Shown here one piece after another: positions 1 to 64,000 of a stretch of DNA of 64,000 nucleotides. The DNA lies in the NCBI GenBank assembly GCA_026929865.2, contig CM049416.1, positions 18,127,001 to 18,191,000 on the forward strand, in the 5' to 3' direction. The notes below the pieces were generated by a model. It was not told where the DNA came from and made no database searches. It worked only from the letters and a program-made list of their open reading frames with translations. A program made the translations under genes and the position numbers. Source of the stretch: Hyperoplus lanceolatus. Its lineage: Eukaryota > Chordata > Actinopteri > Uranoscopiformes > Ammodytidae. Position 1 is the stretch's first letter; each line of letters opens with the position of its first letter.

Positions 1-2000
1 GGGGTTTGTCCATGTATATAAACCTAATGTGTCTAACTAGCCTAAACTAAAGAGGGGCAAAAAAATGTACTGGGTGATAAACTAATGTGGAGAAAAAGCG
101 TACAGCAATTAACTATTTCCATCAATTGTTTTATTTCACCTTAAAAAACTGTAGTGTGGACTTAGTTATAGGTTTTGGTCGCTGCCAACTGCTTTTTGAA
201 CTTTAGGTTAAATGAAAAGCCAAAAACCCATTAGCTTCACATTAGGCAAGGTCAGATACCCGGCTTGTCCTTTTTTTACAACATTTATTTGGGTTATTCT
301 GTGAGTGTTAGGCAAGCAACGACCCACAGGGAATGAATCTTATCAGTCATATTATAATTCCGTGTCCTCTCTTTAGCTGGAAGATGAATTGCCTCTGGCA
401 GACATGAAGTAATGCTCATTCACCTTTCAAATTACCTTTTGGGGTGGCAAAGTGGAAGGCTTCTAATTAAAATGAACATCGGCCAAAATTGACTGTCTTC
501 TCCTGATAGGATCTCTGTGTTTAATGTCATGCAATTTTTCAATAGTGTCATCTAAAGCGAAGTCACCGGTCAACTTGTCCTCTCTTGCAGCCTGAATCAA
601 CTGTGGTGTGATTGGCATTTATTACCATTTCATTATTTATAGCATTAAAGCCTCTGGAAACCTGGCCTCAAATAGTAAAACATCAATATATCAAAGTTGG
701 GTGTCTCAATAATCCTTTACAAAAATCTGATTGAAAATAATTGTTCATACATTTCATAAAAGCAAGTTACAAAACAGCTTTTTTTTACTGTCTAGACCGT
801 TTGACAGGACTGTGTAGGCGTGGCCGTATCAAACGGCCTCCATGGCAATAGCCATTGTTTTATAGAACGTTCGGTCAGAGAACTGCCTTGATTGGTTCAA
901 AATATTTATTGCGTAATAGGAACCAGACCATTGCCCGCCTCATCCAAACTTAATTTCTCTAAGTAATATCAAATTGACAATATCTTTAATTTGGATTGAT
1001 ACATATGCCTTACTCTTTTCAGATGATTTCTACTATCATGCAACTAACTCCCCAAATTACATAGTTAGAAGGATCTTCTGTATTAGAGTATACAGGGGCT
1101 TTAAAATAAAATCTTATTATGTTTTACATCTTCTCTTTAAATCTATGACATCATACTGCACATGTAATATTTGCCTCACAAAAATCTCTAACCAAATGTT
1201 GTAAATGTCTTTATTTGGATGGGCAGTTCAACAAATAATACATGCCTTGGCAGATGCCCCCTTTTTGTAGTAAATCTTTACAGCACAGTGCTAATGCCTC
1301 CAATTACAGCCAAGCTATGGCTGCAGGTTTTTAATCAATGCCGGTGGAGGTGCGCTGTTGACCGAGCTGAAATCTCTATGGTTACCTCAGTCTGACACAC
1401 AACGGAAGGGACAACAGTGGCGTGTCCTTGTCTTGTCACCTAAGCTGTGATGGACTAATGAAACATTGATCACTCACAGCTGTGATGAGGCAGCCTCTAT
1501 GTGTGTGTGTGTGTGTGTGTGTATACATGCTTCGAAGAACACTTGTGGTAAAGGACATTCTCTCAACCCCCAACAGATTGAACTATGTATGCTAATACTC
1601 TGAAGGATGTTGTCGTTTATTTGACGTTGCACCTGTTCTGGAGCTGTCCTCTGCCTTAATACTTAGTTTGTTTAACTTCATTAGATAATCACTGTCCTCC
1701 GAAAGCACAACCTCTGTTAGTAGACTGCAACAGCTCTCTTGTTTTATTCAAGCCACAAATGAGTCAGTAAAAGCTTTTAGGAATATAATGGAGCATTTTT
1801 CATGTCTCGGAAAGTGATTGTTGTTTTTGATCTCGTTGATAATCTTGTTCCATCCTCTTATTTTCCCTGCTCACGTTCCTGCCTTATCGACTGCCTTGGT
1901 GCCGTGTTGCCATTTTCCCCCCGAAGACCCTCCAGCTCTGCTAGCTTCTCTTCTAACTCAACAGCAAGGTAGACTGCAATACACTCACAAAGCACACTAA
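1..2000. other. Non-coding DNA, probably tulp3 intron 1 or upstream
   Basis: No exon recognised on either strand. The only repeat seen is a short TG microsatellite at 1501-1522. The tulp3 start exon should lie before 3798, but I could not identify it here. Confidence 0.5.
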
Positions 2001-2010
2001 CAGATTACAT

Positions 2011-2198
2011 TTTTTTTTAAGATTATTTTTTGGCATTTTCAAGCTTTATTAGATAGTACAGAGTTGAAATGGGGACAGAGAGAGAAGGGGGATGACCTGC
2101 AGTAAAGGTCCACGGGTCGGATTTGATCCCGCGACCACTGCAACAAAGGCCGGAGCCAATATGGTACGCGCTCTGTCCACTACGCCACCGGAGCGCCC
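2011..2198 (-). mobile_element. tRNA-derived SINE with intact target-site duplication
   Basis: Read on the minus strand, it begins GGGGCGCTCCGGTGGCGTAG, has a pol III A-box-like block (TGGCGTAGTGGACAGAGC) and a B-box-like block (GGGATCAAATCC), then an unrelated body and an A-rich tail (plus-strand T run at 2011-2018). The ten-base CAGATTACAT occurs directly on both sides (2001-2010 and 2199-2208), a perfect duplication as left by LINE machinery. It is too diverged and too long to be a working tRNA gene. Confidence 0.85.
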
Positions 2199-3296
2199 CA
2201 GATTACATATTTAAAGGAAGTTCTGCAGCTAGCAATAGATGTTATCATACAAAAATTACACAATGATCGGATTTTCCAAAGTGCTGCCTATTCATTTTCA
2301 GTTGACTCAATGATTCATAATTTCAGCCCTAGTGTGCAAGAACAATTGTAATCCTGTCCACCATAATGTGACTGAGGTATAAAGAGTGCAATGAAAACCA
2401 TGTGTTTTTGTAATAACATTGCTTGTTGGAGTAGTAACAGTCACGGCAAAACATGTGGTGAACTTCCATTGTATCCATGATGTAAAGCATATTTTTCAGA
2501 CTATTTCTGGACACGTGGTTAACACACACAGGTCTCAGGCCTCCACATCCCTTTAAAACAGATCATAGCAAATTCTCCCAGGTCTCCTACACCAATTTCA
2601 TTCATCTCTTTCCCCCACCATCTTAAACAGCAGCCCCTTCTTCCTGTCACCAGAGCCTGTTCTCAGGTGCCATAATTGCTTCCTTAGGGGATCCACATGT
2701 TTGCCAAAGTCAACAGTGAAAGATACTCGGCGAAGGGGTTTACGAGTGATGATATGACACACGGAATGATACGAGATGACTCACTCTGAGGTAGAATCGA
2801 CAGATCATGAACCCTAAACCCCATGCTGCTACGGACGAGGGCATTAATTGGAACACTGCGGCCTCGGTATGAGCGGAATGGGCTCATGAAAGTACTCGAG
2901 CTCTTCTTGTTATAAATGAGTTTCCGGAACCCGTCCACCTTTCAGTGATTCAGTGATTGCCCTTCGAAGAACGAGCAGTGATGTCATCCAACGTTGGGGC
3001 TTGAGGTCCTTAAGTGGCGTGTGTGTGTCACCACCTAAATAAAACACTGGAGCTGTGTGTGGCAGGGATGTGAGAGGGACATGGAAATAGGGAGTGAGAA
3101 TGAGCGAGTTGGATAACTAATGAGCTTGCCTGTGATAGAGAGAGGCAGCATGATTTAACGACTTCTCGTTCTTTAGCTTTAATCTCTTTCTATATAACGT
3201 GATATTTAAATATATACCAGGAAGTAAAATATGAAAGACATAAAGACAGAAAAGGAGTTAGTGACCCCACACATTACGTCAGCCTTAGTAAATGAC

Positions 3297-3298
<2 letters not shown>

Positions 3299-3326
<28 letters not shown>
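3299..3326. repeat. TG microsatellite
   Basis: Uninterrupted GT dinucleotide run upstream of tulp3 exon 2. Confidence 0.95.
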
Positions 3327-3329
<3 letters not shown>

Positions 3330-3797
3330 TTAGAAAGACAGGAGTAGCAATACTGTAGGTCTTTGACTCAAACTCCCGCTGTTGCCCTTCTCTCTCCCCA
3401 TCAGTAGCCAAGCAACACGGGCCCCATCCCTTCAGATAGGTGTCCAGGGTAAAAGTCTTGAGGACCCAGACTGCAAGGCATTCTCTCAGCTGGAGATTTG
3501 TCCTTTTATTTTCTTGCCCCATCTCTCTTCCTTCCTTTTTCTTTCTGTCTTTTTTCAGAGATTGAATAATGCAACATTTCACAATCAAGATAAGAAGGTC
3601 ACTGTTTGATCTGTAGATTTTTCATTATTTGGTTTTACGTTCTACTTAAAATATTTATGCTCTGCTGATTTACGTACACATTTAAATCTGTGTCCCCACT
3701 ACTGTGTAGAAACCCTGTTAAATGGTTGATTTCCTAAAAGTCCATACAGAAGACAATACAGCTGTTAATCAGAAAAATGTCTCCTTTTTCTCTTCAG

Positions 3798-15108
<11,311 letters not shown>

Positions 15109-17877
15109 ACCAGCAGCTTTACTTCTACCCCCCCGCACACATCTTTTTCACGGGACTCTTATTGGAACACGACAGCTACACCTCTGACATCATCACCAAT
15201 CGGTTCAAGCAGGAATGAAGAAAAACTGACCAGACTGAAATAAGAGCAACAGAATACTGATCGGAGATATTGGTGCTCTGTTGGCCAATCAACAGCACTC
15301 TTCGTTACTATATTTTCAAATGCCATTTTAGTGAGGTTATGTGAATATAAGTTTAACCATTTTGTACAGTGTACTTGTACACATGTATTTTAACTATGAG
15401 GGAAAAGGCATAGCAAAACACTCGACTCGCAACTGTGCTGAAGACAGGACGAGCTGTTAGACACCTAGTGCAAATAGAAACTGATTAATGATTAATGTGT
15501 ATTAATGGTAAATTTTTTGGTTGCCTTTAAATTGGATTTCTTTCAGTGTTTTTTTGCCACACTGTGGCTCCAAGATGGAGCATGGGCAGTTTTGAATTAC
15601 ATAATGACATGGTCTGTCCTCTGGCGCCACCGTCAGGCCAAACTTTAGTTATTTAGTTTTGACAAACTTAAAACAGCAAGGCTGACTTTCATCCGTCTAA
15701 CAATCTCTACCGGTAAGTTATGGGCATCACAGCTAGCATAGTTACATACTTTCAGTCTTGTTTACATCCTTAAATGTGGTTACATTGCTTAACTAATTTT
15801 GACATCATTCCTGTATTATCATGTTGTCATCCCTCTTTCTATTGTTGTGTGGAAGGTACATTATTCCAAACAGGCCTGTCTTAATGGTTTTTGTGAGTTT
15901 TTTTGTGAATAATTGTAATTTTTATCTTGTGACTGTGATTTTTCTTTGTCATAACAAGTTGGTTCATCATGAAAACAACAACATAAATGCAGAATTGCAC
16001 ATATAAAGAGTAAAATATATACATACTGTAAATTATGAGGAAATGCCTTCTTATTATATATTTTCTGGCAGTCTTTAAACATTAAATACTTAATGTCATT
16101 TCAGACTCGGAATTTTAAAATTATGAGTAAAAGTTAAGCATTAATGCAATAGAAAGAGCTTATATTTTCAGTTGTAGACAGAAGTTGCCCCAGACATAAT
16201 GGTTTATGGAGTTGAAACCACAAGAAATCCACTGTATCTACACAGAATATTCAAGATTTAAGATATTGTATTGAGTTGAGGGAAACCTGCCTGTGTCTCT
16301 CCATCTGCTCCTTAAGGGAAACATAATGGAAATCTATAAGGGAAAGTATCCTCTACGTCATCATTAAATGTCACTAATATTCTCCTAATTTTGTGCAAGT
16401 TATGACCGTGAAGGACTTACAAATGGAGCTTGAAAATTAATGTGTAGCATATATGTGTTGAAGTTCATTATTTCTACGGAGCCAACTGTAAATAACAAAC
16501 TCATAGTTACTTTAAAGCCAGCCTCATGTGGATCCTTTAAAGAACAAGTGTTCAGTGGGACTTCCCACTGCTGATACTTTTCAGGGGTAGATTTAATTGC
16601 TATTTTAATATGGTGATATTTTCTCTGCTCCGAAATCCTCCCCAACATGCAAACACATACAGATTCAAATACATTGTGATTATAAAGAAAATGTATTTAA
16701 CAAATATTTGTAAATGAGATTTAAAGGGGATTAAAAGAAAATATTTATTGAAAATATTTTTAAATGTATATGATTTTACTAGGAAGAGATTCGGTCAAAA
16801 CACATTCCAGTTTGACATTTGATAAAACAATCGGGTATGTGACTGCATTTTAACAATATGAATATAAAAACGGATGATCAAACTTGTTTATCGTGTTAAA
16901 ACACACAGAGACGAATGTATTCAGTGAACACTTTATTTTCATAAACACCAGTGTCAATTTGATTCAGAGCACCGTTGAGAGGAAAACAAAAGTACTTATT
17001 TCCATTGATGTAAAATGTTTAAATAACCAAAATAAAAGACATTTTGAAAAATAAAATGCTTCATATGTTTGAACTACATCTTCACTGTCTGCTTACGTCA
17101 CGTCTTCATTGTTGTCAAGTGGAGCTTCATTGCATTGCACATCATCTATACTGAGGACTAGACTGAACTTGGAATGGAAAATTACTTTCAAAGCTTATCC
17201 TTACGTCCCAATGTGGACCTGGGAGTAACAATTGGTGTTACGTACATTGAAGGAAGAATGGGAGACAGTTGTTTAAATTCTTAACCCAATTTAATCAAGA
17301 ATCAAATAGCTAAATTAACTAAAACAGAAACCTAATCACCACCCTCCTTTAAAGGATGAAAAGATAAAACCACACCCGCAAAATGGGCACAAAGGGAGAC
17401 CAATCTGCTTATATACTGCCCTCAGGAGCAGAGCTAATTGAACATGACTGTGTGATTGAGTGACTCAGCACACCTGAGCTCACTCCATCTGTGGCAAATT
17501 AAGGTAACAGACAAAACACATGGCTTTAACGTAACACTATTTACAGTAGTTCACTAGATGAACTCAGACACTTGTTGCCGATTGTTGCAGAACGCTATCT
17601 ACCTTTGAAACTCCCTTTTTCCTTCGAAGATTCCGTTCCCGACTCCCTCTTTATCTATCCTGTTCCCAGCACATTTTTCTAGTTTCACCTTGATGTTTGC
17701 TAAAACTGACTTCTATTCTGCAGTTGAACTGATATAGTGATGCCTCTACGGACTACTCTATAATAATTCATGTATTCCTCTAAACTGCACTTTGCACTCT
17801 GCAGTGATTGTTCCAACCATTCTCTGTATTGGCCACTCTCCTTGCAAGTAAAATAATTAAAGACATTTGTTGGTGTT
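15109..17877. other. tulp3 3' UTR and convergent intergenic space
   Basis: This lies between the tulp3 stop and the end of the convergent PARP gene. There is no supportable ORF. AATAAA occurs on + at about 17030 and again near 17048, and an ATTAAA at 16081; any could end tulp3 transcripts. If the distal site is used, the two convergent transcripts end less than 1 kb apart. The AT-rich stretch 16660-17060 has no recognisable element. Confidence 0.5.
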
Positions 17878-17883
17878 CTTTAT
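17878..17883 (-). terminator. Candidate polyadenylation signal of the TIPARP-like gene
   Basis: TTTATT on the plus strand reads AATAAA on the minus strand, about 160 bases past the stop codon. It is the first canonical signal noticed downstream; cleavage position is unknown. Confidence 0.5.
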
Positions 17884-18044
17884 TCAGTAAGAAATATATA
17901 ATGGTACATTTTTCCATAACAAACATTTTATGTCAACAAATTGAGCATATTCTGCAACTGCAGGTTAAAACACATGACATCTGATACTATTTAAGCTTAT
18001 TTTACAACACTTTGAACAACTAACATCAACTATCCCAGCTATCC

Positions 18045-21000
18045 TCAAACAGCAATCTCTTTGGGCAGCTCTTGATACTTGATGAGGTAGTACGGGTAGC
18101 ACTGACAGCTATCAAAAACTACAAACATGGTGGGCTTGTCCATGTTGTCCACACAGGCATCATAGAGACAATGCTTCTTTGTCTTGTGGCTGAGTGGCGG
18201 CGGCCGGCGGTAGATGCCTCTTCCGACACACACCTTCCCCACCAGTACTTTGGCCAGGAACATGTGGCGGACCTTGTCGGGATTGCCCATGGTGGAGAAC
18301 CTGTCAGAGAAGGAGGCGCTGGTGGCAAAGTAGGAGCCATAGCCGAGGGATGTCCCATTAACGCCGGCCATACGAGGGTCGAAGTTGTTGTGGCAGATGT
18401 CCTCCGAGGCCTCTCTGGCCGTCCCGTGGAAGAGATGTCTCTCCAGGGGCTCCTTGGACTTGGTGTTGTGATGCTTCTGCATGTACACCTTGTGCCTGTC
18501 ATAAACACAGTGTGTTTAGAGATGTAGCTTGTGTATTTTGTACCGTTTCCCACATCCTTAGACTTTACTTTACATTTTCTTAAACACGATTAAGGAACGA
18601 TAGTTTACGTTTACAATTTATGATATGATGGATATGGTTGGTCATGAAACGATGAACAGATAATAGCAACATCTGTAATCCCATGAAAAGACCCAAACAA
18701 CTTATTAGTTACTCCTCAAACCTCAATGATTTTTGTCTATAGCTCACCCCAGCCCAAGTCAAATGTGTTCCAAATTAAGATGTGAATATTAGTTTAACAT
18801 AAGTTAAATATCATTTGTTGGGAGTGGACTTTTTTCAGTGATACATTTGGTGCTCCAGTGACTATTCCCAGCAGCAGGACAGCAAGAGATAAACTACACT
18901 TCCCATGTTTACTGCAATGAAGGAACATATTACCGTCACATGTGCATTTCACTGGTTTTCAACATTGCGAGAAAAAAAACATTAACAATTCAAACCCACT
19001 AAGTAACTCTATCATTACCTTTGGTACTTGTCCCAGTGGAGGAGGTTCTGGACCTGCTGGATGGAGATGATGTCCACCTTGGTCTCAAACAGGCTGGCGT
19101 AGAAGAGTTCCTGGACCTTCCTGTGGGCTTGTGTGCCAGCTGGGACGTCCATCAGAATGTAGTCCTGCTCTAAGGCCGGACACCACACTGGAGGATACCA
19201 GGAGCTGAAAGCCTCCAGAGGGTTCACGCTGAAGTTAGCCCCTGGTGGTTCACCAACAGAGTCAGACTGGATAGCTGTCCTGTGTCTGGGAGGAGAGGAA
19301 GTTTTTCTTTAAAATTATTAATATTATTTTCAATAATCGGAACAAAAAATCTTCTAAAGTACAAACTTCCCATAAGTATTCTTAGCACTACTCTGAAGGT
19401 AAATACAGAATGATTGGTTTATATGTTGTTAATTGTCAGATTTATAAGACATTTTCTTCCTAAAAAACATGCTGAAAATGCATTTTTAAGACCTGTATGT
19501 AGTATTTTTGGATGTATAAAATGTATACATTAACAACAGATCTAGGATACTGCTTACTGCAGGTGAAGCTGCATTGAATCAGGGGAGCGGTAGACGGGTC
19601 GACAGCGAATCTCCCTCTGGAACCCTGTGGTGACGTTGGTCTGAGTCATGTTGGTGAAGTCCACCTTGTAATCCTGTTCGCCAATTTTGAAGGAACACGT
19701 GGGCTTCTTCTCACTCATGTTCTTTAACAGCCAGCTGGACTTATCCTACGAAGCAGAACCAATCAGCAATCAGCAAACAGCATTTTTAAATTTTTACTGT
19801 ATTTGCAAGTTAAATAAAGTGGTAAATGTCTGATGACGAGTTGTGACAAGGGATTAGGGTTGCAAAGGGGTGTAAAGTTTCCGGTAAATTTCCGGAAAGT
19901 TTCCATGGGAACTTATGTTCGGGAATTTGGGAATATTCAAAATTGGGAATTATAGGAATGAACTAAATGGCTGTAATTAAAATCTGTTTCATATCCAAAC
20001 ATACATCTGAACATATAAACACTATGTTTTGTCATAGGCAGTGTAGAAAAGGCCCCAAAGTTATAGGTTTACAGTGTTTGATATTCCTTACAGTGTGTTA
20101 AGTTGTATTTTGTTTAGTGTGGGTAGCTGTCAGTTAGGGTGGTGACGTCAGTCGGCTGGAGAGTGTGTATTGTAAGTTTCTTTTCTCCTCTCGCTCCGTC
20201 AGATGTCCGAGCGTGTATGTTGCCGCAGTGAGCGATCATTCTACAGTTTTAACATGTCTATTGGACTTATTGGAATCACCCGTGTGTGAGTAAGGACATG
20301 CAGTCACGATCGCCTTTATAATTTATAGTTTATGCAAGTTTAACGGCCCGATACGAGGGTCGCAATAACAGCTGTTGTAACGGCTCGTCGCGAGCGAAAC
20401 CTTTTTTGTTCTTTTCCCGCGAGCTGTGTGCTGCGGTGTCTGTAAAGAAGGAAAGAAAGAGCTAACTATACTCCTCCTCCAGTCTCATGCTTATAATTTG
20501 ATGCTTTTGGCCATAAGTGGTGTTCTGACACCTCTGAAGTGAAACCAGTGATACAAGCAAATCAGTGCGGTAAGCTACATTCACCAGTTTCCTCCGCTAC
20601 AGGCAGACATCCACCATACAATTAAAAACATTACATTTGATTTATTTGTAAGTAGAACTTTACCAAGTTGTGATTATTTTATGAACAATCAATAATTTCA
20701 CCGAACAACAAAAAGATTAATGTTGAGTAAAATATTACTCATCCGTGCGTCTGATCCCACCCATTCAATGAATTAAGTAAAATGCCCTACTTTTGCAACC
20801 CTACAAGGGATATTTAAATTATTAAAAAGAGGAAACCTTCACCTTGCTGTACTCTTCCCAGCTGTTGCTGTTCCACCAGTAGACTCGCAGTTTGCTGGGA
20901 AAGAAAGGGTTGTCCCCTGGACTGTCAGAATTAGCGAGGCGTCTCACCGCAGAATACTTAGATTGGTCGTCCAACTCCACAAAGTTCAAAGTGTAGTTGA

Positions 21001-22215
21001 CACACCTAAAGGGAGGGAGGGAAAACAATTAAAAAAACATTAAAATAAACTAACGTTCCTGTTTTTGACTGATATTTCAGAGATATAAGGAACTGCTACC
21101 TGTTCGTACTGTGTGTGCGCTGAAATAAAAAATCCATTGTGAATCCACAGCCTGAGCCTAGGCTCAGTAAACAGACATGTTGCTTGTGGGCACCCTTTGT
21201 ATACCAGTTTACAGAGCCTATGGGTTATATGAAAACCAGATTTTTTTCAGCCCACACAGGACAGACAGGTAGTGGATTGTGAGGATATATTCACTGATTT
21301 TTTTTGACTGAAAATGATTTTGACAACAAGCATTCTCCAGAATCGCTGACTACACCTTTAAAGCTAAAACCAGAGATCTCACCCCAAGCCTGGCCCTCCT
21401 TATTCTCACCCATCCTTGATGCAAATCGTCTCTTGATCGACATCACAGTAGAGCCTCTCCAGTATGACCTGAGATCTGGGGTTGATGTCGACCCACTGTT
21501 TGCCGTACACTCTCCACAGCTGCCAGTGGAACGGGTAGGGGGTATGGTGCAACTCGCACATTTTCCCCGCACGACACATTCGCAGGAGGAAGTCGTCACA
21601 GATGTGGATGTCTGGAAGGCTCTTGGTGTGGTACAGGGAAGTGTCTGACACTTGGTCGTAAGGGGCTTGCTGCTGCTTGATGGGGGTGGTCGTCGGCGTC
21701 AGGGTGTCGGGTGGTGGGAGCCCTTTCTTGGTAGGGGTGCCGGTCTGAGGGGAAAGCTGCGGCTGGGTGATTATGACAGGCAAGGAGACGATGACTGAGG
21801 TGGTTGGGTTAGAGTGGTGTTGTCCCGAAGGGCTCGGTAGCGATTGGGGGAAAGTGAGCATGATTTGGGGGGCGCTTTGGGAGCCGCCATTTTGCTGATT
21901 GATGGACCGGATGACCATTTGAGGTAGCAGGAGGCCAGTGGAAGCTGACGCGGTCTGTGCCACACCTGTGCCTTGCTCGTAGGTCATAGCAGGGGTAAGA
22001 TGGAAACTGATGCTGTAGGGGTTGACGGTCCAGCCGATTTGGACCCGCTGGGACCTCACAGCGTCCCAGACGGGAAGGCTGGTGTCAGTGTGGGGAGGGA
22101 TTTCAAACAGCAGGAGAGATGGGCTTAACATGGTGACTTTGGAAGATTTGGCAATGGGCTCTGACACTAAAGCATCCTTTGCCAGCTTTCCCCTCGTTCT
22201 TTTGGCAGGTGGCAT
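18045..22215 (-). CDS. tiparp: TIPARP-like mono-ADP-ribosyltransferase (CCCH-WWE-PARP)
   Basis: Coding exons in transcript order: 22215-21410, 21005-20843, 19745-19558, 19285-19019, 18495-18045. They join in frame to 624 residues; human TIPARP is 657. The start (MPPAKRTRGK) lies ten bases inside an exon opened by a good acceptor. Residues 1-200 are Ser/Thr/Pro/Gln-rich with an N-terminal basic cluster. A C-x7-C-x5-C-x3-H zinc finger (CDDFLLRMCRAGKMCELHH) is at about 206-224, followed by WWE-like sequence (HWQLWRV; YWWNSNSWEEYS). The catalytic domain fills the last 190 residues. Its His (HLFHGT) is near 498 and its Tyr (YGSYFA) near 530. The third position (YPYYLIKY) is aliphatic, not Glu, as in mono-ADP-ribosylating members. 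Family role: nuclear/cytosolic mono-ADP-ribosylation and feedback on AhR and interferon signalling. Fish carry several paralogues, so the symbol marks the family; PARP11 and PARP12 fit less well. Confidence 0.85.
19855..20803. mobile_element. Non-autonomous hAT element filling a PARP intron
   Basis: Terminal inverted repeat TAGGGTTGCAAA / TTTGCAACCCTA, flanked by a perfect eight-base duplication CAAGGGAT (19847-19854 and 20804-20811). It has no transposase. A near-tandem TTTCCGG motif run lies just inside the left end. It takes up 949 of 1097 bases of the intron and ends 40 bases from a splice donor. Confidence 0.9.
21061..21362. mobile_element. Inverted-repeat MITE, copy 3 in a PARP intron
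   Basis: The right end TTTTGACAACAAGCATTCTC then AATCGCTGACTACACCTTTA matches the family; the left part carries AACTGCTACCTGTTCGTACT and the right GACAGGTAGTGGAT, which are inverse partners. The left terminal bases are degraded. It fills most of the 404-base intron between the first two coding exons. Confidence 0.7.
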
Positions 22216-22766
22216 CTTGGACCTCCTGTTAGAAATGAAGATTTTTTTAACAAATATTTTTTGGTAAAATAGCACACGGTGAAGGCTTAGACTGAAGAGA
22301 GTTTAGCTCAAAATGTCATCCAAAAAATAAAAAATGTACATGCTTAAAGTAATAACAGTGCATATAATCGAAGTGCTTAGTTTTATATTACGAACAAGTG
22401 TTTTTCCTGTTGGCTATATTGATACAATACATTAGTTTTTTTTGTGAAATAGAACAAAGCACGTGGTGGAACCTTAGTTTAACTCAAAATATCATAAACA
22501 AAATACAAATGCGCAGCTTAATATAATGAGATAGCATAGAATAAAACTGCTTGACGTTATATTTAGGAATAAAATATGTTTTCTTCTTGACTCTATTGAA
22601 TTCCACCAATGTATGCAAATGTAACTTTACCCCACCTCTTACTTACATTATAACCTCAACTTTTTCCCCTTCTTGTTAATTTTTTTAACATTCTCAGCTA
22701 TAAGCTACATGCACTATTAGCACAAGGGCTATAAGTGGCTAATTAACCTGTTGATAATTGGCTTAC

Positions 22767-22870
22767 CGTCACATTCGGTCCCCGCGCTCTGCTGTAGCTT
22801 TTTGTTTCAGGGAGCTTTGGAGGAAGATGGCAGCTCCACACAACTCAGCTGCACTCAGAAAAGTATCGAA
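22767..22870 (-). promoter_or_regulatory. Probable 5' non-coding exon and promoter side of the TIPARP-like gene
   Basis: On the minus strand a donor (GACG|GTAAGC) ends an exon at 22767, and the coding exon opens at 22225 with acceptor TTCTAACAG, which implies a non-coding first exon upstream of 22767. The 5' limit is a guess. I saw no clear TATA box and no core AhR element (GCGTG) on either strand in the 250 bases upstream, although mammalian TIPARP is AhR-induced. Confidence 0.5.
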
Positions 22871-22989
22871 GTAATTCTAAACAGACAACAGAAAGTAGAA
22901 GAAAAGTAAAGTAGAAGAACTTCAGTCGGTAAAGAAGAGGACGACAATTTCGACGTGACAGGATGCAACGTACAGTGGGTGGGGTAAGC

Positions 22990-23122
22990 TGGACGCATCA
23001 AAATGCTGTTAAAATTCAAATAGGCTAATGGTTGCTACTCAGCTTTCTTTTTTAAATATAGGTCTACAGTATATTCACATACTACTTTACCTCTACTATT
23101 CTACACTTTTTATTCGAAGTGA

Positions 23123-23159
<37 letters not shown>

Positions 23160-23890
23160 TTACTTTGTACTTTATAAACATTTTTAACATTTTTAAACAT
23201 TTAACAATGTCTGCACTATTGATTGTGTAGCCTATATTTAGGCCTCGATGTTCTCTTTATTAGAGTTCCCTTCTAGACATTTTCTCTTTTTATGTTACAT
23301 TGTTGAAGGACGCCTGAGACTCAAGAATTGCATTGCCATCGACTGTTCCTGTAACCTGTTGTGCATATGACATATTAAACAGGTAAGTCAGAATATTTTT
23401 TTAAATTATTTATTTGTAAATTGGCACTCACACATTTCTGGAACATCATTAGTATTTGCACATTAAGCATGTTTTATCGTTTGCCATGCATACATACATA
23501 TTTTACATAGCCTACGTAAAATGGGCTTCAGAAAAAAACAACCAACATTTAGAATTCAACATGCTAATTTGACAGGTTGCAGTGCACCCATTTTTAAATA
23601 CACGTTGTGCTGTCAGACCATAGACTATATAAAATAAAAGTGTCAGACTGGGACAAACAAGTTTAAAGAAAAAGTTGGGAACCTTTATGGTAGTTCAAAG
23701 TGCAAGACCAATTCGAAGTTCACAATCCATTACTGTAAACAGCACACACAAAAAGTAATCATTAGGTAAATTTTAACTGGAAAAAGGTCAAAGCATTTAG
23801 TATCAAACCAGGAAATAAAGTACTGAAACTGTGCAATTCTGATTTTACATTCTGAGCACCCCCCTCAAAAAAAAGTTGTGTAGTTGGAAA
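22990..23890. other. Spacer between PARP promoter and TRIM 3' end
   Basis: Holds the TRIM 3' UTR. A minus-strand AATAAA (plus TTTATT near 23408) is one possible end signal. Otherwise AT-rich with no element recognised. Confidence 0.4.
23127..23157. repeat. TG microsatellite
   Basis: Uninterrupted TG run between the PARP and TRIM genes. Confidence 0.95.
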
Positions 23891-23897
23891 TGTGGTC

Positions 23898-26800
23898 TCA
23901 GCTGTACTCGACAGCTTTCACAGTCACTGCCAACGGTTCAATTGTCAGAGGACACTGCGGACAACCCACCCAGAAGTACGGAAAGACTTTCTCGGTGATG
24001 GCGTGCTTGAAGGTGTAGATGAGTGTGTTGTCATGCGAGTCGTGGAAAGACACGCGGCCCTTGTCGCAGTCCAGCAGCACCCTGATCCTCTGCGGGTTCC
24101 TCTTCGGGTTAAGCCTGGTTAAGGGCGAGGTGCCTGCGAAGTACATCTTGTGGTAGAAGTACACGCACAGGTAGCCATTTTTCAGTACAGAGGACACCTT
24201 CGTTTTCCGCTGGACGGATTCTTTGGCCACACCCACGACCCATGCTGTGTTGTCTCCCACGGTGACGTCCCAGGAGCGCTTGCCTGAGGTGAAGCCCTCG
24301 TTGCCTAGCACCCCAGAGTCGGGATCGTACCTCTCGGGGTTGTCGGGCAATCTCTGCTTCTCATCGCTATCGAGAAGGCTGGTGAGGTCGTCTGACAGGA
24401 TGAGCCACGGGGCCGCGGTGTTAGGGTCCAGAGTCACCGGAGCTGAAGAAAACATGGCAGAATTGTCAGTCAGCTGTCTTCGGTTAAGGCAAAAACATTG
24501 TTTTTTTTCAACCAACGGTACATTTTTATGAGTTTTACTTCCATATCATGTCTTCTTTCATACTGGTATGAATAAATGGCCCAAAATGTACAGTTATGCA
24601 TTTATTTCACTATACCTTGTCTTTTATACAACCATCTTTAACGGCCATTCTCTAACCATAGTTTTTACTATACTCTGAACCAAACATCGCAACTTTTAAA
24701 ATCACTATTCATCTGTATTGTCTCGTCTTAATCACACATTTTTTTCTCCACCACAGGAATATATGAAGCAACTAAGGAATGCACTTCAGCGTCACCTGAG
24801 CCCGAGGTATGTACTCACTGTATTTGACGATGTTTTGCATCTTCTCCCATAAACGAAACGCCATAGAGCCCACATGTTTGGCCACATCTATGAGCGCTCC
24901 GGGAGCCATGACTGGATCTTCAATTGGGCTGCTGGCTCTGCAGGAAGCACAATTAGGGACTTTACTTATCTTAGTATAACATTTTAGAGTGCTTTGTTAA
25001 AAAAAAAGGACAAAAAACATTAATGGCTTAAAACATTTTAAAAAAACATACACATAACACATATACAATACATGAGCATAAAACAAGAACACATGAGCAA
25101 GCATATACAAATAATGGCATATAAGGGTTTTCCACCCGTGTTTAGTTCGGTTGAAACGCTCAGTGCCTCGCCTTCAGCATCTTTCAGCAGGTGTGAATAC
25201 AGCAATCACACTCGGGGGGACCAAACAAACGCCCGAGACCCAGCTGAAGAGGTGTCTCGGTGTTTCCAAACGCACTCTGCTGCAGTTCGTTTGTGGTGTG
25301 AATTTGTCCGGACTCGATCCGACCCAAATGAAGGAGGCACTGTGCCTTTTCTTTCTTTTCTTTTTAAATAAATAGCCGTCAGCTTCACATTATGGGAAAG
25401 TTTTGTTGTTGCCATTGTTAGGACGATAAGTTGTGGTTTGACCGGGAGCCCAGAACAATATATTACATTTGATCGAGAGGACGCAAAAACATGCTGAATG
25501 TGTTCAGCGATCAGATGAAGGAGAGGGGAGCGTCTCTCCACAGTGCCAACAGGTTCACGCTGCGCAAGAAATGTGTGTTTTTATTTTGCTTCCCATGTAC
25601 GGGACCGTCAATACCCCGTGTCAGTTTGGAGCTGAACTGCGCCGACCCAGCTGATACACAGCTTAATCAGCTGAGTGTCAGCTTGAGCCTATTCTTCTCG
25701 CGTGACGCGCGTCCAGCACCAAAACTACAGTAAAAATGATATTTCACATTGTAGGCTACACGCCACATAAGTTGCATTGACATAGGGCTACATATTATAA
25801 CCATATGAAACAACAATAATCCGATGTTTTTCCTCTTTATTTATAGGTTAGATGTTGGCCATTTTATTATTTTTAACCCCATATTATGTCAATGATATAT
25901 GTTTCGTAGTTTTAACTTCGTGCTTCCTGTTTCTCTCCACCCCAGAATGTCTGTCCAATGAATGAATAACCTCAGATCACGTGTGGTTTTGCTTCGTAAT
26001 GCTGGTTCACTTGCAAAAGGGGCAATATGAAAGTGGACCACACCAAACAAAAAAAATCAAAACTCCATTTGGTCTGGACCAAAGCAAGTGAACTAGCGGA
26101 CTTTCCCAGTGTGAATACACCCTTAAACAAATGGCATGTAAAAAACCTAACACAAGTAGCATATAGACACAGATAAAAGTGCATGAGCGGTTGAGCATGA
26201 AACAAATTAAAACACAAAATAATTTGAACAAAGACAAAAGCACCTATCACATACATACATGTTGGTATAAAAAAAGAAAAGTGAACCTTACCTTGCTAAT
26301 GTCCCCTTGCATTTCTGGAAAAAAGGGGAAAATTCACAAAAAAATATTTCTATATAATATTTACTTTCAAGTATCTTTGCATATATTCAGACATTCACAA
26401 ACTTACATAAAGGACAGAGATGCCCTCCAAGGCAATTTCCTCCTCTAAGGCATCAATGGATTCAGACACGGACGTTATATCTCTGGTAATTTCCTCAATC
26501 TTCCGCATCATCGCTCGCCTCTTCTGCTCTTGCTCCTCCCTCAGCTGCGCCATCTTTGAATCTTCTTCGGCTCGGAGGAAAGCGTGAAGCTTTTCAAACT
26601 CCTCGCCAATTCTTTTCTCCACATATTGAGCCTGGGTCTGCGATCGAAAACCGTGTAAAGCATAACTTGGAAAAGCTCCTGCAAGACCTCTATACATTTT
26701 TTTTTACCAAGTATCCTAGTACTTCACCTGGATGTGTTCCACGGTGTCCTCATAGTTATCCTTCATTTTGCGAAAAGCGTCCTTCTTCTCCTGCAGAGAG

Positions 26801-27840
26801 CTGAGGGCGGCCTTCATTTTCTCCTACATAATGAAGAGAAAATTAATTTGGCACGTTGAAAAGAAACTTGACTTTTTAAAAACTACGGCTGGCAACATCC
26901 TTGAACGTAACAACTCATCAGAGCTAGTAAGGGGACTTAGAGAGACTAGAGAAGAGTATTGGGGCCAAGGGAGAGAAAAAAAAATGTCATTAATTATGCA
27001 GTATATGCACGTTGAAAATAAAAGCTCCGTGCTAAAGTTGGAGAGATGTTGACAGATCTGAACTCCAGGGATCACTAACTCATAAGCACACATAACACAA
27101 GGTAGAAGGTTTTGAATATTTTTTGCTTAGCTGTTGCCCTTTGTAGACTGTCCCTGTGCTATCATTTCACAGCCCTCTGTACACAGAGAGCAATGTTATT
27201 GTGGGAATCTGTCATTATCTTTTGAACTTTACCACAGTGTTTAACTGTTGAGTTTATTCTTGAAATGTTTGCTTTATTCTTGAAGTGCATAATGAAAAAA
27301 CAAACTTCCTCCTCTCATTTTCTTCCCGTGGCCCTAATACTCTTCTGCAGAGAGACAGCCCCAAGCTGTTCATTATTCCACCACAGTTCCGACATTTTAT
27401 CTTAAAGGTTAAGTATTTACCTTCACATCTACTACAGCCTCATTAACTGGGCAACAGTCGTGCTGCTTGTGCTTCCTCGACGTGTGGCAAACCACACAGA
27501 TGGGCATCTGATCCGAAAGGCAAAAGAGCTTTAGCCTCTCCCCATGGTGAGGGCACGTCTCCCCCGGATCACAGTACAGTTCTTCCCCCCTCTCCTCCAT
27601 GTCCTCACTGTCCTGGATGTAGGACTCACACAGGTTCTTGAGGGTGAGGCTTGGCACGGGGTCGTCCACAGACTGGCTTCTACACAGGGGACAGTCACGG
27701 CTCTGGCCCCGAGACCAGTACTCCGCTAGACAGGGTGCACAGAAGCTGTGGCTGCACTTGAGGACCACAGGGTCCTTGAAGATATCGCAGCATATGGGAC
27801 AGGAGAGGTCCACCTCTTGGAACGACAGCCTGCCTGCCAT
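23898..27840 (-). CDS. TRIM35/A33-like E3 ubiquitin ligase (RING, B-box, coiled coil, PRY-SPRY)
   Basis: Coding exons in transcript order: 27840-27421, 26823-26728, 26631-26407, 26314-26292, 24937-24819, 24442-23898. The 96, 225, 23 and 119 base middle exons give the usual TRIM layout, and the frame stays open for 475 residues. The RING spans residues 14-53 (CPIC, then CSHSFCAPC, then CPLC). B-box type 2 spans 96-127 with ligands C96, H99, C107, C115, C118, H124 and H127. A coiled coil covers about 140-250, rich in Glu/Lys (EEQEQKRRAMMRKIEEI). PRY-SPRY fills the last 180 residues (LDPNTAA, SWDVTV, LLDCDKG, FPYFWVG). No zinc ligand is missing. The RING should recruit an E2 and SPRY should bind a target; the target cannot be read from sequence. 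Fish have large TRIM35-like families named zinc-binding protein A33-like, TRIM35-like or TRIM69-like, so no symbol is given. It follows the PARP gene head-to-tail on the same strand. Confidence 0.88.
25128..26126. mobile_element. Probable DNA-transposon remnant in a TRIM intron
   Basis: The left edge (TAAGGGTTTTCCACCCGTGT) and the inverse of the right edge (TAAGGGTGTATTCACACTGG) are related, and both arms carry GGACCAAA-type blocks. A partial relative is at about 37378-37560 (CTTTCACACCTGCCGTGTTT). No target duplication or transposase was found. Borders are approximate. Confidence 0.45.
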
Positions 27841-28510
27841 CCTGACACCACCACCACTGCTGTTTTCCTCTGAAAGTAAGTAACTAATATTTTATTTATA
27901 AAGCCCTTTTTAAAACAAAGCCGTTATAAAGTCCTTTACATAGTACACAAGTATACTAAAAAGAATGTGTACATTAAAAAATAATAAAAAAAAACTATAC
28001 CCAAATAACAATATAAAACAGTGGAAGAGGAGCCAAACAGATTATGAAATTGCATTAAAAAATACTGTAAAATTGAAGCGCAAAACCAGTTGACAATTTT
28101 ACAATAAAAGCACAAGAATAGACAGATCAGACAGAACAATCCACAGCATACAAAATACAAACCAACTAAATGGCTTAGATCTATAAAAACACTTTGCCTA
28201 CAAAGTGAAAGTAGGGCAAAGGTGTTGGCACTGACCAAAGGCCTTGCATATACTCACACATATACTCACACACATGCTGAACTATGTAGTCTATTTACTT
28301 CACACTATGGAGAATACTGAACACACAATAGTCATAAAGGATTTAAGTGCATATTGATTCACTGTCAGACTCATAAGAAACATAAGAACAGATCGTACCT
28401 GACAACCAAAAGTCTTGTGACGGGTAGACGTGCTTGGCTTAGAGTTGGGCATTTCCTTCTTCCTGTTACAATGAGTCACCCAAAGGAGGCGGAGTCTTAG
28501 AGGTAGAGCC
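27841..28510 (-). promoter_or_regulatory. 5' UTR and possible first exon of the TRIM gene
   Basis: The start-codon exon probably extends to 27869, where the minus strand reads a pyrimidine-rich acceptor (ACTTACTTTCAG). A good donor (GTCAG|GTACGA) at 28399 would close a non-coding first exon reaching to about 28500. The intron between is AT-rich with no recognised element. Only splice-site sequence supports the upstream exon. Confidence 0.4.
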
Positions 28511-33607
<5,097 letters not shown>

Positions 33608-33919
33608 GCACAAACAAATACACAACACACAGCTGCCGACCCAATATAGTTTAAAGGAGTGACATCAATTCAATAAGCCCCAGTCTGACAGGAACAGTGC
33701 AATGCACCCAACACAGCTGCTCTCTCTATCTCCTTGCAAACCCATTTCCCCTCCTGGCTTCCTCCGTTCTCTTTAAGCTCTAGCTCAGCAAAGTAGAGTG
33801 ATGACAATTTTGTTTTAGCCGGATGAATCTGCTGTCTAGGATGACCCACATCTTTATTAATTTTTTTTTCTCCACCACTGCTTGGCTATCAAAAATGGCA
33901 TATACTCTATGCCATAGAG

Positions 33920-34600
33920 CAGTGGTTCTCAATTATTTTCTGTCATGCCCCCCCTAGGGGACAGAATTTTTTTGCGCCCCCCAAATTGAAATACTGTTGA
34001 GAACCTGCTAATATTTATTTATTTATCTTTACAAAACCACTGTATGAGTTTCTGGCACGAGCATTCTGCATACAATCACCTTATTATCAAATTAGATGTT
34101 AGATTATAAAATTAGCTGAGATAACTTCTGCAGCAACTTAAAAAAAAATGTAAGTTCAGTTTATTAGCTCAATTTGTAACATTTAAACAAGACTACTCAG
34201 TCTGTGTGAATCTCAGGACAGAGAAACAAGAGCAAATGATTAGCTGAGGTTTGCATTTCATTCAAAACATTTTTAAACTGTAAACATAGTTAAGGTGGTG
34301 TTTTTTATTATCATATGCCTTCTGTGATGTGATAACCTATAATTCATTAATGTTATTATTAGTCTACTTGCTTGATTTCTTTTTAAATAGCCTACAGAGA
34401 CACTTGGAGACACATGTGGACATTTATTTACTGCAAATCGCGGCCTTTCGCGCGGTTATGATCATACACAAGCACACATCGCGCTTGCCAGCAAAACAAT
34501 TTTTATTTTTATTTTTTTTGGTCAGTTGGAATTCAAGGCCACCCACGCCAACTCACGGCGCCCTCCCAAGGGGGCGCGCCCCACCATTTGAGAAGCACTG
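33920..34600. mobile_element. Non-autonomous hAT element
   Basis: Terminal inverted repeat CAGTGGTTCTCAA / TTGAGAAGCACTG, flanked by eight-base direct repeats CCATAGAG (33912-33919) and CCATAAAG (34601-34608) with one mismatch. No transposase is encoded. Inside each end lie C/G-rich blocks (GCGCCCCCC; GGGGGCGCG). Confidence 0.85.
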
Positions 34601-34728
34601 CCATAAAGTGGAAATTGTACCCATGTCTGAGAATTGCTCACAATATTTTTCTGTTTAGATTGAGTTATGTTTTGCTTTTTCCCTCCAGAATTTTACTGTA
34701 TGTTAGCGTGAATAGGGGAAGAGGGATA

Positions 34729-34877
34729 TTAAAGTTGGAGTCATTGTTTCTGGATAATGCTTGTTGTCGAAATCACTTTTTGTCAAGATCAGTGAATATA
34801 GCAGATGGTGGAAAGATATTCACTGATTCTGCCAAAAACTGATTTTGACAACAATCATTCTTCAGAATAACCTTAAA
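34729..34877. mobile_element. Inverted-repeat MITE, copy 4 (minimal form)
   Basis: A compact hairpin-capable copy: TTAAAGTTGGAGTCATTG, then TTGTTGTCGAAATC on the left, and GATTTTGACAACAATCATTC then AACCTTAA on the right. The middle of the family (seen in copies 1-3) is missing. Confidence 0.7.
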
Positions 34878-35949
34878 TGGAACTGTGAGATTCATGAAAA
34901 ACCTGAAGCTCAATTAGATCAAATTGTAGACTTGTAACAAAGTTGGATCTTTTCAATGGCTTTGAGGTGCTGTTGCTGGTTGCAGGAGCACAATGCATCG
35001 AACAACCCTATGTGGGTCATTTGGCTCAGTTAAGGCCAGAGCCGCCTGTCACCATGGATGTATCAAATCGACCATGGCATGACAAGATAGGCTGTGGGGC
35101 TGAAGCCAGGGATCTCTCGCTGACGAGGAGGCAGAGCAGCGACACACAACGCTCCCACTAAATGTGATTATCACCTGCATGATGACGGACCTTATCTTCT
35201 CTATCAAAATGCCCTTTTAAGGGCAAGAGCAAAAGCCTGTATGTGGTTTTGTTATCATGGAACAAATTGGCCCCGGGCTTCCCTTGATTTCATCGACTGA
35301 AGGGAGGCACGGGTCTCTTTAGGGGCTCAGATGGATGTGCTTGCTCTGCCAGTATGACACCCAAAAGGCTCCTGTCACGTGATATTGCACATTAAGAGCT
35401 GATCTGGGAGACAAATACCCCTACCCTATGAGGCTCTATGTTGGGACAAATGTACGATATGGATTGCCGAATGGAGCTACACAATCCCCCAATGACCGCT
35501 ACAAGTCCTTAATGTGTTTTCGTGTGTGTGTTTTGTCAGTATGTGTTCCTGCTGGGAGTGATACAAGCACAGGACAACACATCCAAGAAAGTGTGTGATA
35601 ACATAATTTGCTTGATAAACGACCCCGATAGCCATGGCCAAGACAAAACTGAAGCAGAATTCAGAGCCCACTCAAAAAGATACACGAGAGCTGCCTGGGA
35701 TCTCTTTTTGATACTGTGTGCCTTTATATTTAATTCAAAGAAACCTACGCCTGTTTTTTCCTTGTAGGACATTTTATGACCTAAGCGTTAATTAACATTC
35801 CCGGGACTGCACACATCAGAATGATTTCAGTTCTGTGAGATGATATATATATATAAATATACTGTTTATATATATTTTTAGCTGCAGGGAGGAAATATAT
35901 AAATCCCCATTTCCAGAAAAAAAGGATTGGAGCTTTCGCACGACTTTAA

Positions 35950-36913
35950 GCCGGGAACACACCGCATTGGCCGCCTGCGGCGGTTGGCCGCGTGAACGCA
36001 GGAGGCTCGCCGCTTGGTCATATTGGGCAATATTAACGCAGCCGCCGCCGGCCACTGGCCGCCACATCGGAGGCGGGTGGCCGTGTGACTGCAAGAGGCT
36101 CGCCGCTTGATCATATTGGGCCATATATTCCTGACGCCGACGCCGAGATCAGACCCGTCACACTTACGGTGCAACAACAACAACAACAACAACATGGTCC
36201 AGCTGTGCCAAAAAATACAGATGTAGGTAGGCTACACTGTGTACACCGGCAGTCATGTCACAAATATCATCAAAACAGCATGAAGACGCACCCCGATCGA
36301 AAATACACACATATTAATAGTAATTCAGCAACATACTAAACACAATAACAACAGTAGTGTGTGCTCAGCTGCAAAAATAAAGGCAGACATCAGTCTACCT
36401 GAAAGTGAAAGTGTGCCGGCTGACGGAGGACAGTACCGGTGCTTCGCTGCACTATATTGGAATTCCACACCACTGCCGTCAACTTTGGGTTCATATTATC
36501 CTCAGGAACAGCACACAGCTGGGTGAGTTTCACTATGCTAACCGGCACTACCTTGGCTAAAGTACAACCAACAGCTAAACAGATGCAAAATACACATATT
36601 TGCAAAATGTATTGGAAGCCCAATGTCCTCACTCCACACGCCCACCTCGTCTTGCAGACCACCGGGTCTGCAATCTCAACGCTGATTGGCTGTGGAGGCG
36701 CGGTGCCCGGCGGCGTGTTCGCCGCACAAGCCTTCGATTCACGCTCCTTCGATGGCGCAATTTCTACATGCCGCAAATGGCCGCGCTCCCTATCCACGCG
36801 CCGCGCAAGCACCCGCCGCTGGACGCCGATTATTGGGTGGACGCGCGGCCACGCGCTAGTACATTGACTTTGTATGTAATCTCGCCGCGCGGCCAGTGCG
36901 GTGTGTTCCCAGC
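35950..36913. mobile_element. TTAA-flanked DNA transposon, GC-rich, non-autonomous
   Basis: Ends GCCGGGAACACACCGCATTG and, inverted, GCTGGGAACACACCGCACTG, flanked by TTAA on both sides (35946-35949 and 36914-36917). TTAA targets point to the Kolobok or piggyBac superfamily; the termini do not settle which. A direct repeat of roughly 85-90 bases is duplicated near the left end (from about 35985 and 36070), followed by a CAA repeat at about 36172-36192. The element is strikingly GC-rich against AT-rich flanks. No transposase. Confidence 0.8.
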
Positions 36914-37018
36914 TTAAATGTGTCGAACTGTCTGCAAAAGTAATAATCCTGTAATCTCGGGAGTCAACAGCACCGCAACGGTCCTTACTACAGGATGTAC
37001 AACACACATGCACACATA

Positions 37019-37051
<33 letters not shown>
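37019..37051. repeat. CA microsatellite
   Basis: Uninterrupted CA run just right of the TTAA element. Confidence 0.95.
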
Positions 37052-37054
<3 letters not shown>

Positions 37055-37816
37055 CTATGTTGCGGAAACACACACTGATGCAGAAACACAGCACTGCCAT
37101 CAAGACTACAGCACCAGCAACACCACCATCCACATCTCGGTTGTTGTCGTATTCCACCTTGCATTGCTCTACTTTATCCTAGCAACCCCTTTGCCCTTAG
37201 CTCAAATCATTGGGCTTCCAAGAGAGCAGTAGTTTCAATTGTAAAATGTTGGTGTTTCAGACAAAACGCTCTCTTTACGTTGAGTTGAGTTTCATGACTT
37301 TGGATACATTTAATTTTTTTTTAATATTTTGCAGGGGCCATGTAACATTTTACAGGGCTGCTTTGAAATAGGACTGAGGCGCTTTCACACCTGCCGTGTT
37401 TGGTTAGATTGAAACAAACATTGAACTCTGATTCGGACCAGAGGAAATGATATGTCTGAAAGAGAACCTGTTAAAAAAACAAACCAATGTATCTTTCTCA
37501 CATCTGGTGCGAGGCAATGAAGTGAACTACTGTAGATCAGGTGGAAAAATGCCCAGAATGCACTATATGATGGTCACACGACTAGTATAGCATTTAAAGA
37601 CGCAGTAATGTTTTTTTGGAGTCATCTAGTGGGGAAAGTTCTAGATTGCAATGCTGAATATCTCTCCCTTCTGTTTTCAAAATGTACAGAAGGCTATGGT
37701 GGTCCTCAAGGACAATAGGCTAGTTGCTAAATATGGCATCATCCACAACTGCCTCAAATCTTTCCACAATATAAAGTGATGAGCTGAAGATGTATTTAGT
37801 TATTTATTATATAGTA

Positions 37817-39082
37817 GGGGAGAACGGGGGAATCTGAGGCATTGGGTAATGTGAGCCACCCCCTGTATCTAGGCAACGGAAAACATTTGTGGTCATGTGA
37901 GATATATGTTTAAAAACCCCTCTCATTTCCCCATGGCCCTGAAAGAGAGGACCTCAAGGTGCAGTGGTAAGCATGTTTTTTTCACCAAAATAGGTATTTT
38001 GCATGTAAAAGTAAATTTTCTTGCTGTCAACTTAATCAACTGTTGTGCCAAAGCAAATGTATTCACGTAGAAAAACTTCTATCATACGTGTTGATGAACA
38101 ACCAACATATGAAACCATGTGATGCAGATAACTGAAGATTAGCCTGAAATGCTAAGAGAGGTAGTTTCTTCTCAAATTGTGGTGGTGGGGGAAAGTGAGC
38201 CAAATGCTGTGGGGGAAAGTGAGCCACTGTCTCACTTTCCCCCACCATGAGGCACAAGTTAAGTTTAGTCTTAAAACATATTTTAATGTAATATTACATA
38301 ACATATGTTTTATTTTAATGTCATACACATTGTAGAAAAGCCATCATGCCAAGGAAATACACCAGGAAGACGACCTGGGGCAACCACACGGAAAAAGCAC
38401 CTTCTCATCTTTCCCTGTAACCTTCAGGGCTGGAATGTAGATTAGGCCTGGTTGTAGAGTATGACAGGCTGATGTTATAATCCAGTTGGGTCTTCTCCTG
38501 TGTTCTGAGTCCCAGGCTGTTCTCGCTGGTTCTGATTTTCCTATGCTTTGACCCCCAGACATTAGCTTGCTCTAAGTGTCCTGTGTTCTGACCCCCAGAC
38601 TGTGTTCTAATCTAACTGGTTATATCTTTCATTTGAATCTTATTAAAACCTTTTGAATTATAATATGTTGTTTTTGATTTTGTTCAGAGTTACTTTCAAG
38701 TGTTATATATTTGCTTTGCTTATTTGCTTTGCTTAATTGACCAAACCCCATCATTCTTTTACTAGTCCGACATTAGTTCTGGAATGTGTGGCTAGCTTTC
38801 AGGATTTGTACTGTTACAATATGTGTTGTTATGGTAGTTTCAGAGTGGAAAAAGTAAGTGGATCAGTTTACCCCACAGCTGGGGTAAAGTGAGCCACATG
38901 ACAACTTTTTTTTAAAACAATCATATTTTCACTGCCCTTTGTCTTGAAAAAATTCTGCTAATGCCCATTTCTAGGAAACATCCTGAATTAATGGAAAATG
39001 TGTACATTTGAGTGATAAATCATTTTAGCTCCCTTAGAGGGGAGCAAATGTAAAAAGTGACTCAGATTACCCTGTTCTCCCC
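37817..39082. mobile_element. TA-flanked DNA transposon remnant
   Basis: Inverted ends GGGGAGAACGGGG / CCCTGTTCTCCCC with TA on both sides (37815-37816 and 39083-39084). The motif GGGGAAAGTGAGCC and variants recur several times inside, on both strands. No transposase frame survives. The superfamily is uncertain; TA flanks allow Tc1/mariner or pogo. Confidence 0.6.
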
Positions 39083-39084
39083 TA

Positions 39085-42000
39085 TATGATATAAACAATT
39101 AGTCAGTCTATGTGCAAGACTATCTCTTTCATGAACTTAAATATTTTAACTGTAGTATTGTGATAAAGACTGTGGGATGCAATTAAACAGGGAAGAAAAG
39201 ACAGGACCTTGAGTTGGGATGCTGTCACAAATTAACTTTCCTATAATTAAAGTTAATTATAGACTCATTCTTAAAAAAAGATCTAACAGCCACCCCAACC
39301 AACTTGCAGAATAGATACTCAAGAAAATATCCTAAGAAATACTGTTTTACTCAGGTCTGGGTGCAATCAGTAATAGTACTAATTTTGTGAATGGAACAGG
39401 AATCATATACTGACATATTCTCTGCTCAGTCATGACCTGTTGAAATGACTAAGTTGTATTAACGTGCTGGCCCTTTAAAGATCAACATCTTGTTGGCAGA
39501 AGCTGCTGAGCAGAAATGAACAAGCATTCCTCCTAGTAACCATCCTGACCCTTTCTGCTCATGTGGTTAGCAGAAAAGATTTAAAAGCCTGGGAAGAGAG
39601 GCATAGGCATGTTGCTGGGATACCAGAGGGCTGAATACATTGATTGCACCTTATGCTTAAAGACGTACACGGAATCAGATTATGGTGGCTGTTTGTACCT
39701 TATTAGTCTGACATTTCTACAAAGGGACAACAGTGTCCCAGGATGACTCAGAAAATCGGTTGCGTTTAAATGTCAAACTACACGGGATAATGATTTTTAT
39801 GTCTTGAAATGTTTTAATATGCCCATGGAAGCGGAAGGAAAATGCTATTCTAGAAAATTGATGATTTGTGGAACGAGCATAGGAAATGATAAGCGACCTT
39901 CTTTTTATCGCTGTGGTTTCCTTTCAAGAAGAGGAGACAACACAGCAAACTCTTTAAGTGAAGCCCCGACCGAAGGCATTTGATGATAGCAATTGCATAA
40001 ATAGGCTATCCTGAAGCCTGGCTGAGATCTCAAGTTGAACAGAATCACAGGTTTGGTGTGGGCGAGACAGAAGAATGCCACGTTTGAAGTCTTTGTTGTG
40101 GTCCTTTTTCTTCTTATATTTTAACTTCATGATGGCCTTAATCTAATGGATGTGACATTTCTTTAGAGGCTCCTCTCTTCCGAGTTGCAATTGCTTCCTC
40201 AAAATATCAGCATTCTTTAAAATCTTTTCAGGTTAATAGAGACAATAACACCTTTAAAACTTCCACTGCATTTTTATGATGGCTAAAACGTGGCCTATAA
40301 TATGGCAACCATCTGTACTGAATCATGCTGCTGTAGGGCTGGACTTGGCTTGCGATACAAGGTGCTTAAGCCACAGCATGCGCTATAATCAGCCATCGAT
40401 CTTTGGACAGAGGAGTTTTTGGTAGCTGTTTCGATTTGGATAAAACAATGATGTATGGTGGATGGGCAGTATAGTGGAAACGAGCCGAGATAATTGTTTT
40501 GTCGGTATTCCCTCCTTGACCCAGATGTGCCCTCTGTGAAGGTTGTGCCTTATTGAATGCTCTGGCAGCACTTGCGACTACAAACACATTTTGTGGAATA
40601 GCATTATCGATCAACACAATTGTGGCTTTAAAATAATAAACAGTATTTATCAGCCTTCAGAAGTGAGGAATAAAAACAGAAAGAGTCAATCTTCTCATAT
40701 CTTATAGCTTGTCCATAGGTGGGGAATGAATTCTAGTGTTTTCAGGTGCAGGTTCAGGGAGCCTGTGGCCAATGTTGCTTGTTTATTCCCATTATCCCAA
40801 CGCAGACAAGAAAATGGAGTGGGGATTCCATTTGATTCGATTCAAAGTCCACAGGAGTAATAGTTGTGAGAGAGACATAGAGTGAGAGAGACTACAATAC
40901 ATAACTAGTGTTAGCCTAAATCAAAATGACAGAAAATTACATTTTCAGTTCAAGTCTTCAAAAACCCATCTGTGTAAATTCTCACAAAATCTGGCAGTGT
41001 TAGGGCAATGTTTCAAATCATTGGGTCTAACACTTTCATTAATTTTAATTTCCTGGCTTTCGTCATGACTGCAGCTTGTGTTGGCACTATCTGTCTTGCG
41101 CTTTTGACATCTTTGCGTTTTTCCTTTTTAAAAACACCAACAATCTGGTTTATGCTGAACTTTAAGTAACACAAGTGTTTTTTTCTATCAGGGTGTTTCA
41201 GTTTCTCATTTCAATATCTATCTATAAAGCAAGAAACATATGTCTGTCTATGTGTCTGTGGCTTGCATAACTCTCTGACTTATGGTCGGATTGGCCTGAG
41301 CTTCCGGATATGGCTTGCGCACGGCACAAAGGTGTGCATCGTTGGTTTTGGCGTTATTTAGACCAAATATGTAGAAGTTATCATATTTATATCATGCTTG
41401 CGGCGAATACGTGCGCACACTGAAAGCCATAGTGAGCACGGAGCATGAAGTAATCCCAGACTAAACCCTGCCTCCCTCTGATTTGATTGGCTGCTGCAAC
41501 CAAAACTTGCATGGACAAGCAGGACACACACAGCAGACACAGCCTGTTGTTACCTCATTCAATGCACCCAACTTTCCAAACAAAACGTCCTTAAACCTTT
41601 CCACAGACATCAACAACTCCTCAAACCTGTCCTCTTTAGTTTCACTGTTATATTGTTAGTGTATAGTTAAACAGTCGATGTTTAGATAAATAGCTGTATA
41701 GTTAATGAAATGGGAATATATACTTTAACCTGAGGTCCTCTATGAGTGGTATTAAATCCAGCCAGCACTTCAGTCAGTTGTTTGCAACCTGTCAGCCTCT
41801 TGTGACTGATGTTTATGTGGTGTTAAAGGTCAAAGAAGGCCGGCCTTAGCTGCTTGGACTGGGGCTATTCTCAACCTCATTAAGTGGACATCACAGAGCT
41901 CCTCTCGGACCAGACACATTCTCATCTGTATGCCGGGAGACACTAATACAGACATCGATGTGGCTGGCGTTTGGCTCTGTCTCCTAGGAGCCTCCAATTG

Positions 42001-45000
42001 ACTCAAGTAAACCACAAATGAAACACATATCACTGCAGCTGCTTTGCTCGGCTGATTTCAGTCATACATGTAACCTGTGAAGGCCAATAACTTAAATTGT
42101 CCACTGATCACTGGTGAGGCACATTCCCATCGAAGCTTCTGCATGTGGCTTCATTAAAAATGGATGATAATCAAAATGAGCTTAGAGTTATTGTGATCAA
42201 AGTGAAGTCCCTATTGAAAACAGAATCTTGTCTGTAATGTGAGTTGAACATTCAAGTTTATCTGTGACTTCCTCTCGGCGTCGCATTCAAGTCCTGTAAA
42301 TTGATTAATGCGCCTGTTATTAGACAAACAAGTGAGTCACGTTAACCAAGATTGATTACATTTCATCAACCAAAGGGAATAGATTGACTTTTTCAAACAT
42401 TGCAAATCAAATACCTCAGATGGACTGTAATGTATCCTCAAATTTAATCATGACTAAATCTTGACTGATAGCTGCAACAATTGCCTGCTGTTTTTTGTTT
42501 GCAATAATCAGTCATGCACTATACATATAGTATGTGCTATAGTGTGAGAGACAGAGGAAGATCCCACGGAGAGCCGGTTGCAGATGGCCCGAGCTGTGTT
42601 GTCATATGGAAATTTTATTTACTTTACCGCCTCCTCTGGATTGACAGTGAGCACCTGCAAAGGGCGAGAGTGACGCCCGCTAAGCTGATGTGTGTTTACA
42701 CGCTTGGACGACACAGTGAGAAGCCCCGCAACTGGAGAAATGAGGCAAAGGGGCCCCGGTGCCAATCATAGACACTTAAGCTGTCTCACTAAATCCTCTA
42801 CAAAGAAGAGAGAGTAAGAAGAAATCAGACAAATCCATCACTTTATTTGCATACTCCTTTTCATCCACATGCTTACTGACAGTATTTCTCAATCATTTTT
42901 GGGGAAAAGGGTGAACAGAGACGACTGTGCTTGGATAGCAGCTGTGGGTCAACCTCTCTGCTCTGCTCAGCCCTCTCCGACAAGGTTGCCAGTTGTAATT
43001 TATTTTCTCATTGATTGGGACTGCAGGCCCTTCCAAACACTGACAAATGGTGATCTGCTGGAGTGAAATACTTGTTTTATTATGATGACATTGGCTTCTA
43101 TCTAAATTCACCTAAGTATCACAGGTGAAGTCATCAAGGTGACGGCCAGAGCAAGTTGCATCAGACAGAATGTACTGTTCAGTGTCGTCATTATGAAACC
43201 TCCATCATAGCACAACACCGGTTATGTGTTCCCTTGGGAGTTCAGGCTCCATCAGTGATAGCTGTGATCCCAGCAAGTTTTTATCCTGCCTCTTTCGCTC
43301 CTCAGCTTGGCACTAATCCTATTGTTAATGGTGAATGGCGGGAACACTGAGACGCTCCAAGCAACAAGCACAGAACTGTGTATTCTGGATGATGATACAA
43401 AGTTACTTTTACAGAGCCGGGGCAGGTAAAATATCATTTAAGTTGTCCCAACTCTCACACTCTGGCCTTTATTCACTCAATCTATCGTCTATTTTTTCAC
43501 AATAATTCCCTCACCAATTGGCCTCAAAGCCATTGTGTCAGCCGAGACTGGGGCATACGGACGTTCACCATCGCTTACTATTTTGAGGATTTGATTTGTT
43601 TTGACAAGTGAAAGTTTGAATTGTCTTACTCTTCTTCGAGACCCTGGAAATCAAGATAAATGTTTTCTTTATGTGTCAAATATGCAACAAAGCAAATGCC
43701 CATAGGGGAGAGTGATAATCTTTAATCCAGTAAAGAACAAAATACTTGCTTGTGTATGGTTTTCAAAGTTATATTTAGAAGGCAGGCAGACTTATGAGCC
43801 ATCCGTTTTTAGCATTTGATCGCCTCATTTGGGTTTTGAATTTAATTTTAAATTAAAGAGCCAACATTGTCACTCAAATATGGCAAAAGTTTGTTTTTCC
43901 CTCCAGATGTGAATATTTCTCAATTACTGTCAAACAACTGTGCTGCAGCGAAGACTCCCTCTATAAATATAGTTTGCCTCGTGTTGTTCAGTGTATCTCA
44001 CATGTTTCACAGGATTTTTGTTTGAACTGTGACTTGCTTGAAACTTTTATACATTTTCATTTTCTGTCCTCATCCCTCCCACTTCTCGATTATCTGGCGC
44101 TATTGCCCTCGAATAACTACAAGAGGGATCACATACATTTTCTACTTCCAATCTAATCCAATCCTTTTTTTTATAAAGGCAAGAAATTTCATAATCTTGC
44201 TTCTGCTCTATAGCATAAGATTGAAAAGCCATTAATGAGAACATACACAGGCCATACTGGGTACACAGAATTAAGCCATTAGAGATTAATGAGTTTTTCG
44301 GGGGGAAGCGTACGGAGTCAGATGAACGCCGGGCGACGGGGTCCAGTCTGTCGGCTGGGAGACGAATAGGGACGAGAGCTGTTTTTTTTTGCCAAATGCT
44401 GTCACGCTCCACTGGCCACGCTGTGAGTGTTTTGGCTCTTTCAGATTAATTGTCAGTCATAAACTAAGTTCTGCAGTTCAAACAGGTCGGCCAGGGTCAG
44501 GGGCTTTCACTGACATGGTATACACAAGTATGGGAGAGGACATGTTTGATTTATCGGGCTTGAGTCGCATTCACATTCAGCAGAAAAAGTTCAGAGTTAT
44601 TGTAACCAGCACAGTGAACCCTGTACTGCATTAGATTTCCATTTGTATGACTGATAGGAGCTCCCATCTATTAAAACTTATAATATTACGTGTTCTTTTG
44701 TTTGGAATTATGGAAGGTAAAAAAATAAAAGATGACTGGAAAAAGTTTCAAAGTTCTCAATTGTTGTTTAATGAAGTGAGATCACAGGTGATGCAGGCAG
44801 TTTTTCACAGGACAAAAAAAGTGAGCTCTCTCTCTATAGCAGAGTCTCTTAACATATCTTGAAAATGTCTATTGATTGGTTGATCTCGTTGTCAGGCAGT
44901 TTTCAGAGTCCATCCTCTTCTCGTTGTCTTCTCCTGAAAAGTAAAACTATGTTCCTAACCTTGAATATAACTTCTTATCTATAAAAGTTGAGATGAGTCA

Positions 45001-45540
45001 GGTTTGTACCGTTCTCCAAACTTTCTTCTAAGGCACAAACCTTCCCTCCCTTCTCCACTCCCTGCTCTGTACACTCCCTGCTCTGTACTGAAATGAGAAC
45101 ATTTATATCACATTATAATTGTATGATTGTACAATTGATTATATATGAGTAAATGCAATTTAATGATGGGGGCTATAACATCATTAATATTTAAAAATTT
45201 AAATCCTAACACATCCAAAAGTAAATGAAAACTTGCTGGCTTACAATACAAGGGGACCACATTATCATACAAAAGTCTGGCGAATAAGCATTTGTTGATT
45301 TTCAGTCTGATTATCTTGCTAATCAATATTATTACACCACTGCATCGCTGATGCTTAAAGTGTATGATGACTAATTAGCATCAAATGGATTTTAAATTGA
45401 GATTAAATACTGCTTTGTGGCCTGAATAGCAAATGCACTTGCAGTTTTAGCAGCTGTTATTGGTACTATTCAGGTAAACTGATAAATGGTTGATTTTTTG
45501 GAGTTGTATTTGTCAATGTTTAAACAGTAACAATATATTT
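39085..45540. other. Non-coding DNA without recognised genes
   Basis: About 6.4 kb of AT-rich, unique-looking sequence. No exon or RNA gene was supportable. Many TAATTA- and ATTA-type words occur, as is common in AT-rich regulatory deserts, but none is strong enough to annotate as an enhancer. Confidence 0.45.
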
Positions 45541-45880
45541 GATGTGTGTGTGTGTATTTTGAAAAGGGCCTTTTGGTTCCGACAGCTCAATAGTTCGAAA
45601 TATTTCCCATTAGACCGACAGCCCATTAGCCGATGGCCCGTTCTTCCGAAGAAGAAACCCATAGTTCCGAGATGCAATTGTTCCGACTAGTTAAAGAGGA
45701 GGCCCAACGGTCCTTTATCCCGAAAATACACACCTCTCATTCTTAACTCCACAATACTAATCCAACCTATCTCTCCCACATTCGCAATGCAATTTAAGAG
45801 AAAACAGTGACAACTTTCCTCTCTTTGTTTGACACGTATTTCAGCACAATGGACAGAGGGCGGCGGAGGTCTATCAGCAA

Positions 45881-45986
<106 letters not shown>

Positions 45987-46157
45987 ATAGACAAGTCACA
46001 ATAAATGGTGAGTGAAAAGTGATTTGGTTTCATGTAGACCTATGAATTAGGTTTAGATTACGGTTAATTTAAGGGTTGGGGTTATTTTAAAGGGCTAGGG
46101 ATAGCTTTATGTCAATGAAGTAGGCCTTCTCAGTTCTCACAAGTACAGATGTATACA

Positions 46158-46162
<5 letters not shown>

Positions 46163-46201
<39 letters not shown>
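46163..46201. repeat. TG microsatellite
   Basis: Uninterrupted GT run inside the inverted-arm element. Confidence 0.95.
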
Positions 46202-46202
<1 letters not shown>

Positions 46203-46529
46203 TGTGCGTGTGTGTGGTTCTTGATAGACCGCCACTACTGTCCTATGTCCATGGTGCTGAAATACATGTCAAAAATAGGAGAGGATGAAAGGCGTTGTCA
46301 CTGTTCTCTCTAAGTTGCATTGTGAAGGTGAGAGAGATAGTTTATTTTCGGGATAAAGGACCTTCGGACTAATGGGCCTCCTCTTAATTAGTCTGATAAA
46401 GGCACTTTGGAACTATGAGTTTTGTTTTCGGAACGGGCCATTGGGCTATCAGTCTAATGAGAAGTTTTTCTAACTATATTTTGTACTATATTTCCTACTA
46501 TTGACTAATTTAGCTGTCCGAACAAATAG

Positions 46530-49500
46530 GCGTCAGAAATACAGCCTGGCACCACATTAGATAGCTACCATAGCTGGTGAGCACTGTGACACATTTAGCC
46601 GCTAACCAGTAAGATATTTCTCTAAACAGTTGTTGGAGACCTAAGGAGAGCTGAAATATAAGTGAGTATTGGATTTACTATAGTTATAAACTGCCCTTGA
46701 CCCTTTCTATGTTTGGTGTGTGATTATCTCACATCTAAACAGTTTGTGAGTGATTCGAGGGGATGTTCTTAGACAGCTAGTTTCTCTCGCTTCTCTTACA
46801 GCCATAAATCCAATCTCTATCTCCCTTGCAGTCGTGTTGCACAAATTGAAGACTTGCTTTTTGAAAAAAAAAGAGCGAAATGACTCATCTGATATAGGTA
46901 ATGCTCTGCTCTGTGTGGATACGGTGTGTGGGAATGAAGAAGATGAAGATTGAGAGGCAGGGCCGCTGTTTAAATAACTGTGGTTAAAAAACTGACTTTG
47001 ACAGGCTGATTTCATTTGGTTTCATCAGATTCTCAGCACAGACAGGCCCAGTCACTGCTGTCTTGCTATTGGGGCCGCCAGTGGACATACCCTGAATGGA
47101 GCTTAACAGCTACTTCAGCTATGTCCAGGCTCACAATGACCGCTGCCTTCTTGAAGCTAGTAAAACAAATTAAGGTGCAGTTTGTTAATATAAAGATCTC
47201 TAACACAAATCCCTTCATATGTGTGTAAACTCATTTGAAGTAATTTTGCGCTTTCAGCACAACAGAACTCTTATAAATGGCCATAGAGGATAATTCTTCA
47301 GAATTTTTTCCCCATTCGCCATATATCATCTGATATCATTGGAGAAGCTCATTGCGGATGGCTCAAAAGCATAACACACACTTAGGGGAGGGCTGGACGG
47401 GGAGGTGGGGGTGCAAATGGATGAAATGTATTATTAATGAGTTGAATATGAGACGGCAGCAGTGGCAGGGTATATCATTATCAGCGGGGGGTATGAGTCA
47501 TACTAATTACTGGCCAACACAGGGGACGATGCTTAAATCCCCAACAGTGTAACATGATGCTAAACATGAAGCACTGCAGTGTTAGCTCTTTCACACAGGC
47601 ATCTCTATGATATCATTGAAGGGTTGGGCAGCAGAAATGAGATTGCGGAAGTTCTGAAAATATATTTGTTTTTAACAAGATTTGACTACATGTGTAATGA
47701 AGCGCTCGCTCAAATGTGTCAACTTTTATTTGTTCTTCTCCAAAAAATCAACGCCTTTATTACTTTTTTCTTCCGTGATTTAGACTTTAGATCAGGACAT
47801 ACAGTATATTTCTGGAGTAGATGCACCAAACTCCTTACTAAGGAATCCATTATTTGATGCTGGCCTATTGCTCGCTAAATTTGACATTTTGTTCAATTTA
47901 GCATCAATCAAAATAAGCTTCCACTTGCTTGGCAAAAGGTGTTCATTGTGCAATGCATACTCATCCTCCGTTTAGAACTTCAAGTTTAAATACCTGTGAT
48001 TGAATAGCTGCTTTGGAACATCAAGTCTCACCACTCACCTTCTCACCCCTATTATATCCTTATCTATATCAACCTGAAATAAGTTGCACTGTTTGGTAGT
48101 GGAAAGCAGATTTTTAGACACAAAATGTGGATGAATATATTAGGGATTGACTTGGACGTGATTGATGTGAGACCCCCTCAAGACTAGACCTGAAAGCAAA
48201 AAACATTCAAGTCTCCAGTTTTGGTTTGATAAAACCAAAAAACAATTACAAAGAAAACAGCAACACGCCAGCCTTGTTTAGACGTGTATTTGGAATATTT
48301 TGATCTATGCATTAAAATAAATTATATCTTTGAAAAAAACTGCTTTTCATCTGACCAGGAAAAGCAAGGATATCTGCTGAAAAAGATAACATGAAGGGAT
48401 TGACAGCATCTTGTGGCAAGATTGTCTTTTCTCAATTGCTTTCTCAATAGCAAAAAAAATGACCTTGCAAAAATAATGTCTTCCAAATTTAGAATACCAC
48501 TTTGAAAGGGACATATTCAAATGTTCAGTGTAATTTTAAAAGGTAATCATTCGAAGATTTTCAATCTGCTTCCTAACAAGGACTTTTGGGAAGGCGCTGA
48601 GAATTGAAAGTCGCCTTAAAAAGAGCATTGGTGAGGAGATTGAAGTTTTGGTTGTGTTAATAACGTTGATTCTCCATCACGCTGCCTAATAGCTCTTGAA
48701 TTTGATTCCACCGATAAATGGCCATTGTAGTATTGAAATGATACATTATAATATAATCACATTGTGAACAGCTCTTAATAGCACCTTTACAACAGACTGG
48801 CACTACAATTGGTTAATTTTGTGCTAAAGAGCCACTTTTTCTGACACAAAGAGCTAAGAGTGAATTTGTGCCAGGCATTCAATCAATAATCTGAGCCCGA
48901 AAAAGCCAGCCTTAAAATATAATGCCATTTTCTCTGCATGTGGACTGCAGAGAGTTTACGGAGGCGTTGTGACAGCAGTATTGTACACAGGGCTTTGAGG
49001 ACAGAACTAATGGTACACTTTATCGATTGTGTGTGGGCTGTAATCTGTCAATCCAGGCTTGTCCGGCTGCGGCAGAGTGCCAGGTCTGGTCTATGGGGTC
49101 ATCTCAAGCCATCTGTTGTTCCAAACACACTGAGTATCTCACTAACTGATTACCACACTCCATTTGGAAGGATAGCCAGTCACAAAGAACAGCTAAAATG
49201 TAACCAAAAATATGAAAGAAAGAGGTATAGAGACAAAGAGGGAAAGATAGGGCACAGCAGGCACAAATGAGTATCAGGTTTATTCATCAAAATTTTAGTT
49301 TGACACCTCATTGCGATTTTTATCTGGTGATAAATTAGCCAAATACAGTAGCCAAATAGCACTGTGGTGTTCTGTTTATGTCTGGAACGATTAGCCAAGT
49401 AATAGATTAGTAAATTAGAAAATCAGTGTTGGGCCATCTTCTTGCAAATGTAATCAATTACTAATCACTCCCTGAAAAAAAAGTTAATTTACTAAATGCT

Positions 49501-50050
49501 CATCAACAAAATCAACAGAACTTCAAAGCCTTTTCGACAACACCGGAAACATTCTGTTTTTTTAGACATTTTGATTTACGGCTCTAGATCCCATTATTGG
49601 TTAAATGTATGTGAGTAAACCATGGTGTTTGTGTCAACTGAAAAATATAGAAAAATATTGGATGGATTGCCAGATATGTTTTTACTTTTGACATTCTTGG
49701 TCTCCAGAGGATGACTACTGAAGATGTTGGCAGTTATCTTACATTTCCTGTAGCACCATCAGCAACGTTTTCGCAAATCTTGTAAAATTGGCAGAAAATT
49801 CAGAACATTAATCATGGTTCCCAGATCATAGCCTCTGACTTTTGAGACACCGCAAAGTTATCATTTGTGAATCTAGAGTGAAGTGTCTGGAAAATAATGG
49901 GATTCATTGCAATTCATTTTTTAAACATTCATGCACATCATGTCCCCACCACAAGGAATTCTAGAAATTACATAACTTTTAATCCAGTGCCAGCCATGGG
50001 TCAACATTTTTCCCGAAGACCTGCAAAACAAATTACATTCCAGATAGCCT
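46530..50050. other. Non-coding DNA without recognised features
   Basis: About 3.5 kb, AT-rich and unique-looking. No exon, RNA gene or mobile element was recognised on either strand. Confidence 0.45.
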
Positions 50051-50054
50051 CAGA

Positions 50055-50468
50055 TATACTTTGACTCAAGTGCTGGACAAGCTGATCAAGAAGGCCAGCT
50101 CAGTGGTCGGGGCTGAGCAGCTCAAGGTTCTGCAGGTGGCAGAGGCCAGAATCCTCAACAAACTGGCCTCAATAATGACTAACCCCACTCACCCACTCCA
50201 CGCCCTGAAGGTGATCAAGAACAGCACCTTCAGTCACAGACTAATTGCACCAATGTGCAAAACGGAGTGCTACAGGAAGTCCTGTTTACCAGCTGCCATA
50301 CGATTTTATAATGCACAAAAATAACTTTGCACTTTGTAGTATTTATTATTGTATTTATTGTTTTTTATCTTTTTTATAAGTATTTTAGCTATGAGGGAAT
50401 GTGTGTTTGTTATGTCTGTCCATACGCTGTTTGTGACACTGTAATTTCCTGTAAAGGATTATTAAAGG
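50055..50468 (+). pseudogene. 5'-truncated LINE 3' end (L2/Rex1-like C-terminus plus 3' UTR)
   Basis: An 87-residue open stretch (50061-50324) has the look of the C-terminal end of fish L2/Rex1-type LINE polyproteins: LDKLIKKASSVVG, HPLHALKV, STFSHRLIAP, CYRKSCLPAAIRFYN. A short AT-rich 3' UTR follows and ends ATTAAAGGATCT, running straight into an ATCT tandem repeat, as LINE tails of this group do. The reverse-transcriptase core is absent, so the copy is dead on arrival. Confidence 0.7.

Positions 50469-50557
<89 letters not shown>
50469..50557. repeat. ATCT tetranucleotide repeat, left part
   Basis: Pure ATCT repeat continuing from the LINE 3' tail; interrupted by the Tc1 insertion and resumed at 52184. 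Confidence 0.95.
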
Positions 50558-52181
50558 CACTCAACAAAAATATAAACACTTTTGTTTTTGCACCCATTTT
50601 TCATGAGATGGACTTAAAGATCTAAAATTCATTCCAGATACACAATATTACCATTTCTCTCAAACATTGTTCACAAATCTGTCTAAATGTGTGATAGTGA
50701 GCACTTCTGCTTTGCTGAGATAATCCATCCCACCTCACAGGTGTGCCACATCAAGATGCTGATCTGACATCATGATTAGTGCACAGGTGTGCCTTAGACT
50801 GTCCACAATAAAAGGCCACTCTGAAATGTGCATTCTTTTGCTTTATTGGGGGTCTGGGGACTCAGAACCAGTCAGTATCTGGTGTGACCACCATTTGCCT
50901 CATGCAGTGCAACACATCTTCTTCGCATAGAGTTTATCAGATTGTCAATTGTGGCCTGTGGAATGTTGGTCCACTCCTCTTCAATGGCTGTGCGAAGTTG
51001 CTGGATATTAGTGGGAAGTGGTGCATACTGTCGTATACGCTGGTCAAGCACATCCCAAACATGCTCAATGGGTGACATGTCCGGTGAGTATGCTGGCCAT
51101 GCAAGAACTGGGACATTTTCAGCTTCCAAGAATTGTGTACAGATCCTTCCAACATGGGGCCGTGCATTATCTTGCTGAAATGTGAGGTGATGTTCATGGA
51201 TGTATGGCACAACAATGGGCCTCAGGATCTCATCACGGTATCTCTGTGCATTCAAAATGCCATCAATAAAATGCACCTGTGTGCCTGTGTCCATAACAGA
51301 TGCCTGCCCATACCATAACCCCACCACCACCATGGGCCACTCGATCCACAACATTGACATCAGCAAAGCGCTCACCCACACGACGCCACGCACGCTGTCT
51401 GCCATCTGCCCTGAACAATGTAAACCGAGATTCATCCGTGAAGAGAACACCTCTCCAATGTGCCAGACGCCATCGAATGTGAGCATTTGCCCACTCAAGT
51501 CTGTTACGGCGACGAGCTGGAGTCAGGTCAAGACCCCGATGAGGACGACGAGCATGCAGTTGAGCTTCCCTGAGACGGTTTCTGACAGTTTGTGCAGAAA
51601 TTGTTTGGTTATGCAAACCAATTGTTTCAGCAGCTGTCTCAGTGGCTGGTCTCAGACGATCTTGGAGGTGAACCTGCTGGATGTGGAGGTCCTGGGCTGG
51701 TGTGGTTACACGTGGTCTGCGGTTGTGAGGCCGGTTGGATGTACTGCCATATTCTCTGAAACACCTTTGGAGACGGCTTATGGTGGAGAAATGAACATTC
51801 AATGCACGAGCAACAGATCTGGTTGACATTCCTGCTGTCAGCATGCCAATTGCACGCTCCCTCAATGCTTGTGGCATCTGTGGCATTTTGCTGTGAGACA
51901 AAACTGCACATTTCAGGGTGGCCTTTTATTGTGGACAGTCTAAGGCACACCTGTGCACTAATCATGATGTCAGATCAGCATCTTGATGTGGCACACCTGT
52001 GAGGTGAGATGGATTATCTCAGCAAAGCAGAAGTGCTCACTATCACACATTTAGACAGATTGGTGAACAATGTTTGAGAGAAATGGTAATATTGTGTATC
52101 TGGAATGAATTTTAGAATGAAAGTCCATCTCATGAAAAATGGGAGCAAAAACAAAAGTGTTACGTTTATATTTTTGTTGAG

Positions 52182-52183
<2 letters not shown>
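50558..52183 (-). mobile_element. Nearly complete Tc1-family transposon
   Basis: 1626 bases with inverted repeats of about 280 bases (CACTCAACAAAAATATAAAC at the left, its inverse at the right) and TA at each side (50556-50557, 52184-52185). The transposase lies on the minus strand between the repeats. The last base of the right end differs from the perfect inverse. The sharp match between arms suggests a fairly young copy. Confidence 0.92.
50872..51901 (-). pseudogene. Tc1 transposase, one frameshift
   Basis: The first frame (51901 down to 51263) covers the paired helix-turn-helix DNA-binding region (LRERAIGMLTAGMSTRSVAR; STISRLQR) and the first catalytic Asp (LFTDESRF, about residue 156). 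The second frame (up to 50872) carries the rest: QQDNARPH with the second Asp, and PIEHVWD with the Glu 34 residues later, so the triad is DD34E as in Tc1. The C-terminus RRRCVALHEANGGHTRY is complete. The two frames meet at an indel near 51285, just after VMVWAGICYG. No other stop was seen, so one indel is the main visible lesion. Confidence 0.88.

Positions 52184-52273
<90 letters not shown>
52184..52273. repeat. ATCT tetranucleotide repeat, right part
   Basis: Continuation of the same ATCT tract on the far side of the Tc1 insertion. Confidence 0.95.
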
Positions 52274-52428
52274 ATTCGAAAATTTAGCACACTGAAACAT
52301 ACTGTATAAGAAAGGTGAACATGGCAAACAGTATGTGCTATTTGCTAATTAGTTAGCATTTAACTAAAAGCACTGTTGTTCCTAAGTGCAGTCTCATATA
52401 CCCCTTGTATAACAACAGGAACAAAGAG

Positions 52429-52932
52429 CCAGCTCCGGGCTGGTGCTGGGGCAACAGTCTAATACCAGTTACGAACCAGTTGGTTTCACACTGACCAGAG
52501 CCGGCAAGACAGCAACATCATGACGTCACTGTGAACGTCTGTGTACGTCTCCCAACGTCGCTGCTCTCGTGGGTAACGCTAAAGCTAGTGCTAGCTTTAA
52601 GCACAACAACAGGGGCGGATACATCTTATTTTTACATGTGTTGCCTCTCGCTTTGTTTTGTTAACCAAACAGGACCCACACAGGGTATACTTCACCGGTC
52701 GATTTGATCGCTACATTTGGTAATTATTGGTAATTGTGTTTACGTCTCATAGTAGCAATGTTTTTAAATATGGCGGGCATGTGGTTTGAGTTGGTCTGGT
52801 TGGTCAGGATATCCTTTCCTCGGCCCCTGACGTAGGCGGTTCATATTTTCTAGCCAAGCTCAAACCTGGAGCTGAGCTGGCACCAGTTTTTCCAGCCCGT
52901 AGCCGGCTATCTGGCGGTGCGAAACCATAAAA
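52429..52932. mobile_element. Non-autonomous element, member of an inverted pair
   Basis: Left end AGAGCCAGCTCCGGGCTGGT; right end, inverted, AGCCGGCTACGGGCTGG. Inner blocks (GGTTTCACACTGACCAGAG, GACGTCACTGTGAACGT, ATATGGCGGGCATG) recur inverted at 58940-59363. No coding capacity; target duplication not resolved. Confidence 0.65.
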
Positions 52933-52939
52933 AAAGGTG

Positions 52940-54074
52940 GGAAAGGGGCAATAGTCTCTTTATCTTGTTAACATGTGCATGAAGACAAAATAAGTCCCTT
53001 TTTCTCATTGGCAGCCATCCTGATTATAATGTGTTTATCTTCTGATCATCCAGAAACTGATGCCTGGGATGAGCTTTTACAGTCGGACAACCACAAAACT
53101 AGCACACACCAAAAACCAACGATTGACAACCACTGGATCAAGAGAGAAAAACAATTATAAAAACATGACATAATCAGATGTCATTCAAATGACAGGTCAA
53201 ATGTGTTTGCAGTGGTGGCCCATATAGGAAGCTGATCCAAAGCCCAGATGGGGTTTGTCAATATTCTATTGATTGCTGTGGTTGAACCCACTTTTCCATG
53301 GATCAACAAGATAATTTATATAACTCTGTGTGGGTTTGACTGGGCTGTTGTTCCCAGCATGCACAGCAAGGCTCCTAAAAGCCTCATTTTAGTTTTGTTT
53401 GCTTGCAACTCTTGAATATATGCCTCTCCGTTGGCATCTGGATCACTATCGCTATCTGTTTGTATAAATCTCAGCTATTTCTCCTTGTCCCCACGGGATC
53501 TACCAGGCACTTTAGCCCTCTCTGTCTCTCTCTCCCTCCCTCCCTCTCTCTTTCCCCATTCTCATCGTCCATCTAACATCTTGTCCCCGATGCCCTGGGT
53601 AAGTGCCAGGCAGGGCGTCCCAGGAGTGACCTTGGGGGTAATGAGCTCCTGATCACGAGTCAGGAAACCCGGCATTCAACACCCACCCCAAACACCCTCC
53701 CCTCACCCCGTGCAACACACACAAAAAAAAGAAAAAGAAAAAAAACTACACGGCTATCGTATGCTCAGCCCACAAAGAGACATAGTATTGGAGAGGCAGG
53801 GCAGCAGGGCAGAGGTGCAGATGAAAAGAGCCTAGATAAACTACTTCAAGCTTTGATATACAACTACCAGACCTCCAAAATGAAGTAAGTGGATTGTTTC
53901 GGGCATATACACTTAGTGATGCATTGCTTTCACTGGGTAGGTGTGATGGGATGGTTAGGTTGTTCACTTGAGCAGCCGGGCAAGCTGAAAAGTTTGGAGT
54001 TGACCTATATTCTTCCGAAAAGACTGCATAGTATGTAGTATGAAAGCAGCCATTTCAAATGGATTCAAATGGAT
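52940..54074. other. Non-coding DNA with a pyrimidine-rich patch
   Basis: No gene recognised. A CT-rich stretch lies at about 53505-53565 and a C-rich, then A-rich stretch at about 53670-53740. Confidence 0.4.
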
Positions 54075-54111
54075 GAAATGCATCACAAATGGCCCATTTG
54101 TGATGCATTTC
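54075..54111. repeat. Perfect 18-base inverted repeat with one-base spacer
   Basis: GAAATGCATCACAAATGG is followed, after a single C, by its exact inverse. Flanking sequence (CAAATGGATTCAAATGGATG) repeats part of the motif directly. Confidence 0.9.
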
Positions 54112-57100
54112 TCAGTTTGTGTATCTGTGTGTACTGTAGTTGCCATTTGTGATATTTCCAGAACTGCCAACATCAACCCCCTGTTGTGTTCACATTGTTT
54201 AGTAATCTCTCAATAGGAAAAGTTTTTGGTTAAATTGCAAAGGAAACTTCTCTGCCGATCAAAACAATGTTTTTCATTTGTGTGTTTTTCGTATAAATAT
54301 AACGCCTTTTAGTTTTGCCATTTCATATTTCAACAAAACACTTCTGCAGACACGGTACCAATCGCTTCTTTGTTGCTCTTCCCATTTTATGCAGAATTTC
54401 CCTTGAGGCTGTTGATATGAGATAATAAACATATGCAAATATAAAAGAATATTAAGCTTAATATGCAGAGAATTATAACCGCAGATGGAAAAGTGGCTTG
54501 TAGACATAGTATGTAAACAATTGGAAGGTGCCAATAATCCAGCAGCCATGGGCTATGGACTGTGGTTTTAAATCATTAACAGTGCCGTTCCCGCTGTGAT
54601 TAGACTTCAAACATCCATATGTTTGTGTTTTATCGCTATCAGCCAAATATAAGCAAGTCCAATTAAGTACGTCTTTTGCATGTGGGCTGGTTGAAGTGGG
54701 CCACTTTTGCCCAGGATGTCGTAATTTGGGTCAGGCCTGACTGGAATGACAAACCCCAGAGCAGCTGTATTGTATCAGCGCTATGTGGTCCAACAGACCT
54801 TCTTACTTGCGTTGCCATGGCTATCTTCAGAACTGGTATAGCAACCCGAGTCAGACCAAACAGTGTTCCTCTCTGTCTTATGTGCATTCCTGCTGCGGAC
54901 AAAAGCCCTCTCTGGCTCATTCTTGCTCGAAATGAGGTGTCCGCTTCATTTCTTTAGAATCAACACATGGTGTGGTCCTAATGAAAGAGCTAGGGGGAGA
55001 TTAAACATGAGGTGGAGATGAGCTTGAGAAACCAGCTTTGGTCCGTAGGAAGTCAGAACACAATGTGGATTAAGCTGGATAACAGCCAGCAGGGCCAAAC
55101 TCATAAAACTACTTTGTTTTTAAACAGCTCCTGGCATTTTCTCCTTCCAAGATGGCCACTTGGAGACCTTTAAGAGACATTTTACACATTCTGCCCTTTT
55201 CCTCTTGTTAAATGCTTGCCCCACACTTCACCACGTGATCTCATACAGCCTATATGTCAAGGCTAAACACAAAGCCAGTTCATTTCCGTCTGTGTCTCTT
55301 CACAAATGCTTTGACGAGACTGTTCTCCATGGAGGAGCTGGAGCAATAAGGCATAGAATTGCGCTGTTGGGGCCCTGAGAAGTCCGCTCCGGGGGGAGGG
55401 AAGCGCGGTGAATGGAGCCAATTCTCGTCTATAGGGCACAAGTAAGTGAGAGAGAGAGAGAAAGAGGGTAGGGGGATGAGGACGTACACAAAGATTCTCA
55501 CATTTAGTGGCTGGTTTATTCTTGTGGGGTACACACTGACCCCTCACATGTGGGATGAACAGAATGAGTCTCGATGGGGTCCAGAGGGCCTCAAAAGAAA
55601 GGGAGGATGGGATAAAGAGAGGAATAGTCGAAAAGAGGAGGGGAGGGATGCCAGGAGAGAGGCCTGTCGAGGAAGAACCCTTCATTCCATACAGTTGTGG
55701 ATGTCACAGCGCAGAAGTTCCAATAACGTAGAGCCGGAATAAGTTATATGACCTTTAAAGGATGATTCTACTGCAACATGGTTCTTATTATTTTTATTTT
55801 TTTGACATCATTCCTATTGATAGTAATTTAATTACTGACATCTGGAAACACAGTGAAAGGGCATTAAATGGGGTTTAACTCACAAGTGACAGATTTAAAG
55901 GAAGGAATAATCAAAACCAAAGTTAAAATAAGCTAAGATATCCTTAAATGTAGGCCCTGATATGTGTCAAACTCCCCTATATGCAACTCAGAGGTTTGTT
56001 TTATTAAACTTTCCCTGCTTGGTAAACTTCAGACTCCATGGCCCCAGTTTTAAACATACCTTTGGGTATAAATGTGTCATCTCCAAACCCACATTTAACC
56101 CAAAAGACATCTTAAAAGTTATTTAATCCCGCTCCTTCCCTCCAGTACCGAAGAAGACTTTATAGAGCTCTTTTTACAGGCTAACTATTAATTTACAATG
56201 ACAAGTAAATTGAACTTGATGCATAAAATCAGTAGAGTGCCCAATGGAACAAGCTCAGGGCTGCCAAAACTAATTTGGAAGGGGAAAAAAGTTACATTTA
56301 AAATGATTACCCACTGTCCACCGTAAACATCCATCACAGTTCACAGACTGACATCCTCATTCAACTTTCACTCATCTAACTTTCCATTGTTGAGAGTTGG
56401 TATTCAGTTTTCTTGTGGTTATACTCATTCATTAACTTTGGAAAGTAATGGCCAAGATGACTAATGTAGTTGTATGAAGAGATACAGCGGTGCTCACAGT
56501 CACCATACCTGAGCTTGCAATTAAAATCCTACCTAACCCTTTATTCAGGTCTGGGTGACGAGCAGTAACTGCAAAGAGACTGGGTCCTGAGGCTGTTGGG
56601 TTAATAGCTATGTGTGGAAATGCAGACGTTCTCATGGAGACATCAAGCAGATATCTCATTACAGGCAAGGGGCGACACAATCTAAGCTGTCTGCAAAAAC
56701 CTCTAAACCAGTGATGAGAGAATGTTCCACTTGTGTGCTGTTGGTCCCCATTGTCTGCTGGAGCCCATTGACAAGGCTACTTATGCCTTTCATGGATGGA
56801 TTTGTATAAACCAGTCTGGGTTTGGGATTGTGTAAAGGTGTTGAGGCATTTAATGAATCCCTTTCTGATCATAATCAAACTTCCATCATCTAGCATTGCA
56901 CATACAGTATATAAAAAATTTGCTAATTTCTTTCCTTCCCATAATTTATACAGGTTTCCTACTTTATTTTTTTCAAATATCTAATTGTGGCCTGCATCTC
57001 TCCGCCTCGCTGTTGGTTTGATCTGATGTTTGATCCTTGGAGGGCTAATGATAACCAGAGGCTTTCCACTGCAATCATCTCATTACTGTTCAACTAAGTC

Positions 57101-57660
57101 ACACACACACACAAACTGTCCCCAGGCTTTCCGCTAGGTGACTGAAAGGAGAGAGGGCAAAGGTCACATGGCTGTGTTAGGAAGAAAAAAGTAAACATGC
57201 AAGACTGGACTTTTAACATTTAATTGGATGTGTGGGATTGTATTCCAGTGAGGATATTTATTTTACCATTCCAGGGATCAACTCTGAAATATAAAAATGT
57301 TGTAGAGGCATCTTAAAACTTGTAACATCATCAGCAAAGTTTTAATTTAGCATTAGTTTTAGCATTTTACTTTTTTAAATGAAGCTTTGCTAAATCTCCA
57401 TTAATGGAAAATCCGAATGTGACATTCTCGAATAAATGTAGGTAAACTTGACATTCACTGGTGGATTAAACAAGCAGCAAGTGACTGCCAACTCATACAG
57501 AGTAATACTACAAAAGTGAATTTGAATCAATTTCTGCCTGTAACAGTTGTAAAAATACATAAAAATATACCTTATTGTATAGATTCACAAATGCAACCAC
57601 CCGCCCGCTGGCGATGTAGGTAGGCTACTGACCCAAACGCAACTCACACAGATGTATTGT
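54112..57660. other. Non-coding DNA without recognised genes
   Basis: About 3.5 kb. No supportable exon. A purine-rich stretch lies at about 55440-55660. The rest is AT-rich and unique-looking. Confidence 0.4.
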
Positions 57661-57665
57661 GTTAA

Positions 57666-58814
57666 AGGTCACATATTATGCTAAATGCACTTTTTAAATG
57701 TGTTCTAACATATCCATGGGTCCACGGTGTGCCTAGAGACTGCCAAAATATAAAAAAATATCAATCTCTCCTTTTCTCACTCTCCCCCTTTCTGAAAACC
57801 CTCCCCCCCAATATACTCCAGTCAGAATTCTCGCCAACTATAACGTCACAGTCGGCACAGCCATTTCCCCTTATTTTCTTTATATGTCCATGCTTCCCTC
57901 CCACATTAGTAACCAGAAACTTCCAAGTGCAGTATTCTATGATAACTCCCCTCCCCCCCATTTCTTATTGGTCCACTGCCCCAAGATCCTCTGGAAAATT
58001 TTACGAGCGACAGCCATGTTGTTTTCCCCGCTAAGCGCCGCGTTTATAACGAGACAAAGCCTATGGAACTACTTGTGTAGTAATTCCATCGGTGAAACTA
58101 AAGAGAATCTCCTCAATGGTTGTTTGGCTGTTATTTACCTAGTGTAGCATGTAGCTTCGGGAGTAGCACCCAACGTTTGCTTCTATTACACTAACTTAGC
58201 TTTCCCATTGCAGTTTAATAATGCCTCGTTTTTAACACCACAAAGGATGGGAAGTTATTTCTGTAGAAACCAAATGTGAGGCTACTGTTTTCACTTGTTT
58301 TAAATCGTCTGAGTGTGATTTTTAGCCGTTAGCGCACATGTAGCTTCGGATGTAGCATCCAACGTTTGCTTCTATTACACTAACTTAGCTTTCCCATTGC
58401 AGTTTAATAATGCCTCGTTTTTAACACCACAAAGGGTGGGAAGTTATTCCTGTAGAAATCAAACTTTGAAGCTACTGTTTTCATTGGTTTTAATCATGTC
58501 AGGTCATGTCAAACTGTTCAAAGTATGGCTTCGCTCCGGGTAAACACTGTGTTCGCAGTCACGCAGTGTCTCTCTAGTATCACGAAAGCACGGCAGAGAC
58601 GGTGGGAGGCCCGGCAGAGAGGTGGGAGGGGCCAGCCAAATTGCAGGCAGCGGACACCAATATAGGTCATCCGGAGATCAGAGGAACATCAGGGTATAGA
58701 GGCTTGCTACAATAAATGATCTGAACGGGTTTTTCCGCAAACATTTAAAAAAATAAGTATTAGGGACTATTTAGACCATATAAAATTGACAGCAAAGTGC
58801 ATAATATGTGAGCT
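57666..58814. mobile_element. TTAA-flanked DNA transposon with internal duplication
   Basis: Ends AGGTCACATATTATGC and, inverted, AGCTCACATATTATGC, flanked by TTAA (57662-57665 and 58815-58818). Kolobok and piggyBac both use TTAA; the AGG start would suit Kolobok. Inside, a block starting CATGTAGCTTCGG is duplicated in tandem at about 58148 and 58337 (unit near 190 bases, few differences). No transposase frame found. Confidence 0.8.
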
Positions 58815-58939
58815 TTAAGTAAAACATTTTATTTATCTATTTTTATTAATTGATAGCTGCTCATCAGACGGTCATTCAGGTCGCGTTGCCGTGAGCTCAC
58901 AGAGGGAGACGCGAGTCTCAACCATGGTCTCAAAATCAG

Positions 58940-59363
58940 AGCTAGTTCGGAGCTGGAGCCAGTTTTTTGGTTTCACACCGCTAGAGAGCCGGCTCCGGGC
59001 TGTACAAACTGGTTCAACCCCAACCCCAGGATTGAGCTGGGCTAGAAGTGAGAACTGCCTGCACCAGTGGCCGGGGGAGGGATTATCCTGACTAACCAGA
59101 CCAACTCAAACTTCATGCCCGCCATATTTAAAGAAAACGCTACTACGAGACGTAAACACAACATAATTACCAAACTTAGCGATCAAATTGACACACACGT
59201 TTACAGTGACGTCATGACGTTGCTCTCTTGCCGACTCCATGGCTGGCTCTGGTCGGTGTGAAACCAACCGGTTCATAACTTTTATAAGGCTGTAACCAGT
59301 TTTGAACTGGCCCCAGCACCAGCCCGGAACTGTCACTTGGTTCTATTTGGTGTGAAAGGCCTA
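58940..59363. mobile_element. Non-autonomous element, second member of an inverted pair
   Basis: AGAGAGCCGGCTCCGGGCTG at the left. The right carries GGTCGGTGTGAAACCAACCG and GGCCCCAGCACCAGCCCGGA, inverse of the left end of the copy at 52429. CCCGCCATATTTAAA and GTGACGTCATGACGTTG also match that copy inverted. Borders approximate. Confidence 0.65.
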
Positions 59364-61440
59364 TGTCTGTCTGTCTGTCTGTCTGTCGCTTTCTTTCTCT
59401 CCACTGCCTCCCTCTCTGATGGCTATATAAAAACTATTGCCGATCGTCCCGTCAATAGCAGATAGGAGCCTACATTTCCATCACCAATCGGTATAACCCT
59501 ATACCCACAGTTTATTAGCCTGCCCGCCTGCAACAATATGAAGAAAATAAAAGATTTCACAAATAACCTCAGGTCCCGTGGGCATCCCATTTATGCAAAC
59601 CTGTAGGCCTATATCTACAGTAGGCTAGGCCTACTATACAGTGTTTTCCGATATTGAATGTGCAAAAACATTCACCTGTGGAACCAACTTTTAAATAGTT
59701 TCTGCTATAAGTTCTGAAAAGAAAAGTTAATGTACAAAGTGTGTTGTTTATTGAATAAGTAATTCAAATTTGAAGGACATTCTTCCCCATTTTTTAAAAT
59801 TTCATTCTCATACTGTATGCTGCAGCTAAAGTTCTGGTTACTCGATTAATCAGAAAATGTAAATTGATACAGCACTATAAAAAGTTGAAAAGGTGGTAAT
59901 AATGGGTTTTCAGGTTGCCTTTACAGTGATCTCTTATATTTATTTAAATGCTGGGGGACATTGTCTTCATTCAGACTGCTGAAAATTTTTATTTTCTGTA
60001 ATTAGACAGCAGTTGTTAGCTAAAGTGCATTGAAAATTTGATATTCAAACTTAATAAAACTCTCTATGGAGTATACTGTATACCAAAGTGTAGTTTGTAT
60101 ATTTGACATGCTGAAACCTGCAGATACCCTGTAACGGACATGTTAGAAAGTAGTAGTTTATTTACACATTCAGCAGACAGTCAGATATTCGCTTATCTCG
60201 TCTTTATTTTTTGTTTGTTAAGAGCTGTTTTAGACCTGATAATACTGGAATTCAGGTTAATGGAAGCAGTGAAGCTAGAAAACAGTATGCGGAGGCTACA
60301 AATCTATATGTTCGATGAAAACAGCAGAATCAGGTGATAATTCTCTGTGGGTTTATCACTAAGTGTGACACATAGGGGTTTAAAACTATTCTTAATATAA
60401 AAAATATTGATCATAACAGCTTAAAGAATGCATGACGCGTGAATGCGGAGCTAAATTGCTAAATTTCAAATTATATTGTGTGCCGTTTGCTTATCCCGAC
60501 TGTAACAGCTCCCGCATTTTATGATTCCGTTGTGAATCTTACACAAATTTACTACCAGGTGAATACAGGTCCTAAGGGTGCTCCACCACCCTTAGTTTGT
60601 GTGTGTGCAGGCTTTGGAGTGTGAAGCACAGGGGAGTAGGTAGTTTTTGTATTCCTCTAATGAACTGAGGGATGATCGTTTCTCTCTCACGCGCCATATC
60701 CTCAGAGGAGAAAGAGAGAAAGCTGGAAAGTCGGACAGAGATGAATTGGACAAATAGTTGTATTGTCAATATAGGTAAAAACAAAAGTATATTGGAAACA
60801 TTTGGATATAAGCATTACATGAATGCAGTATTTTCTCTTGCTTATTAAAATTGTCCCTATTAATATTGACCATCTAGTCATTATTATGTAAGTTAGCCAG
60901 GACAAACGCTTTTAAACCTTTCTCCTCATTGCAGACCTTCCCTAATGGCTTAGAGGTCAACCCTGGGGGGGTTATTAGACAACATATGTAGCCAATATGG
61001 TGACAAAGCTGACCCTAAATGCTGTAATTTGCTGCCTCAATCAATGCAATCTAATTTTATTTACAGCCATTCTTTATATTCTTTATCGTCATGAGTGGAG
61101 TCGACCTAGGCCAGTGGTGAGGAGTTATTAGTGTTATTATGATCATTTCTATGGAAAGAAATAGATTCCTGTGAGGTGTAACGAGCATGGGGGGAAAAAA
61201 GCATTAGACGCATGGCAGCAGGCCACACTTGTACTCACAGAGATTTGTTGTGATGTGGCCACCAATGTTGAATGGAAAGTTAAATTGATCGTGAACGTCA
61301 CTGTGCAACACAGTCGGCCATTAACTGTCTCCATTCCAATCCCAGCGCTAATTGGATTGCTAATGGTAATGTTAAGCCGTGGTGACAAACTTCTCTCAAT
61401 AGTACAGTCATAATAGTTCTTCATGAAATCCAAAATTGAT
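59364..61440. other. Non-coding DNA; short TCTG repeat at its start
   Basis: A TCTG repeat lies at about 59366-59386. The remaining 2 kb is AT-rich with no recognised gene or element. Confidence 0.4.
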
Positions 61441-61545
61441 CTAAAGGTGAAGTCAGCGATTCTGGAGAACTTTTTGTTGTCAAAATCAATTTGGTCAAAA
61501 TCAGTGAATATCTGCTCAAGATCTGCTACCTGTACGTACTGCGTG
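61441..61545. mobile_element. Inverted-repeat MITE, copy 5 (left half only)
   Basis: Starts CTAAAGGTGAAGTCAGCGAT, then TTGTTGTCAAAATC, CAGTGAATATCTGCTC and ATCTGCTACCTGTACG, matching the left arm of the local family. The right arm is missing; at about 61550 the sequence turns into unrelated DNA (GGGCTTACACTACACAACTT). Confidence 0.7.
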
Positions 61546-62139
61546 TAATTCTGGGCTTACACTACACAACTTTTCACGCGATTTGACAGTCGCAGACAAT
61601 CTTCCACTGTTGGACTGAAATCAAAGGAGTCTTGCTGGAGTTGTGGCGTGCACGTAATCTCAGTCGTTTGGTGTAAGGTGATCATCTGACCCGATTTCAT
61701 TCAGTCTTTTTCCCGTCTTGACGTTCCAACATTATCAAACAGGTTTGAGATTATCGTTAGTCTTAGGGTTTGGCTCAAGCGAAATGACGTGAACACTGTC
61801 ACACTCTCTCCAGCACCAAACACGACGCAGGAGGAGCGGCATTAGTCGCGACCTGTGTCCGGCTGGGAGGCACTTTTTTCAGACACTTTTACCTAGAAGC
61901 CTCGGCTGGAGAACCAGGCTGTCACGCGAAACTTTAACACTTTACCGTCAAATACAGGGTTAGGAGTGAGTTATTTGGGGACGAGATCAGCAAATATATT
62001 TGGTCAAATAACTACAGGAGGTCCCCCGCTCAGAATATTGAATTAACTTTTTTTTAATTAATTAAATATAATCACAATCGCGTTTGCAGCTTTTAACGTG
62101 ATCATGCATGACACATAGCCTATGTGATGAGGGCATATA

Positions 62140-63727
62140 CAGTGCTGTGTGAAAGTTTGTGAACCCCTTGAGCCTTCTGGAATTGTATTTATGTTAACCA
62201 TTATTAATTAATTTTTATCAATACCAGTATTTTTTATATGAAATAACAGATGTTTGTTTATCAATTCAACATTTTTCTTTTCCAGAAATCAACTGTTAGA
62301 ACAGATAAAACAAATTATTTGACAAATGTTGTATCTGCAAAAGTTTGTGAACCCTGAGCTGCATTGCTTGAATCGAACAGGTAAACACAATCAGATGAGC
62401 CAAATTGAGTCATGAAATGGACCAATGTAGTGAGAGATCTTTAGGGAAGAAATTGGGCGGCACTAGATAAAACAGAGATCAAACCAGGTCAGTTTAGGCT
62501 CACCAAAGTGAACCCATACAGGTCAGACATGCTAAAAGTGAAAACAATCTCAGATGATCTCAGGAATAGAGTTGTGATGCTGCACATTTGTCTGGGGACA
62601 GCTATAAATTAATTTAAAAAAAGTTTGAGCTCCATCGGTCCACCGTGAGGCAAATCATCTACAAATGGAAAGCTTTAAGAGTGACTGAATATCTGCCTAG
62701 AAGTAGACTTCCTTAAAAAATATCCATAAGCACCACAAGAAACGTTATTTTTCAGTTAAAAGCCAACCCAAACATTACATCTAGTGATTTGCAGACCTCT
62801 ATTGCAGCATCTGGGACAGATGTGCATGGTTCCACAATAAGAATAAGAATAAGTCAACATTCAAGGGAGGGTTGCTGAAGAAGCCTCTGCTCTCAAAAAA
62901 GAACAACAGTGCTTGTCACAACTTCGTCAGAGAGCACCTGGAGATACCTGAAGTATTTTCTGTGGACAGATTTGTCCAAAATTTGGTCACAACCAAAACC
63001 GCCATGTTTGGGCAAAAACGCAACTCTGCCTACCACCAAGAGAACCTTCTCCCAAGTGAAGAATGCTGGTGGCAAATGATCTGCAAATCTCCAGATGTAA
63101 TGTTTGGGTTGGCTTTTACCTGAAAAATCCATTTTCTTGTGGCGCTTGACGATATTGTTTAAGGAAGTCCACTTCTAGGCAGATGTTAAGTCACTCTTAA
63201 AGCTCTCCATTTGTAGTTGACTTGCCTCACGGTGGACCGATGGAGCTCAATCTTTTTTTATATGAATTTATAGCTGTCCCCAGACAAATGTGCAACATCA
63301 AAACTCTATTCCTGAGATCCTCTGAGATGTTTTCCCCTTTGAGCATGTCTGACCTGTATGGGTTCAGTTTGGTAGGCCTAAACTGACCTGGTTTTATCTC
63401 TGTTTTATCTAGTGCCGCCCAATTTCTTCCCTAAAGATCTCTCATTACATTGGTCTATTTCATCACTCGATTTGGCCCACCTGATTGTGTTTACCTTGCT
63501 CGATTTAAGCAATGCAGCTCAGGGTTCACAAACTTTTGCACATAGAACATTTGTCAAATAATTTGTTTTAACAGTTGATTTCTGGAAAAGAAAAATGTTG
63601 AATTGATAAACAAACATCTGTTATTTCATATGAAAAATACTGGTATTGATAAAAATGAATTAATAATGGTTAAAATAAATAAAATTCCAAAAGGCTCAAG
63701 GGGTTCACAAACTTTCACTCAGCACTG
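62140..63727. mobile_element. Fold-back Tc1-family element with duplicated 5' half
   Basis: Inverted ends CAGTGCTGTGTGAAAGTTTG / its near inverse, flanked by TA (62138-62139, 63728-63729). The inverse similarity runs on for about 650 bases per arm (62140-62797 and 63079-63727), far beyond a normal Tc1 terminal repeat. Both arms include the first part of a transposase gene (left arm reads LHRSTVRQIIYKWKA-like residues). Between them, 281 bases carry the next part of the transposase on + (KKPLLSKKNN, VREHLEIPE, AMFGQKRNSAYH). The catalytic C-terminal half is absent. The element cannot encode a transposase. Confidence 0.85.
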
Positions 63728-63889
63728 TAGTTGTTTATACACCCAGTCCATTTTACCTGCTAAAAAAAACCGTTTCATTTGAAATCCCTTTTAATCCCTG
63801 GTAGCAGAATTGGAAATAATATTAATTTCAAAAGGAATCTAGTTGTAGTGTTGCAATATGAGACCCCTTGTCTTTTCAAAATCTCAGTC

Positions 63890-64000
63890 TGTCCCTGCGT
63901 TCCAATACCCGTTCAACAGGCCCTCGTTCACTTGCCCTAGGCACTTGCCCTCGGGGGAATCCCCGCCGCCATCTTAAGTGTTGTTCCAATTGTCTGGAAA
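63890..64000. repeat. Possible repeat running off the window edge
   Basis: GC-richer sequence starting GCGTTCCAATACCCG with CACTTGCCCTAGGCACTTGC looks like the start of a fish DNA-element end, but the other end is outside the window. Confidence 0.3.

Follow-up and report, generated by a model that had tools for sequence, protein, structure and literature searches.

We report that the element at positions 62138-63729 on the plus strand of the window (the whole 64,000-nucleotide stretch of DNA that was analysed) very probably belongs to a non-autonomous fold-back family that arose from a Tc1 transposon of the IR/DR group, carries two left ends, has been amplified to about 800 places in the genome and has arms that exchange sequence. 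For long-armed fold-backs, the descent from ordinary DNA transposons usually has to be deduced from the finished element. In the present case, the fold-back, the junction formed at its birth, relics of the ordinary lineage and a later subfamily are all preserved in a single genome, and both the origin and the exchange between arms become testable step by step.

Architecture of the window copy and its transposase remnants

The inverted arms at 62138-63729 are real, and the same junction occurs at 39 other loci. Without the TA on each side, the element proper spans 62140-63727, which are exactly the limits given by a first-pass annotation that had described a Tc1 element folded back on a copy of its own 5' half. 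The left arm (62138-62795, plus strand, 658 bases) comprises the left terminal region and the 5' part of a decayed Tc1 transposase gene. In the centre (62796-63079, plus strand, 284 bases), the same transposase reads on through the region of the first catalytic Asp and then stops short, as seen when the family consensus is aligned with two relatives described below, L062 (to its position 995) and L081. The right arm (63080-63729, minus strand, 650 bases) repeats the left end and the 5' half in inverted form, and is not the right end of the full-length relatives. The arm-centre junction falls between 63079 and 63080, and the window copy shows one mismatch to the 23-base junction consensus, which covers 63070-63092 on the plus strand.

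BLAST aligned the two arms at 91.0% identity over 659 columns with gaps counted; 602 of the 648 aligned pairs were identical, with 12 gap columns and a K2P distance of 0.075. The arms of about 650 bases that the annotation had reported thus hold good, and its centre of 281 bases has to be corrected to 284. The inverted match scored 923 bits, compared with a best score of 42.8 bits in 100 dinucleotide shuffles of the element. The arms diverge more towards the centre: they differ by 3-6% in the outer 400 bases and by 12% in the innermost 130. The arms make up 1308 of the 1592 bases, as in fold-back DNA transposons with long arms; classical FB elements carry internal tandem repeats in their arms. 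A TA is present at each outer edge and, on inspection of the sequence, none is present at the inner junction. The TA dinucleotides at both outer edges let the whole be read as a single insertion. The annotation had named, as a pattern that would speak against its reading, a pair of Tc1 copies inserted head-to-head with separate TA borders; no such pair is seen in the window. We therefore rejected two separate Tc1 insertions as an explanation, given that the arms lie inside one TA-flanked unit and that the junction recurs at 804 places.

In Tc1 elements of the IR/DR group, each end contains a pair of direct repeats with a spacing of some 165-190 bases. The window copy has the same arrangement. 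At its left end, an outer direct repeat (62152-62166, plus strand), which is a putative transposase site, is followed 188 bases inward by an inner one (62340-62354, plus strand), both of repeat family D3. At its right end, the inner repeat (63522-63536, minus strand) and the outer repeat (63701-63715, minus strand), both of family D4, are separated by 179 bases.

Remnants of two DNA-binding domains were found, both scoring below the curated Pfam cut-offs: the first helix-turn-helix, HTH_SB, with a stop inside (62594-62686, plus strand; E 8e-7; 29.1 against 43 bits), and the second, HTH_Tnp_Tc3_2, which spans the left arm into the centre (62738-62860, plus strand; E 9e-6; 26.3 against 31.5 bits). 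The codon of the first catalytic Asp, in the motif WTD, lies at 62969-62971 on the plus strand. In the consensus of the six older copies, 39 residues of the centre, including LWTDLSKIELFGHNQNRHVW, align to Sleeping Beauty with E 1e-8, and the Asp region of the younger consensus, in which a stop directly follows the Asp, does so with E 8e-8, both values being for a two-sequence database. The window copy's own centre matched the catalytic part of Sleeping Beauty weakly (E 0.05), the window piece gave a weak match to 5unk in the comparison with Sleeping Beauty-type proteins (E 0.15), and no Pfam family was found at a meaningful E in frame 0 or frame 1 of the window centre. A piece of Sleeping Beauty itself matched 5cr4. 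Judged by these alignments, the left arm and centre together are the decayed 5' half of a Sleeping Beauty-like Tc1. The annotation's decayed N-terminal half on the plus strand agrees with the helix-turn-helix remnants. Its statement that the sequence turns round before the catalytic motifs applies to the second Asp and the Glu, which are missing from the fold-back, and not to the first Asp, whose region is present. The longest frame beginning with ATG in either subfamily consensus has 74 codons; since neither consensus has a long frame, the founder was probably unable to make its own transposase.

The genome contains many Tc1 elements, and a second Tc1-like element of a different family lies in the window at 50556-52185 on the minus strand; its inverted ends are 95% alike over 282 columns, and its HTH and DDE_3 matches are split over two overlapping frames. 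In the window, a 157-column unit also occurs twice in direct orientation (58148-58493), its copies being 93% alike and 33 bases apart, and there are minus-strand fragments of a PARP catalytic domain (18048-18515), a PRY-SPRY domain (23901-24545) and a RING/B-box protein (27412-27891; TRIM-like). These protein fragments and the wealth of Tc1 elements point to a fish as the probable host.

Genome-wide copies and relatives of ordinary layout

Searches of the 807-Mb genome with the 23-base junction pattern, allowing up to two mismatches, found 401 + 403 = 804 places, and the reversed control found none. The 27-base tip pattern (up to one mismatch) occurred at 763 + 748 places and a 33-base pattern confined to the centre (up to three mismatches) at 391 + 394 places, again with no match to the controls. 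On contig C1, 23 of the 26 exact centre hits lay within 100 bases of an exact junction. Most of this family's sequence is thus in fold-back form. We then read 40 loci, including the window copy, which were the best-scoring of 1824 first-look candidates, and all 40 contained the junction. This choice of best matches, together with a query extended 21 bases past the junction, biases the sample towards young and intact copies. Both ends could be located in 39 copies, of which 34 have TA on both sides, the target of Tc1/mariner elements, and the 100-base flanks of different copies showed no mutual match at E 1e-5. The junction at 804 places, the TA borders and the unmatched flanks indicate that the fold-back form itself was mobilised, which is the outcome that the annotation's proposed junction search had been meant to reveal. 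Segmental duplication was rejected as the source of the copies read, their flanks being unlike.

Thirty-four copies span 1588-1623 bases. Among the first 100 tips listed, from contig C1 and part of C2, there were 32 facing pairs, of which 20 were spaced at 1593-1616 bases, five were shorter and seven longer, so that 12 of the 32 lacked the 1.6-kb spacing. Five atypical loci (L075-L079) were all fold-backs bearing an insertion or a deletion. The suggestion that the element is an intermediate on the way to a hairpin MITE was not supported: the fold-back is an amplified end product, with 20 of the 32 tip pairs at full length, and for L079, a derivative without a centre, the junction search found a single place in the genome. 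In the passages cited here, MITEs are described as usually shorter than 600 bases (PMC3573991), and the consensus sequences of the present family measure 1614-1615 bases. MITEs are non-coding, mobilised in trans and present in many near-identical copies; in the present family, neither consensus has a long frame, 804 junctions were counted, and the mobilisation in trans is putative.

Several further arrangements were observed. Another centre-less locus, L078 (G000:C2:17290850-17291600), is a 510-base deletion derivative in which 49 bases of one end and 457 bases of the other arm are kept. At L029 (G000:C2:13795500-13799800), two fold-back left halves stand face to face with two junctions and 2220 bases between their outer tips, forming a rearranged or double fold-back. 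Five old-type tips, of the CTG and TAG classes, lie inside 25 kb at G000:C1:425324-450170. A third tip class, CAGTGTAGTGTG, accounts for eight of the 100 tips listed and is seen in old copies, L006 and L009 among them, at the right end. An 18-base tip pattern had no match in viral contigs. The tip search of prokaryote contigs gave four exact matches against about seven expected by arithmetic, and we took these as chance.

To place the fold-back among Tc1 elements, we used a protein search that returned 150 scored matches of 17225 candidates, and compared 30 loci cut from these with the fold-back. L062 was the only one of the 30 that matched along positions 1-954, with 69% DNA identity. It is 1657 bases long and has an open frame of 314 residues with all three catalytic motifs; in a self-comparison, its two ends agree in the 30 bases of the tips, counting the TA, and in an inner repeat of 22 bases, and are otherwise unlike. 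The fold-back consensus matches L062 forward from 21 to 995 and then in reverse from 688 to 21, and matches the 3' half of L062 only at the tip and the inner repeat. With the 3' half of L062 as query, 390 first-look candidates were obtained, 40 were scored and two (L080 and L081) were fetched. The match between L081 and the fold-back extends over 870 columns (positions 109-951) with 84.4% identity; beyond it, L081 has an ordinary 3' half, and no left tip turned up in the fetched locus. L080 matches the fold-back in two blocks, 79% and 85% identical, with an internal gap between them. To judge from these alignments, both appear to be old remnants of this lineage in which the normal layout is preserved. 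The existence of rare relatives with ordinary layout and the reverse match to the left half of L062 imply that both ends of the fold-back are left ends and that the parental 3' half is missing. The reverse match to L062 688-21 also bears out the main part of the annotation's proposal, that a Tc1 became a fold-back through an inverted copy of a Tc1 5' half; this half may be that of the same copy or of a sister copy. An exact-pattern search of the genome for a parent continuing past the junction found no place, both times that it was made. As read from the aligned relatives, source and product overlap at the junction by about 1 base, which suggests end joining or a template switch.

These relics also bear on the age of the decay. 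In one stretch, L080 is shorter by 2 bases than both L081 and the fold-back, and the latter two also have one stop of the old consensus in common. Of the two stops common to both arms, one is also present in L081 and the other is absent from the family consensus. The frame shift and the stop common to L081 and the fold-back suggest that the decay probably predates the fold-back, whose founder, on this comparison, was probably frame-broken already.

Subfamilies, probable exchange between arms and proposed origin

The 34 full-length copies fall into a young group of 28, with a mean pairwise identity of 97.9%, and an older group of six, including the window copy, with identities of 94.6-96.1%. 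The differences between arms and between groups are distributed unequally along the arm. Twelve arm-specific sites are common to both subfamily consensuses (73 and 398-649), and 11 of them are in the inner half. Eleven subfamily-specific sites, by comparison, are changed in both arms (8-324, 589 and 635), and nine of them are in the outer half; three fall in the first 13 bases, and the others at 80, 156, 165, 219, 273, 324, 589 and 635. At four crossed sites the young left arm resembles the old right arm and the young right arm the old left, and a further 27 sites lie outside both main patterns, changes other than those named so far being confined to a single arm. L081 or L080 polarised eight of the 11 subfamily sites: the young state was new in both arms at seven and the old state was new at 156, with L062 disagreeing at 589 and 635.

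Distances and trees give the same picture. In the outer half, the young left and right arms are 3.0-3.3% apart, which is less than the 6.8-7.1% that separates either of them from its counterpart in the old group. In the inner half, the young arms are 8.1% apart, above the same-arm distances of 5.4-7.4%. A tree of the outer half, built from 12 of the 34 copies, placed the young arms in one clade (support 97/96) and rejected grouping by arm (p-AU 0.005); the inner-half tree of 12 of the 34 copies grouped the sequences by arm (92/96), and grouping by subfamily was not rejected (p 0.13). This mosaic, arm-specific within and subfamily-specific towards the tips, points to gene conversion between the arms.

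We also looked for exchange within single copies. Among the 28 young copies, 13 new states were present in both arms of the same copy, compared with a mean of 4.5 and a maximum of 12 for mismatched pairs, and none of 500 shuffles reached 13. The same-copy states at 9, 165 and 219 are either the old-subfamily state or recurrent in several copies, and may have been inherited in sublineages. Clearer signs of exchange are states that are new to one arm and appear in the other. The new left-arm pair 339/340 occurs also in the right arms of two young copies (L013 and L027). The new right-arm state at 269 occurs also in the left arms of L016, L017, L033, L035 and L040, for which repeat mutation may serve as an alternative to exchange. 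In the window copy, the same rare C-to-A change, which creates a stop, is found in both arms; this state is present in one of 34 left arms and two of 34 right arms. Within the young group, arms of the same copy and of different copies are almost equally distant (3.04 against 3.30% in the outer half, 8.05 against 8.15% in the inner half), which indicates that exchange within copies since the burst has been limited. On these patterns, the two mirror arms seem to have kept exchanging sequence. The exchange, which the sites above show in part, mainly affects the outer half, so that both tips can change together.

Selection could account for the likeness of the outer arms if the ends were kept the same as functional tips, without exchange. 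Three of the 11 paired changes do lie in the first 13 bases, and the new young tips resemble those of L062. However, the other eight are spread from 80 to 635, the 339/340 and 269 states cross between arms, and sharing within copies exceeds the mismatched-pair control; we consider selection as the sole cause unlikely. A separate question is whether the fold-back form is an advantage, by which a dead element switches both tips together and so tracks a change in the available transposase. With the same left end copied on either side, one arm would be able to repair or convert the other. On this view, the young subfamily would owe its tips (CAGTGTCGTGCG or CAGTGTTGTGCG) to a simultaneous change of its two ends towards the tip type of L062, after which it would have multiplied. 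We regard this idea as speculative and rather doubtful.

With regard to the origin, the aligned copies and relatives show one founder, in which about 955 bases of a Tc1 left half were joined to an inverted copy of the first 658 bases of such a half. We suppose that a broken right end was repaired by copying from a left end, the short identical tips being common to both ends, and that two unfinished copies were then joined with the overlap of about 1 base. The authors of a study on Galileo propose, in the passages cited here, that the second end of that element was repaired from the first over a tract longer than the tip (PMC3573991), and by analogy we infer that end repair of this type may have formed the Tc1 fold-back. 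The product could then have been mobilised in trans by a related Tc1 transposase binding the outer and inner repeats of the left ends. This transposase is putative: the young tips resemble those of L062, and L062 is only 69% identical in DNA.

A two-copy origin also has to be considered, in which two sister Tc1 elements were oppositely oriented, right end towards right end, and lost both right halves in a single deletion; the remaining left ends, of unequal length, would then have jumped as one composite unit. L081 polarises 10 arm-specific sites, sites 73 and 478 being excluded, and the right arm is derived at eight of them and the left at two, with L080 or L062 disagreeing at 398, 475, 609, 620 and 649. 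Two unequal source copies would explain this bias. In both subfamilies, the inner arms are about 8-9% apart, the junction overlap is only about 1 base, as in end joining, and L029 shows that facing copies of this family occur. However, adjacent sister copies and a deletion are needed, which are more steps than one repair event. The frame break and the one stop of both arms are also found in L081, and thus do not discriminate between a one-copy and a two-copy origin. On balance, we hold the two-copy origin to be possible, if somewhat on the improbable side. It is practically inconceivable, on the other hand, that the structure is an assembly or cloning artefact from a read turned back on itself. 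Palindromes are a known type of artefact, but the window arms are 7% apart, and the number of junctions, the unmatched flanks and the TA at both ends of 34 of the 39 copies led us to reject this explanation. Repair of a broken Tc1 right end from a left end, of the same copy or of a sister copy, is our preferred reading.

Folding and comparison with known systems

The predicted fold of a transcript of the window element has 610 pairs between the arms, an MFE of -1061 kcal/mol and a longest unbroken helix of 96 pairs, compared with an MFE of -364 to -459 kcal/mol for eight window stretches of the same length. The annotation's expectation that any transcript through the element could form a long double-stranded RNA is thus sound as a prediction of folding energy. 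About 800 copies of a 1.6-kb near-palindrome would also have a large potential to give rise to double-stranded RNA and to instability driven by hairpins.

Fold-back elements are already known, and the present family is a well-resolved Tc1 variant. It resembles Sleeping Beauty-type Tc1 elements in its TA target, CAGTG tips, direct repeats 179-188 bases apart, remnants of HTH_SB and Tc3_2, and WTD motif. Unlike them, it has arms of 650-658 bases and lacks the second Asp, the Glu and a separate right end. Tc4 of Caenorhabditis elegans is said to have been described by Yuan et al. in 1991 as having an 'unusual fold-back structure'. Tc4 and Tc6 of this species are fold-backs that measure about 1.6 kb and consist of two long inverted arms on either side of a short middle; the ends of Tc6 are Tc1-like, and the target site of Tc4 differs. 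The present family is alike in size, long arms and short middle. It differs from that structure in that its arms correspond to the left end of an IR/DR Tc1 together with the 5' half of the transposase gene, and that relics of its lineage with ordinary layout are found in the same genome. In the titles and abstract openings of the open-licence literature, we found no Tc1 fold-back family in fish.

Tetris, a foldback of Drosophila virilis, is reported in the passages cited here to have three structurally complete copies, with no coding copy found (PMC4079207). The present family is likewise a fold-back with no conserved frame and apparently non-autonomous, but is found with about 800 junction places and with related full-length elements. 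Bari-derived MITEs are also non-autonomous derivatives of the Tc1 superfamily that multiplied. For these, the cited part of the report proposes simple internal deletion (PMC4877112), whereas the fold-back contains an inverted copy. Galileo, a P-superfamily element of Drosophila, has tips that are 98-100% alike within a copy, and its copies without transposase outnumber the nearly complete ones; its ends are proposed to have grown by taking in internal sequence during the repair of one end from the other, and exchange between copies is proposed as well, according to the passages cited (PMC3573991). The two-TIR elements of Galileo, so far as those passages describe them, are similar to the present family in their long inverted ends, in a majority without transposase, and in the proposals of end-from-end repair and exchange. 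By contrast with Galileo as described there, the Tc1 right end appears to have been wholly replaced here, and one junction accounts for the copies read.
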